DNA from: Granulimonas faecalis
Lineage (GTDB): Bacteria; Actinomycetota; Coriobacteriia; Coriobacteriales; Atopobiaceae
Direction: 5' to 3'
Length of the DNA stretch: 64,000 bases
Assembly: GCF_022834715.1 (NCBI RefSeq)
Contig: NZ_BQKC01000001.1
Span: forward strand, 346,501-410,500
Part shown: positions 1-64,000 of the stretch, piece after piece
How positions within the stretch are numbered: the stretch's first letter is position 1
Layout: every line of letters begins with the position of its first letter
Notes under the pieces: generated by a model
Database searches by the model: none
What the model was told of the DNA's origin: nothing
The model's input: the letters and a program-made list of their open reading frames with translations, nothing else
Program-made: the position numbers and the translations under genes

Positions 1-1
1 C

Positions 2-436
2 ATCAGCCTCAACTCCACGGCCTACATGATGGAGGTGCTGCGCGGTGGCATCGAGGCCGTCGACCCCGGCCAGCTCGAGGCGGCGCGCTCTTTGGGCCTC
101 TCCCAGTGGCAGGCCATGCGCCGCGTCGTTTTCCCCCAGGGCGTGAAGAACTCCATCCCGGCCCTGTCCAACGAGCTCATCGTCAACATCAAGGACTCCT
201 CGGTCCTCTCCATCATCGGCGTGTTCGACCTGATGTTTGCCACCACGAGCGTCATCGGCATCTACTACAAGGGCCTCGAGGCCTACTGCATCGCGGCCGT
301 GGTCTACCTGATTCTCACCATGGTGTTCTCCAAGGTCCTCACCATGCTCGCCGCCCGCCTCGACGTGGAGGCCCCGGGTCCCGTGGGCTCCACCACCGAT
401 CCCGCCGCCGCGCCCGCCCGCGCGCGCCAGTCCTAA
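2..436 (+). CDS. Amino-acid ABC transporter permease, C-terminal part (partial)
   Basis: The reading frame is open at the window edge, so only the last 144 codons are present. The protein is a polar amino-acid (His/Glu/Gln type) ABC importer permease. The conserved EAA loop that contacts the ATPase is visible (EAARSLGLSQWQAMRRVV), followed by the family-typical stretch around NELIVNIKDSSVLSIIG and one or two membrane helices. The tail is Pro/Ala-rich and has no recognisable domain. The ATPase gene starts 12 bp downstream, so the two are surely one operon. Substrate specificity cannot be read from this piece. Confidence 0.93.
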   Translation: MSLNSTAYMMEVLRGGIEAVDPGQLEAARSLGLSQWQAMRRVVFPQGVKNSIPALSNELIVNIKDSSVLSIIGVFDLMFATTSVIGIYYKGLEAYCIAAVVYLILTMVFSKVLTMLAARLDVEAPGPVGSTTDPAAAPARARQS

Positions 437-448
437 GGAGGGGCGACC

Positions 449-1216
<768 letters not shown>

Positions 1217-1606
1217 CCAGGCGTCGCGTGTCGTGACAATGGGGACGGTGACATCTTTCACTTATCCTATTTGAACCTATATGTAATCGGCAGGCGCCCC
1301 CACCCCTCCGGAAGGGGTGGGGGCGCCTGCCGTCGTTCTCCTGCCACCGGCCACGGATGGGTTGGTAAGTCTGCTGTGCAGGCGACCGGGAGCGGCCTAA
1401 CTCATCGTTGTCGCGGTTCAAGGCGATGTGGTCGAATCTGCTTGTTTGTGGCCAAGAACAAAGTGTGCGGCAATCGAATGACAATGGATAAACGATGCGC
1501 CGTTTACCACTTTATAGATACCGTTCAGCATAAGTGTGCAATCTGCTAATGAATCTAATCAAGACGTTTGATTGAATGACGGTATCGACAAAAGAAAGGA
1601 GTTAAA
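1217..1606. other. Intergenic region between ABC operon and low-GC island
   Basis: No gene is supported in these 390 bp. It holds a long hairpin (1289-1331). Before that, GTGACAATGGGG/GGTGACA text near 1234-1257 resembles the gtgaca-type repeats found later in the window. From about 1430 onward the GC content drops clearly, which marks the start of the AT-richer segment that carries the next two genes. Confidence 0.6.
1289..1331. terminator. 19-bp perfect hairpin after the amino-acid ABC operon
   Basis: Positions 1289-1307 and 1313-1331 are exact reverse complements with a 5-nt loop (CCGGA). The stem is almost all G and C. No T-run follows, so this is a probable factor-independent terminator of the T-poor type expected in very GC-rich genomes, or an RNA-stabilising hairpin. 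A closely similar 19-bp hairpin occurs at 36521-36561. Confidence 0.6.
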
Positions 1607-2167
1607 ATGAGTTCAATTGACTTGACAAGGCGCGGGCTGTTCGGCCTGGCGAGTGTATGTGCGGTTGCGTCACTGGCACCAAAGATGGCCCATGCGGCTC
1701 CATCAAACGCGTCTTCAACGGATACCTGCAAAGCTATTGTGCTCGATGACTCCACCGGTGATTTGGCAGAAGCACTGGTTTCTCAAGAGCGTGTAACTGT
1801 TAGCTTGAATGGTGCGCCATATATTGAGAGCTCAATTGGATTCGATGGGAGTGGGCGGGCTATTCGCAGGATTCCTGCTGGATATCAATATAATAGTACA
1901 ATGTATCTTGGCAATATTATGCCCTGGGCTAGCTTCGCCGCAACTTTGATAGGACTCGGGATTGGTTCGGGGAAAGTACGAGAAGTATACAATGCAATTG
2001 TTAATCTCGTAGGTAACACTGCATCTGTTTACTGTGCTATCGGTATCTACGTCAACAGCAATGCTGGTATGAGTTACTGGGTTGTCCAATTCTACAATGA
2101 TACAAATTATAGGTCAATGATATATTGGTTTGGATACGGTCCGTTCTCAGGATCGCGGCCGGCTTAA
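1607..2167 (+). CDS. Secreted protein of unknown function with Tat-like signal
   Basis: This 186-residue protein is not recognised. Residues 7-12 read TRRGLF, a twin-arginine-like motif, followed by a hydrophobic core and an AHA/A cleavage site near residue 30, so it is probably exported. The middle of the mature part is hydrophobic and glycine-rich (about residues 100-150), and the C-terminus is rich in aromatic residues (YWFGYGPFSG). The AAAGGAG ribosome site precedes the ATG at 1607. Its codon and base use is much more AT-rich than its neighbours, suggesting acquisition by transfer. A two-helix membrane protein follows 4 bp later. A toxin- or bacteriocin-like role with the membrane protein as immunity partner is possible but is inference only. 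Confidence 0.75.
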   Translation: MSSIDLTRRGLFGLASVCAVASLAPKMAHAAPSNASSTDTCKAIVLDDSTGDLAEALVSQERVTVSLNGAPYIESSIGFDGSGRAIRRIPAGYQYNSTMYLGNIMPWASFAATLIGLGIGSGKVREVYNAIVNLVGNTASVYCAIGIYVNSNAGMSYWVVQFYNDTNYRSMIYWFGYGPFSGSRPA

Positions 2168-2171
2168 CGCT

Positions 2172-2444
2172 ATGGATTGGCGGAGACTTGTTAATTGGGT
2201 GCAGATTCGTCTCGAGCGTTCCAACCCAGTGCCCCCGCACCTGAATGTTCTACGCACCGTATGGGGCGCCGTTCTTGTTGCGGTAACGGTGATAATGATA
2301 TCTGGTTTTATATGGTATCCCCTTGTGCGCTCTGGTGCGGGAGACCTTGTGGCGGATCGTGTCTTCTCGGTGGTTTGCGAGGCACTCTTCTGGGTCTATG
2401 TGGGTACGTTGGCGGCTCGCCCTCTTTTCAGGCGTTTTTCTTAG
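2172..2444 (+). CDS. Small two-helix membrane protein downstream of secreted protein
   Basis: This 90-residue protein starts at the ATG at 2172, 4 bp after the stop of the secreted protein, with no clear ribosome site, so translation is likely coupled. An in-frame upstream ATG at 2130 would overlap the previous gene and is less likely. Two hydrophobic segments are visible (around GAVLVAVTVIMISGFIWY and FSVVCEALFWVYVGTLA), with a basic amphipathic N-terminus and a basic tail. No family is recognised. The stop codon lies inside a strong hairpin. Gene order suggests a partner, for example immunity or anchoring, of the exported protein. This is inference. Confidence 0.65.
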   Translation: MDWRRLVNWVQIRLERSNPVPPHLNVLRTVWGAVLVAVTVIMISGFIWYPLVRSGAGDLVADRVFSVVCEALFWVYVGTLAARPLFRRFS

Positions 2445-2478
2445 AGGCGGCACGGGGTGCGTCTCCCGTGCCGCCTCT
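2443..2478 (+). terminator. Hairpin overlapping the stop codon of the small membrane protein
   Basis: Positions 2443-2456 and 2465-2478 are perfect 14-bp complements around an 8-nt loop. The stem begins within the TAG stop codon. The downstream text CATCCTTCC is only weakly pyrimidine-rich. It is a likely terminator of the low-GC two-gene unit. Confidence 0.65.
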
Positions 2479-3060
2479 CATCCTTCCAAGGTGCCATGAT
2501 ATTAGGCGGCAACTGCGATAAAGAGGGCGGCGACATTTGTCATTTCACCAAGTCGGCCGATGATGACGAGAGGATGACGAGAGGGGAAGGGCTGCTCGGC
2601 AACGCCGCGCACCAAGGCCGCACAGTAGGCCCCTCTCGACGCAAAGGCCCCTTGTCGTGCGATTGGCCGCTCGCTAAGGCCCGCCTGTTCCTCGAAAACC
2701 GTTCGCCAAGTCCTCCTCGACGCAAAGGGGGCTTGGCGAACGCACAGCAAGGCCCCCTTGCAGCACGATGCCTTTACTGTGCGTCCGTGCTGTGCGGGCG
2801 GCGCCCTGCGGCCTCCGGGGCGCCCGGTCCGTCAGTCGCTTCGGGCGGGGTGGCGGCGTTGCTGCACAGTCGGGGCCGTGTGACAGCAAAAGAACCCGAC
2901 CAAAGTGACACCCACTGTGCGGCCGGCGCCGCATGACAGCCGCCGCCCCGCCGGCCGTCGGCGGGTCGCGGTGGACGCCGGTTCGGCCCCGGGGCCGGGT
3001 AGGCGTATGCTGGTGGGCGACTGCACCTTTGAATGAGCCTCGAGGACAGGGGAGAGGGCC
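2479..3060. repeat. Intergenic cluster of nested palindromic repeats
   Basis: No gene is supported. From about 2606 to 2790 the sequence is built of short repeated words: CACCAAGGCCGCACAGTA, GACGCAAAGG (twice) and AGGCCCC. There is a perfect 10-bp inverted repeat GTTCGCCAAG at 2701-2710 with its complement at 2732-2741. The first word recurs at the other end of the window (63867-63883), so this is a dispersed element. The remainder up to the amidohydrolase start is GC-rich without visible features. Confidence 0.6.
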
Positions 3061-4689
3061 ATGGCCACGCGGATCATCACGTCCCGCCACGTCTTCGACG
3101 GGCTGGGGGACCGCACGCGCCCCGCCGCCGTGGTGGTGGACGGCGACCGCATCGTGGCCGTGGTGGACCCGGACCACGCCCATCTCTACCAAGACTCTTC
3201 CACGCAGGTGGAAGACTGGGGCGACGCCTTCGTCTGCGCCGGCCTCCACGACGCCCACCAGCACGTGTTCCACTCGGCACTTTTCCCCTCGGCCCTCGCC
3301 ATGGAGTACTGCGGCACCTCCGAGGCCGATTGCGCCGCCCGCATGTACGACTTTGCCAAGGACCGCCCCTGGGGCACCTGGGCCCTCTCCCACGGCTGGC
3401 GCGACATGCTCTGGGACCCGCCCATCGCCCCCACGCGCCTCTCGCTCGACGCCTACTTCCCCACGACGCCCGCGGCCATGTACTCCGGCGACTCCCACAC
3501 CCTCTGGCTCAACACCTGTGCCATGCGCGAGCTGGGCATCGACGAGGACACCGAGCTCCCGGCCGGCGGCTCCTTCGACCGCGACGGGGACGGCCGCCTC
3601 ACCGGCGTGTTCCGCGAGGGTGCCGGCATGTACTACGTGGCCCGGGTGCTGGAGTCGCTGCCCAGGGAGCAGCTCCGCCAGGTGTTTCGCGACTGGCTCC
3701 ACGAGCTCAACCGCCGCGGCGTCACCTCGGTGTGCGACATGGGCCTCTCGGCCATCCCCGGCTGCGACGCCGTGCTCGACGACGTGTGGTCGGACCTCGA
3801 CGCCGCCGGCGAGCTCACCGTGCGCGGGCACCTGTTCCCCACGCTGCCCCTCGACGGCGACCTCTCCCGCATCGAGCGCCTGCAGTCCGAGCTCACTGGC
3901 CCCATGCTACGCGCCCCAGGCGTCAAGCAGTTCTTCGACGGGGTGAGCAGCGCCCACACGGCGTGGCTGCTGGAGCCCTACGCCAACCCGCGCTTCCCCG
4001 GCGACTGCGGCCACCCGGCCATCCCCGCCGAGCAGATGCGCTCCATCGTGCTCAAGGCCGCCGAGGCCGGCATCGCCGTGCGCATCCACACCATCGGCGA
4101 CGCCGCCGTGCACGAGGGCGTCTCCATCTTCGAGGAGGCGAAGGGGCGCTTCGGTGCGCCTGCCCAGGGGCGCAACTGCCTCGAGCACATCGAGAACCTC
4201 GAGCGGGCCGACGTGGCACGCATGCGCGACGCCGCCGTCGTGGCGTCCGTGCAGCCCCAGCACATCGTCATCGACGTCACGCAGCCGGCCCGCGACCTCG
4301 GCGAGGGGCGCGCCTCCTTCATGTGGCCGTTCCGCACCTACCTGGACAGCGGCGTGCCCATGGCCTTTGGCACCGACGCCCCCTGCGTGCCCTGCGACCC
4401 CGCCGCCATCGTCCACGACGCCGTGACACGCCGGGACGCCTCGGGGGACCCCGCGGGCGGCTGGCTGCCCGAGCAGCGCGTGAGCGCGGCCGAGGCCGTG
4501 CGCGCCCTCACCCTCGGCGGCGCCGTGGCCGTGGGTCGCGAGCGCGAGCTGGGCACCCTGGAGCCGGGCAGGCTCGCCGACCTCGTCGTCATCGACCGCA
4601 ACCCCCTCTCCGAGAACCCCGACGCCCTCCATGGCGCCCATGTCCTCGCCACCTACGTGGGAGGCCGCAAGGTCTTCGACGGGGTTTGA
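3061..4689 (+). CDS. Metal-dependent amidohydrolase (YtcJ-like, amidohydrolase 3 family)
   Basis: The 542-residue protein looks like a cytoplasmic amidohydrolase with a composite beta domain at both ends and a TIM barrel between them. Visible hallmarks are HDAHQH near residue 64, where the family has a metal-binding HxH-type motif, RIHTIGDAAV near 342, the conserved LEHIENL near 371, and the late aspartate in AFGTDAPCVP near 438. The C-terminal GTLEPGRLADLVVID is typical of the superfamily. Length matches YtcJ-type proteins (about 530-560). The substrate is unknown. The ATG at 3061 follows GGGGAGAGGG. No operon partner is evident on either side. Confidence 0.88.
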   Translation: MATRIITSRHVFDGLGDRTRPAAVVVDGDRIVAVVDPDHAHLYQDSSTQVEDWGDAFVCAGLHDAHQHVFHSALFPSALAMEYCGTSEADCAARMYDFAKDRPWGTWALSHGWRDMLWDPPIAPTRLSLDAYFPTTPAAMYSGDSHTLWLNTCAMRELGIDEDTELPAGGSFDRDGDGRLTGVFREGAGMYYVARVLESLPREQLRQVFRDWLHELNRRGVTSVCDMGLSAIPGCDAVLDDVWSDLDAAGELTVRGHLFPTLPLDGDLSRIERLQSELTGPMLRAPGVKQFFDGVSSAHTAWLLEPYANPRFPGDCGHPAIPAEQMRSIVLKAAEAGIAVRIHTIGDAAVHEGVSIFEEAKGRFGAPAQGRNCLEHIENLERADVARMRDAAVVASVQPQHIVIDVTQPARDLGEGRASFMWPFRTYLDSGVPMAFGTDAPCVPCDPAAIVHDAVTRRDASGDPAGGWLPEQRVSAAEAVRALTLGGAVAVGRERELGTLEPGRLADLVVIDRNPLSENPDALHGAHVLATYVGGRKVFDGV

Positions 4690-4873
4690 AGGGACCTGCC
4701 GGCCCTGGCCCCCGTCAGGCCGGTCTACGGCTGATGTTCCGGTTGCGGCATGGTTTGAGGAATACCGCTTGCGGGAATCTTAAAAAGACTGTGCAGGGTA
4801 ATCCACGGTCCCACCGGACCCGTATCCTGTGACGGTACGTTGCATCGTCCGTGCTCACAGTGAGGAGATGTGT

Positions 4874-6142
4874 ATGCATTGCAACCGTTGCGGCCACGAT
4901 AACGGCGAGGACGCCCGATTCTGCAGCAGCTGCGGCAGCCCCCTCGACGTCCCCGAGGAGGTCGTGGCCGGGGAGACCGTGGCCGAGGAGGCCGTCGGGG
5001 CGGCCCCCGTCGACCCCGAGGAGCTCGAGGGCGAGGCCGCGGTGGCCGCGGAAGCCCTCGCCGCCGCCGATGCCGGGGACGCGCCCGGTGAGCCCGCGGC
5101 CGCGCCTGACGAGACCGTCGTCGTGGAGGCCGACGAGACGACCGTCGTGGCCGAGGAGGCTGCCGCCGGGGAGGCCGACACCGTCCCCGAGAGGCAGCCG
5201 CTGCCCGACGCCCCGGGCGCCCCGGTCCCGCCCGACGAGCTGCATCCCACCGCCGGCCCCGCCCCCGAGGCCCGGCGCCAGACGCCGCCCCCGCCGGCCC
5301 AGCCGCCCGCGGGCGCCCCGTCGGCCGGCCCCGTGCCCCCGTCGCAGCCGCCCGTGCCCCCGATGGCCGCCCAGCGCGGGATTCTCGGCCAGGCGTGGCA
5401 CGACCTCACCGGCTCCCAGGGCTGGTTCGGCCGCGTGGCCGCCCTCGTCCTCATGAACCTCGTGCCGGTGCTCGGCTGGTACGTCTCCGGCTACATGCTC
5501 CAGTGGGGTGCGTCTGCCGGTGACGGCTCCGAGGGCCTGCCGCGCCGCAGCTTCAGCCGCTCCACCGTCTGGCTGGGCTTCCTCTACGCGGTCCTGGGCG
5601 TCATCGGCGCCGTCGCCACCGCCAGCCTGTTCTACGTGGGCGCCGTGCCGGTCCTCGGCCCCATCTTCCTGTTCTGCTGGGCGGTGCTGGTCTCCGTCTA
5701 CACCACGGTGGCAGGCGTCCGCATGGCCGCCAGGGGCAGCTTCGGCGCCGCGTTCGACCTCTCGGACATCCTCGAGGCCTTCAAGCGCGACCCCTGGGGC
5801 GCCATCGTCGCCGTCTTCGTGCCCGGCCTCGCCGCCGGCGCCGTCATCGTCGTGGTCGCCATGCTCGTGCTGACGGGCGCCGCGGGCTCCATGTACGCCA
5901 GCAGGTACTACCTGTACTCCGGCTCGTACTACGGCTACGGTCTCGACCCGCTGTCGACGGTGGCCACCATGCTCGGCATCCTCGGGCCCGCCGTCGTGAT
6001 CGTGGTCCTGGCCGCCGCCTTCGCGGGCACGTTCGCGCAGCTGTGGTCCGTGCGCGCCGTGGGCGTGTGGATCGACCATAACGCGCCCCAGTGGAAGCGC
6101 GCCCCCCGCGAGGGGAGCGGCGTCGGGTTCCGCCCCGAGTAG
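4874..6142 (+). CDS. Zinc-ribbon membrane protein (DUF4013-like)
   Basis: The 422-residue protein opens with a zinc ribbon: CNRCG near residue 3 and CSSCG near residue 18. A long acidic then Pro/Ala-rich linker follows to about residue 165. The C-terminal half has about five or six membrane helices, beginning with VAALVLMNLVPVLGWYVSGY, which resembles DUF4013 proteins. An upstream ATG at 4868 lies directly on the GTGAGGAG ribosome site, so the ATG at 4874, six bases after it, is chosen. Function is unknown. Confidence 0.8.
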   Translation: MHCNRCGHDNGEDARFCSSCGSPLDVPEEVVAGETVAEEAVGAAPVDPEELEGEAAVAAEALAAADAGDAPGEPAAAPDETVVVEADETTVVAEEAAAGEADTVPERQPLPDAPGAPVPPDELHPTAGPAPEARRQTPPPPAQPPAGAPSAGPVPPSQPPVPPMAAQRGILGQAWHDLTGSQGWFGRVAALVLMNLVPVLGWYVSGYMLQWGASAGDGSEGLPRRSFSRSTVWLGFLYAVLGVIGAVATASLFYVGAVPVLGPIFLFCWAVLVSVYTTVAGVRMAARGSFGAAFDLSDILEAFKRDPWGAIVAVFVPGLAAGAVIVVVAMLVLTGAAGSMYASRYYLYSGSYYGYGLDPLSTVATMLGILGPAVVIVVLAAAFAGTFAQLWSVRAVGVWIDHNAPQWKRAPREGSGVGFRPE

Positions 6143-6280
6143 GGCCGGCGCACAGCACGGGCTCCGGGAGGGGCCGCGCGATGGGGATGACCCGCCGCGC
6201 GGCCCCGCCTTCCGTCCGGGGCGCCGGGCCCGGCCTGCGACGGTCGGAGGGCCCGGCCAAAGGGGTGGCGGCCCGGCTGC

Positions 6281-6658
6281 CTACTCGGCCGCCTGCTCGG
6301 TTCCGACCCGGCTGTCCACCCACTCCCACAGGACCTCGTCCATGGGGGCCATGAGCACGGGCACCGGGCCGTCGCCGCCCTCGCGGTCGGCGCGCTCCAT
6401 GGCGGCGAGCAGGGCGTCCTCGGCCGAGAAGCCGTCGACCACCGGGAAATCCGGGCGCGAGAAGGCGCCTATGAGGCCGTCGAGCACCGCCCGTGCCTCC
6501 GGGGCGCCCGAGCCCTCCACAAGGGCGCGCACGACGGCCGGCTCGTGGCGGGCGAGCTCCCCGTCCAGGATCGTGGTCGCCCGGGGCGGGAGGTCCGCGG
6601 CCGTCTCGACGACGTCGACGACGATGCGGCGAGGGGTGACGGGGGCGTCTTCAGCCAC
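6281..6658 (-). CDS. Hypothetical protein, 125 aa
   Basis: No family is recognised. A GTG start at 6658 is chosen because AGAGGA sits 6 bases before it. A longer ATG start at 6790 would run through AT-rich, non-coding-looking sequence. The predicted protein is soluble and acidic. It has a stretch RRIVVDVVETA followed by helical, alanine-rich segments and the ending DEVLWEWVDSRVGTEQAAE. Third positions are strongly GC-biased in this frame, which supports coding. It is convergent with the zinc-ribbon gene. Confidence 0.6.
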   Translation of the reverse strand: MAEDAPVTPRRIVVDVVETAADLPPRATTILDGELARHEPAVVRALVEGSGAPEARAVLDGLIGAFSRPDFPVVDGFSAEDALLAAMERADREGGDGPVPVLMAPMDEVLWEWVDSRVGTEQAAE

Positions 6659-6935
6659 GGAGGTCCTCTTTCTGAGAAACGGTAACCAATTGCCCTTCCC
6701 ATTGTATAACTGGGATGTAGTTGAAATCCTTGGCGCAGGAACCACCTTGCGCCGCGAGTGACGCCACAGCGTTCTCACCTGCAGGGACATTTTCTCTCCC
6801 TACGAATAATCCTCAGTTTTTGTACTCCCAGCACAATCGGTGCGCCTTCCCGGGGCCCGGCCGCCCGGCGGCTCCGGCGGGGGGCGGGGCCCGGTCGCGC
6901 TACCATGGACCCACGAACCGCCGAGAGGAGCCCCC

Positions 6936-8906
6936 ATGAACCACGGCCTTGTCACCGTCGCCGCCGCGACCCCCGCCGTCCACGTCGCCGACGTCGCCTT
7001 CAACGTCGTGGCCTGCGTGGAGGAGACCCGCGCGGCCGTGGTCCACGGAGCCTCCGTGGTGGTGCTCCCGGAGTGCTGCCTCACGGCCTACACCTGCGGC
7101 GACCTCTTCCTGCAGGACGCCCTGCTCGACGCCGCCGAGGAGGGCCTGGCCGGGTTCCTGGACCGCACGGCCGACCTTCCCTGCCTCGTGTTCGTGGGCC
7201 TGCCCCTCCGCCAGAACGGCAAGCTCCACAACGTCGCCGCCGCCTGCTGCGCGGGCGAGCTCCTCGGCGTCGTGCCCAAGCTCAACATCCCCACCTACAA
7301 CGAGTTCTACGAGGGCCGCCACTTCGTCGCGGGGCCCGAGGCCTGCGTCGACGCCGAGGTCTGCGGCCGTACCGTGCCCTTTGGCGCGCACCAGCTGTTC
7401 TGCTGCCCCGGCATGCCCGCCCTCAAGGTGGGCGTAGAGGTCTGCGAGGACCTCTGGGTGGCCTGCCCGCCCTCCGTGGGCCTCGCACGGGCCGGCGCCA
7501 CGGTGGTCTGCAACCTCTCGGCTTCCAACGCCCTCGTGGGCAAGGCCGACTACCGTCGCTCCCTCGTCTCGGGCCAGAGCGCCCGGCTCCTCTGCGCCTA
7601 CGCCTACGCGAGCTCCGGCTGGGGCGAGTCCACCCAGGACGTGGTCTTCTCGGGCCACGACCTCGTGGCCGAGAACGGCCGCATCCTCTCGGAGGGCCGC
7701 CCCTTCGGCGACGGCCGGGCCCTGGCCCAAGTGGACGTCGCCTTCCTCGCCGAGGAACGCCGGCGCATCTCCACCTGGACGTCCGCCCCGTCGCCCGCGG
7801 CAGCCGGCTACCGGGAGGTGCGCCTGCCCGACGCCTTCGCCGGGGCCGTGGCCGCCCCGGCGCCCGTGACCCGCCACGTGGACCCGCACCCCTTCGTGCC
7901 CGACGACCCCGCGACCCGTTCGGGGCGCTGCGAGGACATCCTCGACATCCAGGCCCACGGCCTCGCTCAGCGTATGGCCCACACCCGCTCCGCCACGGCG
8001 GTGGTGGGCGTCTCCGGCGGCCTGGACTCCACGCTCGCCCTGCTCGTGTGCGCCCGGGCCTTCGACCTCGTGGGGCTCGACCGCGCCGGCATCGTGGCCG
8101 TCACCATGCCGGGCTTCGGCACCACCGACCGCACCCACGGCAACGCCCGCGCCATGGCCGACGCCCTGGGCTGCACCCTGCTCGAGGTGCCCATCGCCAG
8201 CGCGGTGCGGCAGCATTTCTCCGACATCGGCCACGACGAGGCCGTCCGCGACGTCACCTACGAGAACTCCCAGGCCCGAGAGCGCACCCAGATCCTCATG
8301 GACCTCGCCAACCAGCGCGGCGGCCTGGTGATCGGCACCGGCGACCTCTCGGAGCTCGCCCTCGGCTGGGCCACCTACAACGGCGACCACATGTCCATGT
8401 ACGGCGTGAACGCCGGCGTGCCCAAGACGCTCGTGCGCCACCTCGTGGCCCACGTGGCCCGCACCTGCGGGGACGCGGTCCTCTCCGCCGTGCTCGACGA
8501 TGTGCTCGACACCCCGGTCTCCCCGGAGCTCCTGCCTGCCGGGGAGGACGGCACCATCGCTCAGCGCACCGAGGACCTCGTGGGCCCCTGCGAGCTCCAC
8601 GACTTCTTTCTCTACGCGGTGCTCCGCCAGGCCTTCCCGCCGGCCAAGGTGTTCGCCCTGGCCTGCCGGGCGTTCGTGGACCAGGAGCTCGAGGCCGGCC
8701 GCGAGCCCGCCTTCGACCGCGCCACGGTCCTCCGCTGGCTGCAGACGTTCTACCACCGCTTCTTCTCCCAGCAGTTCAAGCGCAGCTGCCTGCCGGACGG
8801 CCCCAAGGTGGGCACCGTGGCCGTGTCGCCCCGCGGCGACCTCCGCATGCCCAGCGACGCCTCGGCGGCTCTGTGGGTGACCCAGGCCGAGGCCCTCGAG
8901 GCCTGA
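6936..8906 (+). CDS. nadE: Glutamine-dependent NAD+ synthetase
   Basis: This 656-residue enzyme makes NAD+ from deamido-NAD+, ATP and glutamine. The N-terminal nitrilase-like amidase domain (about 1-290) supplies ammonia. Its glutamate sits in VVLPECCLTAY, its lysine in GVVPKLNIPTY and its nucleophile cysteine in VGVEVCEDLW. The C-terminal synthetase domain begins with the PP-loop GVSGGLDSTLA near 358 and includes GTGDLSELALGW. Length is normal for the long bacterial type. GAGAGGAG precedes the chosen ATG, and an in-frame start further upstream would add unlikely Gly/Pro-rich residues. It appears monocistronic. Confidence 0.95.
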   Translation: MNHGLVTVAAATPAVHVADVAFNVVACVEETRAAVVHGASVVVLPECCLTAYTCGDLFLQDALLDAAEEGLAGFLDRTADLPCLVFVGLPLRQNGKLHNVAAACCAGELLGVVPKLNIPTYNEFYEGRHFVAGPEACVDAEVCGRTVPFGAHQLFCCPGMPALKVGVEVCEDLWVACPPSVGLARAGATVVCNLSASNALVGKADYRRSLVSGQSARLLCAYAYASSGWGESTQDVVFSGHDLVAENGRILSEGRPFGDGRALAQVDVAFLAEERRRISTWTSAPSPAAAGYREVRLPDAFAGAVAAPAPVTRHVDPHPFVPDDPATRSGRCEDILDIQAHGLAQRMAHTRSATAVVGVSGGLDSTLALLVCARAFDLVGLDRAGIVAVTMPGFGTTDRTHGNARAMADALGCTLLEVPIASAVRQHFSDIGHDEAVRDVTYENSQARERTQILMDLANQRGGLVIGTGDLSELALGWATYNGDHMSMYGVNAGVPKTLVRHLVAHVARTCGDAVLSAVLDDVLDTPVSPELLPAGEDGTIAQRTEDLVGPCELHDFFLYAVLRQAFPPAKVFALACRAFVDQELEAGREPAFDRATVLRWLQTFYHRFFSQQFKRSCLPDGPKVGTVAVSPRGDLRMPSDASAALWVTQAEALEA

Positions 8907-9071
8907 GGCCGCGACTCTTCCGTGCACGATCGGTGACGGCCCCCATGGCCGCGCCGCCGCAGGTTAACGGACACCACGCACCGGGTACAGCGACCTAGAG
9001 CCTGACCCGGCGCCGCCTTACGTGATGGCTGCGTTGGTGGATAATCTAAGTCTGCGTGATGAAGATTTCCT

Positions 9072-9095
9072 CATGGACCTTGCCCTAGGTCCATG
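9072..9095. promoter_or_regulatory. Inverted repeat upstream of groES, candidate operator
   Basis: CATGGACCT at 9072-9080 and AGGTCCATG at 9087-9095 are perfect complements with a 6-nt spacer. The repeat lies about 85 bp before groES. No CIRCE element (TTAGCACTC half-sites) and no HAIR element (CTTGAGT half-sites) was seen in this leader, so this repeat is the best visible candidate for a heat-shock operator or leader hairpin. Confidence 0.4.
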
Positions 9096-9179
9096 GGCTG
9101 GCTAGGATACTTCGTGTCAGAACACACCCCGCACTCAGGCGGGGGCGCCGAGAAGGCGCATGCAGAAGGAGGAACCGCT

Positions 9180-9470
9180 ATGAATCTCAAGCCGCTGGGT
9201 GACCGCGTCCTCGTGAAGCCCGCCCCCAAGGAGGAGAAGACCTCCACCGGTCTCTACATCTCCTCGGGCGCCCAGGAGAAGCCCCAGAAGGGCGAGGTCG
9301 TCGCCGTGGGCGAGGGCCGTCGCGACGATTCCGGCAACCGCATCCCGGTCGACGTCAAGGTGGGCGACCAGGTCTTCTACGGCAAGTTCGGTGGCAACGA
9401 GATCAAGGTCGACGGCGAGGAGTACCTGCTCCTCCGCGGAGACGACATCTACGCCATCATCGAGGGCTAA
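9180..9470 (+). CDS. groES: Co-chaperonin GroES
   Basis: The 96-residue protein is the heptameric lid of the GroEL folding chamber. The opening MNLKPLGDRVLVKP, the mobile loop near residues 17-35 (EEKTSTGLYI) and the ending YLLLRGDDIYAII are all canonical. AGAAGGAGG lies 6 bases before the ATG. groEL follows 54 bp downstream with its own ribosome site, so the two form the usual operon. Confidence 0.97.
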   Translation: MNLKPLGDRVLVKPAPKEEKTSTGLYISSGAQEKPQKGEVVAVGEGRRDDSGNRIPVDVKVGDQVFYGKFGGNEIKVDGEEYLLLRGDDIYAIIEG

Positions 9471-11162
<1,692 letters not shown>

Positions 11163-11195
11163 GCCGTACGGCTCTCCGAAAAAGCGCCTGACAGG

Positions 11196-11226
11196 AGGGC
11201 GGCTCGTCTCAGCGGCGGGCCGCCCT
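11196..11226 (+). terminator. Terminator hairpin after groESL
   Basis: AGGGCGGC at 11196-11203 pairs perfectly with GCCGCCCT at 11219-11226, followed by TCTCTGTG. It lies 34 bp after the groEL stop. Confidence 0.6.
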
Positions 11227-11305
11227 TCTCTGTGGGGGCCGGTGTGCGGAGGAGGTCCGGCCGCGCTATGCTCTGACGTAGGCCCGCACCGTCACCGGAG
11301 GTCCC

Positions 11306-11842
11306 ATGGCACCCACGCCCCGCATCCGCCTCGCCACGCCGCAAGACGCCGTGAGGGCCCTCTGCGTCTACGCCCCCTACGTGCGGAGGACCGCTGTCTC
11401 CTTCGAGTACGACGTGCCTACCGTAGCGGAGTTTTCCGAGCGTATCCGGGCCATCCTCGAGCGGGGGTACCCTTTTGTGGTGGCCGAGGAGGGCTCCGCC
11501 GTGGTGGGCTACGCCTCGCTCCGCCCGTTCGTGGGCCGCGAGGCCTACCGTCATAACGCCGAGACCACCATCTACCTCCACATGGGTGCCCGCGGGCGGG
11601 GAGTGGGCCGCGCGCTCTACCGTGCCTTGGAGGGCGAGGCCCGGGCCCGCGACATCCTCGCCCTCGAGGCCTGCATCGGGGTGCCGCGGGAGCCCGACGA
11701 CCCCTATCTCACCGACGCCTCGGTGCGGTTCCACAGGGCCATGGGCTATCGCGAGGTGGGCCGTTTCGAGGCCTGCGGCCGCAAGTTCGACCGCTGGTAC
11801 GACATGGTGTGGATGGAGAAGCGCCTGGCCGAGCCGTTCTAG
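11306..11842 (+). CDS. GNAT N-acetyltransferase, phosphinothricin acetyltransferase-like
   Basis: The 178-residue protein matches the PAT/YncA branch of GNAT acetyltransferases, cytoplasmic enzymes that acetylate small amines with acetyl-CoA. Typical features are the N-terminal RLATPQDA, the region AVSFEYDVPTVAEF, and the CoA-binding loop GARGRGVGRALY near residue 97. They are followed by ALEACIGVPREPDDPYLTDASVRFHRAMGY (in parts) and a C-terminal W-Y-D-M-V-W segment. Length is normal. True substrates in this group range from glufosinate-like compounds to methionine derivatives, so the substrate is left open. Confidence 0.88.
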   Translation: MAPTPRIRLATPQDAVRALCVYAPYVRRTAVSFEYDVPTVAEFSERIRAILERGYPFVVAEEGSAVVGYASLRPFVGREAYRHNAETTIYLHMGARGRGVGRALYRALEGEARARDILALEACIGVPREPDDPYLTDASVRFHRAMGYREVGRFEACGRKFDRWYDMVWMEKRLAEPF

Positions 11843-11862
11843 GAGGGGGTCGGGGCCGACCC

Positions 11863-11921
11863 GCACCACCGTGGCGCCCTTCTCGGCCCAAAACGGCAAA
11901 ACGTCGCACCACGGTGGCGCG
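11863..11921. repeat. Inverted repeat of the cgcaccaccgtggcgc family
   Basis: GCACCACCGTGGCGC near 11863-11877 faces CGCACCACGGTGGCGCG near 11905-11921. The same words, in a longer arrangement, occur at 32379-32500. It lies right after the acetyltransferase stop. Confidence 0.6.
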
Positions 11922-11984
11922 TTACGCCGGGGCGCCGGGGCCTGCGGCCGGAATCGCCTCAGAGAAAGAGCAGGTCGAAGTCTC

Positions 11985-12257
11985 CTACAGGAGAAGCAAG
12001 TAGAGTAGAGCGAATAGGACACTGATCACCGAGTCAAACGCCCGTCCTTGTTTTTTATAAATAAGTGAGCTTCCTAAATGGACGGCCACGACATTGAGGC
12101 CGCTCAAGAGAACTAAGGTGGTATGGTCAATGATGTGGAAGCAGTAGTACAGGATGCCGATCAGTACGCACACTGCTGCAATAGCAATGCCGCCCCACGA
12201 TAGATGACCGTTGCTCCACCCGATTTCAAGTTTATTTGCAATGCCGTTCCACGTCAT
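11985..12257 (-). CDS. Small multi-helix membrane protein, partner of secreted protein
   Basis: The 90-residue protein starts at the ATG at 12257, where CCAGGAGGGG lies just upstream. A longer in-frame start at 12299 has no such site. Three hydrophobic segments are visible: after LSWGG (IAIAAVCVLIGILYYCF), around LVLLSGLNVVAVHLGSS, and at the C-terminus (VISVLFALLYLLLL). It is not recognised as a known family. It lies 72 bp downstream of the secreted protein gene on the same strand, in AT-richer sequence than the flanks. It mirrors the gene pair at 1607-2444 in order, size and composition. An immunity or export-accessory role is inferred only. Confidence 0.7.
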   Translation of the reverse strand: MTWNGIANKLEIGWSNGHLSWGGIAIAAVCVLIGILYYCFHIIDHTTLVLLSGLNVVAVHLGSSLIYKKQGRAFDSVISVLFALLYLLLL

Positions 12258-12329
12258 AAGCCCCTCCTGGAAAAGGGCGGGTTGAAACGCTGTCGCCAAG
12301 CCGTTACAACCCGCCCATATGAAGGCGTT

Positions 12330-12923
12330 TTACTTCAAGCAGGTATAAAGGGTGTAGGAAGTTGCCGCAAGTGCGTCCCAGCTGTTGCCTGTATACCAAG
12401 CGCGTCCCGCCTCGATCATCCAAGTATATGCACTGAACAGGCAGTCCTTTTCCTTTTGGGTCAGATTGACCGCCATGCTGGCGCCGACAGGACGATTATT
12501 TCCGTATCCATGGGAGACGCACCAGCCCTTCCCATAAACAGAGAAGCAGTTCCCACGTTCGCGCTGAGGGCTGGCTTCGCTAGAGATCGAGTCCATATGG
12601 TAGGTACGATAATTTGAGGTCTCGCTGGCGTATGCTGCGACGGGGGCAGTGGAGAGGGCGCATGCGACTGCGAGAAGGGCTAAGCTCTCCCCGTTGCCGG
12701 AAAGGTGCGAGAAAAGGCTCTCGTCACCCTCCAGTTCTATGTCGTTGATGTGAGCTACCTCGAGGTCATGACAGCTGTAACCGGTAGCTTCTTCCACAGA
12801 ATCGGGGGATGTCGAGGATGAGGAGATTGCATGGGTGATATGTGTGATTGCAAGGGCGCAAAACGATATGGCTGCGATGGCAATGCAGATTTTCACCACT
12901 GGGCGTTTTCCGGGTAGGCTCAT
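12330..12923 (-). CDS. Secreted or membrane-anchored protein with four-cysteine C-terminal domain
   Basis: The 197-residue protein is unrecognised. The ATG at 12923 is chosen because GGAAGGAGCAGG precedes it. It has two hydrophobic segments, at about residues 8-30 and 79-98. The second ends in AYA/SE, a good signal-peptidase site near residue 99. The remaining 98 residues contain four cysteines (C126, C135, C161, C195), many Tyr/Trp/Gly, and no membrane helix, which suggests a small disulfide-bonded secreted domain released from a larger precursor. The gene is AT-richer than its surroundings. It is divergent from a response regulator gene 148 bp away, which may control it. Confidence 0.7.
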   Translation of the reverse strand: MSLPGKRPVVKICIAIAAISFCALAITHITHAISSSSTSPDSVEEATGYSCHDLEVAHINDIELEGDESLFSHLSGNGESLALLAVACALSTAPVAAYASETSNYRTYHMDSISSEASPQRERGNCFSVYGKGWCVSHGYGNNRPVGASMAVNLTQKEKDCLFSAYTWMIEAGRAWYTGNSWDALAATSYTLYTCLK

Positions 12924-13071
12924 TTCCTGCTCCTTCCGCCATGTGAGACGAGTGTCGGGTAAAGGGTCGGGCCATAAAACCGTGAAAAACAAAACAATGG
13001 CCTCAAGTTGCAAAACAGCATTGTGGCCCGAGGGGGAGGTGCGATAGTCTTGGAATAGTTGAGGGGGTGCC

Positions 13072-13779
13072 ATGCAGAGGATTCTCTATATCGAGGACGA
13101 CGACTCCCTGCGGGGCGCCGTGAGGCTGGTGCTGGAGAATGCGGGCTACGAGGCGGTGACCCAACCTGATGGCACGCAGCTTCTCGAGGCGCTTTTCCGT
13201 GGGGAAGAAGTCGGCTGCCACCTTATCCTGCTCGACATGGGGCTCCCCAAGATGGACGGCACGGCGCTGCTCCTCCGCGTTCGAGAGCGGTCCTGCGTGC
13301 CGGTGCTGGCCCTGTCGGGCCAAGACGACGAGCTGTCCGTCATCGACGCCCTGACCCATGGCTGCGACGACTATCTGACCAAGCCCGTGCGCCCGGCGCT
13401 CCTCCTTGCCAAGGTGGCGGCCCTCCTGCGACGGGCGCGCTTTGAAGGCGAGGGCGACGGCGCAAAGAGGCCGAGGGTCCTCGAGCTGGGCAACGTGCGA
13501 TGCGGGAAGGGGGAGTGTCGCATCGACGGCCTGCCCGTCGCCCTCACGCCGACGGAGCTGGAGCTGCTGCGCTACTACTTGGCGCGCCCCGACAAGACCG
13601 TCCCCCGCTCCCAGCTCCTGCTCGATGTGTGGGGCCTCCCCGACGGCGTCGAGAGCCGCACCGCGGACGAGATGACCAGGCGGTTGAGGCGCAAGCTCGA
13701 GCCGGCGGGGGCCTCGGTCTCCTTGAGGTCGGTCTGGGGTGTGGGATACCGCCTCGAAGGCCCCTGCGAAGAGACGTGA
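13072..13779 (+). CDS. OmpR-family response regulator
   Basis: The 235-residue regulator has an N-terminal receiver domain with acidic residues IEDDD at 8-12, phospho-acceptor D55 in LLDMGLP and K104 in YLTKPV. A C-terminal winged-helix domain (about 140-232) includes LTPTELELLRYY and a VWGVGYRLE ending. The ATG follows GAGGGGG. The kinase gene starts 7 bp after the stop. The divergent gene to the left encodes a secreted protein, so that pair is a plausible target. This is inference from layout. Confidence 0.93.
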   Translation: MQRILYIEDDDSLRGAVRLVLENAGYEAVTQPDGTQLLEALFRGEEVGCHLILLDMGLPKMDGTALLLRVRERSCVPVLALSGQDDELSVIDALTHGCDDYLTKPVRPALLLAKVAALLRRARFEGEGDGAKRPRVLELGNVRCGKGECRIDGLPVALTPTELELLRYYLARPDKTVPRSQLLLDVWGLPDGVESRTADEMTRRLRRKLEPAGASVSLRSVWGVGYRLEGPCEET

Positions 13780-13786
13780 GGGCCCG

Positions 13787-14835
13787 ATGGCGTCGTGGCG
13801 CGCAAGCCTTTCGGCAGGTTTGACCCGTTATCTGCTCGCCGGGGCGGCCTTGTGCTCGGCGTTGTACGTCGTGGGGCTTCTCGGTTTTGCGGGTGCCGCC
13901 CATGGGGCCCTCTCGGGCGATCCCGGGCCGTTCCTCGACACGGAGGTGCGGTCGGTGACCGTCGAGGAGGCGTCGCGGATGGGCCGGTCCGGTCGCGGGG
14001 ACGCCGGCCCCTATCTGGCCGATTTTTTCGCCGAGGTCGCGGAGGCCGGTCTGCGGCCTGACGCCGGAGCTATAGGGCGGGGGACAGCCTCGTGTTCTAC
14101 CGGGTGGTCCAAACGGGGGCCTCCGGCGTCGAGATCCGCTTCCTCGACTGCCACGAGGCGTTGCGGCTCCTTCGTGCCGTCAAGCTCGCGGCCGTCACGG
14201 TGCTGCTCGCATCCTTCGCCGCGTTTGCGGCCCTGGGCCGAAGGCTTGTAGGGGCTGTGGAGGGGAGGCAGGCCCTTTCCGACGAGATCGCGAGGCGCCT
14301 GCTCCATGACGTGAAAACGCCCCTTGCCGCGTTGCTGGCTTCGGGCGAGGGGGCCGCCCCGGGTGCGGCGACGTGCCCGGAGGGTGCGCTCGACGAGCTC
14401 GCCGAGGCGTTCGACCGCCTGCTTCTTCTGGGTGGCCCCTCCGGCGGCGATCCGTGTGCGACGGATGCCCGGGAGGTCGTCCTCGATGCGGCGCGCCTTG
14501 TGGACCGGGATGCGGAGGGGTCGGGCGGCCGCTTGGCGGTGGACGCTCCCGAGCCCGCCCGGGTCGTGTGCGACGGGCGGCGCGTCGCGGCCGTGCTCTG
14601 CTGTGTGGCCAAGGAGGCGCTGGCGGAGGCGGACGGATGCGCGCGGCTTTTCGCCCGTTCGGGCACGGCCGTGACGCTGGGGGTCTCGTGGGAGGTCGCA
14701 GCCGGGGTCCCGGGAAACGAGACGCTGGCACCCCTGCTCGAGCGCCTTCCTGCGGTGGAGGCGTGCGCGGTGGAGGCCGAGACGGCCGCCCGCCGTCGCC
14801 GGGTGTCGCTCGTCTACCCTCTCTCGCACGCCTGA
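13787..14835 (+). pseudogene. Sensor histidine kinase interrupted by a frameshift
   Basis: Two reading frames together make one kinase of about 348 residues. The first (from ATG 13787) carries a membrane helix (YLLAGAALCSALYVVGLLGF) and most of a short extracellular region. After about 14060-14090 the sense continues one frame over with YRAGDSLVFYRVVQ, a second membrane helix (VKLAAVTVLLASFAAFAAL) and an H-box RRLLHDVKTPLAALLA. A one-base indel between 14060 and 14090 would restore it. The ATPase half is degenerate: no clear N-box or DxGxG motif is seen. It is the partner of the response regulator 7 bp upstream. It could be a sequencing error, a real pseudogene or an atypical kinase. Confidence 0.75.
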
Positions 14836-14897
14836 CCTGCGCCCGCTCCTGTCCCCGAAAGCGGATGGGGACGCCCTCGACCGCTTTCAGGCGCAGG
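14836..14897. repeat. Palindromic element of the cgcctgaaagcgg family
   Basis: CCTGCGCC at 14836-14843 and GAAAGCGG at 14857-14864 are complementary to CCGCTTTCAGGCGCAGG at 14881-14897, with an unpaired bulge between the two left arms. Relatives occur at 52956-52999 and 54398-54445. Confidence 0.6.
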
Positions 14898-14948
14898 GTC
14901 GGACGCATAAAATGAGGGTCGACAAGCCCGCGTTCCGAAGGAGCCCCC

Positions 14949-15455
14949 ATGGCCTGCTCCCACCTGCACAACCAGCCCATCAACGACGAGTGCTTCGTCT
15001 GTGGATTCGACAACCCCGCCGGACTCGAGGCCCAGTTCGTGGAGCGCGACGACGCGCCCGGCCGCGTGGTGGGCCTCTTCACGCCCAAGCCGATCCACCA
15101 GAGCTACCCCGGCCGCCTCCACGGCGGCGTGGCGGCGGCCATGTGCGACGAGACCATCGGCCGCGCCTTCATCACCGACCACCCCGACCAGTGGGGCGTC
15201 ACCATGGAGCTCAAGCTGCGCTACCGCAAACCCACGCCCATCGGCGAGTCCCTGGAGGTGGTGGGCGTCATCACCAAGGTGACCCGGCGCACCTTCGAGG
15301 GTACCTGCGAGCTGCGCCGGCAGGACGGCACCGTGTGCGTGACCGCCGAGGCCACCTACATGATCCTTCCCGTGGAGCGCATCGTCGGCGAGTGCTCCGA
15401 CGAGGGGTCCTATGTGTGGGAGGACGACGGCCGCCCCGTGCCCGCCGGGGAGTGA
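14949..15455 (+). CDS. PaaI-like hotdog thioesterase
   Basis: The 168-residue protein has the single-hotdog layout of PaaI-type acyl-CoA thioesterases. An N-terminal CFVCG motif, the family motif HGGVAAAMCDETIGRA near residues 58-73 and the strand TMELKLRYRKPTPIGE near 87 are visible. GAAGGAG precedes the ATG. The substrate is unknown. It stands alone between two signalling genes. Confidence 0.88.
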   Translation: MACSHLHNQPINDECFVCGFDNPAGLEAQFVERDDAPGRVVGLFTPKPIHQSYPGRLHGGVAAAMCDETIGRAFITDHPDQWGVTMELKLRYRKPTPIGESLEVVGVITKVTRRTFEGTCELRRQDGTVCVTAEATYMILPVERIVGECSDEGSYVWEDDGRPVPAGE

Positions 15456-15503
15456 TCGTGGGCCACTTGTAACTCAGATTTCATTCAGAATATATTCACA
15501 GGG

Positions 15504-17834
15504 ATGATTATGAGGAGCAGGTGGGGGGGAGGGGCCGTGGGCAAGCCTGCCGTGGGCGACGGGACGATCAGAGCCTTCTGTGAGACGGTCGCCCTGCTCC
15601 GGGAACGGCCCGGCCTCGCCTGGTCCATGGGTCCGTTGCCGGGTCCCGATGGCCGCACCTTCGGGGTCTGCGACCTCGACGGGTGCGTTGCCGTGAACGG
15701 CGGCTCGGGGCGGCAGGCCCACGGGCTCGCCTTCGTGGAGCACCTGCTGCGGTCCGAGGTCGAGCTCTCCCGTTGCGCCGACGGCTCGTGCTACCCGGTT
15801 CTCTTTGCCACGGAGGTCGAGGCCGGCCCCCACCGCCTGGCCTATGGCGAGCTCGTGGGCGCCGGGCGCATGGTGGCGGCCAACGGCCTGTGGTGCCCCG
15901 CCGCCCTGGACGCCGCCGTGGAGGCGGTCTTCTCGGGCGTCTCGGCCCTCACCGACAGCCTCGCCGCCTCCCGCTCCGGGGTGGTGCGGGTACGTCTGGA
16001 CGACCGCGACTGCGTCATGGCCTTCGTGCCTATCGGGAACACCGACGGGTGGTCCATGGTGTCGGTGATCCCCGACGACGTCATCATGGAGCAGGGCAAC
16101 GCCATCATCGGCACCTCGACGGTGGTGCTGTTCCTCGTGGTCCTCGTCGTGGGGGCGGCCGCCTTCTTCGGGCTTGCGGCCTTCCGGTTCACTCGCTCCA
16201 TGAGGGCCCAGGGCGCCGAGACCCGGGCCCGCGAGGAGCTCTTCTCGGTGCTGGCCAGCGCCACCGACGAGGTCTTCCTCATGCTGAGCCGCGACCCCGT
16301 GCGGGTGGACTACGTGAGCCCCAACGTGGGCCGGATCCTGGGCGTGGGGCCCGACGAGGTGCGTGCCGACTGCGCCGTGCTCGAGCTCGAGGACGCCGAG
16401 GGGCCCGTGGACACGGCGTCGCTCGACGACGGCCGCACCGTGGTGCGCGAGGGCCTGCGCCACAACCGGGCCACCGGCGAGCCCCTCTGGTTCACCGACA
16501 GCCTCTACGACGTGGAGGTCGACGGCGGCCGTCGCTGCATGGCGGTGCTGTCCGACCGCACCCGGGAGCGCCGCAACGAGGAGGTGCTGCGGGAGGCCCT
16601 CTCCGTGGCCGAGGTGGCCAACGAGTCCAAGAGCACGTTCCTGTCCAACGTGAGCCACGACATCCGCACCCCCATGAACGCCATCGTGGGCCTGGCCACG
16701 CTCCTCCTCCGCGACGCCGGCGACCCCGACCTCGTGCGCGACCACACCCGCAAGATCCAGGCCTCCTCCCTGCACATGCTGGGCCTGCTCAACGACGTCC
16801 TCGACATGTCCAAGATCGAGAGCGGCAAGACCACCCTCAACCTCTCGGAGTTCGAGCTCTCGGAGCTGGCCGAGGACGTGGTTACCATCGCGAGGCCCCG
16901 GGCCCTCGCCAAGGGCCAGGACTTCCGGGTCGACGTCTCCGGGGTCCGCGACGGTCTCGTGGTGGGCGACAAGCTCCGCATCAACCAGGTTCTCATCAAC
17001 ATCATCACCAATGCCGTGAAGTACACCCCCGAGGGGGGGCACCGTCGAGTTCGACCTCGTCCAGACGCCGAGCCCCCGGGCCAACTTCGTCTCCCTGCGC
17101 TTCACCGTGAGGGACGACGGCATGGGCATGGCCCCCGAGCTCATGGAGACGATCTTCGACCCCTTCACCCGCGAGGAGAGCTCGGTGACCAACCGGGTCC
17201 AGGGGACGGGCCTGGGCCTTGCCATCGCCAAGAGCCTCGTGGAGCTCATGGGGGGGGCGCCATCTCGGTGGAGAGCGAGGTGGGCCGGGGGAGCGCCTTC
17301 GTGGTGGACCTGGAGCTCAGGGTGGCCCGGCACAGGGACGGCCGCGAGTTCTTCGAGCGCATGGGCATCGACAGGGTCCTGGTGGTCGACGACGAGCGGG
17401 CCGTGTGCGACGAGGTCGTGGCCGTCATGGGCGACGCCGGGGTGGGGGCCGAGTTCGCCCTCACCGGCGCCGACGCCGTCTCCATGGCCGCGGAGGCCGA
17501 GGCGGAGGGCCGCGGGTTCGGCCTCGTCATCGTCGACTGGCGGATGCCGGCCATGGACGGGGCCCAGACGGCCCGGGCCATCCGCGATGTGGTCCCCCAC
17601 AACGTGCCGGTCATGGTGCTCACCGCCTCCGACCGCGCCGACGCCGAGTCGGCCTGCGACGGCGCCGGGGTCGACGGCTTCCTCCAGAAGCCCTTCTTCC
17701 TCTCGAGCCTGACCCTGCTGCTCGAGGAGCTCTCCGGCCACGGCGGGGAGGGCGCCTCGTCAGGCGTTGAACAGGCGGCCGGCGGCCCCGAAGATGTCGC
17801 GGCGGAAGAACACCAGCACGAATATGGCCAGTAG
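15504..17834 (+). pseudogene. Hybrid sensor histidine kinase disrupted at two G-tracts
   Basis: The domain order is sensor region, one membrane helix (about residues 210-235), PAS-like region, HisKA with NVSHDIRTPMNAIVG, ATPase domain and receiver (RVLVVDDER; acceptor in VIVDWRMP). The 7-G run at 17033-17039 shifts the sense frame by one. The ATPase part (DDGMGMAPEL, GTGLGLAIAKSL) then lies in another frame until the 8-G run at 17250-17257 restores the first. Uncorrected, residues between the two tracts are nonsense, although one long frame stays open across them. No N-terminal membrane helix is seen, so the start may also be affected. In-frame alternatives are ATG 15510 and GTG 15537. The 3' end overlaps the convergent gene by 75 bp. 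Confidence 0.8.
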
Positions 17835-18416
17835 CCCGGCGCAGAAGGCGCTCACGTAGGCCAGGGTGGGCCACTGGGCGAGCCCCAGCCACACCAGGGC
17901 GAGCGGGATGAACCCGCACACCACGTCGAGCAGCAGGTAGGCCGAGAACTCCTCGGCAAACCGGTCGCGCCAGGCAAGGAGCAGCACCGCGTCGAAGGCG
18001 ATGGCGGCCAGGCAGACGATGGGGGCCACCAGGCTCGTGAGGGCGTCGACGCCCGAGATAAGGCGCCAGGCCACGGTTACGGCCACCAGCATGAGCAGGT
18101 AGCGCGAGGCCCCCCGCACGAACCCGGGGTCGTAGCGGAGGAAGTTCCTGAGCAGCAGGTAGTTGGCGGCAACCACGGCCAGCGCCGGCAGGGCCACCGA
18201 CCAGCGCGCGGCCCCCACAAGGGCTAGGAACGCCACGGTGAGGGCGCCCACGGCGCTCGCCAGCGTGACGATGGTGAGCAGCGCCTTCTGGGGCCGGATG
18301 TTGTCGGTGTGGGGAAAGACCGCCGGCGACGGCTCCCCCACGAGCTCGCCGTGGCAGAGGGGGCAGCGCTCGATGGCCCCGGTGTAGTCGAGGTCGCAGG
18401 CCGAACAGTGTCTCAT
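17760..18416 (-). CDS. Zinc-ribbon membrane protein (DUF6320-like)
   Basis: The 218-residue protein begins with a zinc ribbon (CSACDLDY and CPLCHGELVGE in the first 27 residues). Six hydrophobic segments follow from about residue 47, ending in FFRRDIFGAAGRLFNA. It resembles proteins annotated DUF6320. Its ATG overlaps the acyltransferase stop codon by 4 bp, so it is the last gene of a three-gene operon. Function is unknown. It may anchor or channel lipid-like products of its two neighbours, but this is inference. Confidence 0.8.
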   Translation of the reverse strand: MRHCSACDLDYTGAIERCPLCHGELVGEPSPAVFPHTDNIRPQKALLTIVTLASAVGALTVAFLALVGAARWSVALPALAVVAANYLLLRNFLRYDPGFVRGASRYLLMLVAVTVAWRLISGVDALTSLVAPIVCLAAIAFDAVLLLAWRDRFAEEFSAYLLLDVVCGFIPLALVWLGLAQWPTLAYVSAFCAGLLAIFVLVFFRRDIFGAAGRLFNA

Positions 18417-19774
18417 GCCCCGGCTCCCTTCTCGGCCGGCAGCGGCTTGCGCGCCCCCGTCAGCCGTCGGCGGGCACCCTTGGGCGGCCGGCACCTGCGG
18501 TCCCTGTCGGAGGCGGCGCCGTCGCGCTCCTTGAGCGGCCGGGCCTTGCTGCAGTTGACCTTCCCGGGGATGCCCTGGGCCGAGAAGAAGCGGCAGAAGT
18601 CGCGCACCACGTCGAGGTCGGTGTAGACCGTGGAGATGCCGCAGGACAGGTCGTCCTCGAAGGAGCACAGGGTGAGGTTGAGGTCCTGGGTGGAGGTGAG
18701 GATGTTGACATCCCTCACATGAGCGGCCACGGCCCCGTCGAGGACCACGCGCCCGAGGTTGGAGACGGCGCAGGTGACGCCGCGCCCCTCCTGGGAGCGG
18801 GCGACGCCCAGGCCGAGGTCCTTGAGGAAGACCGGCGCCACGCGCACCAAGGGGTTCTTCTCCAGGCGGATCATGGAGTTCATGCGAAGCTTGATATTGT
18901 CCGGCCGGGTGGCGTCGGTAATCTGGCGCTGGGCCTCCTGGGCCAGCGCCTCGGCCTCGGGCACGGCATCGCCGGTCTCGAAGGTCACATAGGCCAGGCC
19001 GAAGAAGTTGCGGGTGGTCTGGGAGGAGAAGGCGCCCCTGAGGTCCACCGGGACGCCGATGCGGATGGGGCGCCTCCCCACGTCGCGGCGGTGCATCTGC
19101 CGACGCACCGCCAGGGCCATGGCGGCCACCATCACCGAGGTGAGGCTCACGTCCCATCGATGGGCCAGGTCGAGCACCGCCTTGCAGGAGAGGTGGTACT
19201 CGAAGTAGGAGGGGTCCTCCGCGTGCTTGGCGCTCCCCACGTGGACGGCCCGGGAGAGGGTGGCCGCCCCCCGCTTCCCGGGCTCGTAGTTCTTGTCGAA
19301 GGAGTCCTCGGAGCTTTCCGAGGGAGAGCCGGCGTAGCTCTCGGGCACGCCCGTCACGCCCAAGGCCTCCTCCACATAGGCCCCGAGGAGCTCCTTGAAG
19401 AAGGCGAGCGAGCCGCGGCCGTCGGAGACCATATGGCTCACCTCGAAGTTGATGCGGTCGCGGTACCGGCTCACCCGGAACAGCACCGAGGTGTGGCCGG
19501 CGTGGAGCGGGGCACAGATGGGCAGGTCCTCCTGGTGCACCTTGGGGACGGTGTCCACGTGCTGGAGGTAGTGCCAGAACAGCCCGGTGCGCAGGGTGAC
19601 GGAGAAGGTGGGGAACCGGCCCACCGTGCGGTCGAGGGCCCGCTGGAGGGCGGCCTCGTCGACGGGGGCATCCATGGTGGCCGAGTAGCGGAAGACCGTC
19701 TGGGCCCGGCGCCCGGCCTGGGCCGAGTAGTACTTGCCGATGTTGTCTAGGCGATACCACGTATCTCGAGCCAC
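18413..19774 (-). CDS. Condensation-domain-like acyltransferase
   Basis: The 453-residue protein looks like the chloramphenicol-acetyltransferase/condensation superfamily (alcohol acyltransferase, wax-ester synthase-like). The catalytic motif HMVSDG places the base histidine at H114 and D118. VPVDLRGAF and SNLGRV later in the protein match the usual structural motifs. The last 40 residues are strongly basic and lack homology to the fold. The gene starts inside the end of the upstream esterase (28-bp overlap) and overlaps the downstream zinc-ribbon gene by 4 bp. An acyl ester or lipid is the likely product. The substrates are unknown. Confidence 0.82.
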   Translation of the reverse strand: MARDTWYRLDNIGKYYSAQAGRRAQTVFRYSATMDAPVDEAALQRALDRTVGRFPTFSVTLRTGLFWHYLQHVDTVPKVHQEDLPICAPLHAGHTSVLFRVSRYRDRINFEVSHMVSDGRGSLAFFKELLGAYVEEALGVTGVPESYAGSPSESSEDSFDKNYEPGKRGAATLSRAVHVGSAKHAEDPSYFEYHLSCKAVLDLAHRWDVSLTSVMVAAMALAVRRQMHRRDVGRRPIRIGVPVDLRGAFSSQTTRNFFGLAYVTFETGDAVPEAEALAQEAQRQITDATRPDNIKLRMNSMIRLEKNPLVRVAPVFLKDLGLGVARSQEGRGVTCAVSNLGRVVLDGAVAAHVRDVNILTSTQDLNLTLCSFEDDLSCGISTVYTDLDVVRDFCRFFSAQGIPGKVNCSKARPLKERDGAASDRDRRCRPPKGARRRLTGARKPLPAEKGAGA

Positions 19775-20760
19775 GTCGATCCATTTCCCTTGGGCAGCCC
19801 CTCCCCGTCGAGGAAGCTCCGGCAGATCGCGAAGGTGGTCTTCACCGCGTCGGCGGCCGACGGGTAGAGCAGGTAGCCGTGCATGACGTCTTGCATTCTA
19901 TAGGCAGCGGAGTTCGTACCCGCCTGGGCGAGGCGCCGGGTGAACTCCTCGTCCTCGTCACGCAACGGGCAGAGCTCGGCGCTGACCACCAGGGTCTCCG
20001 GCAGCCCCGCAAGGTCCGTCTCCAGGAGCGGGGCGAGGTAGGGGTTCTCCAGGTCCTCGGGCTTCTCGGCGTACAGCATCAGGTACTCCTGGCAGTCCTG
20101 GGCCGTGAGGATGTAGTCGCTGCCGTTCTCGTGCACCGAGGCGAAGGGCGCGTCGGGGCCGTAGTCGTTGTTGAGGACGGGGTAGAGCAGGATCTGGCGG
20201 GGCACGGAGAAGTCGCCGGTGTCGCGGGCCTTGAGGGCCACGGCGCAGGCGAGGTTGCCGCCGGCCGAGTCGCCCATGAGGACCACGTGATCGGGGTTCA
20301 CGTCGGAGAAGACCTTCCCGGCCATGACGGCCCGGGCCACGGCGTAGCAGTCGTCCAGCGGCACCGGGAAGCGGTTCTCGGGGGCCAGGCGGTAGTCCAC
20401 CGAGACCACGCGGCGTTTGAGGGTCAGGGCGAGGTCCTTGCAGGCGTCGGCGTAGAGGCCGACCTGGCCGGTGACCCAGCCGCCGCCGTGGAAGAAGACC
20501 ACGGTGCCCTTCCAGTCGTCGGTCAACTTGACGCCGTCCAACGAGATGTCGAGGTCGAGCGGCGTGAAGGTGCGGCACTCGACGGCGTACCCGTCGGCTG
20601 CAGGCACCGAGACGCGCCCCTCCCGCACGCGGATGCGGGGCGCTTCGATCTTGGAGGCCGCCTCCTCGGCGACCCTGATGGCCTCGTAGCCGTCCACGAC
20701 GTCGGGCTTCAGGTGGGTGTAGGCCTTGACGGCGGCCTTGGCGACTTTCTCGAAGGGCAT
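19747..20760 (-). CDS. Alpha/beta hydrolase, hormone-sensitive-lipase type esterase
   Basis: The 337-residue protein has the HSL-family oxyanion motif HGGGW at 91-95, nucleophile elbow GDSAGG with S165, and a histidine in DVMHGY near 294. The usual catalytic aspartate of the DPLRDE motif is replaced: the text is ELCPLRDED, with C264 at that position. MPFEK at 20760 is chosen as start, after GCGAGGA. Further upstream the frame only crosses repeats. It is the first gene of the esterase-acyltransferase-zinc ribbon operon. It may release or activate acyl chains for the next enzyme. Confidence 0.88.
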   Translation of the reverse strand: MPFEKVAKAAVKAYTHLKPDVVDGYEAIRVAEEAASKIEAPRIRVREGRVSVPAADGYAVECRTFTPLDLDISLDGVKLTDDWKGTVVFFHGGGWVTGQVGLYADACKDLALTLKRRVVSVDYRLAPENRFPVPLDDCYAVARAVMAGKVFSDVNPDHVVLMGDSAGGNLACAVALKARDTGDFSVPRQILLYPVLNNDYGPDAPFASVHENGSDYILTAQDCQEYLMLYAEKPEDLENPYLAPLLETDLAGLPETLVVSAELCPLRDEDEEFTRRLAQAGTNSAAYRMQDVMHGYLLYPSAADAVKTTFAICRSFLDGEGLPKGNGSTWLEIRGIA

Positions 20761-21130
20761 GGGTCCTCGCTCGGGTGTCGGGGTGGGCGATGGTGGCAGA
20801 ACATAAGGGTGATACCCCAACGGCGCCACCTCGGGCGGCATCTCCGGCACCGTCTTCGGCATCGTCTGCAGCACCGCTCCCGGCACCGTCTTCGGCACCT
20901 GAACGCCGTTGAGGTCGGCCTCTTTCCCACCTGAACACGCACGGGAGCGGATTTCGCGCACCTGAACGCGTCCGGGGGCGTTTTTCCGCAGGGGTTGGCC
21001 TTGGAAGTCGCCCTCGGACGTGTTCAGGTGGGGAGAAGGCAGAACGGGCGCAGCTCCAGCGCCCGCAGGACGTTCCGCGGATGGGACAAAAGTGTCCGAG
21101 TGATGGGACAAGGGCAGGGGCCCGCGGGGC
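20761..21130. repeat. Intergenic repeat cluster between esterase and kinase genes
   Basis: No gene is supported. From 20896 to 21030 there are three copies of CACCTGAAC followed by its complement GTTCAGGTG, an element of about 135 bp that is matched at 46275-46412. Next comes GCCCGCAGGACGTTCCGCGG (about 21061-21080), related to 26937-27071. Then 21081-21114 holds a half copy of the 55-bp repeat (GGGACAAAAGTGTCCGAG). Around 20840-20895 short CCGGCACCGTCTTCGGCA-like words are repeated. Confidence 0.65.
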
Positions 21131-22519
21131 TCACAGGGGCAGCCGCAGCCGGAACACCGACCCCTCGCCCGGGGTGCTCTCCAGCTCCACGGTGCCGCCG
21201 CACTGCTCGACCGCGTGCTTCACGATGGCCAGTCCCAGGCCCGTGCCCCCGGTCTCCTTGGAGCGGCTCTTGTCCACGCGGTAGAAGCGCTCGAACACCT
21301 TGTCCTGCTCGTCGGCCGCGATGCCGCACCCCTCGTCGCGCACCGAGACCACGGCCTCGGCCACGGCGCCCGGCTCGCCGGGGTGGCAGTCCTTGGCCAC
21401 GGTCACCGTCACCTGGGATCCGGCAGGGCTGTAGCGCACGGCGTTCTCCACCAGGTTGGAGAGGGCCTGGTCGAGCAGCCGGGCGTTGGCCTCCACCGTG
21501 ATGGGCGACCCTAGGGCGCGGAGCCCCACCTCGGCGGCGTCGGCCACCGGCGCCATGCGGCGCAGGACGGAGCCGGCAAGGTCGAGCAGGTCCACGGGGC
21601 CCTGCTCGGCGCCCAGGGGCTCGTCCATGCGGGAGAGGGTGAGCACGTCGTCGATGAGGGAGCGCATGCGCTGGGCCTCGTCGTGGATGATGTGGGCGAA
21701 GGTGCGGGTGTCGGCCTCGTCGGCGATGCCCTGGTCGATGATCTCCGCGTACCCGGAGATGATCTGGAGCGGCGTCTTCATCTCGTGGGAGACGTTGGCC
21801 GAGAAGTCTCGTCGGATGGTGTCGGCGCGGGCCAGCTCGAGGTTCTGCTCCCGCAGGCGCGCCTGCTGGTCCTCGATGCGCTCGATGAGCGGGGCCACCT
21901 CCCGGTAGCAGTCGGGGGCGGGCAGCCCGTCGTCGAGGGCGGCGAAGGGCGCCACGATCCTCCGGGTGATGAGCCGCGACGCCACGGCGGCGAGCGCGGA
22001 CACGGCGGCCATGACGGCGGCGGCCGGCAGCACGAACGAGCCGGCGAAGGCCGCGAACGACTCGCGCTCCTCGGCGATGCGCAGCACGTCGCCGCCGGCG
22101 AGGCGCTGGGCGGCGTAGAGCATGTCGCGGTCCAGGGTGGCGGAGTGGCGGCTCACCGAGGCGGACCCGGCCTTCTCGGCCTCGAGGACCTCGGGCCGGT
22201 CGCCGTGGTAGCCGGCATCGTCGTCGGCGCTGTCGAAGAGCACCTCGCCGTCGGACGACACCAGGGTGTAGCGCTCGGGCCCGGGGAGCTGGGCCGCCAG
22301 CATGGCGCGGCGGCCGTCCGCGTCCAGGGGTCCCAGCGTGGCGCCGGCCTCCTCGGCCAAGGCGGCCAGGCGCTGGGCCTCGCCGGCCTCGTGGGTGGCG
22401 TAGTAGACGGCGGCGGTACCGAGGAACGCGGCGAGCACGCAGGCGAGGGCCGAGGCCACGAGGGCGGCGAACACCGTGGTGGAGAGGCGCCTGCGGCCCG
22501 TGCCGCGACCGTCAGCCAT
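21131..22519 (-). CDS. Phosphate-regulon-type sensor histidine kinase
   Basis: The 462-residue membrane kinase has helices near residues 15-40 and 162-185 flanking an extracellular domain. The H-box is FSANVSHEMKTPLQII with H245, followed by the N-box LSNLVENAVRYSP, DEGCGIA and GTGLGLAIVKH. The order and motifs match PhoR/ResE-type kinases. Its ATG overlaps the regulator stop by 8 bp, so the pair is co-transcribed. The pst genes lie immediately upstream on the same strand, which supports a role in phosphate sensing. The gene ends near a half copy of the 55-bp repeat. Confidence 0.9.
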   Translation of the reverse strand: MADGRGTGRRRLSTTVFAALVASALACVLAAFLGTAAVYYATHEAGEAQRLAALAEEAGATLGPLDADGRRAMLAAQLPGPERYTLVSSDGEVLFDSADDDAGYHGDRPEVLEAEKAGSASVSRHSATLDRDMLYAAQRLAGGDVLRIAEERESFAAFAGSFVLPAAAVMAAVSALAAVASRLITRRIVAPFAALDDGLPAPDCYREVAPLIERIEDQQARLREQNLELARADTIRRDFSANVSHEMKTPLQIISGYAEIIDQGIADEADTRTFAHIIHDEAQRMRSLIDDVLTLSRMDEPLGAEQGPVDLLDLAGSVLRRMAPVADAAEVGLRALGSPITVEANARLLDQALSNLVENAVRYSPAGSQVTVTVAKDCHPGEPGAVAEAVVSVRDEGCGIAADEQDKVFERFYRVDKSRSKETGGTGLGLAIVKHAVEQCGGTVELESTPGEGSVFRLRLPL

Positions 22520-23231
22520 GGTGGCCGTCCCCGAGCCGGTAACCGACGCCGCGCACGGTCTCGACGGCGCGCTCGGAGCCCGGGGCCGCGGCGGCGAGCT
22601 TCTGGCGCAACGTGCGCACGTGCACGTCCACTGTGCGGGTGCCGCCGGAGAAGGCGACGTCCCACACGTCGGCGAGCAGGCGGTCGCGCGAGAGCACGCG
22701 GCCTGGCGAGGCCATGAGGGTCTTGAGCAGGTCGAACTCCTTGGGGGTGAGCGACACGGGCACGCCGTCGGCGGTCACGGTGTGGCGCCCCTCGTCGAGC
22801 ACGATGCCCCCGAACGAGAGGCGGTCCGGCTCGGTCGCCTCCCCGCGTGCGGGCGCCTGGGAGCGGCGGAGCAGCGCCCGCACGCGGGCCAGCAGCTCCA
22901 CCATGCCGAACGGCTTGGCCAAGTAGTCGTCGGCGCCCAGGTCGAGCCCGTAGGCCTTGTCGAGCTCGTCGCCCTTGGCCGTGAGCATCATGACGGGGAC
23001 GTCCCGTGTGGCCGGCTCGCCCCTCAGGCGGCGCAGCACCGTGAGGCCGTCCACGTCGGGCAGCATGATGTCGAGGAGCACGAGGTCGGGAACGGACTCG
23101 GCGCAGGCGTCGAGGAACTCTCCCGCCGACGAGAAGCCCTCCGCGCGGATGCCCGTCTGGGCGAGGGTGTAGAGCGTGAGCTCGAGGATGCGCGGGTCAT
23201 CCTCGAGATAGTAGACCGTGGCTTCCGCCAT
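22512..23231 (-). CDS. PhoB-like response regulator
   Basis: The 239-residue OmpR-family regulator has receiver residues EDD at 10-12, phospho-acceptor D54 in LLDIMLP and K106 in YLAKPFGM. The C-terminal winged helix contains LTPKEFDLLKTL and RTVDVHVRTLRQKL. The ATG at 23231 follows GAGGAGGAACCC. It lies between pstB and the kinase gene. Placement suggests it controls phosphate uptake genes. Confidence 0.92.
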   Translation of the reverse strand: MAEATVYYLEDDPRILELTLYTLAQTGIRAEGFSSAGEFLDACAESVPDLVLLDIMLPDVDGLTVLRRLRGEPATRDVPVMMLTAKGDELDKAYGLDLGADDYLAKPFGMVELLARVRALLRRSQAPARGEATEPDRLSFGGIVLDEGRHTVTADGVPVSLTPKEFDLLKTLMASPGRVLSRDRLLADVWDVAFSGGTRTVDVHVRTLRQKLAAAAPGSERAVETVRGVGYRLGDGHHG

Positions 23232-23284
23232 GGGTTCCTCCTCGGGCTGTGTGCGGGCAGCACCCATCCTAGTCCGGAGGCGCG

Positions 23285-24124
23285 TCAGCCGAACCGCCCG
23301 GCCACATAATCGGCGCAACGCGGGTCGGTGGGGCTCGTGAACAGGGTCTCGGTGGGGCCGGCCTCTACCATCTCCCCCATCAGGAAGAAGGCGCAGGTGT
23401 CGGAGATGCGCAGGGCCTGCAGCATGTTGTGGGTCACCATCACCACGGTGTAGGAGCCCTTGAGGGAGATGACGAGCTCCTCGATCTTGGCGCAGGAGAT
23501 GGGGTCGAGGGCGCTCGTGGACTCGTCGAGGAGCAGGACCTCCGGCTGGGCCGCCAGGGCGCGGGCGATGCAGAGGCGCTGCTGCTGGCCGCCGGAGAGC
23601 CCGAGGGCGCTCCTCTTGAGGCGGTCCTTGACCTCGTCCCAGAGGGCGGCGTCGCGCAGGGCCTGCTCCACGCGGCCCTCGAGCTCGTCGCGGTCGCGGA
23701 CGCCGTGGGTGCGAGGACCGTAGGCCACGTTGTCGAAGATCGACATGGGGAAGGGGTTGGGCTGCTGGAACACCATGCCCACGCGGCGCCGCACCTCCTG
23801 GGCGTCGAGGTCGCGGTAGATGTCGGTGCCGTCGAGCGTCACGAGGCCGGAGACCGAGCAGCCGGGGGCGAGCTCGTTCATGCGGTTGAGCGTCTTGAGC
23901 AGTGTCGACTTGCCGCAGCCCGAGGGGCCGATGAGGGCGCAGACCTCCTTCTCGGGGAACGACAGGCTCACGTCCCTGAGGACGTGGGTGCGGCCGTAGG
24001 AGAGGTCGAGGTGTGAGACGTCCATCTTGGTGCCCGCCGCCACGCGGGGGGCGGCGGGCTCGCCGTCGACGAGGGCGGAGGGGGCGGCGACGGCCTCGGG
24101 CCGCGCCAGCGTGGGCTCGAACAT
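23285..24124 (-). CDS. pstB: Phosphate ABC transporter ATP-binding protein PstB
   Basis: This 279-residue ATPase powers the phosphate importer. Walker A is GPSGCGKST, with the PstB-specific [10 protein letters not shown] next to it. The signature is [16 protein letters not shown] and Walker B is [12 protein letters not shown]. An N-terminal extension of about 35 residues precedes the conserved start of the fold. Its ATG overlaps the pstA stop, as expected for an operon. Confidence 0.96.
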
Positions 24125-25014
24125 CAGCGGGATCCCTTCAGGAGCCTCATGGTGAGGTTGGTTGCAAGGTTGACAACGATGACCAGGGCGAGCAGGACGA
24201 CGGCGCAGGCGTAGGCCTCGTCCACGTGCAGGCCCTCGTTGGCGAGCACGTACATGTGGGTGGCGAGGGTGCGGCAGGAGTCGAGTAGCGCGCCCGGGCC
24301 CCGGCCGAGGAGGTCGGGGACCTGCGCCACGGTGCCGGCGGTGAAGAGCAGCGCCGCGACCTCGCCCACGCAGCGGCCGAGGGCCAGCAGGGCGCCACCG
24401 GCGATACCGGGCGCGGCGCTCGGCAGCACGCAGCGCACCACGGTGCGCAGACGGCCGGCACCCAGGGCGAAGCTCCCCTGGCGCCAGGACTGCGGCACCG
24501 CCATGAGGGCCTCCTCGGTGGTGCGCACGATCACCGGCAGCACCATGAGGGCCAGGGTCGCGGCGCCCGAGGCGAGGGAGAGCCCCCAGCCGAGCACACC
24601 CGTGAAGAACAGGAGGCCGAAGAGCCCGTACACGATGGAGGGCACACCCTGGAGCGTCTCGCAGGTCAGGCGTACGACGGCAACGAGCCGCGAGCCGGGC
24701 CTCGCGTACTCCACCAGGTAGATGGCCGCGGCGACGCCCACGGGCACGGCCACACCCAGGGAGGTTGCGGCCATGAGCAGCGTGGAGACCAGGGCCGGCA
24801 TGAGGGAGACGTTCTCGGAGGTGTACTCCCATGCGAACAGGTCGGCGGTGATGTGGGGCACGCCTCGGACGAGGACGAACCCCACGAGGCCGGCCAGCAC
24901 CGCGAGGGTGAGGGCGGCCCCGAGGCCCACGAGGGCCCTGAGGGCGAGGGCCGGCCAGTCGCGGCAGGCGCGGCGCGCCGGGGCGGCGACGGCCTCGCAG
25001 GTTGCGGGGCTCAC
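24124..25014 (-). CDS. pstA: Phosphate ABC transporter permease PstA
   Basis: The 296-residue protein is one of the two membrane subunits. Six hydrophobic helices are visible. The conserved [15 protein letters not shown] and the EAA-like region [19 protein letters not shown] mark the family. The gene overlaps pstC by 4 bp and pstB by 1 bp. Confidence 0.95.
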
Positions 25015-25871
25015 TGGGCGCTCCTCTCGGTCTTGAGGGTGTGGAACAGGGCGCAGACGAGCATGACGAGGACGAAGAGCACGACGCCGGTGGCGATGAG
25101 GGCGCCGCGGTGCAGGTCGGCGGCATAGCCCATCTCGAGCACGATGTTGGCCGTGAGGGTGCGCACGCCGTCGAAGACCGACCCGGGGACCTGGGGCTGG
25201 TTCCCGGCCACCATGACCACGGCCATGGTCTCGCCCATGGCGCGGCCCACGCCGAGCACGACGGAGGCCAGGATGCCCGAGGCCGCGGCCGGCACCACCA
25301 CGGTGAAGACGGCTCGCTCGTGGCTCGCGCCCACGGACACTGCGCCCTGGTAGTAGGACTCGGGCACGGCGTCGAGCGCGTTCTTGGAGACGGTCACCAC
25401 GGTGGGCAGGATCATGATGCCGAGGAGGACCGATGCGGCCAGGAGCGACAGGCCGCGGCCCGCCATCTCGGTGCGGATGAAGGGCACGAGCACCATGAGG
25501 CCGAAGAACCCGTAGACCACCGACGGGATGCCGGCGAGCAGGTCGATGCCGCCCTTGAGCAGGGTGGACAGCCTGCCGCTTGCGAACTGTGAGAGGTAGA
25601 CGGCGGTGAGGACGCCCGCGGGCACGCCGACGACGAGGGCGCCGGCCGTGACATAGACGCTGCCCACGAGCATGGGGAAGATGCCGTAGAGGTCGCTCGT
25701 GGGCTTCCAGGTGCTGCCGAGGAGGAAGTCGGGCAGGCCGATCCGGGCCATGGCCGGGATGCCGTTGGCGAACAGGAAGATGCAGATGAGGGCGACGGCG
25801 GCCACCGAGACGAGCGCCGCCGTGCCGAAGACGGCGCGGGCCGCGCGCTCCTTGAGGATGTTGGTCTTCAC
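25011..25871 (-). CDS. pstC: Phosphate ABC transporter permease PstC
   Basis: The 286-residue protein is the second membrane subunit. It has six helices, the family motif [13 protein letters not shown], the coupling region [20 protein letters not shown] and [16 protein letters not shown] near residue 210. It starts 4 bp after pstS and overlaps pstA by 4 bp, so pstSCAB is one transcription unit. Confidence 0.96.
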
Positions 25872-25875
25872 GGCG

Positions 25876-26763
25876 TCACCCTCGGCCCTGGAGCTCTGCC
25901 CACGAGGCGACGTCTCCCGCGAAGACGTCGCGCACCTGCTGCGTGGTCAGGTCCGTGACGGCTTGGGAGGGCGCCACGATCACGGCGATGCCGTCGAGGG
26001 CCACCGGGGAGCAGGTCAGCCCCTTGGCGGCCTCGCTGTCCTTGAGGGCGCGGGAGGCCATGCCGATGTCGGCGGTGCCGTCGGAGGCCATGGTGATGCC
26101 GGTGGTGGAGTCCGAGGTCTGGATCTCGACGGTGACCGCGGGGTTGGCCTCCTTGTAGGCCTCGGCGATCTTCTCGGCCACGGGGGCGACCGACGAGGAC
26201 CCGGCGACGACCACCTTGCCGGAGGCGCCGGACGGGGTGTAGGGGGCGCCGTCGGTCGCCGTCACGTAGCCGGCCTCCTCGGCCACCTTCTGACCCTCGG
26301 CGCTCTCGGCGAAGGCGACGAAGTCCTTGGCGGCGTCGGAGAGGCCGTCATCGGTCACGAGGTTGAGGGGGCGGACGAGCTTGTAGGAGCCGTTCTTGAC
26401 GTTGGCGGGCGTGGCCTCCACGCCGTCCACGGCCACGGCGCGCACGGCGTCGGACAGGGAGCCCATGGAGACGTAGCCGATGCCGTCGGGGTCGCCGGCC
26501 ACGGAGGTGAGCATGACGGAGGTGGAGTTGGTGATCACGGCGTCGTTGGTCGTGAGGTCCACGGGGGTGCCGTCGGAGGCCTTCTCCTCGAGGCCCACGA
26601 GCTCGACGAACGCGCTGCGGGTCCCGCTGCCGTCCTCGCGGGAGAAGACGTTCACGGAGCCGCCGGCCTCGGCGGAGGCTTGAGGCTGGCCACAGGCGAC
26701 GAGGCCCACGGCGCAGAGGACCGCGGCGAGGGCGGCGGCGATACGGCGGGTACGGGCGTGCAT
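25876..26763 (-). CDS. pstS: Phosphate-binding lipoprotein PstS, circularly permuted
   Basis: The 295-residue precursor has a lipobox (GLVACG) near residue 24, so it is an extracellular lipoprotein that captures phosphate. The order of the binding-protein halves is reversed from classical PstS. The segment with SREDGSGTRSAF, normally in the middle, comes first. The segment with AGSSSVAPVAEKI, SDSTTGI and DIGMASRAL, normally N-terminal, comes last and ends at AGDVASWAELQG. The phosphate-binding motifs are all present. It is the first gene of pstSCAB, with GAAAGGA before the ATG. Similar permuted forms appear, from memory, in anaerobic Firmicutes. Confidence 0.9.
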   Translation of the reverse strand: MHARTRRIAAALAAVLCAVGLVACGQPQASAEAGGSVNVFSREDGSGTRSAFVELVGLEEKASDGTPVDLTTNDAVITNSTSVMLTSVAGDPDGIGYVSMGSLSDAVRAVAVDGVEATPANVKNGSYKLVRPLNLVTDDGLSDAAKDFVAFAESAEGQKVAEEAGYVTATDGAPYTPSGASGKVVVAGSSSVAPVAEKIAEAYKEANPAVTVEIQTSDSTTGITMASDGTADIGMASRALKDSEAAKGLTCSPVALDGIAVIVAPSQAVTDLTTQQVRDVFAGDVASWAELQGRG

Positions 26764-27189
26764 GGAAGTCCTTTCATCGGGGGCGAGATGCGAGACCGAT
26801 GATGGGGGCCCCACATCAAGCCGTTGTCAGCCCAATGAAAAGCTTCTGTAAAGACCGGACGGTCCCGATCCCACGTTGACTGCGCAAGATGAGACGGCGA
26901 AAGCACCCGGCCGACGGAGCGGTCGCGGCCCGTGCCGCCCGCAGAACGCCTTGCGGGTGGGCAAACGCCCGCAGAACGTTCCGCGGGCGTTTCTCGGCCG
27001 CCTCGTCACCCGCAGGTGCTTTTGCGGGTGGTTTTCGGCACCATCGGCACCCGTAGAACGTTCTGCGGGCATCCCCCCCCGGCCTGCGGGTGGATGCGGT
27101 GCCACCCAGGGTGCCCGGCCGGGGTGGCGGTGGGACAAAAGTGCCCGACCATTGGGACAAAAGTGTCCGGGTGGTGGGACAGGGGCCTG
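26764..27189. repeat. Intergenic repeat cluster upstream of pstS
   Basis: No gene is supported. The pstS leader on the minus strand contains TTTACAG and TTTTCAT text but no certain Pho box. From 26937 to 27071 there are several hairpins of one family: CCCGCAGAACGTTCCGCGGG, CACCCGCA facing TGCGGGTG, and CCGTAGAACGTTCTGCGGG. A 55-bp repeat copy follows at 27131-27185. Confidence 0.65.
27131..27185 (-). repeat. 55-bp 3'-end repeat, copy after helicase gene
   Basis: Read on the minus strand it starts CCCCTGTCCCACCACCCGG and contains two direct 17-mers ending ACACTTTTGTCCCA and GCACTTTTGTCCCA, separated by ATGGT. It begins 4 bp after the helicase stop codon and runs in that gene's sense direction. 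Confidence 0.85.
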
Positions 27190-29745
27190 TCACGCCTCCC
27201 AGAAGCCGGCGCGGTAGTTCTTGAACACCACGCCGTCGCTTGCCTGGGTGGCGTCGAGGTCCACGTCGGCCGTGATGCGGAAGTCATGGTCGCCGTCGGC
27301 GTCCGAGAAGATCTGCCGCACGTGCCACACGTGGGCGGATTCCTCGTCGCCGTCGTCGATGTCGAAAAAGGCCGCCGAGCGCGCGTCGCCGTCCAGCAGG
27401 ATCTCGTCGTGCTCGGCGTAGAGGCGCTCGAGCACCTGGCGCCACACGCGTTCGCCGTAGCCCCAGTCGGCGTCCAGCTCGCCCAGGGTCGCCGCGTCGC
27501 GGCGCGCCGCCAGGGTCTGTCGGCGGAACAGGGCGTTCCTCACCAGCAGGGTCAGGCCTCGGCGGTCCTTGACCACGGCGTCGGAGGCCACGAAGGCGCC
27601 GGGCCCACCGTCCTCCTCCTCGCCGGCGGCCTCCCAGGCGTCCACGAGGCTGGAGTCCACCGAGCGCACCATGAGGCCCAGCCAGGCGCAGATCTCGTCC
27701 AGGCGCCCGTCGCGTTTCTCGGGCGGCACGGTGCGGTCCAGGGCGCGGTAGGCCTCGGAGAGGTAGCGCAGCAGGATGCCCTCGAACCTCGCGATGCCCA
27801 GGGCCTGCACGTAGCTCTTGAAGTCGTTGGCGCTCTCGAGCATGGCGCGCAGCACGCTCTTGGGCCGGAGGCTGAAGTCGCGGGCCCAGGGCACCTCGCG
27901 GCAGTACATCTCGAACGCCGCCTCCAACTCGTCGGCCAGGGGCTTCTCGTAGTCGACGTCGGCGAGGAGCTCGATGCGTTCCTCGTAGTCCACGCCCTCT
28001 GCCTTGAGGCGCTGGTTCTCGGCCTCCCTGGCCTTCCTGAGCTGGGCGCGCAGGATCTGGTAGGGGTCCTCCAGGGTGGCCTCCACCATGGAGACCACGT
28101 CCAGGGCGTAGGAGGGGTCCTCCGGGTCGAGGAGCTCGAGGGCCGCCAGCAGGAACGGCGAGAGGGGCTGGTCGAGGGCGAAGTCCTCGGGCAGCTCGCG
28201 GGTGAGGGCGTAGGTGGGGCCGTCCCCGCCGTCCTCGCGCACCACCACGCCGGTGTCGATGAGCGTTGCGAAGACCTCGTCGGCCCTGGCCTCGAGGGCA
28301 TCCTTCTGCTCGGGGGTCTGCAGGGAGTCCTGGATGATGCGCGAGACGGCGGCCCGTGCGTCGCCGCCGCGGCCCACGACCTCGAGCACCATGGAGTGCG
28401 TGACGTCCATGCGCGGCGTGAGCTTCTCGGGCACGGACTCCACGAGGCGCTCGAACGTACCCCCGTTCCAGTTGACGAACCCCTCGGGCGGCCGCTTCTT
28501 CTTCACGCGGCGGCGCTTCTTGGGGTCGTCGCCGGCCTTGGCCAGGGCGCGGGCGTTCTCGATGTCGTGCTCGGGGGCCTCGGCCACCACGACGCCCTCG
28601 GTGTCGAAGCCGCTGCGCCCGGCGCGGCCGGCGATCTGGTGGAACTCGCGGGAGCGCAGACGGCGCTGCCGGTGGCCGTCGAACTTGGTGAGCTGCGTGA
28701 ACACCACGGTGTGGATGGGCACGTTGATGCCCACGCCCAGGGTGTCGGTGCCGCAGATCACGGGGAGCAGCCCCTGCTGGGCCAGGCGCTCCACGAGCAG
28801 GCGGTAGCGCGGCAGCATGCCGGCGTGGTGCACGCCCACACCGCTGGCCAGCAGGCGCTTGAGGATCTTGCCGAAGGCCGTGGAGAAGTTGGTGCCGCGG
28901 CAGGCCTCCTGGATGCGCTTGCGCTGCTCCTTGGTGGCGATGCCGAACGACGAGAGCGCCTGGGCGGAGTCCAGCGCCGCCGCCTGGGCGAAGTGCACGA
29001 TGTAGAGGGGCCCCTCGCCTTCGCGCAGGGCGAGCTCCACCGTGGCCTCGAGCGACGTCATGGCGTAGCGGTAGCTGAGCGGCACGGGCCTCTCAGCGTC
29101 CATGACGCGGTCCACGTCGCGGCCGCTCATGCGCTCCATGAGGGCCACGATGTCGTCCATGTCGCCCAGCGTGGCGCTCATGAGCAGGAACTGCGTCTGG
29201 GGCAGGCAGAGCAGCGGGATCTGCCAGGCGCGGCCGCGGTCGGGGTCCGAGAAGAAGTGGAACTCGTCGGCGGCGACGCTGGAGATGTCGGCCCCGTCGC
29301 CCTCGGCGAGGGCGCGGTTGGCCAGGATCTCGGCCGTGCAGCAGACGATGGGGGCGTCCGGGTTTATCTGCACGTCACCCGTGAGCATGCCCACGAGGTC
29401 GCGGCCGAAGAGGTCCACGAGGTCGAAGAACTTCTCGGACACGAGGGCCTTGATGGGGGCCGTGTAGTAGGAGGTCTCGCCCCGGGCCACCGCCATGAAG
29501 TGCATGCCTAAGGCCACGAGGCTCTTGCCGGAGCCCGTGGGCGTGCCCAGCACCACGTGGTCGCCCATCATGAGGGCCATGAGGGCCTCCTCCTGATGGG
29601 GCCAGAGCTCGATGCCGCGGCCCGAGCACCAATCGAGGAACGCGTCGAAGCAGTCCTCGCGGGTGAGCGTCTCGCGTCCGTTGAGCTCGAGGGCGAGCTC
29701 CCCCAGCTCCCCGAACTCCTGGGGGGAGACGATCTCTGATGCCAT
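27190..29745 (-). CDS. Ski2-like DEAD/DEAH-box helicase with DUF3516-type C-terminus
   Basis: The 851-residue protein is an ATP-dependent RNA/DNA helicase of the Ski2/Mtr4 group found in actinobacteria. Walker A is GTPTGSGKS at 67-75. The Walker B-like box reads ADEFHFFSD, motif III is LMSATL, and motif VI is QIAGRAGRSGFD. After the helicase core (about 1-430), the long C-terminal half resembles DUF3516. The likely role is RNA turnover or processing. It is divergent from the ferredoxin gene and is followed by a 55-bp repeat. Confidence 0.88.
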   Translation of the reverse strand: MASEIVSPQEFGELGELALELNGRETLTREDCFDAFLDWCSGRGIELWPHQEEALMALMMGDHVVLGTPTGSGKSLVALGMHFMAVARGETSYYTAPIKALVSEKFFDLVDLFGRDLVGMLTGDVQINPDAPIVCCTAEILANRALAEGDGADISSVAADEFHFFSDPDRGRAWQIPLLCLPQTQFLLMSATLGDMDDIVALMERMSGRDVDRVMDAERPVPLSYRYAMTSLEATVELALREGEGPLYIVHFAQAAALDSAQALSSFGIATKEQRKRIQEACRGTNFSTAFGKILKRLLASGVGVHHAGMLPRYRLLVERLAQQGLLPVICGTDTLGVGINVPIHTVVFTQLTKFDGHRQRRLRSREFHQIAGRAGRSGFDTEGVVVAEAPEHDIENARALAKAGDDPKKRRRVKKKRPPEGFVNWNGGTFERLVESVPEKLTPRMDVTHSMVLEVVGRGGDARAAVSRIIQDSLQTPEQKDALEARADEVFATLIDTGVVVREDGGDGPTYALTRELPEDFALDQPLSPFLLAALELLDPEDPSYALDVVSMVEATLEDPYQILRAQLRKAREAENQRLKAEGVDYEERIELLADVDYEKPLADELEAAFEMYCREVPWARDFSLRPKSVLRAMLESANDFKSYVQALGIARFEGILLRYLSEAYRALDRTVPPEKRDGRLDEICAWLGLMVRSVDSSLVDAWEAAGEEEDGGPGAFVASDAVVKDRRGLTLLVRNALFRRQTLAARRDAATLGELDADWGYGERVWRQVLERLYAEHDEILLDGDARSAAFFDIDDGDEESAHVWHVRQIFSDADGDHDFRITADVDLDATQASDGVVFKNYRAGFWEA

Positions 29746-29873
29746 GGGCCTGCCTTCCGCAGCGGTTTGGACGTCGGCCTCCCATGGTACGCCGCCGGGG
29801 CGCCCTGTCCTACAATGTTGGGTTCAGACCGCGTGCAGACCGCGCGCCCGGCGCCGTCACCCAAGGAGCCCCC

Positions 29874-31163
29874 ATGGCCGAGAAGCGCGACTTCCTCGAC
29901 GACATCATCGACATCTCCCAGGACTTCCAGGCCATCCGGAACCCCCTGGCCGACATCGCCAACACCCTGGCCGCCAAGCCCGGCGAGGTCCCCGTGTGGA
30001 ACCCCGCCGACTACAAGGAGCGCCCGCGGGCGGCCACGCCGTCGTGCACCAGCTGCAAGTCGCGGGACGCCTCCACCTGCACCCGCTGCGTCGACGTGTG
30101 CCCCAAGGGGGCCGTCCACGTGGACGACGGCGCCATCGAGATCGACGACACCTGCATCAAGTGCGGCCTGTGCGTCTCGGTGTGCCCGAGCGAGGCCTAC
30201 CACACGCGAGAGATCAACACCGTCAAGCTCTACGACCGCATCGCCGGCGCCGCCGCCAGCCACGAGACCGCCTACGTCACGTGTACCCGGGCCCTCGGCC
30301 GCCTGCCCCGGGAGAACGAGGTCGTGCTGCCCTGCGTGGGCGCCGTGCCCTCCGAGACGTGGTTCGCCCTCATGACACGCTTCCCCAACATCGCCGTCTA
30401 CCTGCCCCTGGGCATCTGCGACCGCTGCCGCACCACCACCGGCGAGCAGACCTACTGCGACATGATCTCCCGGGCCGAGACCTGGGCGGGGTTTGGCCTG
30501 GACCTCGTGGTGGACGAGGCCGACCTCACCTGCGAGGTGCGCCGCAGCTGGCAGCGCAAGGAGTTCGTGGAGAGCATCATGAAGAGCGGCGAGCGCCTGG
30601 TGAGCCGCACCAACCCCGTGCTCACGGCGGCCAAGCGGGTGCGGGGGCTCCTGGACACCCACAAGAGGCAGATGGACCAGGTGCAGCACACCCTGGACCG
30701 GGCCGTGGGCGTCACCAACGCCAAGAACCGCCGCCGCGTCCTCACCGACCGCCGCAAGCAGGTCATGGGGGCCCTCCAGAAGCACCCGGAGCTGGCCGGC
30801 AACATCGACCTGTACCAACCGGTGTGCGACATGGCCCTCTGCACGCTCTGCGGCAGGTGCGAGGACGTGTGCCCGGTACGCTGCATCCAGATCGGCGAGG
30901 ACGGCCGCTGGAGCGTGGAGCCGGAGTTCTGCGTGCAGTGCGGGGCCTGCGAGCACGTGTGCCCCACGGGTGCCGTCGAGTACGAGTTCTCCGACGCCGA
31001 GGAGCTGGTGCTTCCCGACGAGGAGGAGAAGGACCGCCGCGAGCGCGAGGCCGAGTCCAAGGCGGAGCTGGAGCGCCTCAAGGAGCAGGGCCGGAGCCAG
31101 GTGCTCAAGGGCCTCGACATGCTGGAGAGGCTCGGCGGCTCACTGGCAGACGACGAGGGCTAG
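29874..31163 (+). CDS. Multi-cluster 4Fe-4S ferredoxin-domain protein
   Basis: The 429-residue protein carries a cysteine-rich ferredoxin pair near residues 57-112 (including CTRCVDVCPKGA and CIKCGLCVSVCPSEA). A second pair lies near 318-370 (CTLCGRCEDVCPVRC and CVQCGACEHVCPTGA). Up to four [4Fe-4S] clusters are therefore predicted. The central 200 residues have further cysteines (VVLPCVGAVPSETW, LGICDRCRTTTGE) and a helical segment. The C-terminus is highly charged. It is probably cytoplasmic and acts in electron transfer, but no redox partner gene adjoins it. CAAGGAG precedes the ATG. Confidence 0.82.
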   Translation: MAEKRDFLDDIIDISQDFQAIRNPLADIANTLAAKPGEVPVWNPADYKERPRAATPSCTSCKSRDASTCTRCVDVCPKGAVHVDDGAIEIDDTCIKCGLCVSVCPSEAYHTREINTVKLYDRIAGAAASHETAYVTCTRALGRLPRENEVVLPCVGAVPSETWFALMTRFPNIAVYLPLGICDRCRTTTGEQTYCDMISRAETWAGFGLDLVVDEADLTCEVRRSWQRKEFVESIMKSGERLVSRTNPVLTAAKRVRGLLDTHKRQMDQVQHTLDRAVGVTNAKNRRRVLTDRRKQVMGALQKHPELAGNIDLYQPVCDMALCTLCGRCEDVCPVRCIQIGEDGRWSVEPEFCVQCGACEHVCPTGAVEYEFSDAEELVLPDEEEKDRREREAESKAELERLKEQGRSQVLKGLDMLERLGGSLADDEG

Positions 31164-31235
31164 GCCGGCGCCTCAGCGCCCGGGGGCCGCCGTGCGGGGT
31201 ACAGTGGGAGGAGCACCCTCCAGAAAGGAACCCCC

Positions 31236-32300
31236 GTGTCTCTCTCCATCGGCATCGTCGGGCTGCCCAACGTGGGCAAGTCCACGCTCTTCACGGCCCT
31301 CACCAAGCGCGCCGGCCTGGCCGCCAACTACCCCTTCGCCACCATCGAGCCCAACGTGGGCATCGTGGACGTGCCCGACGCCCGCCTGGGCGAGCTGGCC
31401 GCCATCGTGAGCCCCGACCGCATCGTGCCGGCCACCGTGGAGTTCGTGGACATCGCCGGCCTGGTCAAGGGGGCCAACGCCGGCGAGGGTCTGGGCAACC
31501 AGTTCTTGGCCAACATCCGCGAGACCGACGCCATCTGCGAGGTGGTGCGCTACTTCTCCGACCCCGACGTCGTGCACGTGGACGGCCGGGTGGACCCCGC
31601 GGCCGACGCCGACACGATCATGACCGAGCTCATCCTCGCCGACATCGCCACCCTCGAGAAGCAGCTGCCCAAGCTGGAGAAGGAGGCCCGCCGCGACAAG
31701 GAGCTGGCGCCCAAGCTCGCCGTGGCCCAGCGCCTGCTGGCGTGGCTCAACGACGGCGGTCGCGCCGCCGCCATGGACATGACCGACGACGAACGCGTCG
31801 CCGCCAGGGAGCTGTTCCTGCTCACCATGAAGCCGGTGATCTACGTGGCCAACGTCGACGAGGACGAGGTGGGGGAGACCCCGGCGCCCATCGACGGCCA
31901 GACCCCCATCCCCATCTGCGCCGAGGTGGAGGCCGAGCTCGCCGAGCTGGGCGACGAGGAGGCCAAGGACTTCCTGGAGAGCCTGGGCCTGGAGCGGAGC
32001 GGCCTCGAGACGCTGGCCCAGACCGCCTACCGCACGCTGGGCCTGCAGAGCTACTTCACCGCCGGCCCCATGGAGGTCAAGGCATGGACCGTCCCCGTGG
32101 GCGCCAAGGCACCCCAGGCCGCCGGCGTGATCCACTCGGATTTTGAGCGCGGCTTCATCAAGGCCGAGGTCGCCAGCTACGAGGACTACGTGGAGCTGGG
32201 CGGCGAGGCCGGGTGCCGCGCCCAGGGCAAGCTGCGTATGGAGGGCAAGGACTACGTGGTGCAGGACGGCGACGTGATGCACTTTCGCTTCAACGTCTAG
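31236..32300 (+). CDS. ychF: Redox-regulated ATPase/GTPase YchF
   Basis: The 354-residue P-loop protein is the OBG-family member YchF, which prefers ATP and associates with ribosomes. G1 is GLPNVGKST, followed by [33 protein letters not shown] and the C-terminal TGS domain ending [11 protein letters not shown]. The start codon is GTG, seven bases after AAAGGA. A 55-bp repeat begins 2 bp after the stop codon. Confidence 0.96.
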
Positions 32301-32302
32301 GC

Positions 32303-32357
32303 CCCCTGTCCCACCACCCGGACACTTTTGTCCCAATGGTCGGGCACTTCTGTCCCA
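32303..32357 (+). repeat. 55-bp 3'-end repeat, copy after ychF
   Basis: It matches 27131-27185 read in reverse complement, with one visible T-to-C change in the second 17-mer (GCACTTCTGTCCCA). It is in the sense orientation of ychF and starts 2 bp after its stop. Confidence 0.88.
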
Positions 32358-32378
32358 GATCGTACAGTTTCCCCGTCA

Positions 32379-32500
32379 CGCACCACCGTGGCGCGCCGGT
32401 CGCGAGACCGCGCCACGGTGGTGCGCTTTTCGGCCGGTCCGCCGGGTTTCCCACACCACAGTGGCGCACCGGCTGCAAGACCGCACTACCGTGGCGCATC
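32379..32500. repeat. Inverted repeats of the cgcaccaccgtggcgc family
   Basis: CGCACCACCGTGGCGC at 32379-32394 is the exact complement of 32410-32425. Diverged copies (CACCACAGTGGCGCACC and CACTACCGTGGCGCATC) follow to 32500. A shorter relative lies at 11863-11921. The rest of the gap up to the formate-lyase start (32501-32673) shows no gene. Confidence 0.7.
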
Positions 32501-32673
32501 CCGGCACCCTGCCGCCCCGCCGCCGGGCCCCGCTCCGCCCTCATCGAGCATGCCAAACCTCGTTCACCCACCCAGTTACCGGTATTTCAGTTGGGCTGTT
32601 CCGGCACCCCTCCGGCTCTGCTAGGTTTTTGCTTGGAAAGACTTCAAGGTTCTCGCAGAAAGTGAGCATCGCC

Positions 32674-34809
32674 ATGCAAGAGACTCCGGTCGCCTGGGAG
32701 GGCTTCGCCCCGGGCCCCTGGCAGCATGAGGTCGACGTTCGCGACTTCATCCAGCGCAACTACACCCCCTACGAGGGCGACGAGACCTTCCTCGAGGGTC
32801 CCACCGAGGACACCGAGTACCTGTGGGGCGAGGTCATGGACCTCTTTGCCGCCGAGCGTGCCATGGGCGGCGTCATCGCCATGGACACCGACGTCATCTC
32901 CACCATCACCAGCCACGGCCCCGGCTACATCGACAAGGGCCGCGAGACCGTCGTGGGCCTGCAGACCGACAAGCCCCTCAAGCGCGCCCTGCAGCCCAAC
33001 GGCGGCATCCGCATGGCCGTGCAGGCCTGCGAGAGCCACGGCTACCACGTGGACGAGAAGATCGTGGACATCTACACCAACCTGCGCAAGACCCACAACG
33101 CGGGCGTGTTCGACGTCTACACCCCCGAGATGCGCGCCTGCCGCCACTCCCACATCATCACCGGCCTGCCCGACGCCTACGGCCGCGGCCGCATCATCGG
33201 CGACTACCGCCGCGTGGCCCTCTACGGCCTCGACTTCCTCATCGCCGACAAGAAGCGCCAGAAGGAGGGCACCGAGTCCACGATGACCGAGCCGGTCATC
33301 CGCCACCGCGAGGAGCTCTCCGAGCAGATCCGCGCCCTCCAGGAGCTCAAGGAGCTCGGCGCCATCTACGGCTTCGACCTGGGCCGTCCCGCCGAGACGC
33401 TGCAGGAGGCCATCCAGTGGCTGTACTTCGGCTACCTGGGCAGCGTCAAGGAGCAGAACGGCGCCGCCATGAGCCTGGGCCGCACCAGCACCTTCCTCGA
33501 CATCTACGCCGAGCGCGACCTCGCCCGCGGCATCGTCGACGAGCGCCAGGTGCAGGAGTACGTGGACCACTTCATCATGAAGCTGCGCATGGTCAAGTTC
33601 GCCCGCACCCCCGACTACAACGAGCTGTTCAGCGGCGACCCCCAGTGGGTCACCGAGTCCATCGGCGGCATGGGCATCGACGGCCGCCCGCTGGTCACCA
33701 AGATGAGCTTCCGCTACCTCCACACGCTGGAGAACCTCGGCACGAGCCCCGAGCCCAACCTCACGGTGCTCTGGTCCACCCGCCTGCCCGAGGCCTTCAA
33801 GCGCTACTGCGCCAAGATCTCCATCGTCTCGAGCTCCATCCAGTACGAGAACGACGACCTCATGCGCGTGTACCACGGCGACGACTACGCCATCGCCTGC
33901 TGCGTGAGCTCCATGCGCGTGGGCAAGGAGATGCAGTTCTTCGGCGCCCGCGCCAACCTGGCCAAGTGCCTGCTCTACGCCATCAACGGCGGCGTGGACG
34001 AGGTCGAGGGCACCCAGATCGGCCCCAAGTACCGTCCCGTGGAGGGCGACGTCCTCGACTACGACGACGTCATGGACAAGTTCCACGACATGATGGACTG
34101 GCTGGCCGGCGTCTACGTGAACGCCCTCAACATCATCCACTACATGCACGACAAGTACTGCTACGAGCGGCTGCAGATGGCCCTCCACGACGAGCACGTG
34201 CACCGCTGGTTCGCCACGGGCATCGCGGGCCTCTCCGTGGTGGCCGACTCCCTCTCGGCCATCAAGTACGCCACCGTGCGCCCCGTCCGCGACGAGCGCG
34301 GCATCGTGGTGGACTTCGCGGTGGAGGGCGACTTCCCCCGCTACGGCAACGACGACGACCGCGTGGACGCCATCGCCGCCGAGGTGATCGAGGACTTCAT
34401 GCACGACATCCGCGGCTACGAGACCTACCACAAGTCCGTGCCCACCACGTCGGTGCTCACCATCACCTCCAACGTGGTGTACGGCAAGGCCACCGGCTCC
34501 ACCCCCGACGGCCGCAAGGCCGGCGAGCCCTTCGCCCCCGGCGCCAACCCCATGCACCACCGCGACAGCTGCGGCGCCGTGGCGAGCCTCGCCTCCGTGG
34601 CCAAGATGCCCTTCAAGGACGCCCAGGACGGCATCTCCAACACGTTCTCCATCGTGCCGGGCGCCCTGGGCAAGGACGGCGACGTCATGTTCGGCGACCT
34701 CGACCTCGACGCCTTGGGCGTGGAGGTGACCTTTGCCAACGATATCCCCGCTGCCTGCGCCGCCGACGCCTCCGCCCGCGAGGGCGCCGTGGACGTCGAC
34801 TGCTCGTAG
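32674..34809 (+). CDS. pflB: Pyruvate formate-lyase catalytic chain lacking the glycyl-radical domain
   Basis: The enzyme converts pyruvate and CoA to acetyl-CoA and formate in anaerobic fermentation. The 711-residue chain has the whole PFL barrel, including the adjacent catalytic cysteines C409-C410 in IACCVSSM and the conserved [20 protein letters not shown]. It ends at a TAG before the region that in classical PFL (about 760 residues) carries the glycyl radical. That piece is encoded by the next gene 52 bp downstream. The ATG is preceded by AGAAAGTGAG. The activase gene follows, giving a complete split PFL operon. Confidence 0.94.
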
Positions 34810-34861
34810 CGCCCGCACCCGACCACCCGACCACCTAGAAGCCCCTACGGAAGGAGCTGCC

Positions 34862-35113
34862 ATGACCACCAGCGAAGTCTCCGCCGACCAGGTCGACAAC
34901 CTCGTCTCCATGCTCGACGGCTATGCCGAGAAGGGCGGCCACCACCTCAACGTCAACGTCTTCAACCGCGAGACGCTGCTTGACGCCCAGGCTCACCCCG
35001 AGAAGTACCCGCAGCTCACGGTGCGTGTCTCCGGCTACGCCGTGAACTTCAACAAGCTCACCCGCGAGCAGCAGGACGAGGTCATCTCCCGCACGTTCCA
35101 CGAGGCGCTCTAG
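34862..35113 (+). CDS. Separate glycyl-radical subunit of pyruvate formate-lyase (GrcA-like)
   Basis: This 83-residue protein corresponds to the last part of classical PFL. It contains [16 protein letters not shown] and the radical loop RVSGYAVNF, with the radical glycine at G58, and ends in ISRTFHEAL. It has its own strong ribosome site (GGAAGGAG). It presumably docks on the PflB chain upstream to complete the active site, as E. coli GrcA (YfiD) does for damaged PFL. Here it would be needed constitutively because PflB has no radical glycine of its own. Confidence 0.92.
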
Positions 35114-35138
35114 GCAGATAAGCGCCTGAAAACGACTG

Positions 35139-35178
35139 AGGACGGGTCGCGCCTGCAGTGTGGGGCGCGACCCGTCCT
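35139..35178 (+). terminator. 15-bp hairpin between radical subunit and activase genes
   Basis: AGGACGGGTCGCGCC at 35139-35153 pairs perfectly with 35164-35178 around a 10-nt loop. No T-run follows. It could terminate or attenuate so that the activase is made at a lower level than the two lyase chains. The preceding GCGCCTGAAAACG is a half-site of the cgcctgaaagcg repeat family. Confidence 0.55.
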
Positions 35179-35212
35179 ATGATTGGCGGGGCTGAGGAAC
35201 GAGGAGGCAGGT

Positions 35213-36007
35213 GTGGAGAAAGACGAGGCGGGCAAGATCGGGGCGCTGCGGGCCCGGGAGGGTCGCGTGCACTCCATGGAGACCATGGGCACCGTCGACG
35301 GCCCGGGCACGAGGCTCGTGGTCTTCTGCCAGGGGTGCCCCATGCGCTGCGCCTACTGCCACAACCCCGACTCCTGGGACCCGGCGGCCGGCTCCGTGAC
35401 CACGGCGGGGGAGGTGCTCGACCTCTTCGAGCGCAACCGCCCCTTCTACCGCCGCGGCGGCATCACGCTCTCCGGCGGCGAGCCCATGCTGCAGCCCGAC
35501 TTCGCCGCCGCCGTGTTCGCCCTGGCCCATGCCGCGCCGGCGGGGCGCATCCACACGTGCCTGGACACCTCGGGCATCGCCTTCTCGGCCGCCTCGCCCG
35601 AGCGCCACGCCGCCCTGCTCGACAAGTGCGACCTCGTGCTGCTGGATGTCAAGCACGCCTTCGACGAGGGGCACAGGGAGCTCACGGGCAAGGCCGCCGG
35701 CAACCCCCGGGCCCTGGGCGACGAGCTCGCCCGCCGCGGCACGCCTGTGGTGGTCCGCCACGTGGTGGTGCCAGGCATCACCGACGACCCTGAGGAGCTC
35801 GCCGCCCTGGGTCGGCTCATCGCCCGCTGGGACAACGTCGTGGGCCTCGACCTGCTGCCCTACCACACCATGGGCGTGGGGAAGTACCGGGCGCTGGGCC
35901 TGGACTACCCCCTGGAGGGCGTGTCCGCGCAGGAGAAGGGCGCCATCCCGGGGCTGCGCCGACAGGTGCTGGAGGCCCGCGCCGCGGCCCGGTCCGACCG
36001 CGGTTGA
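35213..36007 (+). CDS. pflA: Pyruvate formate-lyase activating enzyme
   Basis: The 264-residue radical-SAM enzyme installs the glycyl radical on PFL. The iron-sulfur motif is C42-x3-C46-x2-C49 in GCPMRCAYCHNPDSW. Other family motifs are VDGPGTR, LSGGEPMLQ, LLDVKH and LLPYHTMGVGKY. The GTG at 35213 is favoured because GAGGAGG lies 5 bases before it. A TTG at 35183 is possible but has no such site. Confidence 0.94.
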   Translation: MEKDEAGKIGALRAREGRVHSMETMGTVDGPGTRLVVFCQGCPMRCAYCHNPDSWDPAAGSVTTAGEVLDLFERNRPFYRRGGITLSGGEPMLQPDFAAAVFALAHAAPAGRIHTCLDTSGIAFSAASPERHAALLDKCDLVLLDVKHAFDEGHRELTGKAAGNPRALGDELARRGTPVVVRHVVVPGITDDPEELAALGRLIARWDNVVGLDLLPYHTMGVGKYRALGLDYPLEGVSAQEKGAIPGLRRQVLEARAAARSDRG

Positions 36008-36095
36008 CAGGGGCCCGCCCCCGTCACCTGCCCCCCACTGCCCCTCCTCCGCACCCCCCCTCCTCTGCACCTGAACGCGGCTGAGGGCGGGTCCC

Positions 36096-36452
36096 GACGC
36101 GCTCGCTGCCGGTGCGGCCCTCGCCGATGGGATCGTGGTGGGCCTCAAGTGCGGCGGTTCCGACGGCCTCTCGGGCATCACGGCCAACCCGGTCATCGGC
36201 CGCGTGAGCGACCGCGTGGCGGCCGAGGGCGGCACGTCGGTGCTCTGCGAGGTGCCCGAGATGTTCGGCGCCGAGGACTTCCTGCTCGGCCGCTGCGACA
36301 GCCGGGAGACCTTCGACGAGGCCCTGGCCGCGGCCAAGCCCGGCTGGGTGGACTTCGACGCCGTGCTGGCCTGCGCCAGCGGACGCAGGACCTCGGCGGA
36401 GCGCCGGGGTGCGGCGGAGGTCGCCATCTGGAAGGACGGGGTGACGCTGTAG
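36096..36452 (+). pseudogene. Altronate dehydratase (UxaA) remnant
   Basis: The frame reads ALADGIVVGLKCGGSDGLSG, then TANPVIGRVSD and VLCEVPEMFGAE, which belong to the C-terminal catalytic domain of altronate/galactarate dehydratases. After about 60 residues it jumps to PGWVDFDAVLACASGRRTS and AIWKDGVTL, the extreme C-terminus of that family. The N-terminal half and an internal block of probably more than 100 residues are missing. It is therefore a decayed, internally deleted gene rather than a frameshift artefact. A 55-bp repeat follows the stop. Confidence 0.8.
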
Positions 36453-36458
36453 GACCCG

Positions 36459-36510
36459 CTGTCCCACCACCCGGACACTTTTGTCCCAATGGTCGGGCAC
36501 TTTTGTCCCA
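36459..36510 (+). repeat. 55-bp 3'-end repeat, copy after UxaA remnant
   Basis: CTGTCCCACCACCCGGACAC followed by both 17-mers, here the perfect version with TTTTGTCCCA twice. It is in sense orientation, 6 bp after the remnant's stop. Confidence 0.85.
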
Positions 36511-36520
36511 AACCGCCGCC

Positions 36521-36561
36521 GGCGCCCCCGGCCGCCCGTTGGACGGGCGGCCGGGGGCGCC
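36521..36561. terminator. 19-bp hairpin between convergent genes
   Basis: Positions 36521-36539 and 36543-36561 are perfect complements with a 3-nt loop (TGG). It sits between the UxaA remnant and the convergent ABC permease gene, so it can end transcription from both sides. It is related in composition to 1289-1331. Confidence 0.6.
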
Positions 36562-36582
36562 GTGTGTCTCCCGTGTTTGGCG

Positions 36583-37275
36583 CTAGAACTGCCGCCTCTC
36601 GTAGATGGCGCACGACACCTGCGAGGACACGGCGTAGACGGCCAGCACCGCCACTGCCGCGAGGACGGCGAGGGGCGCCCCCTGGCCGCTGGCGGCCAGC
36701 CCTTCCAGCCACGCGTCCACGTGCGGCCCCCACTGGGCGAGCACGCCCACCTGCTCGAGGGTGGCCATGGCGAGGCAGAACGCCAGGATCACGACCGCCG
36801 GGGCCAAGCGCGACGCCTTGGTGGCGCCGTAGCGCAGGTAGACCGGCATAGAGAGCGACGCCAGGAGCAGGATGGCCAGGGCGGCGGCGGCCGAGGCCAC
36901 GGAGGTGGTGAAGAGCAGCTCCCCGATGCCGGGCCCCTCCGTCGGGAGCACCGTCGCCACGGGGAGCCCCGTCTCGGCGAGCCAGGAGAGCGGCACCGCG
37001 AGCGCCACCGCCGCGAGGACCGAGACGGCGCACGAGACCAGCACGGTCAGGTACCTGCCGCGCACCACCTGGCTCCGCGTCACGGGCAGCGTGAGGCGGA
37101 AGCGCTCCCACCCGTTCTGCTCGTCGACGGTGAACAGGCTTGTCATGAAGAGGAGCGGGAAGAACCCCGCGATCGCCACGCTCCCGGTGAACAGCGCGAT
37201 GAACACGCCGATGAGCGCGAGCTGTGCGAGGGGCTTTCTCATGGTGAGGATGTCCGAGATGATCACGGTTCGCAT
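36583..37275 (-). CDS. ABC-2 type transporter permease
   Basis: The 230-residue membrane protein has six hydrophobic segments and the layout of ABC-2 family permeases encoded beside YtrA-type regulators. The conserved region DEQNGWERFRLTLPVTRSQVV between helices 2 and 3 is typical of ABC2_membrane_5-like proteins. Its start is next to the ATPase stop (1 bp gap), so they form one exporter. The substrate is unknown. Confidence 0.85.
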   Translation of the reverse strand: MRTVIISDILTMRKPLAQLALIGVFIALFTGSVAIAGFFPLLFMTSLFTVDEQNGWERFRLTLPVTRSQVVRGRYLTVLVSCAVSVLAAVALAVPLSWLAETGLPVATVLPTEGPGIGELLFTTSVASAAAALAILLLASLSMPVYLRYGATKASRLAPAVVILAFCLAMATLEQVGVLAQWGPHVDAWLEGLAASGQGAPLAVLAAVAVLAVYAVSSQVSCAIYERRQF

Positions 37276-37276
37276 G

Positions 37277-38158
37277 TCACGCCTCCCTCTCGCCCTTGAC
37301 GGCGAGCGTCATGTACTCCTCGATGGTGGCCCGGCCCACGGCGAGGTCCGGGCAGGCCGCGGCCAGGGCCCGGCGGTCGGGCGCCATCACCACGGTCTCG
37401 TAGGGGCGCCGCTCCCAGCGCAGCCCCTCGACGCCGGCCGCCCGCAGGCGCTCGAACTGCTCCGCCGTGCACCGCACGACGCCCGCGGTATCCGTGATGT
37501 CCTCCTTGGCCAGGTCGAACGCCACCCGGCCTCCGTCCAGGCACACGACCTCGTCGGCGGCCTTCTCGAGGTCGGTCGTGATGTGGGTGGCCATAAGGAC
37601 GCCACGGCGCTCGTCTTGTGCCATGAAGGCTCGCAGGTCGTCGAGCACCTCGTCTCGGGCCATGGGGTCCAAGCCGGCGGTTGCCTCGTCGAGGATGAGC
37701 AGGTCGGGGTCGTGCGCCAGGGCGAAAGCCAGCGAGAGACGCATGCCCATGCCGCGGGACAGCTCGCCAACCGACTTAGTGGGGCCAAGACCGTAGTCTT
37801 GGCAGAGGGAGCGAAACCGGTCGTCGTCCCACTCGGGGTAGGCGGCCTTTCCCACGCCTCCGACCGCTGAGACGCGCAGGGCGCGGGGCAGCGGGATCGT
37901 GTCGAACACCACTCCCACGCGGGCCTTGAGGTCGCGGGCAAGGGAGGGTGCCCAGGGCACGGGCTCGCCCAGCACCTCCACGCTGCCGCCGTTGGGGGTC
38001 ACAAGGCCCAGCAGGCACTTGATGAGGGTGGACTTGCCGGCGCCGTTGGGCCCCACGAGGCCGCAGACGCAGCCGGGCTCCACCGTGAGGGACACGCCCT
38101 CGAGGGCGAAGTCTCGGTACGACTTGCAGAGGTCGGAGACCTGCACCAGGGGTTTCAT
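37277..38158 (-). CDS. ABC transporter ATP-binding protein (exporter type)
   Basis: The 293-residue ATPase has Walker A GPNGAGKST, a signature LSRGMGMRLSLAFAL and Walker B LLILDEATAGLDP. The signature LSRGM is a common variant in YtrB/YtrE-type ATPases. A C-terminal domain of about 80 residues follows the ATPase core. GAAAGGAG lies upstream of the ATG at 38158. It is part of the regulator-ATPase-permease operon starting at 38573. Confidence 0.9.
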   Translation of the reverse strand: MKPLVQVSDLCKSYRDFALEGVSLTVEPGCVCGLVGPNGAGKSTLIKCLLGLVTPNGGSVEVLGEPVPWAPSLARDLKARVGVVFDTIPLPRALRVSAVGGVGKAAYPEWDDDRFRSLCQDYGLGPTKSVGELSRGMGMRLSLAFALAHDPDLLILDEATAGLDPMARDEVLDDLRAFMAQDERRGVLMATHITTDLEKAADEVVCLDGGRVAFDLAKEDITDTAGVVRCTAEQFERLRAAGVEGLRWERRPYETVVMAPDRRALAAACPDLAVGRATIEEYMTLAVKGEREA

Positions 38159-38189
38159 GGCGGGTCGGGCTCCTTTCGGGCGGGAGGGG

Positions 38190-38573
38190 TCAGCCCTCCC
38201 GGACGTCTTGGATGAGAAGGTCGAGCATGGCCGGCAGCTCCGCGAGCGGCACACCGGTGGCGGCGGCCTCGTCCACGGCCCGGGCGAGCAGGTGCTCCAC
38301 GCGGCGCAGGCGCCCCTCCTGGAGGAGCTCGGCGCTGCCGCCCGAGACGAAGCTGCCCTTGCCCTGCACCGTGTCGATGAAGCCGCGGTGCTCGAGCTCC
38401 GTGTAGGCGCGCTTGGTGGTGATGACGCTCACCCGCAAGTCGTTGGCCAGCGAGCGGATGGAGGGCAGGCGCTCCCCGGCGGCGAGCTCGCCGTTGAGGA
38501 TGGCCCGCTCCAGCTGGGCCGCGATCTGCTCGTAGATGGGCAGGTCGCTGGAGTTCGAGAGGATGATGTCCAA
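38190..38573 (-). CDS. GntR-family regulator, YtrA type
   Basis: The 127-residue regulator has the GntR winged helix at residues 10-75 (LPIYEQIAAQLERAIL, LPSIRSLANDLRVS, TVQGKGSFV) and only a short helical tail. This is the size of YtrA-type repressors that control adjacent ABC exporters. It is the first gene of the operon. Palindromic sites in its own leader suggest autoregulation. Confidence 0.92.
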   Translation of the reverse strand: MDIILSNSSDLPIYEQIAAQLERAILNGELAAGERLPSIRSLANDLRVSVITTKRAYTELEHRGFIDTVQGKGSFVSGGSAELLQEGRLRRVEHLLARAVDEAAATGVPLAELPAMLDLLIQDVREG

Positions 38574-38592
38574 ATCGCTCCTCGGGTTGCCT

Positions 38593-38630
38593 TACTGTGT
38601 ATACACGATATGTACAGTATGGGTACAGTG
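38593..38630. promoter_or_regulatory. Candidate operator for the YtrA-type regulator
   Basis: Between the regulator and the divergent acetyltransferase gene lies a perfect 10-bp palindrome GTGTATACAC (38597-38606). TACTGT at 38593-38598 also pairs with ACAGTA at 38614-38619, and a direct repeat GTACAGTG follows at 38623-38630. The local text is AT-rich in a GC-rich setting and close to the regulator start. It probably covers the operon promoter. Confidence 0.55.
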
Positions 38631-38745
38631 GGGAGCTGTCAAGGGGGATCTCAAAGGACGGCGCAGGCCGGTGGCGGGGAGCGGTGCCGAGGGCCATAAT
38701 CCAAGGGACCGGGAGGCCCGGCAGGGGTCGGGAGGAGAGGGGGGC

Positions 38746-39210
38746 ATGGAGGTACGCGACGCGGGGCGCCAGGACATAGGTGCCATGCTCGACCTGTTGG
38801 CGCAGGTGAACCGGGTGCACGCCGAGGGCAGGCCCGACCTGTTCCGCCTGGGCACCAAGTACGGAGCCGACGAGCTCGCCGCCATCCTGGAGGACGACGG
38901 CCGACCCGTCTTCGTGGCGGTGCTCGACGGGCGTGTGGCGGGCTACTGCCTCTGCGATGTGCGGACCGTGGAGGGCGACCCCATCCGCCGCGACGCCACC
39001 ACGCTCTACATCGACGACCTCTGTGTGGACGAGGGCGTCCGCGGCCGTGGGGTGGGGCGCGCCCTCTACGGGCACGCGGTGGCGTGGGCCAGACAGCGGG
39101 GCTTTTTCAACGTGACGCTCAACGTGTGGGAGTGCAACCCCGGAGCCCGCGCCTTCTACGAGACCCTAGGCATGGCGCCGATGAAGACCTGCATGGAGCA
39201 GGTGCTGTAG
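38746..39210 (+). CDS. GNAT-family N-acetyltransferase
   Basis: The 154-residue protein has the standard GNAT fold: an N-terminal RDAGRQDIGAMLDLL helix, strand VAGYCLCDV, the acceptor-binding TTLYIDDLCVDEGVRG, and the acetyl-CoA loop GVRGRGVGRALYGHA. It ends with the NPGARAFYETLGM helix. GGAGGAGAGG precedes the ATG. The substrate is unknown. It is divergent from the GntR regulator but probably unrelated to it. Confidence 0.87.
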   Translation: MEVRDAGRQDIGAMLDLLAQVNRVHAEGRPDLFRLGTKYGADELAAILEDDGRPVFVAVLDGRVAGYCLCDVRTVEGDPIRRDATTLYIDDLCVDEGVRGRGVGRALYGHAVAWARQRGFFNVTLNVWECNPGARAFYETLGMAPMKTCMEQVL

Positions 39211-39294
39211 GGCCTTTGGCTCGGCTCCCGGGGTGCGCCCTTCAGCCGCCCCCACCATCCGGGTCGACGCAGGACTCCAGGTGGCGAGGCCCCG

Positions 39295-39762
39295 CTACCA
39301 CCCCTTGCAGACGTCCACCCACCGGGCGCCGTCGCAGGCCCTCTCGAGCTCCTCGCACGACAGGCGCACGGCGCTGGCGGCGTTGCCGGCGGCGGGGCAC
39401 ACGGTGTCGAACCGCCGCAGGCTCTCGTCGAGGTACACGTCGCAGCCGGGCTCCACGCCGAACGGGCACACGCCGCCCACGCCGTGGCCGATGCGCTCCT
39501 CGGCCTCGTCGCGGCCCAGCATCTTGGCCTTGGTGCGGAACTCCGCCTTGAACCGGGGGTTGTCGATGCGCGCGTCGCCGGCGCAGACCACGAGGGCCAC
39601 CCGGTCGCCCACGGCGAACGACAGCGTCTTGGCGATGCGCGCCGGCTCGCACCCCACGGCCTCGGCCGCGAGCTCCACCGTGGCGCTCGACGTGTCGAAC
39701 TCCATGACCCGGTCCTCCAGCCCGGCCGCCGCCAGGGCCCTCCGTGCCCTCTCGATTCCCAT
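39295..39762 (-). CDS. YbaK/ProX-type aminoacyl-tRNA deacylase
   Basis: The 155-residue protein has the YbaK fold: TSSATVELAAEAVGCEPARI near the N-terminus, IAKTLSF with the catalytic lysine, and GHGVGGVCPFG followed by VYLDESLRRFDTV. Such proteins hydrolyse mischarged tRNA, for example Cys- or Ala-tRNAPro. GAGAGGAGGGCC lies before the ATG. It stands alone. Confidence 0.9.
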   Translation of the reverse strand: MGIERARRALAAAGLEDRVMEFDTSSATVELAAEAVGCEPARIAKTLSFAVGDRVALVVCAGDARIDNPRFKAEFRTKAKMLGRDEAEERIGHGVGGVCPFGVEPGCDVYLDESLRRFDTVCPAAGNAASAVRLSCEELERACDGARWVDVCKGW

Positions 39763-39925
39763 GGCCCTCCTCTCGTCTACCCTCTCGGCCCACAAGCCTA
39801 GGGCAACCGCCGGCACCCGCCCCGAGGGTTCGTCAAACCGTGACAGAGCGGGCGGGGGAGCGGCTGTGCGAGACTGAAAGGGCCGCCTTCCAGACCAGAC
39901 CGCCCCCCGATGGGAGGACCCGCCC

Positions 39926-42046
39926 GTGGCCCTGTTCCATATCGCCCTCGTGCTGCTCGTGTCGGTGCTCGTCTCCGCGGTGCTCGAGCAGTTCGTCCCC
40001 CGCGTCTCGCTGCCCCTCGTGCAGGTGGCCATCGGCCTGGCCATCTCGCTCCCGCTGGGGTCGGTGGCCCTCGTGCAGGTGGACCCCGAGCTCTTCCTCG
40101 TTCTCTTCATCGCCCCGCTGCTCTTCGACGAGAGCCGCCACGTGCCCCTCGCCTCCATGGCACGGCACTGGAGGCCCATCGCCTCGCTCTCCCTGGGGCT
40201 CGTCGTGGCCACGGCGCTCGCGGTGGGCGTCGCGCTCCACGCCGTGCTGCCCACCGTGCCCCTGGCCGCCGCCATCGCCCTCGGCGGCGCCGTGGCCCCC
40301 ACCGACGCCGCGGCCGTCTACGCCCTCTCCCGCGACGTGGCAGTCACCAAGCGCCAGGACGCCATCCTGTCGGCGGAGTCGCTCTTCAACGACGCCTCGG
40401 GCGTGGTCACGTTCCAGTTTGCCGTCGCAGCTGCGGTGACCGGGTCTTTCTCGGCGGCCGAGGTGTCGGTGGCCTTTGCGGTCACGTTCGCCGGCGGCCT
40501 GGCCGTGGGCGCCCTCATGGGCCTCGCCGGCGCGCTCGTGCTGCGGGCCCTTGGGTCCACCGGCCTCGAGAGCACGACGGCCCACGTGGCGTTCGAGGTG
40601 CTCACGCCGTTCCTCGTCTACCTCGTGGCCGGCGAGCTCGGCGTCTCCGGGATCCTCGCCGTGGTGGCGGCCGGCATCGTCATGGCCGCCATGCCCGAGC
40701 GCCGCACGCCGGCCCGGGCCCGTATGCGCCTGGTCTCCTCCAACGTGTGGGAGTTCGTCGCCTTCATCATCAACGGCGTCGTCTTCGTGATCCTGGGCAT
40801 GGAGCTGCCCCGCGCCCTCCTGCCGTCGTGGCGCTCGCCCGCCATCTCCAACGGCACGCTGCTTGCGAGCGCCGTCGCCGTCTGCCTCGTCGTGGTGGCC
40901 GTGCGCCTGGGGTGGACCCTGGCCATGGAGCTCGTGCGCGCCCGGTCCCTCTCGCGGTCCGGCGCCGCCTGCACGGGCGCCGCCGAGAGGGGCGCGGCCA
41001 CGGCGGGGGGAGCGCTCCGCTCGGCGGCCCTGCTCACCCTCGCCGGTCCCAAGGGCGCCATCACGCTCTCGGTCATCCTCACGCTGCCCTACCTCACGGC
41101 GGCCGGCGACCCCTTCCCCGAGCGAAACGTCCTCGTGTTCATCGCCTCGTTCGTCATCGTGGCCACGCTGCTGCTGGCCAACTTCGCCATGCCGCTCGTG
41201 GCGCCCTCGCCCGAGGACGCCGACGGGGAGGCGCGTGCCCTCGACGAGGCCCGCCTGGCCGTGCTGGAGCCCGTGGTGCGCGAGCTGTCGCGCCGCCCGC
41301 GGGACACCGCCGCCGCCCGGGCCGCGCGCCGCTTCGTGCTCTCGGGGTACGGCGACCGAATCGCCCGCGCCCGCAACCGCACGGTCGACCCGCACGCCCT
41401 CGTGTGCCTGCGCCTGGAGACCCTCGACCGCCAACGCGCCGCCGTGGCCGCACTGGCCGGGGACCCGGCCCTGAGCCCGGCGGCCGTGGAGCGCTACGAC
41501 GCGCAGCTCTCCGAGCTCTTCTCCATGGTGGCGCGCCTGGGCCGCGGCGACCCCTCGGCCACCCGGGTGCGCCGGCGCCGGCCCTCGGCCCTCCGCGCCC
41601 TCGCGCGCTCCCTGGCCGACGAGGTCCGCGGCCGCGGGTCGGACGGCGCCTTCGAGCGCACGCTGCCGGTGCTGGCCCGCGCCTCCCAGGAGGCCGCCAT
41701 CGGGTACCTCAGCGAGGCGGCACGCGACCCGTCCCCGGAGCGCTCCCTGGCAGCGCGGCTGCTGCTCTCGGACCACTGGGCCGTGTACAACGCGCTCGTG
41801 GAGGGGCCCGGCACCGGCGCGTCCCCAGTGCCGCCGGGTCCCCGGCCGCGCCGCGACCTGGAACACCTGGCCGCCGAGCAGGGCGCCTCTCTCGCGGAGG
41901 CCCGGCACCTGGCGCGGGCCATGACGGCCGAGGGGCTCAGGCTCGAGCTGGACCGCATCGACGGGCTTGTGGCCTCGGGCGACCTCTCCCACGGCCAGGC
42001 GGCCGAGCTCACCGAGGAGGTCCACGTGCTGCAGCTGGGCCTCTAG
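39926..42046 (+). CDS. Na+/H+ antiporter, CPA1 (NhaP-like) family
   Basis: The 706-residue protein has an N-terminal transport domain of about 12 helices (1-410). The ion-binding helix reads GGAVAPTDAAAV, the family's conserved aspartate motif, followed by ILSAESLFNDASGVV with the second functional pair (ND). The C-terminal 290 residues are cytoplasmic, charged and helical, likely regulatory. The start codon is GTG, with GGGAGGAC upstream. The gene is monocistronic and is followed by a 55-bp repeat. Confidence 0.9.
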   Translation: MALFHIALVLLVSVLVSAVLEQFVPRVSLPLVQVAIGLAISLPLGSVALVQVDPELFLVLFIAPLLFDESRHVPLASMARHWRPIASLSLGLVVATALAVGVALHAVLPTVPLAAAIALGGAVAPTDAAAVYALSRDVAVTKRQDAILSAESLFNDASGVVTFQFAVAAAVTGSFSAAEVSVAFAVTFAGGLAVGALMGLAGALVLRALGSTGLESTTAHVAFEVLTPFLVYLVAGELGVSGILAVVAAGIVMAAMPERRTPARARMRLVSSNVWEFVAFIINGVVFVILGMELPRALLPSWRSPAISNGTLLASAVAVCLVVVAVRLGWTLAMELVRARSLSRSGAACTGAAERGAATAGGALRSAALLTLAGPKGAITLSVILTLPYLTAAGDPFPERNVLVFIASFVIVATLLLANFAMPLVAPSPEDADGEARALDEARLAVLEPVVRELSRRPRDTAAARAARRFVLSGYGDRIARARNRTVDPHALVCLRLETLDRQRAAVAALAGDPALSPAAVERYDAQLSELFSMVARLGRGDPSATRVRRRRPSALRALARSLADEVRGRGSDGAFERTLPVLARASQEAAIGYLSEAARDPSPERSLAARLLLSDHWAVYNALVEGPGTGASPVPPGPRPRRDLEHLAAEQGASLAEARHLARAMTAEGLRLELDRIDGLVASGDLSHGQAAELTEEVHVLQLGL

Positions 42047-42052
42047 GCCCGG

Positions 42053-42107
42053 CCCCTGTCCCACCACCCGGACACTTTTGTCCCAATGGTCGGGCACTTC
42101 TGTCCCA
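42053..42107 (+). repeat. 55-bp 3'-end repeat, copy after antiporter gene
   Basis: It is the same as 32303-32357, including the GCACTTCTGTCCCA variant. It is in sense orientation, 6 bp after the antiporter stop. Confidence 0.88.
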
Positions 42108-42162
42108 CTTTTGCTCGTCGGCCGGGTGCCCGGGGCGTCACGCCCCCGACGGGGCGCCATGT

Positions 42163-42291
42163 CATGCCGAAGGTCCTTTTGGCATGGTTTTTCCTGCCGA
42201 GAGGCCCCAGAACCCATGCCAAGGCCCCCTGCGGCATGGGTTTTTCGGAAGCGGCTGCCCAAAACCCATGCCGGAGCCCTCATCGGCATGG
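42163..42291. repeat. Three hairpins of the catgcc/ggcatg family
   Basis: CATGCCGAAGG faces TTGGCATG at 42163-42186. CCCATGCC faces GGCATGGG at 42213-42240. CCATGCCGG faces GGCATGG at 42266-42291. Together with the flanking 55-bp repeat and the gtgacag element at 42322-42350, they fill the whole gap between antiporter and MFS genes. No gene is supported in 42047-42384. Confidence 0.65.
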
Positions 42292-42321
42292 CTGGGAACC
42301 ATAAGGAAAGAAATAGGAGAA

Positions 42322-42350
42322 GTGACAGATGGGCCAGGCACCGCTGTCAC
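42322..42350 (-). repeat. gtgacag palindromic element after MFS gene
   Basis: Read on the minus strand it begins GTGACAGCGGTGCCTGGCCC and ends ATCTGTCAC, with 7-bp complementary ends. It lies downstream of the minus-strand MFS gene in its sense orientation. The same element occurs at 47912-47940 and, doubled, at 59959-60016. Confidence 0.75.
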
Positions 42351-42384
42351 GCCCCGCAGCTGGGCCCGGCCCCGCCGTGCGCCG

Positions 42385-43929
42385 CTACTTCCCCGCTGCC
42401 CCGTGGTCGATCGTCGTGGCCAACGGCTTCTGCCTGATGAACAGGGCCAGCACCAGGCCGGCCAGGCACAGCGGCACGAAGTACGCGAACAGCGGCACGA
42501 GCGCCTCTGAGTAGCCCTGGGCCACCGCGGCCTGCACCGGGCCGGATAACCCGTCCACGAACGACGGCGTGATCGAGGAGAGCGAGACGTTGTCGGCGGG
42601 CGGGAGCCTGTCGGCCACGTCCGCCACCAGGCGCGCGGTGAACAGCGACCCCACGAGCGAGGCGCCCACGGTGGAGCCCACCTGCCTGAACAGACTGTTG
42701 GCGGCCGTGGCGGTGCCCACCATGGAGTGCGGGAACTCGTTCTGCACGATCAGCGTGAGGATCTGCAGTCCCAGGCCGAAGCCGCAGCCCACGGTGAGCA
42801 GTATCGCCACCGTCTGCCACACGGGGGTGCCCGGCGCCATGGTGGCCATCAGGCCGAACCCTGCGGCACACACGGCGCACATGGCCACGGGCATCCAGCG
42901 GTACCGACCGGTCTTGGAGGCCAGCATGCCGGTGGAGGTGGAGGCCACGAGGCTGCCGACGGACATGGGCACGCACATGAGGCCGGCCGCCTCGGGCGAC
43001 ATGCGGTCGACGATCTGGAAGTACGTGGGCAGGTACGACACGGCGCCCATGAGGCCGATGTTGATGAGGAAGCCCACGGCCGAGGTGAGCACGAAGTTGC
43101 GGTCGCGGAACAGCCCCAGGGGCATGACCGGGCTCGCGGCCCGGCGTTCGGCTGCCACGAGGCAGCCCGCCGATGCCACGGCCACGCAGAGGAGTCCCAC
43201 CACCTGCCAGCTGTCCCAGGCAAAACGGTTGCCGCCCCACGACAGGGCCAGCACCAGGCTGCAGACGGCGGCCGCCAGTGAGACCATGCCGGCGTAGTCG
43301 GGGTGCGTCTTCCGGTCGGCCGCATCGCGGGGGAGGAACCTCCAAAGACCGGCTAGCGCTGCGAGGGCAAGCGGGACGGTGAACCAGAAGATCCAGCGCC
43401 AACCGGTGACCTCCACGAACCACCCGCCCAGGAGCGGTCCCACCACACGGCACGCCGTGAACGTGGACCCCATGACGCCCATGAAGGTGCCGAGGCGCCG
43501 CGGCGGGATGATGTCGGCCAGGGAGGCCTGGGACAGGATGATGAGGCCGCCCCCGCCCAGGCCCGAGACGAGCCGGCCCACGATGAGGAACCCCATGTTG
43601 GGCGTGAGCCCGCACACGGCCTTGCCCGCGGCGTAGAGGGCGAGGCATCCCATGAGGAGCCGCTTGCGCCCCACGACGTCGCCCAGCTTGCCGTAGATGG
43701 GCATGGTCACGGTGGTGGCCAGGATGTAGGTGGTGGTCACCCACTGCATGGCCTCCACGCCGCCGAGGTCACCCACGATGGTAGGCAGCGCCGTGGCGGC
43801 GATGGTCTCGGAGAGCGAGCTCACGGCCATGGCCAGAAGCAGGGTTCCAAAGAGGAGCGAGAGCCTTTTGCCCTGCAGCCCTCCCTGTGCACGCGCTGGG
43901 TCTGGGGTTGTGGCGGGGCTGCTCTTCAC
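42385..43929 (-). CDS. MFS multidrug exporter, DHA2 (14-helix, EmrB/QacA) family
   Basis: The 514-residue protein has the 14-helix pattern of drug:proton antiporters. Motif A-like GKLGDVVGRKRLLMG lies near residue 80. The motif C region shows as GPLLGGWFVEVTGWRWIFW. Visible helices run to LAGLVLALFIRQKP at the C-terminus. A GTG at 43929 is chosen because GAAGGGAGC precedes it. An ATG at 43965 would add 12 residues. No regulator of a known family adjoins it. Confidence 0.9.
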   Translation of the reverse strand: MKSSPATTPDPARAQGGLQGKRLSLLFGTLLLAMAVSSLSETIAATALPTIVGDLGGVEAMQWVTTTYILATTVTMPIYGKLGDVVGRKRLLMGCLALYAAGKAVCGLTPNMGFLIVGRLVSGLGGGGLIILSQASLADIIPPRRLGTFMGVMGSTFTACRVVGPLLGGWFVEVTGWRWIFWFTVPLALAALAGLWRFLPRDAADRKTHPDYAGMVSLAAAVCSLVLALSWGGNRFAWDSWQVVGLLCVAVASAGCLVAAERRAASPVMPLGLFRDRNFVLTSAVGFLINIGLMGAVSYLPTYFQIVDRMSPEAAGLMCVPMSVGSLVASTSTGMLASKTGRYRWMPVAMCAVCAAGFGLMATMAPGTPVWQTVAILLTVGCGFGLGLQILTLIVQNEFPHSMVGTATAANSLFRQVGSTVGASLVGSLFTARLVADVADRLPPADNVSLSSITPSFVDGLSGPVQAAVAQGYSEALVPLFAYFVPLCLAGLVLALFIRQKPLATTIDHGAAGK

Positions 43930-44048
43930 GGTGCTCCCTTCGGTGGTCGTGTGCCCCTTACCCATAGGGGCGCTCCCCGCGTTTCAGGGATGGTTCCGGC
44001 GAATGGCGCACACCGTGCTCCTCATCAATTTATCAATTTTATAGGAGT

Positions 44049-44243
44049 ATGCAAGATGTGCCAAAAAACACAGCCATTAGTGCATTATTTCTTGGCTATT
44101 GCTGGTACTACGACGAGCTTCTGGCCGGTGCCGACGAGGCCGCCCTTCGGTCCCTCGGCGAGGAGGCCGTGCCCGAGGAGCACCGTGCCGGGTGGCGCCG
44201 CATCCACGAGGAGATGGCGGCCGGCGGCCGGGACGACGGTTGA
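44049..44243 (+). CDS. Small protein of unknown function, 64 aa
   Basis: ATAGGAGT lies directly before the ATG. The first 20 codons are AT-rich and the rest GC-rich, which suggests a chimeric or truncated gene. The product is soluble, with a Tyr/Trp-rich segment (LGYCWYYDELL) and an acidic helical C-terminus. No family is recognised. It could be the C-terminal piece of a lost regulator. The frameshifted aldo/keto reductase gene follows 34 bp later. Confidence 0.35.
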   Translation: MQDVPKNTAISALFLGYCWYYDELLAGADEAALRSLGEEAVPEEHRAGWRRIHEEMAAGGRDDG

Positions 44244-44277
44244 GCCGTCGCACGCGCGAGAAAAGGGAAGGAATGCC

Positions 44278-45298
44278 ATGGAGTACGCCAAACTCGGATG
44301 GAGCGGCATCGAGGTCTCGAAGGTCCGCCTCGGCGGCATGAGCTTCGGCGAGCCGAGCCCCCGGTTCCACCGGTGGACCCTCGGCCCCGGCGACACTCGC
44401 TCCGTGGTGGCCAGGGTCTTGGACGATGGCATCAACTTCATCGACACCGCCAACTGCCACTCCTCCGGCACGTCCGAGGAGCACATCGGCCGCGCCCTAC
44501 GCGACCTCGGCGTCGACCGCTCCCGGGTGGTGCTTGCGTCCAAGGTCTACTTCAACGAGGGCAACCTCTCGGCGGCGGCCATCGAGCGCGAGGTCGACGG
44601 GACGCTCTCGCGCCTGGGCACCGACTACCTGGACCTCTACATCATCCATCGCTACGACTACGGCACCGACCCCGAGGAGACCATGGGGGCGCTCGACGCC
44701 CTGGTCCGCTCCGGCAAGGTGCGGGCCCTGGGGGGCGAGCGAGATGTACGCCTACCAGCTCCAGAACCTGCAGCACGTGGCCGACGCCCACGGCTGGACC
44801 CGCTTCACCTCCATGCAGTGCCACTACAACCTGCTCTACCGTGAGGACGAGCGCGAGCTCATCCCCGTGTGCCGGCAGTACGGCATGGCGCTCACGCCCT
44901 ACAGCCCGCTGGCGTCCGCCCACCTGACGCGCCCCACCTGGGACACCCGCTCCGTGCGCAGCGAGACCGACGCCACCATGCGCGGCAAGTACGACGCCGC
45001 CAAGGCCCGGGACCTGCCCATCGTGGAGCGGGTGGCCGAGGTGGCTGCCGAGCACGACGTCCCCATGACCAGGGTGGCCCTGGCGTGGCTGTGGGCCCGC
45101 GACGTGGAGGGCCCCATCGTGGGCTGCTCCAAGCCCTCGCGGGTGGACGACGCCTGTGCCGCCCTCGCCCTCGAGCTCACGGCCGACGACATGGAGCGGC
45201 TCGAGGGGCCCTACACCGCCCACGAGCTCGTGGGGCCCCTCGCCCGTCCCGGCGAGAAGGCCCTGGCGGGCGGCGCGCTGGCGTTCGACCCCTCGTGA
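44278..45298 (+). pseudogene. Aldo/keto reductase with a frameshift in a G-run
   Basis: Together two frames give a complete aldo/keto reductase of about 339 residues. The first frame has GGMSFGEPS, the catalytic-region INFIDTANCHSSG, LASKVYF and YLDLYIIHRYD. At the 6-G run 44730-44735 the sense moves to another frame, which continues ASEMYAYQLQ, FTSMQCHYNLLYR, YSPLASAHLTRP and VALAWLWA. Removing one G restores ALGASEM. It may be a true mutation or a homopolymer sequencing error. The enzyme would be an NADPH-dependent oxidoreductase of the YajO/Tas-like type. Confidence 0.85.
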
Positions 45299-45360
45299 GG
45301 GCGGCCGGCCCCGCCGCCGTTGCCTGCGCACCCCTTCAAAACCCGATGAGAGGAACGATC

Positions 45361-45498
45361 ATGGGCAAGTCACTCGTCGCCTTCTTCAGCTACGGCGGCC
45401 GTACCGCCGCCGTAGCCCGCCGCGTGGCCGAGGCCCACTGGGCGCCGGGGTCCGGGGGTCCGGGGGTCCGCCGTTTTCATCCATGTGGTGGGACGTGA
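45361..45498 (+). pseudogene. Flavodoxin N-terminal remnant
   Basis: It starts MGKSLVAFFSYGGRTAAVA, a typical flavodoxin first strand and FMN phosphate loop, but homology ends after about 25 residues at RRVAEA. Immediately after come tandem GGGTCCG units (about 45447-45470) and a stop. At least 120 residues are missing. It follows the broken aldo/keto reductase, a pairing often seen when both are intact. Confidence 0.7.
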
Positions 45499-45596
45499 GA
45501 CAGATTGTGTTCAGGCTGTAAGGTGGCCCCTGCGGGGGTAGGATGGGTGGCCACCGTCTGCGGGCCGCCGCGCCCACTTTATAAGGAGAGCAGCCC

Positions 45597-46217
45597 ATGG
45601 AGGCGTTCATCGACCAGTTCGGCTACCTGGCCGTCGGTGCCCTCATCCTCATCGAGAACGTGTTCCCGCCCATCCCGAGCGAGGTCATCCTGCCGCTGTC
45701 CGGCTTTCTCACCACCACAAGCCACCTCACCCTCCCCGGTGCGATCGTGGCCGCCACGGCGGGCTCGGTGCTCGGCGCGTTCATCCTCTACGGCATCGGC
45801 CGCGTCATCAGCCGCGAGCGTCTCGTGGCGTTCTTCGAGACGAGACCCATGCGCCTGCTCGGGTTCACCGGGGCCGACGTCGAGCGCGTCGTGGGGTGGT
45901 TCGAGACCCGCGGGCAGCTCTCCGTCCTGCTCTGCCGCTGCGTGCCCGGCGTGCGCAGCCTCATCTCCATCCCGGCCGGCACCGCCCGCATGGGCGTTGG
46001 ACGCTTCACGCTCTACACGCTGGCGGGGTCCCTCCTGTGGAACACCGTGCTCTGCGGCCTGGGTGCGGCGGCGGGCGACGCCTGGCACAATGTGGCCGGC
46101 TCCGTGGCCTGGGCCTCCGACGTGCTCAAGCTGGCCGTCGTGGCCCTGCTCGCGGCGGGCGCCTGCTGGTGGGTCGTGCGCCGGGCGGTCCCCGCGTGGC
46201 GTGAGGACCGCGCCTAG
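45597..46217 (+). CDS. DedA-family membrane protein
   Basis: The 206-residue integral membrane protein belongs to the DedA/SNARE-associated family of predicted lipid scramblases or flippases. Characteristic parts are ENVFPPIPSEVILPLSGFL near 18-36, the membrane re-entrant GSVLGAFILYGIGR, and the conserved FETRGQLSVLLCRCVPGVRS, followed by SIPAGTARM. ATAAGGAGAG precedes the ATG. It has no operon partner. Confidence 0.9.
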   Translation: MEAFIDQFGYLAVGALILIENVFPPIPSEVILPLSGFLTTTSHLTLPGAIVAATAGSVLGAFILYGIGRVISRERLVAFFETRPMRLLGFTGADVERVVGWFETRGQLSVLLCRCVPGVRSLISIPAGTARMGVGRFTLYTLAGSLLWNTVLCGLGAAAGDAWHNVAGSVAWASDVLKLAVVALLAAGACWWVVRRAVPAWREDRA

Positions 46218-46524
46218 CGGGGCTTTCCCACCTCCTCCTCGTCGCACCCCCCCCTGTCCGCGCACCTCCCCGCCGCACCTGAACACGGATAGGGGCGACC
46301 CTCTCGGCACCTGAACGCGGTTGGGGGCGGATTCTGTGCACCTGAACGCATCCGAGGGCGACTTTCGGCGTAGAACGGCGCCGAAGGTCGCCCTCATTCA
46401 CGTTCAGGTGCGGAGTGTCCGTTGGTTTGTATATTCATGACGTTATATTATCGTAAGATTAATGACTCCTACCCCAGGGTACGACGCCAGGAGTGTAGGC
46501 ACCCTTCGAACCTTGGGAGCATGT
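46218..46524. repeat. Intergenic region with a 138-bp cacctgaac element
   Basis: At 46275-46412 three CACCTGAAC words are followed by GTTCAGGTG at the end, with the same order and internal text (TCCGAGGGCGACTTT then CGCCCTC) as 20896-21030. Downstream, 46425-46470 is AT-rich (TATTCATGACGTTATATTATCG) and probably holds the promoter of the binding-protein gene. Confidence 0.65.
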
Positions 46525-47886
46525 ATGAAGACGACTCATGGGATCACCCGCCGCGCGTTCGTCGGCGGCACCGCGCTGGCCGCCGCTCTCGGCCTGGCCG
46601 CCTGCAAGTCGGAGGGGGCGTCCGACGGCGGCTCCGGCTCCGACGGCCAGTCCGACGGCACGCTCTCGCTCTCGGTGGTGGGCCTCTCGTGCATCGACCC
46701 CTACAACGTGCAGGACGACACCGACATCTCCGTGTGCCGTCAGGTCTTCGACCCGCTCATGACCTATGACTTCAAGAAGGACGAGGTCGTGCCCTGTGCC
46801 GCCGAGTCCGTCTCGGCCAACGGCGACGGCACCGTCTTCACCTTCAAGATCCGCCAGGGCGCCACGTTCCACAACGGCGACAAGGTGGACGCCGCCGCCT
46901 TCCAGCGCGGCTGAAACCGCCTCGTGAACCCCAAGACCATGGACAGCCCCAGCGCCGTGGCCGGCGCGCTCTCCGCGGTCAAGGGCTACCAGGATGTTCT
47001 CGACGGCAAGGCCGACTCCCTCTCCGGCGTCTCATGCCCCGACGAGTACACCTTCCAGGTGACCCTCGACGAGCCGTTCTTCGAGTTCCCGATGATGTGC
47101 ACCCTCATGCAGGCCGCGCCGGTGCCCCAGGCGGCCCTCGACGACCCGAGCACCTTCTTCCACTCGCCCATCGGCAACGGCGCCTATAAGATCGACGGCG
47201 ACTGGGTGGACGGCCAGTACGTCAACCTCGCCGCCTACGACGGCTACACCGGCGAGGAGAGGCCCAAGGTGGGCAGGCTCCACATCATAATCCAGAAGGA
47301 CGTCTCCACGGGCTACCGCGAGTTCCAGGCCGGCAACGTTGACTACTGCGACGTCCCCACGGCCGAGATTTCCAACATCGAGAAGGAGTACGGCCTCTCC
47401 GAGGACGGCTACACCATCACCCCGGGCCACCAGCTCCTCATGGGCACCATGCCCGCCGTGTCGTACCTGGTGTTCAACCTCAAGGACCCGGCGCTCCAGG
47501 ACGCGCACCTGCGCCAGGCCATCAACCGCAACAACATAGTGAACACGGTGCTCCAGGGCTCCGCCGCCGTGGCCGACAACCTCGTGCCGCCGGCGTGCCA
47601 GGGCTACAGGCAGGGCCAGTGGGCCTACGCGCGGTACGACCCCGACAAGGCCAAGGAGCTCGTGGCCCAGTACTACCCGGATGGCACGCCAGAGCTGTCG
47701 TTCTTCTACAACGCCGACGGTGGCCACGCCGATACGGTCCAGGCCATCGCTGTCGTGGCCGAGGATGTGCCCTACGCGCCGCTGACCTTCTCGACCCTGC
47801 GGAAGCTCGGCTCCAAGCGCATCAAGGAGGCCTACGTGGCGCCCAACCGGGCCCAGAGCGACGCCTCCTGGAAGCTCGCGGAGTAG
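46525..47886 (+). pseudogene. Peptide ABC transporter binding protein with nonsense codon and deletion
   Basis: The precursor begins with a twin-arginine-type lipoprotein signal (TRRAFVGG and LAAC), so it would be a cell-surface SBP_bac_5 peptide-binding lipoprotein. At 46912-46914 a TGA replaces the TGG expected in QRGWNRLVNP. The same frame then continues to 47886. Near the C-terminus, VQAIAVVAEDVPYAPL joins two distant parts of the family, so roughly 80-100 residues are missing. The two independent lesions show a decaying gene. No permease or ATPase genes accompany it. Confidence 0.85.
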
Positions 47887-47911
47887 CACCCCGTCACGCA
47901 GTGCCGTCCGT

Positions 47912-47940
47912 GTGACAGAGGTGCCTGGCCCATCTGTCAC
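47912..47940 (+). repeat. gtgacag palindromic element after binding-protein pseudogene
   Basis: GTGACAGAGGTGCCTGGCCC continues to ATCTGTCAC, with 7-bp complementary ends. It is 25 bp after the stop codon, in sense orientation. Confidence 0.75.
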
Positions 47941-47965
47941 TTCGCATGTTGCGTGAATTATGACG

Positions 47966-47997
47966 GCCCCCTCCCGCGACACCATGCGGGAGGGGGC
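47966..47997. terminator. 12-bp hairpin between convergent genes
   Basis: GCCCCCTCCCGC at 47966-47977 pairs perfectly with 47986-47997 around an 8-nt loop. It sits between the binding-protein pseudogene and the convergent FGAM synthase gene. Confidence 0.6.
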
Positions 47998-48035
47998 TGT
48001 CGTCCAGGCCGTGCGACACCGAGAGTTCCGGGTGG

Positions 48036-48090
48036 TGGGACAAAAGTGCCCGACCATTGGGACAAAAGTGTCCGGGTGGTGGGACAGGGG
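48036..48090 (-). repeat. 55-bp 3'-end repeat, copy after FGAM synthase gene
   Basis: This is a full copy of the 27131-27185 form. It begins 8 bp after the FGAM synthase stop and reads in that gene's sense direction. Confidence 0.88.
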
Positions 48091-48098
48091 GGCGCCCC

Positions 48099-51000
48099 CT
48101 ACGCGAAGTAGGCCACGCCGCCTTCGATGAGCGGCTGGAACAGGTTGCCGCCCACGTTCTTGTACAGCCCGCTGCCGGAGCGCTCCGTGTGGCCCATCTT
48201 GCCCATCACGCGGCCGTCGGGGCTGCAGATGCCCTCGATGGCCAGGAGCGAGCCGTTGGGGTTCACCGAGAGGTCCATGGACGGCCGCCCGTTGTCGTCC
48301 ACGTACTGAGTGCACACCTGACCGCTCTCCACCATGGAGGCGAGCACGGCGTCGGGCGCCACAAAGCGGCCCTCGCCGTGGCTGACGGCCACCGTGTGCA
48401 CGTCTCCCACCTCGCACTTCGAGAGCCACGGCGACAGGTCGGAGCACACGCGCGTGCGCACAAGGCGGCTCTGGTGCCGGCCGATGCCGTTGAACGTGAG
48501 GGTGGGGCAGTCCTTGTCCATGGGCCGGATGTCGCCAAAGGGCACGAGGCCCAGCTTCACCAAAGCCTGGAAGCCGTTGCAGATGCCCAGCATGAGGCCG
48601 TCGCGGTCCTGCAGGAGGCGCCGCACGGCCTCGGTGACCGCCGGCGAGCGGAAGAATGCCGTGATGAACTTGGCGGAGCCGTCGGGCTCGTCGCCGCCGG
48701 AGAAGCCGCCGGGGATCATGACGATCTGGCTGCGGTCGATGGCGTCGGCCAGGGCGGCGCAGCTCTCGGCCACGGCGTCCGGCGTCAGGTTGTTGACCAC
48801 GAGGGTCTCGGCCACGGCGCCGGCGCGCCGGAAGGCCCGCGCGCTGTCAAACTCGCAGTTGTTGCCCGGGAACACCGGAATGACCACCCGGGGCCTGCCG
48901 GCGTCGGCGCCGATCAGCGACGGTCCGTGGTAGGTGGCGCCCACGCCGCCCGTCCAGGTGGCCTGGGGCACCTCGGGCAGGCCGGCGGCCTCCTCGGGTG
49001 CCGTGCGGTAGGGGAACACGCCCTCCAGCGGACGCTCCCAGGCCTCCTGCACGGCCGCCAGGTCCACGCACTCGTCGCCGGCGCGCAGCACGTACTCGTC
49101 CAGCGTCGTGCCGAGCAGGCCCACGGCAAGGCAGTCGGGGGCGTCCGGTACCTCGGCACCGTCGGCCAGCTCCACGATGAAGGAGCCGTAGGCGGGCGAG
49201 AAGAGCGCCTCTGCGCCGTGGCTCGCCACGAAGGTGGGGTCGAGCTCGATGCCCAGGCCGTTGCCCAGGCTCATCTTGAACAGGGTCTCGGCCGTGGCGC
49301 CGTAGCCGGGCGTGGCCACGGAGAGCGCGGCCCCGCTTCCCACGAGCTTTTCCACAAGGGCCATGGCGCACTTCTCGGCGCCGGCCTCGGGCACGAGGGG
49401 GGCGTCGTCGCGGTAGCGCGGCACGATGCCCAGCAGCCGGTGGCCGGCCCCCTTGAACTCGGGGGAGGTCACGCGGTCCACGGGACCCACGGCCGTGGCA
49501 AACGACACCAGGGTGGGGGGCACGTCCAGCTCGTCAAAGGAGCCGCTCATGGAGTCCTTGCCGCCGATGGCGCCCACCCCGAGGTCCAACTGGGCGTCCA
49601 AGGCGCCGAGCACCGAGGCCACGGGCTTGCCCCAGCGGGCGGGTTCGTCGCGCAGGCGCTCGAAGTACTCCTGGAACGTGAGGTAGGCGTCCTCGCGGTG
49701 GAAGCCGGCCGCTACAAGGCGCGCCACGCTCTCCACCACGGCCAGGTAGGCACCGGAATACTGGTCGGCCGCAGAGAGGTAGGGGTTGAAGCCCCAGGCC
49801 ATGCCCGAGCACGTGGTGGTCTCGCCGTCCACGGGCAGCTTTGCCACCATGGCGCTCGGCGGCGTGAGCTGGCGCGAGCCGCCGTGGGGCATCAAAACGG
49901 TGGCGGCGCCGATGGTGGAGTCAAACCGCTCGGAGAGGCCCTTGTTGGAGGCTACGTTGAGGTCGGAGACAACGGCCGTCAGACGCTCGGCCAAAGGCAG
50001 CGCGTCGTCTGCCCAGGCCGCCGGCACGTCCCACGCCTTGGGCGCTTCCACCAGCGCGTCCTGATGCTTGGGCGCGCCGTTGGAGGCGAGGAACTCGCGC
50101 GAGAGGTCCACCACGGTGTCGCCGCGCCAGGCCATGGTGACCCGCGGCTCGGCCGTCACGGTGGCGATGGGCGTGGCCTCGAGGTTCTCGCCGCGGGCCA
50201 GCTCGATGAAGGCGTCCACGTCCTCGGGCGCCAGGGCCACGGCCATGCGCTCCTGGCTCTCGGAGATGGCGAGCTCGGTGCCGTCCAACCCCTCGTACTT
50301 CTTGGGCACGGCGTCGAGGTCGATGGCCAGGCCGTCGGCGAGCTCGCCCACGGCCACCGACACGCCGCCGGCGCCGAAGTCGTTGCAGCGCTTGATCATC
50401 CGGCAGGCCTCGGCGTTGCGGAACAGGCGCTGGAGCTTGCGCTCCACGGGGGCGTTGCCCTTCTGCACCTCGGCGCCGCAGGTCTCGATGGAGGTGGCGG
50501 TGTGCGACTTCGACGAGCCCGTGGCCCCGCCGATGCCGTCGCGGCCCGTGCGGCCGCCGAGCAGCACCACCACGTCGCCGGGGGTGGGCTCCTCGCGGCG
50601 CACGTTGGCGGCCGGTGCGGCGCCCACCACGGCGCCGATCTCCATGCGCTTGGCGGCGTAGCCGGGGTGGTAGAGCTCGGCCACCTGGCCGGTGGCCAGG
50701 CCGATCTGGTTGCCGTAGGAGGAGTAGCCCCCCGCCGCGGTGGTCACGAGCTTGCGCTGGGGGAGCTTGCCGGGCAGGGTGTCCGCCACAGGCACCGTGG
50801 GGTCGGCCGCGCCGGTGACGCGCATGGCCTGGTAGACGTAGGAGCGCCCGGAGAGCGGGTCGCGGATGGCGCCGCCGATGCAGGTGGCCGCGCCGCCGAA
50901 GGGCTCGATCTCGGTGGGGTGGTTGTGGGTCTCGTTCTTGAAGAGGTAGAGCCAGTCCTGCTCCTCGCCGTCCACGTCCACCCTCACCTTGACGGTGCAG

Positions 51001-51878
51001 GCGTTGATCTCGTCGGATTCGTCGAGACCCGTGAGCACGCCCTGCGCCTTGAGGGCGCGGGCGCCGATGGTGCCCATGTCCATGAGGCAGACGGGCTTGG
51101 CGTCGCGGCCCAGGCTGTGGCGGCACTTCAGGTAGCGGTCGAACGCCCTCTGCACACGGCTGTCCTCGATGGTCACGGAGTCGAGCTCGGTGCCGAAGGT
51201 GGTGTGGCGGCAGTGGTCGGACCAGTAGGTGTCGATGACCCGGATCTCGGTGATGGTGGGGTCGCGCCTCTCGCCCGAGAAATACTCGCGGCAGAAGCGC
51301 GCGTCGTCTGCGTCCATGGCCAGGCCGCGCTCGGCGATAAACTCTGCCAGCTGTGCGTCGTCCCAGGTGCGAAAGCCGTCAAGAACCTCCACTTCTTTTG
51401 GGGCCGGGAAGTCCTGGGCCAGCGTGCCAGGCTTGTCCAACCCGGCAAGGCGCGCCTCCACGGGGTTCACCACGTAGGCCTTCACGCGCTCCACGTCCTC
51501 GGGCGAGAGCTCCCCTTCGAGCGCGTACACGGTGGCCGAGCGCACGAGCGGCCGCTCTTTCTGGCTGATGAGCTGCACGCACTCGCTGGCCGACTCCGCC
51601 CGCTGGTCGAACTGGCCGGGCAGGTACTCCACGGCAAACACAGCGGCCCCGCCCGAGGGGGGCAGCTTGTCTGTGACATTGTCCGATTGCGGCTCCGAAA
51701 AGACCGTGGGCACGCAGGCGGCGAACGTCGCCTCGTCCACGCCCTCCACGTCGTAGCGGTTGAACAGGCGCAGGCCGGTGAGGCCCGCTATGCCCACGAT
51801 GTCGCGCAGCTCTTGGGCAAGGGACTGCGCCTCGATGTCGAACCCGGGCTTTTTCTCTACGTAGATCCTTGAAACCAT
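48099..51878 (-). CDS. purL: Phosphoribosylformylglycinamidine synthase (single-chain PurL)
   Basis: The 1259-residue cytoplasmic enzyme converts FGAR to FGAM in purine synthesis. The N-terminal part carries the linker and synthase domains (SDHCRHTTF, NETHNHPTEIEPFGGAATCIGG, GRTGRDGIGGATGS). The C-terminal glutaminase domain has the nucleophile cysteine in LMLGICNGFQAL and IPGGFSGGDEPDGS. The length and features fit the single-chain type found in Clostridia and some anaerobes. The ATG at 51878 is chosen because the conserved text starts there; the ribosome site is weak. It is monocistronic here. Confidence 0.95.
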   Translation of the reverse strand: MVSRIYVEKKPGFDIEAQSLAQELRDIVGIAGLTGLRLFNRYDVEGVDEATFAACVPTVFSEPQSDNVTDKLPPSGGAAVFAVEYLPGQFDQRAESASECVQLISQKERPLVRSATVYALEGELSPEDVERVKAYVVNPVEARLAGLDKPGTLAQDFPAPKEVEVLDGFRTWDDAQLAEFIAERGLAMDADDARFCREYFSGERRDPTITEIRVIDTYWSDHCRHTTFGTELDSVTIEDSRVQRAFDRYLKCRHSLGRDAKPVCLMDMGTIGARALKAQGVLTGLDESDEINACTVKVRVDVDGEEQDWLYLFKNETHNHPTEIEPFGGAATCIGGAIRDPLSGRSYVYQAMRVTGAADPTVPVADTLPGKLPQRKLVTTAAGGYSSYGNQIGLATGQVAELYHPGYAAKRMEIGAVVGAAPAANVRREEPTPGDVVVLLGGRTGRDGIGGATGSSKSHTATSIETCGAEVQKGNAPVERKLQRLFRNAEACRMIKRCNDFGAGGVSVAVGELADGLAIDLDAVPKKYEGLDGTELAISESQERMAVALAPEDVDAFIELARGENLEATPIATVTAEPRVTMAWRGDTVVDLSREFLASNGAPKHQDALVEAPKAWDVPAAWADDALPLAERLTAVVSDLNVASNKGLSERFDSTIGAATVLMPHGGSRQLTPPSAMVAKLPVDGETTTCSGMAWGFNPYLSAADQYSGAYLAVVESVARLVAAGFHREDAYLTFQEYFERLRDEPARWGKPVASVLGALDAQLDLGVGAIGGKDSMSGSFDELDVPPTLVSFATAVGPVDRVTSPEFKGAGHRLLGIVPRYRDDAPLVPEAGAEKCAMALVEKLVGSGAALSVATPGYGATAETLFKMSLGNGLGIELDPTFVASHGAEALFSPAYGSFIVELADGAEVPDAPDCLAVGLLGTTLDEYVLRAGDECVDLAAVQEAWERPLEGVFPYRTAPEEAAGLPEVPQATWTGGVGATYHGPSLIGADAGRPRVVIPVFPGNNCEFDSARAFRRAGAVAETLVVNNLTPDAVAESCAALADAIDRSQIVMIPGGFSGGDEPDGSAKFITAFFRSPAVTEAVRRLLQDRDGLMLGICNGFQALVKLGLVPFGDIRPMDKDCPTLTFNGIGRHQSRLVRTRVCSDLSPWLSKCEVGDVHTVAVSHGEGRFVAPDAVLASMVESGQVCTQYVDDNGRPSMDLSVNPNGSLLAIEGICSPDGRVMGKMGHTERSGSGLYKNVGGNLFQPLIEGGVAYFA

Positions 51879-51990
51879 AGGTCTGAAGGCCTCTCTCTGT
51901 GCGTCCGGTCTGCACAGACCATGATAGCGTTGCCGACTTGGCGCTGCGCCCCTTCTGAAAAGGGCGGGCGCCCCGGCGCAGACAAGGGCA

Positions 51991-52014
51991 GACAAGGTAC
52001 CAGGTTGGTTTGTC
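51991..52014. repeat. gacaaggtacc 24-mer repeat
   Basis: GACAAGGTACCAGGTTGG followed by TTTGTC. Its reverse complement matches 54452-54475 at all but two positions. The ends (GACAA/TTGTC) are complementary. It lies upstream of the ZIP gene. Confidence 0.6.
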
Positions 52015-52094
52015 ACGCCCGCGAGCCCGATGCCGGCCGCCAGTCTGGGTATGCTCCCATGGACCTGCCTCCTCCATCCGAGAAAGAAGTCCTC

Positions 52095-52871
52095 GTGGAT
52101 CTCGCCCTTGCCCTGCTTTTGCCCCTCGCCGGTACCGTAGCCGGTTCTGCCTGCATGTTCTTTATGACCGGCACCATGAGCCCGCTTTTGCGCCGCGCCC
52201 TCACCGGGTTTGCCGCCGGCGTTATGGTGGCCGCTTCCATCTGGAGCCTCATCATCCCCGCCATGGACCAGTCGGAGGCCATGGGCAAGTTCGCCTTCGT
52301 CCCGGCGCTCGTGGGGTTCTGGGCCGGCGTGGGCTTCCTGCTCCTGCTCGACCACGTGGTGCCCCACGAGCACGCCGACGGCGAGGACGAGGGGCCCCAG
52401 AGCTCGCTGCCCAAGTCGGCCAAGCTGGCCCTGGCCGTGATCATCCACAACATCCCCGAGGGCATGGCTGTGGGCGCCCTCTGCGCCGGCTGGCTCATGG
52501 GCGGGGCGGACATCACTACCGGCGGCATGCTGGCCCTCTCGGCCGGCATCGCCATCCAGAACTTTCCCGAGGGCGCCATCGTCTCCATGCCCCTGCGCAG
52601 CGACGGCGTGAGCCGTCCCAAGGCCTTTGGCTGGGGCGTCTTCTCTGGCGTGGTGGAGCCTGTGGCGGCCCTCGCCACCATCGCTTTGGCCGAGCTCGTG
52701 ACTCCGGTGCTGCCCTACCTCCTGGGCTTTGCGGCCGGCGCCATGGTGTACGTGGTGGTGGAGGAGCTCATCCCCGAGACGGCCATGGGGGAGGGCCACT
52801 CCAATTTGGGCACGCTGCTGTTTTCTGTGGGCTTCACCCTGATGATGGTGCTGGACGTGGCCCTGGGGTGA
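52095..52871 (+). CDS. ZIP-family divalent metal transporter
   Basis: The 258-residue membrane protein matches ZupT/ZIP transporters that import zinc or related metals. Eight helices can be placed. Helix 4 carries the metal-binding HNIPEGMAVG and helix 5 carries QNFPEGAIVSMPL. A histidine-containing loop (PHEHADGED) lies before helix 4. GTG at 52095 is favoured as start because AGAAAGAAG precedes it and the family begins with LALALLLPLAGT-like text. An upstream ATG at 52059 is possible. Confidence 0.88.
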   Translation: MDLALALLLPLAGTVAGSACMFFMTGTMSPLLRRALTGFAAGVMVAASIWSLIIPAMDQSEAMGKFAFVPALVGFWAGVGFLLLLDHVVPHEHADGEDEGPQSSLPKSAKLALAVIIHNIPEGMAVGALCAGWLMGGADITTGGMLALSAGIAIQNFPEGAIVSMPLRSDGVSRPKAFGWGVFSGVVEPVAALATIALAELVTPVLPYLLGFAAGAMVYVVVEELIPETAMGEGHSNLGTLLFSVGFTLMMVLDVALG

Positions 52872-52955
52872 CGGGGGCGCTGTCACCTGTCCCGCCCCGT
52901 GCCTCGACGCCAGCCGCCCGCACCCCGGCCCATCGCTACCCCGCGCCCCTCTCCC

Positions 52956-52999
52956 GCGCCTGAAAGCGGTTGAGGGCGCCCCTATCCGCTTTCAGGCGC
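52956..52999. repeat. 14-bp inverted repeat of the cgcctgaaagcgg family
   Basis: GCGCCTGAAAGCGG at 52956-52969 is the exact complement of 52986-52999, with a 16-nt spacer containing GAGGGCGCCCCTAT. It lies 84 bp after the ZIP gene. Confidence 0.7.
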
Positions 53000-53178
53000 A
53001 TGTCGTGCTCGGGGCCTAGGTAAAGGCCCTGCCCCTGCTCCGGGCGTTCGTCGCATTCATCCGTGACGCTCCCGTGCCGTGCGCATGGGAGTCGCCGCGG
53101 CGGGGAACCTATCTGTACGGGCGCCCTCTCAGCCGATCCTGGGCGACGCCGCGTCGTCTGCAGGAGGGGGAGAGACCC

Positions 53179-53805
53179 ATGGCGTCATTCAAGCGCATGT
53201 TCATGAAGTTCTTCACAAAGGACCAAGAGGGCCGCTACCACGTGCTCACGGTGGAGTGGTGGCGCACCCTGTTCGTGGTCTTCTGCGTCTTTTGCTGGGT
53301 GGGCCATTGGCTCGAGATCCCTTATTGCACCTTTATGGACCAGTTCGGCATCGTGGCCGACGACTATGCCGTGTGGGTTGAACCGTGGTTCACCCCTTAC
53401 TGGGTCTACGGCATCGGCGCCGTGGCCATGACCTTGGTCATCGAGCCCTTCCGTGAGGACGTCATCACCAAGCGAAAGACCACGTGGGGCGCCGTGCTCG
53501 AGACGTTTGCCTGCACCGTGGCCGTGTCGGCCGTGCTTGAGACCGTCATCGGCCTCATCATCAACCAGCCCGACGCCGCCGGCACCTACCCCTACTGGGA
53601 CAACTCGCAGCTGCCTCTCAACATCCTGGGTCAGGGCTGGCTCGTGAACGACCTCGTCATCGGCGTTATGGCCATCTTGTATCTCTGGGTCTTCTATCCC
53701 GCCATCGACGCTTGGCTGCGCTCTTTGCGCCCCTGGGTGGCCAACACCCTGTGCCTCGCTCTCATCGCCCTCATTGTCGTGGCAGCTCTTTTGGCCTACC
53801 TGTAA
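53179..53805 (+). CDS. CmpB-like membrane protein (putative ABC transporter type IV)
   Basis: The 208-residue protein has five hydrophobic segments and resembles the poorly characterised ABC_trans_CmpB family. The motif FVVFCVFCWVGHWLEIPY in helix 1 and CTVAVSAVLETVIGLII in the middle match that pattern, where a glutamate follows each helix. CAGGAGGGGG precedes the ATG. No ATPase gene is adjacent. The function is unknown. Confidence 0.75.
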   Translation: MASFKRMFMKFFTKDQEGRYHVLTVEWWRTLFVVFCVFCWVGHWLEIPYCTFMDQFGIVADDYAVWVEPWFTPYWVYGIGAVAMTLVIEPFREDVITKRKTTWGAVLETFACTVAVSAVLETVIGLIINQPDAAGTYPYWDNSQLPLNILGQGWLVNDLVIGVMAILYLWVFYPAIDAWLRSLRPWVANTLCLALIALIVVAALLAYL

Positions 53806-53889
53806 AAACCGCTTTGAGGCCGCATATTTTAGGGATGCGTCTGCTCCGTGGCAGACGATAATCGCGTGGTTTGCGCTTGCTTATAGGCT

Positions 53890-53997
53890 GCAGTCACGGC
53901 GACGGGCTTTGCAGCGGGCAATACTGCAACCGAGCACGAGGGCGGCGGCATCTATATCAACAGCAGCAAGAACTATGCCGGCAGCTCCTCCGGATGC
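53890..53997 (+). other. Possible remnant of a beta-helix surface protein
   Basis: One open frame reads AAGNTATEHEGGGIYINSS, resembling the GNTA...GGGIYI repeats of beta-helix adhesins and autotransporter-like proteins. No start, ribosome site or further repeats are seen, and the frame runs into the convergent small gene. The 53806-54001 gap holds nothing else recognisable. Confidence 0.25.
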
Positions 53998-54001
53998 CCG
54001 C

Positions 54002-54283
54002 CTAGAAGCTCGTGTAGAAGCTCCCGTCAGACCCGAACAGCGTGTTTCCGATGCGCGAGAAGAACGTGCCGTCTGAGCTTGCGATGCCCGAAGGGGTCTC
54101 GGTGAGCACCGTCCCCTTGGACGAGAACACGGTGTTGCCGCATCGGGTATAGGTGGTGCCGTCCGACGAGAATGCCATGTTGCCGGTGCTCGTGACGGTC
54201 CGGAAAGAGCCGTCGCTGCCGATGACCGAGTGCATGCCGTTTTGGCTGGAAGCGTTGCCAAAAGGATTGTCGAAGGGGGCCAT
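54002..54283 (-). CDS. Small protein with five internal GSDGS-type repeats
   Basis: The 93-residue protein begins at the ATG at 54283 after GCGAAAGGA. After a short N-terminus (MAPFDNPFG) it consists of about five degenerate repeats of 12-18 residues: SVIGSDGSFRTVTSTG, NMAFSSDGTTYTRCG, NTVFSSKGTVLTETPSG, IASSDGTFFSRIG and NTLFGSDGSFYTSF. The consensus is N-x-[VL]-F-x-S-D-G-[ST]-x-[FY]-[TS]-x-x-G. There is no signal peptide or membrane helix. A beta-solenoid or small beta-sheet structure is likely. No known family is recognised. Confidence 0.7.
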   Translation of the reverse strand: MAPFDNPFGNASSQNGMHSVIGSDGSFRTVTSTGNMAFSSDGTTYTRCGNTVFSSKGTVLTETPSGIASSDGTFFSRIGNTLFGSDGSFYTSF

Positions 54284-54397
54284 GGGGGGGTCCTTTCGCC
54301 TCAATAGTCTCTGAAGAGTCATTCTCGCGCGGAGGGCCATAATCGTCAAGGGTTGAACCTTCCGATCCGGCCGGCATCCCCCTCTCCCATCTCTCTT

Positions 54398-54445
54398 CTG
54401 CGCCTGAAAGCGTCTGAGGGCACCCTCAGACGCTTTCAGGCGCAG
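54398..54445. repeat. 23-bp perfect inverted repeat with 2-nt loop
   Basis: Positions 54398-54420 are the exact complement of 54423-54445, separated only by CA. The arm contains GCGCCTGAAAGCG. This is the most perfect member of the family at 14836-14897 and 52956-52999. Confidence 0.8.
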
Positions 54446-54451
54446 GGCCGT

Positions 54452-54475
54452 GACAAAACAACCGGGTACCTTGTC
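54452..54475. repeat. gacaaaacaacc 24-mer repeat
   Basis: GACAAAACAACCGGGTACC followed by TTGTC. It is nearly the reverse complement of 51991-52014. The rest of the 54284-54694 gap holds no gene. The stretch 54476-54694 is less GC-rich and may be the leader of the ABC-F gene. Confidence 0.6.
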
Positions 54476-54694
54476 TTTGCCGTGCTATCATGGATCCGCT
54501 GTGTTCGGCCCGGCCTTTGGCAAGCGGGGCCCCGAGAAAGGCAAGGTTCTTGAAGCTGTAGCGACGCCCACTAGGGGCACTCCACAATTTGCTGTCAAAC
54601 GGCCGCCTGGCCGCTGGGTGTCGCGCTGCTCTCCTATAAACTTTCTTTGCCGTTGCGCCTTGCGCCGGGCGGCCTCCCTGTTGAGGAGACCGTC

Positions 54695-56185
54695 GTGCAA
54701 CTTGAGCTTTCCCATGTGTCCTATACCTATCCAGATGCGCCGGCGCCGGCGCTCAACGATGTCTCGGCCGTCTTTCCTGCGGGGTGGACCGGCCTTTTAG
54801 GCGACAACGGCTGCGGCAAGACGACGCTTGCCGCTGTTGCTGCCGGACTTGTCGCACCCAGCGATGGCTCTTGCACGCGCGGGCTTTCGTCGGCCTTTTG
54901 TCCGCAGGACTCCTCGATGCGCCCTGCGGGTCTGGAGGAGTTCTGCTGCGACTGGGGCGAGGCGGCCGTCGAGGTACGGCGCCTTCTGGACGCAGACGAC
55001 GCCTGGGGCTGGCGCTGGGAGGAGCTTTCCGGCGGACAGCGAAAGCGGCTGCAGGTGGCCTGTGCCCTGTGGAGGCGCCCCGACGTCCTAGTGATGGACG
55101 AGCCTACCAACGACCTCGATCTTCCCTCTCGCGAGGCGCTCGCTCGAACGCTCGCCGTCTTTAAAGGCGTTGGCATCCTCATCTCCCACGACCGCCGTCT
55201 GCTCGACGCCCTTGCCTCTCAGTGCCTCGTGTGCTCCGACGGGCGATGGGTCATGCGCCCGGGCGGCTACACGGCTGCGTCGGGCCAGGAGCGCTTGGAG
55301 CGAGTCGCGGCCGAGCGCGCCCGGGCCCGCGCGAAAGGGGAGGTGGCGCGGCTCGAGGCGGAGGCGCGACGGCGCGCGCAGGTGGCGGCATCGTCATCGG
55401 CCCGGATGAGCCGTGCGTCGGTGGATCCGGGCGACCGCGACGCCAAGGGCCGGATCGGGCTTGCGATTCTCACGGGCAAGGACGGTGTGGCAGGGCGTGC
55501 CAGCGCAACCATGGACAGGCGCCTGAAAAGGGCTAGGGGCGACTTGGCGGGCGCCCGGGTGGCCAAGCGCTACGAAGGAGGGCTGCAGGGCTTTGGCCAT
55601 CGCGCCCGCACGGCGACGGTGGCCCATGTACCTGCGGGAGAGGTGCGCGCGGGGGACTTCTCGCTGACAGTGCCCGAGCTCTGGGTGGGGCCCGGCGACC
55701 GGGTGGGTGTCTCGGGGCCCAACGGCGCGGGCAAGAGCGTGTTGGTGCGTCGGCTGATGGAAGGGGTGCGCAGCGTCGGGAGCTGCCTCTATGTGCCGCA
55801 GGACGTTGACGGCTCTGTGCGTGCGGAGGCCCTTGATCGGCTGAGGTCGCTCGGCCCTGGGGAGGCCGGGGCCGCCCTGTCTCTCGTGGCGCGGCTCAAC
55901 TCCCGCCCCGAGCGTCTGCTCTCCGGCGCAGACGCCAGCCCTGGCGAGACCCGCAAGCTCATGCTTGCGCTCGGCCTTTTGGACAATCCGGCGCTTCTGG
56001 TGCTGGACGAGCCCACCAACCATCTGGACGTGGCCTCCATCGAGGCGCTTCAGGGCCTGTTGGGAGTCTTTCCCGGGGCCGCGGTGACGGTCTCCCACGA
56101 CGCGGCGCTGCTCGACGCCGTATCCACCGTGCGCTGGGAGGTGGTCCCCGACGGCCCCGTCCGCTCGCATCTTGTCCGCACCTAG
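54695..56185 (+). CDS. ABC-F type ATPase with two nucleotide-binding domains
   Basis: The 496-residue soluble protein has two ABC domains and no membrane helix. Domain 1 has GDNGCGKTT, LSGGQRKRL and LVMDEPTNDLD. Domain 2 has GPNGAGKSV, a degenerate signature (ASPGETRKLMLAL) and LVLDEPTNHLD. The linker near residues 200-260 is basic and helical. This is the layout of ABC-F proteins, which act on ribosomes and sometimes give antibiotic resistance. The GTG at 54695 is chosen because GAGGAG lies 6 bases before it. The long leader might attenuate, but no peptide was identified. Confidence 0.87.
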   Translation: MQLELSHVSYTYPDAPAPALNDVSAVFPAGWTGLLGDNGCGKTTLAAVAAGLVAPSDGSCTRGLSSAFCPQDSSMRPAGLEEFCCDWGEAAVEVRRLLDADDAWGWRWEELSGGQRKRLQVACALWRRPDVLVMDEPTNDLDLPSREALARTLAVFKGVGILISHDRRLLDALASQCLVCSDGRWVMRPGGYTAASGQERLERVAAERARARAKGEVARLEAEARRRAQVAASSSARMSRASVDPGDRDAKGRIGLAILTGKDGVAGRASATMDRRLKRARGDLAGARVAKRYEGGLQGFGHRARTATVAHVPAGEVRAGDFSLTVPELWVGPGDRVGVSGPNGAGKSVLVRRLMEGVRSVGSCLYVPQDVDGSVRAEALDRLRSLGPGEAGAALSLVARLNSRPERLLSGADASPGETRKLMLALGLLDNPALLVLDEPTNHLDVASIEALQGLLGVFPGAAVTVSHDAALLDAVSTVRWEVVPDGPVRSHLVRT

Positions 56186-56341
56186 ACCACGGCCCTCCGC
56201 CCCACGGCGAACCTTAAATCAATGGACATCAATGTAAATGCTGTCGAGATGGGCCACCGGCCCCGGATCGCGCCCCTTGCGGGAATAAACCGTCCCAACA
56301 TCATGCGACGACGGCTTGGTGCCGTCGGAAGGAGGAGGACC

Positions 56342-57808
56342 ATGGCAGACGTCACTGCGGCCGAGAAGCCCGCGGACGAGGGCGCCGAGAAGGTGCCCGA
56401 GAAGGCTTCCAAGCACTACACCTGGCACGGCGAGGACGGCAAGACCATCGACTACACCGGCACCGCGGAGATGGTGGACATCTTCGACGACAAGGGGAAG
56501 GCCATGTGCCACCAGTTCTGCCTGTCCTACGTCTCCGACGACGTTGACAAGTCCGACCGCCCGGTGACCTTCCTCTGGAACGGCGGCCCCGGCGGCTCGT
56601 CGTCCATGGTGTGCATCGGCGGCATGGGTCCCGTGCGCGTGCCCACCGACGGCACCAGGCACCTGCCCAACACCTGCCCGGTGGAGGACAACCCCTACAC
56701 GCTGCTGCAGGTCTCCGACCTCGTCTTCATCGACGCCCCCGGCACCGGCTACTCCCATGTGGCCGCCGGCTACGACCCCAAGAAGGTCTGGGGCGTGGAC
56801 GGCGACGGCGACGCCATGGCCCGCACCGTCATCGCGTGGCTGAACGAGCACAACGCCTGGGACCGTCCGCACTATCTCTACGGCGAGTCCTACGGCACCA
56901 CCCGCGCCGCCGTGGTCTACCGCCTGCTCGGCGAGCGGGGCGTGGGCGTCGACGGCGTGGTGGAGCAGTCCTCCATCCTCGACTACGCCGTGATGCTTCC
57001 GGGCAACGACGACTACTACGCCGGCATGTTCCCGGTCATGGCCGCCACCGCCCAGTCCGCCGGCGTCACCGGTCAGGGCGTCTCTCCTGAGGACTGGTTT
57101 GCCCAGGCCATGGACTTCGTGAATACCACCTACATCAACGCACTCACCATCGCCGGCAACCTGCCGCAGGACAAGATGCAGGAGATCGCCGAGAAGATGA
57201 GCGAGTTCATCGGGCTGCCGGTGGACTTCATCATGGCTCGCAAGCTGCGCATCGAGCTCTATGAATTCCGTGCCCACTTTGCCCAGGACAAGGGCCTGTC
57301 CCACGGCCGCTACGATACCCGCTTCACCGAGCAGGTCTATCAACCGGTTCAGGGCGACCTTGGCTTCTTCCAGATGGAGGACCCCTCCTACGATGCCATC
57401 CAGGTGGTCTACAACGAGGTCTACCAGAAGCTGCTGCGCGACATGGGCTTTGCCGGCTACCCCAACTACTGCGGCCTGAACATCGAGGTCAACGAGGCCT
57501 GGAACTGGAACCACGACATGCCCGGCGTGGGCACCGCCCCCATGCCCAACGTGGCCTTCGACATCGCCACGGCCCTGCGTCGCAACCCCACGAGCCACGT
57601 GATCTTCCTCGGCGGCCGCCACGACGGCGCCACTCCCTACTGGAACGTCATCCACGACATGGCAAAGATGTACCTGCCTGACGACTTGGCCAAGCAGGTC
57701 CTGTGGTACGAGTCCAGCAACGGCCACATGCTCTACGCCGACACCGAGGCCCTGAAGGCCACCACGCCGGTGCTCCAGGATTTCTACGACCTGCGCCACC
57801 AGGCGTAA
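56342..57808 (+). CDS. S10-family serine carboxypeptidase
   Basis: The 488-residue protein is a carboxypeptidase Y-like peptidase. The oxyanion motif is FLWNGGPGGSSS near 77-88. The nucleophile is S183 in YGESYGTTRAA. The aspartate is probably in FLGGRHDGATPY and the histidine in SSNGHMLYAD. No signal peptide is seen, so it seems cytoplasmic. GAAGGAGGAGGACC precedes the ATG at 56342, so the in-frame upstream ATG at 56222 is rejected. It may act in peptide catabolism. Confidence 0.9.
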   Translation: MADVTAAEKPADEGAEKVPEKASKHYTWHGEDGKTIDYTGTAEMVDIFDDKGKAMCHQFCLSYVSDDVDKSDRPVTFLWNGGPGGSSSMVCIGGMGPVRVPTDGTRHLPNTCPVEDNPYTLLQVSDLVFIDAPGTGYSHVAAGYDPKKVWGVDGDGDAMARTVIAWLNEHNAWDRPHYLYGESYGTTRAAVVYRLLGERGVGVDGVVEQSSILDYAVMLPGNDDYYAGMFPVMAATAQSAGVTGQGVSPEDWFAQAMDFVNTTYINALTIAGNLPQDKMQEIAEKMSEFIGLPVDFIMARKLRIELYEFRAHFAQDKGLSHGRYDTRFTEQVYQPVQGDLGFFQMEDPSYDAIQVVYNEVYQKLLRDMGFAGYPNYCGLNIEVNEAWNWNHDMPGVGTAPMPNVAFDIATALRRNPTSHVIFLGGRHDGATPYWNVIHDMAKMYLPDDLAKQVLWYESSNGHMLYADTEALKATTPVLQDFYDLRHQA

Positions 57809-57945
57809 CCCGTCCCCATCGTCCTGTCCCGGGCGCCCCCGCCGCACCGTCGGCGGGGGTGCCCGCCTGTGCGAGGCCCGCATGGGGCGCGCGGGGTCCG
57901 GGTAGGAGCCTGCATATCCGTGAGGCACACGACGGCGGGCGTTCC

Positions 57946-58893
57946 ATGATCTCGTTCTACAAATCCAAGGAAGGCCGGATCGAGGAGGTCTCGGGCCTGG
58001 TGCCGGGCTGCTGGGTGGAGGTGCTCGAGCCGCGCGACCAAGACCTGGCGTTTCTCACCCGCGACCTGGGCATCGTCGACGAGTTCATCCGGGAGGCCTG
58101 CGACGACGAGGAGACCTCCCACATCGACCACGACGACGACACCGGCCAGATCCTCGTGGTGGTGGACTGTCCCTTCGAGGAGACCGACGACGGGTCGGGC
58201 CGGGTGCAGTACGACACCCACCCGCTCTCCTTCATCTTCCTGCCCGAGCAGGACCACTTCGTCACGGTGTCGCTCAGGCCCAACGACATCGTGGGGGCCC
58301 TCACCCACGCCGCTTCCATGGGCATCGAGACGCACCTGCGGGTGAACCTCCTGCTCAGGGTGCTGCTCAAGGTGACCCAGCGCTATCTTGCCGACCTGCG
58401 CTCCATCAACCGCCAGATCCGCCGCAGCGAGAACACCCTGCGGCGTACCATGGACAACGACGAGCTCATCTCCATGCTGGGCCTGGAGAAGTCGCTGGTC
58501 TACTTCTCCACGTCGCTCCAGGGCCTGGAGGCCACGGTGAACCGTATCGGCACGGGTCGCACCATCCCGCTCTACGACGACGACCGCGAGCTCCTGGACG
58601 ACGTGCTCATCGAGGTGCGCCAGGCCGTGGAGATGTGCGTCACCTGCACCCAGATCCTGAACAGCGTCACCGACACCTTCTCCAACGTGATGTCCAACAA
58701 CCTCAACAAGACCATGCGGACCCTCACCGTGCTCACCCTGATCCTGTCGATTCCCACCGGGGTATTCGGTTTCTACGGCATGAACGTGGCGGGGTTGCCC
58801 TTCGCGGGGTCGTGGGTGTTCTCGGTGGTGCTCTCGGTGGCCGTGGCGGCCCTGGCCGTGGTGGCCCTCAGGGTTCTGCGACTCCTCAAGTGA
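57946..58893 (+). CDS. CorA-family magnesium transporter
   Basis: The 315-residue protein has the CorA layout: a large soluble N-terminal domain, a long helical stalk (about 115-250) and two C-terminal membrane helices. The signature YGMNV follows helix 1. A basic tail RVLRLLK ends the protein. The ATG at 57946 has only a weak ribosome site, but homology begins at that point. The role is uptake of Mg2+ or another divalent ion. Confidence 0.92.
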   Translation: MISFYKSKEGRIEEVSGLVPGCWVEVLEPRDQDLAFLTRDLGIVDEFIREACDDEETSHIDHDDDTGQILVVVDCPFEETDDGSGRVQYDTHPLSFIFLPEQDHFVTVSLRPNDIVGALTHAASMGIETHLRVNLLLRVLLKVTQRYLADLRSINRQIRRSENTLRRTMDNDELISMLGLEKSLVYFSTSLQGLEATVNRIGTGRTIPLYDDDRELLDDVLIEVRQAVEMCVTCTQILNSVTDTFSNVMSNNLNKTMRTLTVLTLILSIPTGVFGFYGMNVAGLPFAGSWVFSVVLSVAVAALAVVALRVLRLLK

Positions 58894-59001
58894 CCGGGCG
58901 CCAGGCCGGCGGCGTTTAGGTAGAATGCGCGGAACAGACCGCTCCGCCGACCCTGCGACCATGGGTTCGAGGGCCCGGCGTGCAGACGAGAGGGTGTGCC
59001 C

Positions 59002-59520
59002 ATGAGCGTTCCCATGCGCCGCAAGCGTCAAAGGCTGTCCGACGACGAGGCCCGTTCCATCATGGCCTCCGGCGAGTACGGCGTCCTTGTCACGGGCGGC
59101 ACCGCCGCCGACGGCTACCCCTACGGCGTGCCCCTGAGCTACGCCTTCGAGGCCTGCCCCGCCCCCGGCGCCCCGTGGGGCCGCATCTACTTCCACGGCG
59201 CGCCCCAGGGTCACAAGCTCGACGCCCTGGCCGAGAATCCCCGGGTCTCCTTTGTGGTGGTGGCCCACAACGAGACGGCGCCCGAGCTGCTCACCACCCT
59301 CTATCGCAGCGCCATGGCCTTCGGCGAGGCCCGGATCGCCGAGGACGACGACGAGAGGCGGGCGGGGCTCGAGGCCTTGGGCCGCAGGTACTGCCCCGGC
59401 CTCGACGCAAAGGTGGCCGCAGAGATCGAGGGGTCCCTGGCCCGCACGGCGGTGGTCGTGATGGATGTGGAGGAGCTCGTCGCCAAGGAGGCCATCGAGC
59501 TCGTGAGGGCCCGCCCCTAG
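59002..59520 (+). CDS. Pyridoxamine 5'-phosphate oxidase-like FMN-binding protein
   Basis: The 172-residue protein resembles the Nim/PNPOx-like split-barrel flavoproteins: MRRKRQRLSDDEARSIM, GEYGVLVTGG, GYPYGVPLSYAF, RIYFHGAPQGHKLDAL and NPRVSFVVV all match that family in order. GAGAGGG lies 8 bases before the ATG at 59002; a GTG at 58996 is in frame. Such proteins bind FMN or F420 and some act on nitro compounds. The substrate is open. Confidence 0.88.
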   Translation: MSVPMRRKRQRLSDDEARSIMASGEYGVLVTGGTAADGYPYGVPLSYAFEACPAPGAPWGRIYFHGAPQGHKLDALAENPRVSFVVVAHNETAPELLTTLYRSAMAFGEARIAEDDDERRAGLEALGRRYCPGLDAKVAAEIEGSLARTAVVVMDVEELVAKEAIELVRARP

Positions 59521-59537
59521 GAGGCCGAGGGGAGGGC

Positions 59538-59953
59538 CTAGCTCCTCGCGGCAAAGGCCCCCAGGGCCTCACGGTCGTGGCGCCGCGAGAACCCGTGGCC
59601 GGCCCCGTCCAGCTCCACCAGGGTCGTGGAGCCGGTGGCCCGGGACCCGTGGACCTCGGCGGCCCGGCGGGCGTAGGACAGGTCCACGACCTTGTCGGCC
59701 GTGCCGTGGACGATGAGGACGATCCGCCCGAACGCGTGGGGGTGCAGCTCGGCCGTCCGGAGCGTTATGTACGACCCCATGGAGAACCCCACCAGTGCGG
59801 GCCGCGTCAGGCCGAGGGCGCGGCAGAGCCCCAGGAGGTCGGCCACGTGGTCGGCCATGGAGAACGCCGCGGGCTTGTCGCTCGCCCCGTGGCCGCGCAC
59901 GTCGTAAGCCACCGGCCAGTGCCCGCGGGCCGCAAGATGGTCCTGTGCCCGCG
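59538..59953 (-). pseudogene. Alpha/beta hydrolase remnant
   Basis: The minus frame reads RAQDHLAARGHWPVAYDVRG, then LVGFSMGSYITLRTAELHP (nucleophile elbow GFSMG) and IVLIVHGTADKVV, ending at GAGHGFSRRHDREAL. The first 40-50 residues with the oxyanion loop are replaced by gtgacag repeats at 59959. The cap region between TAELHP and IVLIVHG is also missing, about 100 residues. It is an internally deleted remnant. Confidence 0.8.
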
Positions 59954-59958
59954 GATGC

Positions 59959-60016
59959 GTGACAGAGGTGCCTGGCCCACCCGTCGCGTGACAGAGGTTC
60001 CTGGCCCATCTGCCAC
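59959..60016 (+). repeat. Doubled gtgacag element between two gene remnants
   Basis: GTGACAGAGGTGCCTGGCCC at 59959 is followed by CACCCGTCGC and a second GTGACAGAGGTTCCTGGCCC from 59988 that ends ATCTGCCAC. It separates the 5'-truncated hydrolase from another remnant. Confidence 0.75.
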
Positions 60017-60193
60017 CTCTCCGGGCTGGACAGCCCCTACATCGTCTATATCAGTGAGAGCGGCACCTTTGTGGGCGCTGAGCCCACGGGCTTCTTGCTC
60101 TCCAGGGGCTACGACGAGCTGAACGCCATGCTCGAGGTCAACCGACTCCGCCCCGTTCGGGGAGTGCCTATCCAGGAGCTTTCTTGTTTTGAG
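60008..60193 (+). pseudogene. 3' remnant of an unidentified gene
   Basis: One frame with good codon bias reads ICHLSGLDSPYIVYISESG, then TFVGAEPTGFLLSRGYDELN and AMLEVNRLRP. It has no start codon and begins inside the gtgacag repeat. It leads directly to a strong terminator, as the end of a gene would. The family is not recognised. Confidence 0.4.
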
Positions 60194-60230
60194 AGGGCCC
60201 GGCGCTTATCGACGTCGGGCCCTTTTTTTT
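60194..60230 (+). terminator. Classical rho-independent terminator
   Basis: AGGGCCCG at 60194-60201 pairs with CGGGCCCT at 60216-60223, followed by eight T residues (60223-60230). It is oriented to end plus-strand transcription, although no complete gene precedes it. Confidence 0.85.
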
Positions 60231-60250
60231 CGAACGGGCGGCGCCATGCC

Positions 60251-60802
60251 TCAACGTTTTTGGTTCTCCCACATCCTTTTGGTGAGGCAGCTCATGTGCG
60301 CCGTGCGGACGTCGCCCATGGGCTCGCGGGCAACGTCCTTCTCGGTGTGGTGGAAGACGAACCCGCACTTCTCCTGGACGCGGCGGGACCGGTCGTTGCC
60401 GTCGTAGTAGCCGCACCACAGCGTGGAGAGGCGCAGGTCGACAAAGCCGTGGCGGATAAGCATGTCGGCCGCCTCGGGAGCGAGGCCCCGGCCCCAGAAC
60501 TTCCTGCCGATCCAATAGCCAAGCTCGGCCTCTCCCTCAGAAAGGGGCACGGTCCCGGCGTCGCCAAAGTGCAGGCCGATGGAGCCTGCGGGCTCGCCGG
60601 TCTCGGACAGGACCACGGCATAGGTTTCGGGCGCTGAGAGGATGTCGCGGATGACGCGGAGGCTGTCTGCCACGGACGTGTGCGGCGGCCACCCGGCGAT
60701 GGGGCCCACTGCGGGGTCGCTAGCGAGGGAGAAGAGCACTGGGGCGTCCTCCTCCTGCCAAGGCCGCAGGACGATGCGAGGCGATTTCAGGGCTATCGGC
60801 AT
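60251..60802 (-). CDS. GNAT acetyltransferase, RimJ/RimL type
   Basis: The 183-residue protein follows the RimJ/RimL pattern: RIVLRPWQEEDAPVLFSL at the start, GSIGLHFGD, ELGYWIGRKFWGRGLAPEA with the acetyl-CoA loop, and NDRSRRVQEKCGF. Such enzymes acetylate N-terminal amines of ribosomal proteins or small substrates. GGGAGGAACC precedes the ATG at 60802. Confidence 0.88.
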   Translation of the reverse strand: MPIALKSPRIVLRPWQEEDAPVLFSLASDPAVGPIAGWPPHTSVADSLRVIRDILSAPETYAVVLSETGEPAGSIGLHFGDAGTVPLSEGEAELGYWIGRKFWGRGLAPEAADMLIRHGFVDLRLSTLWCGYYDGNDRSRRVQEKCGFVFHHTEKDVAREPMGDVRTAHMSCLTKRMWENQKR

Positions 60803-61166
60803 GGTTCCTCCCGAGTCGGCAGTCTCAAGGCGTCGGTGTGGTATGTGCACGCTAGTATACGCGAGTCTGAAAATAGCGTCCTATCCGCACATTGTTGCAA
60901 ATAAGGGATGATGGCTACATATATAGAGGTAGATGGGGTTATGGGCAGCCTAAGGTCCTGCATTTCCGGCAACGTTGACTCGTTCAGATAGTATTCAAAT
61001 TTTCTTCAATAAAATTTAGGATGTATCGTCGCCGCGCATTGTCTACATTAGTGATATACAAGAAAAAAAGTTTGCCAGTAAGACACAAAGTCATGCTGGC
61101 GGAAAGGGCGAGAACACCACTGTTTTAGCGGCTGCACACAACCGTTATGAGAGGGAGGATCATCTT
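60803..61166. other. AT-rich leader of the nucleobase permease gene
   Basis: No gene is supported. The region is clearly AT-rich from about 60880 to 61080 (AAATTTTCTTCAATAAAATTTAGG) and must hold the permease promoter. TTGACT occurs at 60975-60980, but no good -10 box is spaced correctly. A small inverted repeat GCCAG (61074-61078) / CTGGC (61096-61100) lies in the presumed transcript. No purine riboswitch core was recognised. Confidence 0.45.
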
Positions 61167-62651
61167 ATGACCCCAGCTCAGGATCTCAAAGCGTCAAAGA
61201 AAGCCCCGGCCTCCGCATCGGCGGGCGAGCCGGCGTCGCTGTTCGAGCGAGAAGGCAAGCCTTCTCCCAAGTACTTCGTCCCCTTGGCACTCCAGCATGT
61301 GATGGCCGCTATCATCGGCATCATCACCCCGGCCATGATAGTGGGCAACGCCTGCGGGCTGCCCTCCGAGGACAGCGCCATGCTCATCCAGGCGGCCATG
61401 CTCTTCTCGGGCATCGTGACGCTTCTTCAGGCCCACCCTCTCTTCGGCCGCGTGGGCTCCGGCCTGCCGGTGATCACCGGCGCCTCCTTCGCCTTCGTCC
61501 CCGTCCTCAACTCCATCGGCGCGGCCGACGGCATCGCCGCCGTCATCGGAGCCCAGTTTGTCGGCGGTTTCGTGGCCATGGCCTTTGCCCTCTTCCTCAA
61601 GCCCCTGCGCAAGCTCTTCCCGCCGGTGGTCATGGGCACCGTGGTGTTCTGCATCGGCCTGTCACTGTACTCGGTGGCCGTGGGCTACATGGCCGGCGGC
61701 AACGGCGCCGCGGACTTCGGCAGCGCCCAGAACTGGATCGTTGCCCTGGTGACCCTTGCGTTCTGCATCTTCTTCGGCAACTTCTGCAAGGGCGTGCTCA
61801 AGCTGGGGTCGCTGCTCTTCGGCCTTTTGGCCGGCTATGTGGTGGCGCTCGTGCTCGGCATGGTGGACTTCGGCGGCATCGCCGGGGCCGCCTGGGTGTC
61901 GCTGCCGCGCTTCCTGCCCTTCGGCATCGAGTTCCGCCCCGACGCCATCGTGTCGCTGGGCTCCATGTTCATCATCGCGGCCGTTGAGATGATGGGCGAC
62001 TTCTCGGCCACCACCAGCGGCGCCATGGACCGCGAGCCCCGCTTCAAGGAGATCAAGGGCGGCATCCTCTGCGAGGGCTTCGCCTCCACCGTGGGAGCGC
62101 TCTTTGGCGGCCTGCCCACCTCCACCTTCGCCCAGAACGTGGGCATCACCACCAGCACCCGCGTGGTGAGCAAGCGCGTGTTCGCCTGCGCCGCCGGCAT
62201 CCTCATCGTGGCCGGCCTCATGCCCAAGTTCGCCGCCGTGCTCAACACCATCCCCATGGCCGTGATCGGCGGCGCCACCCTCACGGTCTTTGGCTCCATC
62301 ACCGTGACCGGTATCCGCATCCTCACCCGCGACGGGCTCTCGGCCCGCAAGGGCACCATCGCCGGCACCTCCATCGCGCTCGGCATGGGCATCTCCATGG
62401 TGTCGGGCGCCCTGGCCGGCCCCGGGATCCCCGCCTGGGTCACCAGCATCTTCGGCGGGTCGGCCATCGTGGTCACCACGCTCATGGCCATCGTGCTCAA
62501 CCTGGTGCTGCCCGACCCCGACGGCGAGCGGGCCGTGGGTGCCGTGGAGGAGGACGAGATGATCGGCATCGACGGCGCGGACCTTGCGATCGACGAGCAC
62601 GAGGCAGCGCTCCACGGGGCTGCCGTTCCGGCGGAGTCCAAGGCGGTGTAG
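61167..62651 (+). CDS. Nucleobase:cation symporter-2, xanthine/uracil permease
   Basis: The 494-residue membrane protein belongs to the NCS2 family (PbuX/UraA type). Fourteen hydrophobic segments, GASFAFVPVLNSIG near 108, FIIAAVEMMGDFSATT near 270 with the substrate-site glutamate, and FGGLPTSTFAQNVGI near 315 are typical. GAGGGAGG precedes the ATG. It probably imports xanthine or uric acid. The C-terminal tail is acidic. A 12-bp hairpin follows. Confidence 0.93.
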   Translation: MTPAQDLKASKKAPASASAGEPASLFEREGKPSPKYFVPLALQHVMAAIIGIITPAMIVGNACGLPSEDSAMLIQAAMLFSGIVTLLQAHPLFGRVGSGLPVITGASFAFVPVLNSIGAADGIAAVIGAQFVGGFVAMAFALFLKPLRKLFPPVVMGTVVFCIGLSLYSVAVGYMAGGNGAADFGSAQNWIVALVTLAFCIFFGNFCKGVLKLGSLLFGLLAGYVVALVLGMVDFGGIAGAAWVSLPRFLPFGIEFRPDAIVSLGSMFIIAAVEMMGDFSATTSGAMDREPRFKEIKGGILCEGFASTVGALFGGLPTSTFAQNVGITTSTRVVSKRVFACAAGILIVAGLMPKFAAVLNTIPMAVIGGATLTVFGSITVTGIRILTRDGLSARKGTIAGTSIALGMGISMVSGALAGPGIPAWVTSIFGGSAIVVTTLMAIVLNLVLPDPDGERAVGAVEEDEMIGIDGADLAIDEHEAALHGAAVPAESKAV

Positions 62652-62683
62652 GGTCTCGGCCTTTCTCTCATATCCGACCGGCG

Positions 62684-62722
62684 CGTCGGCGCCCGGGGTC
62701 CTCGTGGCCACGGGCGCCGACG
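62684..62722 (+). terminator. Hairpin after nucleobase permease gene
   Basis: CGTCGGCGCCCG at 62684-62695 pairs perfectly with 62711-62722, followed by TTTGTG. It is 33 bp after the stop. Confidence 0.65.
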
Positions 62723-62774
62723 TTTGTGTATAACTCGAATACAGGCGCCACCGGCATCGTGGAGAGGAGCCCCC

Positions 62775-63464
62775 ATGGCACACCCGTCGTCCCGGCCCGC
62801 CGCCCGCACCGGCTGCGGCGACGGCTGCACGGGGTTCAAACCTTCGAGCCCGCGCTGCGTGCGGTGCCACGCCCGGGCGGGGGAGGGTTACGGCGCGCTC
62901 TGGGAGGACGGGCGCGGTCGCTGCGCCTGGGCCAATCCCGACAACCCCGCCTACATGGCCTACCACGACCACGAGTGGGGCGTGCCCAGTCACGACGACG
63001 GGCACCTCTTTGAGATGCTGGTGCTGGAGGCCTTTCAGGCTGGGCTGTCGTGGGAGTGCATCCTCAACAAGCGGGAGGGGTTCCGCCGGGCCTTCGACGG
63101 CTTTGACCTGGAGAAGGTCTGTGCCTACGACGAGGAGAAGGTGGAAGACCTCATGGGGGACCCCGCCATCGTGCGCAACCGGGCCAAGATCCGTGCGGCC
63201 ATCAAGAACGCGCGGGTGTTCAAGGCGATCCAAGGGGAGTTCGGCTCGTTTGCGGGCTACCTCTGGGGTTGGGTGGACGGCGTGCCGGTGCGCGAGACCG
63301 GTCGCACCACATCGCCTTTGGCCGAGCGGGTCTCCCGCGACCTCAAGCGCCGCGGTATGGCGTTCGTGGGCCCGACGACGGTGTATGCGTACCTGCAGTC
63401 GGTGGGGGTGGTGCAGGGGCACGAGGACGGGTGTTGGCTGCACGGGGGAGACGGGCGCCGCTGA
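62775..63464 (+). CDS. tag: DNA-3-methyladenine glycosylase I
   Basis: The 229-residue repair enzyme removes 3-methyladenine from alkylated DNA. The core starts at RCAWANPDNPAYMAYHDHEWG with the zinc-binding cysteine and the catalytic-pocket residues, continues FEMLVLEAFQAGLSWECIL, and has GMAFVGPTTVYAYLQSVGVV near the end. The N-terminal 50 residues carry additional cysteines (CGDGCTGFK and CVRCH), possibly an extra zinc-binding extension. GGAGAGGAG precedes the ATG. Confidence 0.93.
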   Translation: MAHPSSRPAARTGCGDGCTGFKPSSPRCVRCHARAGEGYGALWEDGRGRCAWANPDNPAYMAYHDHEWGVPSHDDGHLFEMLVLEAFQAGLSWECILNKREGFRRAFDGFDLEKVCAYDEEKVEDLMGDPAIVRNRAKIRAAIKNARVFKAIQGEFGSFAGYLWGWVDGVPVRETGRTTSPLAERVSRDLKRRGMAFVGPTTVYAYLQSVGVVQGHEDGCWLHGGDGRR

Positions 63465-63492
63465 CGGGCTGGGGCCGTGGCGGCGCTTCTAG

Positions 63493-63570
63493 GTGCACCA
63501 ACTGGCTAGTTGGTGCACTTTTCGACCGGAGAAGGGCTTCCAGACATGCGCCAACTAGCTAGTTGGCGCA
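63493..63570. repeat. Two ccaact/agttgg palindromes including a perfect 24-bp palindrome
   Basis: GTGCACCAACT at 63493-63503 faces its complement at 63508-63518. At 63547-63570 a 24-bp sequence centred on AACTAGCTAGTT is exactly self-complementary. The gap 63465-63647 contains no gene. Confidence 0.75.
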
Positions 63571-63647
63571 TCTGGCGGCTGGCAAACGCCCCCAAACCTG
63601 CCCCAACCAGCCTCTTGGCGCCGGCCGCACCCTTGGGGGCCAGCCCG

Positions 63648-63866
63648 CTACTCCTCCATCGGCGAGAGGTAGACGGCCCGGCCGTCGGAGAGGATCTGGA
63701 ACGGCCGGTTGTGCAGGTCATTCACCGCCTCCACGGACCTGCGGAATGGCAGCACGTCGGGGGTCTTGGCCTCGAGTGCCTCCCGCAGTTGTTCAGCAAC
63801 AGTTAAGGATGCCAGTCTAATACCGGGCGCCACCGACCTCGATGCGGGCTTCGAGACAGGTCGCAC
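63648..63866 (-). pseudogene. Possible C-terminal remnant of an unidentified gene
   Basis: The minus frame ends VNDLHNRPFQILSDGRAVYL followed by SPMEE and a stop at 63648, with coding-like composition over about 50 codons. Its upstream part runs into the repeat beginning at 63860, so no convincing start exists. The family is not recognised. Confidence 0.35.
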
Positions 63867-63992
63867 ACCAAGGCCGCGCAGTAAGGGGGCCTTGTCTCAA
63901 GAGGCCCTTACTGTGTATTCGCCAAGGCGTGTTTGCGTCGAGTTGGGCTTAGCGCACGGTTTTTGGCGCATAAGGGCCCCTTGGTGTGCGAC
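63860..63992. repeat. 133-bp nested inverted-repeat element at window end
   Basis: The outer arms 63860-63873 and 63979-63992 are perfect 14-bp complements (GTCGCACACCAAGG). Inside, CAGTAAGGG at 63879-63887 pairs with CCCTTACTG at 63905-63913. Words are shared with the cluster at 2606-2790. It has the size and form of a small non-autonomous mobile element or a structured RNA. Confidence 0.7.
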
Positions 63993-64000
63993 TTCTCGTT

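Follow-up and report, generated by a model that had tools for sequence, protein, structure and literature searches.

The DNA analysed here (64,000 nucleotides of Granulimonas faecalis, the window) carries a gene pair, divergent from an OmpR-family response regulator, that we read with about even confidence as a degenerate mobile bacteriocin-like cassette whose immunity-like gene and regulator appear to have been retained. Judged from sequence comparison, the 197-aa ORF of the pair is best read as a deletion fusion of two neighbouring genes in which the toxin part is probably disabled, and the best-supported reading of the gene content is that the immunity-like gene and the regulator would form the surviving functional unit, as in two related genomes (G027 and G028). 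The pair region is AT-rich (GC content of 51-56% versus about 70% in the surroundings, in 500-base windows from 12000 to 13249) and the 90-aa protein (11985-12257, minus strand) has three hydrophobic segments (residues 24-40, 50-66 and 74-90). Both properties are as the initial annotation had described them, and its divergent OmpR regulator is borne out by two Pfam domain matches (Table 1).

Table 1. Coordinates in the window of the gene pair, its parts and the divergent two-component genes.
Feature	Position	Strand	Description	Evidence
Fused secreted-type ORF, 197 aa	12330..12923	-	Thioredoxin-like N-terminal remnant, signal-peptide remnant and four-Cys core	Translation, homologues, N-terminal match
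Residues 1-80 of the ORF	12684..12923	-	Membrane anchor and start of a TlpA/thioredoxin-like protein, lacking the CxxC domain	HMM match
Residues 81-98 of the ORF	12630..12683	-	h-region and AYA site of the secreted protein's original signal peptide, lacking the basic n-region	Alignment to homologues, hydropathy
Residues 124-197 of the ORF	12333..12554	-	Core, G-N-C-x8-C-x25-C-x33-C-x2	Invariant columns, spacings, charge
Small three-TM membrane protein, 90 aa	11985..12257	-	Candidate immunity protein	Hydropathy; orthologues in G027/G028
TGTTTTG-N14-TGTTTTG direct repeat	12990..13017	-	Candidate regulator binding site	Conserved in G027/G028
OmpR-family response regulator, 235 aa	13072..13779	+		Pfam Response_reg 1.9e-20, Trans_reg_C 1.2e-16
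Sensor-kinase-like gene	13787..14835	+	Frame broken near 14060-14075	Three-frame translation; intact orthologues

The 197-aa ORF opens at an ATG (12921-12923) with an AAGGAG-type ribosome-binding site just 5' to it. Its cysteines (126, 135, 161 and 195, from the translation) are those initially described, and hydropathy confirms two hydrophobic segments (residues 10-26 and 81-97). The two-step processing via the internal segment that had been proposed for it finds a different explanation. Against an HMM of the thioredoxin-like proteins from six cassettes, the N-terminal 92 residues alone give E = 5.8e-6 and the whole 197-aa protein gives 2.1e-5; the match runs collinearly over residues 24-84 of the ORF and stops just before the expected CxxC. 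In 20,000 shuffles of that stretch the best score was 8.1, short of the true 10.8. Residues 81-98 align with the true N-terminal signal peptides of homologues, the window segment being internal and lacking the basic n-region found in most of them. Since the approximately 80 residues that precede the internal signal match a thioredoxin-like N-terminus, gene fusion explains the double signal, and because of this fusion the internal segment would be the secreted protein's own original signal peptide, the ordinary one of its homologues. Two-step processing of a double-signal precursor was rejected for the fusion on the strength of the HMM match and the shuffles. There is no thioredoxin-like gene 5' of the window ORF, and none of the cassette type was found elsewhere in the window genome (G000), G027 or G028. 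With two hydrophobic segments preceding the core in one chain, the topology makes release of the core doubtful and probably inefficient.

Among 140 surveyed genomes of the family, one held a strong relative of the 197-aa ORF (G126, E = 1.3e-14), a complete 137-aa stand-alone protein with its own Sec signal that aligns to residues 84-197 of the ORF only. An HMM of the window and G126 sequences recovered ten further members in the order (E of 7e-11 or better), and scanning contigs with the second-half alignment added one from an Erysipelotrichaceae MAG, where the full 197-aa ORF as query had given no relative, giving the second-half homologues a taxonomic range of Coriobacteriales and Erysipelotrichaceae. 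In a second Erysipelotrichaceae-group genome (G439, L079) there is also a weak partial match over the C-terminal 48 positions (E = 7.8e-7), possibly a truncated copy of a family member.

Among seven aligned sequences including that of the window, 17 columns are invariant, comprising all four cysteines and 13 other positions, a degree of conservation that on the alignment exceeds chance. The cysteines follow the pattern C-x8-C-x23-25-C-x30-37-C-x2-end, with an extra cysteine near the C-terminus in G126, and a conserved [RK]-x-[RK]-G-[NR]-C lies directly before the core. The net charge of the core is +2 to +6 in the five sequences examined and exceeds that of the whole mature part, so the part that links the signal peptide to the core has a net negative charge; in intact copies the precursor combines a mostly acidic pro-region with a cationic core. 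A Sec signal (basic and hydrophobic N-terminus, A-x-A-type site) is recognised by sequence features in G126, L064, G201 and G262.

Profile searches agree with the earlier statement that neither protein of the pair is a recognised one: the whole 197-aa ORF has no family match in Pfam or NCBIfam, the 90-aa membrane protein has none in Pfam, NCBIfam or PHROGs, and the secreted family gives nothing significant against Pfam, NCBIfam, PHROGs or PDB sequences. None of the bacteriocin models of Pfam and NCBIfam is significant for the family, the JUQZ_fam_ocin model matching a single member at E = 0.15, far below its cut-off. By pattern search the YGNGV/L-x-C box is absent from the window protein and four homologues, and the HGYGNN/HGFxNN stretch of the family bears a superficial likeness only to the class IIa box. 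Searches of plasmids, phages and viral contigs with the secreted protein gave no match, and a literature search for a bacteriocin of such a kind in Coriobacteriia found nothing relevant. Two AlphaFold predictions (pLDDT of 61) gave no informative fold match by Foldseek (best E = 3.4), and the C-terminal helical hairpin in one of the models is, at this pLDDT, a hint only.

The gene order around the homologues carries the functional reading. In each of the five intact loci outside the window (G126, L064, G201, G262 and G184) the secreted four-Cys gene is preceded 5' by a thioredoxin-like gene and followed 3' by a small membrane gene. The thioredoxin-like proteins (166-181 aa) are membrane-anchored and contain CxxC; they are identified as thioredoxins by Pfam AhpC-TSA/Thioredoxin_8 (3e-9), and their match to the ResA subfamily (7.5e-15) lies below the curated NCBIfam cut-off. 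The small membrane proteins (57-93 aa) have three TM segments in most cases. This is the arrangement of disulphide-bonded bacteriocin operons, which supports the antimicrobial-type locus with self-protection suggested initially and makes it the best reading. The window 90-aa protein agrees with the cassette small membrane proteins in position, size and topology only, no sequence homology between them being detectable (hhalign probability 0.5%).

To judge from its surroundings the cassette is mobile. The G126 copy (L042 1-9528) is placed like prophage cargo, on the opposite strand and with endolysin/holin-like genes of a prophage to one side and tail-region genes to the other, and the G262 copy is adjoined by genes of conjugation type, which encode a CHAP protein and an ATPase of the TraG type. 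A gene for a radical SAM/SPASM protein (L065 9560-10813) is divergent from the G201 cassette; the best match of this protein is to the StsB sactipeptide maturase model, far below cut-off. Seven further copies, in genomes that we infer to be Collinsella-like, are decayed cassette remnants, in which an intact ORF persists for the small membrane protein in six of the seven, for the secreted protein in one and for the thioredoxin-like protein in none. The dN/dS of the retained ORFs ranges from about 0.1 to just above 1. Given this range, and because the seven copies are close relatives and not independent events, the pattern is only a hint of selective retention of an immunity gene.

A different association is found for the membrane gene of the window. 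Among 392 genomes of the order, convincing relatives of the 90-aa protein occur only in G000, G027 and G028 (a fourth match, at 6e-4, covers part of a 283-residue frame), and relatives of the intact kinase-like protein occur only in the same three. G027 and G028 belong to another genus than the window genome; their orthologues of the 90-aa protein are 45% identical to it, and in both genomes the membrane gene and the regulator point away from each other at a shared site flanked by groEL and thioesterase genes, with no secreted gene between the two, so that this site keeps the two-component system and the membrane gene only. The co-occurrence concerns one clade and one site and counts as one evolutionary event. 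The TGTTTTG repeat lies in G027 and G028 at the same distance from the regulator ATG as in the window (period 21 versus 20). By chance, 1 of 20,000 random pairs had a 7-mer repeat in common. Local alignment of the divergent promoters alone reaches only moderate significance, its score being equalled in 7 of 3000 random pairs, and the direct repeat that they share carries more weight. The repeat is near-unique in these genomes, with one copy in G000, one in G027 and two in G028 (the second inside an apparent permease gene), which supports a regulator dedicated to the divergent promoter. Of the single system of four genes that had been proposed, the unit of membrane gene and two-component genes is supported in part, by the same three genomes, the same site and the promoter repeat, and the inclusion of the secreted gene is not supported: homologous loci have a small membrane gene beside every secreted gene and no two-component genes in the regions read, G027 and G028 show the reverse, and only the window has the secreted gene and the system together.

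The sequence of events that we propose begins with an intact cassette, from which the precursor would be exported by Sec and its signal peptide cut. The thioredoxin-like partner would set two disulphides (C1-C2 and C3-C4) and the pro-region would be cut near the [RK]-x-[RK]-G-[NR]-C junction, releasing a core, with a C-terminal part predicted to be helical and moderately hydrophobic, that may attack the membrane of related bacteria, with the small membrane protein protecting the producer. Antibacterial activity and immunity would be the corresponding properties of the cassette products. In the window, an in-frame deletion supported by the sequence would have removed the opening codons of the secreted gene together with the thioredoxin domain, fusing the remains. 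The promoter repeat and co-inheritance suggest that the TGTTTTG repeat is where the OmpR-type system binds, and that the small membrane gene, with the fused gene, is under its control, and the presence of system and membrane gene alone in G027 and G028 would be expected of a retained, inducible immunity. Extended to all loci, the proposal becomes more tentative, and we put it at somewhat less than even chances: a new family of Sec-exported, disulphide-stapled bacteriocins (C-x8-C-x23-25-C-x30-37-C-x2), each with its own oxidoreductase and immunity gene, carried partly on prophages and conjugative-type elements in Coriobacteriales and Erysipelotrichaceae, with the immunity gene of one clade placed under a two-component switch of its own, which persists once the toxin is gone.

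The kinase of the initial annotation stands in part. It has an H-box-like motif (HDVKTP/HEVKGP, found by eye), and G027 and G028 have intact 346-aa orthologues. In the window, the gene is split between two frames that switch near 14060-14075: one carries the N-terminal half, beginning at ATG 13787, and the other the half with the H-box, ending at 14835. The intact orthologue (L044 7882-8922) has no Pfam domain at E of 0.01 and no detectable ATPase (HATPase_c) domain, and HisKA reaches no better than E of 0.19 in the window fragment; given the lack of a detectable kinase domain, the label rests on position and the H-box-like motif. A hybrid sensor-kinase ORF nearby (15504-17834) contains an out-of-frame stretch at about 17040-17260, after which it returns to frame (paired small indels), either an assembly error or a recent double frameshift. 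That stretch makes small indel errors in the assembly possible and the kinase break especially suspect, and one could suppose that the fusion too is an assembly artefact, the strain truly possessing an intact three-gene cassette and an intact two-component system. We regard this as highly unlikely, for small indels cannot make a large in-frame deletion that joins two recognisable segments, and the thioredoxin-like gene is found nowhere else in the assembly.

Other readings accept the fusion or set aside the antibacterial role. The fused protein could have been kept for a new role, as a four-Cys protein tethered to the membrane, whether or not it is cut again at AYA, and the open frame, the intact cysteines and other invariant residues, the good ribosome-binding site and the conserved promoter repeat would all fit this; the fusion is, however, seen in one of the 13 loci, the core lies behind two hydrophobic segments and the adjacent kinase frame is also broken, so we consider a new role unlikely. 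Even less credence is given to the cassette being phage or conjugative-element cargo with another job, such as superinfection exclusion or an envelope-modifying pair. One copy does sit amid prophage lysis and tail-region genes and another beside conjugation-type genes, but secreted peptide antimicrobials are usually built in just this way, as a Sec-type pre-pro-peptide whose four-Cys core is cationic and which comes with an oxidoreductase of its own. That the adjacent kinase senses the four-Cys protein as a signalling peptide, which the membrane protein would help to process or export, appears just as improbable as the assembly artefact: the two-component system does adjoin divergently in the window and the promoter repeat is conserved, yet no such system lies in the regions read around the secreted homologues, G027 and G028 keep the system without the secreted gene, and one would not normally expect a pheromone to have a core of about 75 residues with four cysteines and an oxidoreductase to itself.

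The secreted family is one for which we found no covering family model, solved structure or paper. If antibacterial, it would represent a peptide weapon, mobile and shared between Coriobacteriales (including Collinsella-like gut genomes) and Erysipelotrichaceae, and would make it easy to test whether immunity is conferred by small membrane genes that outlast a decayed toxin. The locus also illustrates how an apparent 'two-signal' precursor may arise via deletion between adjacent genes.

Among known systems, the activity of pediocin PA-1 is raised by the thioredoxin-like partner PedC (PMC4919988) and that of gallocin A by the thioredoxin-like partner BlpT (PMC10100652), and the best-supported reading of our comparison is that the cassette would be functionally like these two pairs, while being unrelated to them in sequence and using a Sec signal instead. 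With the pediocin PA-1 operon (class IIa; PedB immunity, PedC) it shares a small cationic four-Cys peptide, a thioredoxin-like protein with CxxC that is dedicated to it and a small neighbour that presumably confers immunity (PMC4919988), whereas the YGNGV-x-C box is absent, the core is longer (about 75 versus 44 aa), a Sec signal and pro-region are present, no dedicated ABC transporter is seen and no sequence similarity was found. Gallocin A (class IIb; BlpT, GIP, BlpHR) is likewise disulphide-dependent and accompanied by a surface protein with a thioredoxin domain and by a small immunity protein, in a locus under two-component control (PMC10100652), but it is a two-peptide bacteriocin with double-glycine leaders, whereas the cassette encodes one Sec-type precursor and an OmpR-type regulator is found with the membrane gene in one clade only. 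As in the TlpA/ResA thiol-disulphide oxidoreductases, the first gene of the cassette encodes a membrane-anchored or lipoprotein-type thioredoxin fold with CxxC; in contrast to them, its product falls below the NCBIfam ResA cut-off and is tied to one neighbour gene, of which arrangement the window keeps the N-terminal part of the thioredoxin-like protein only.
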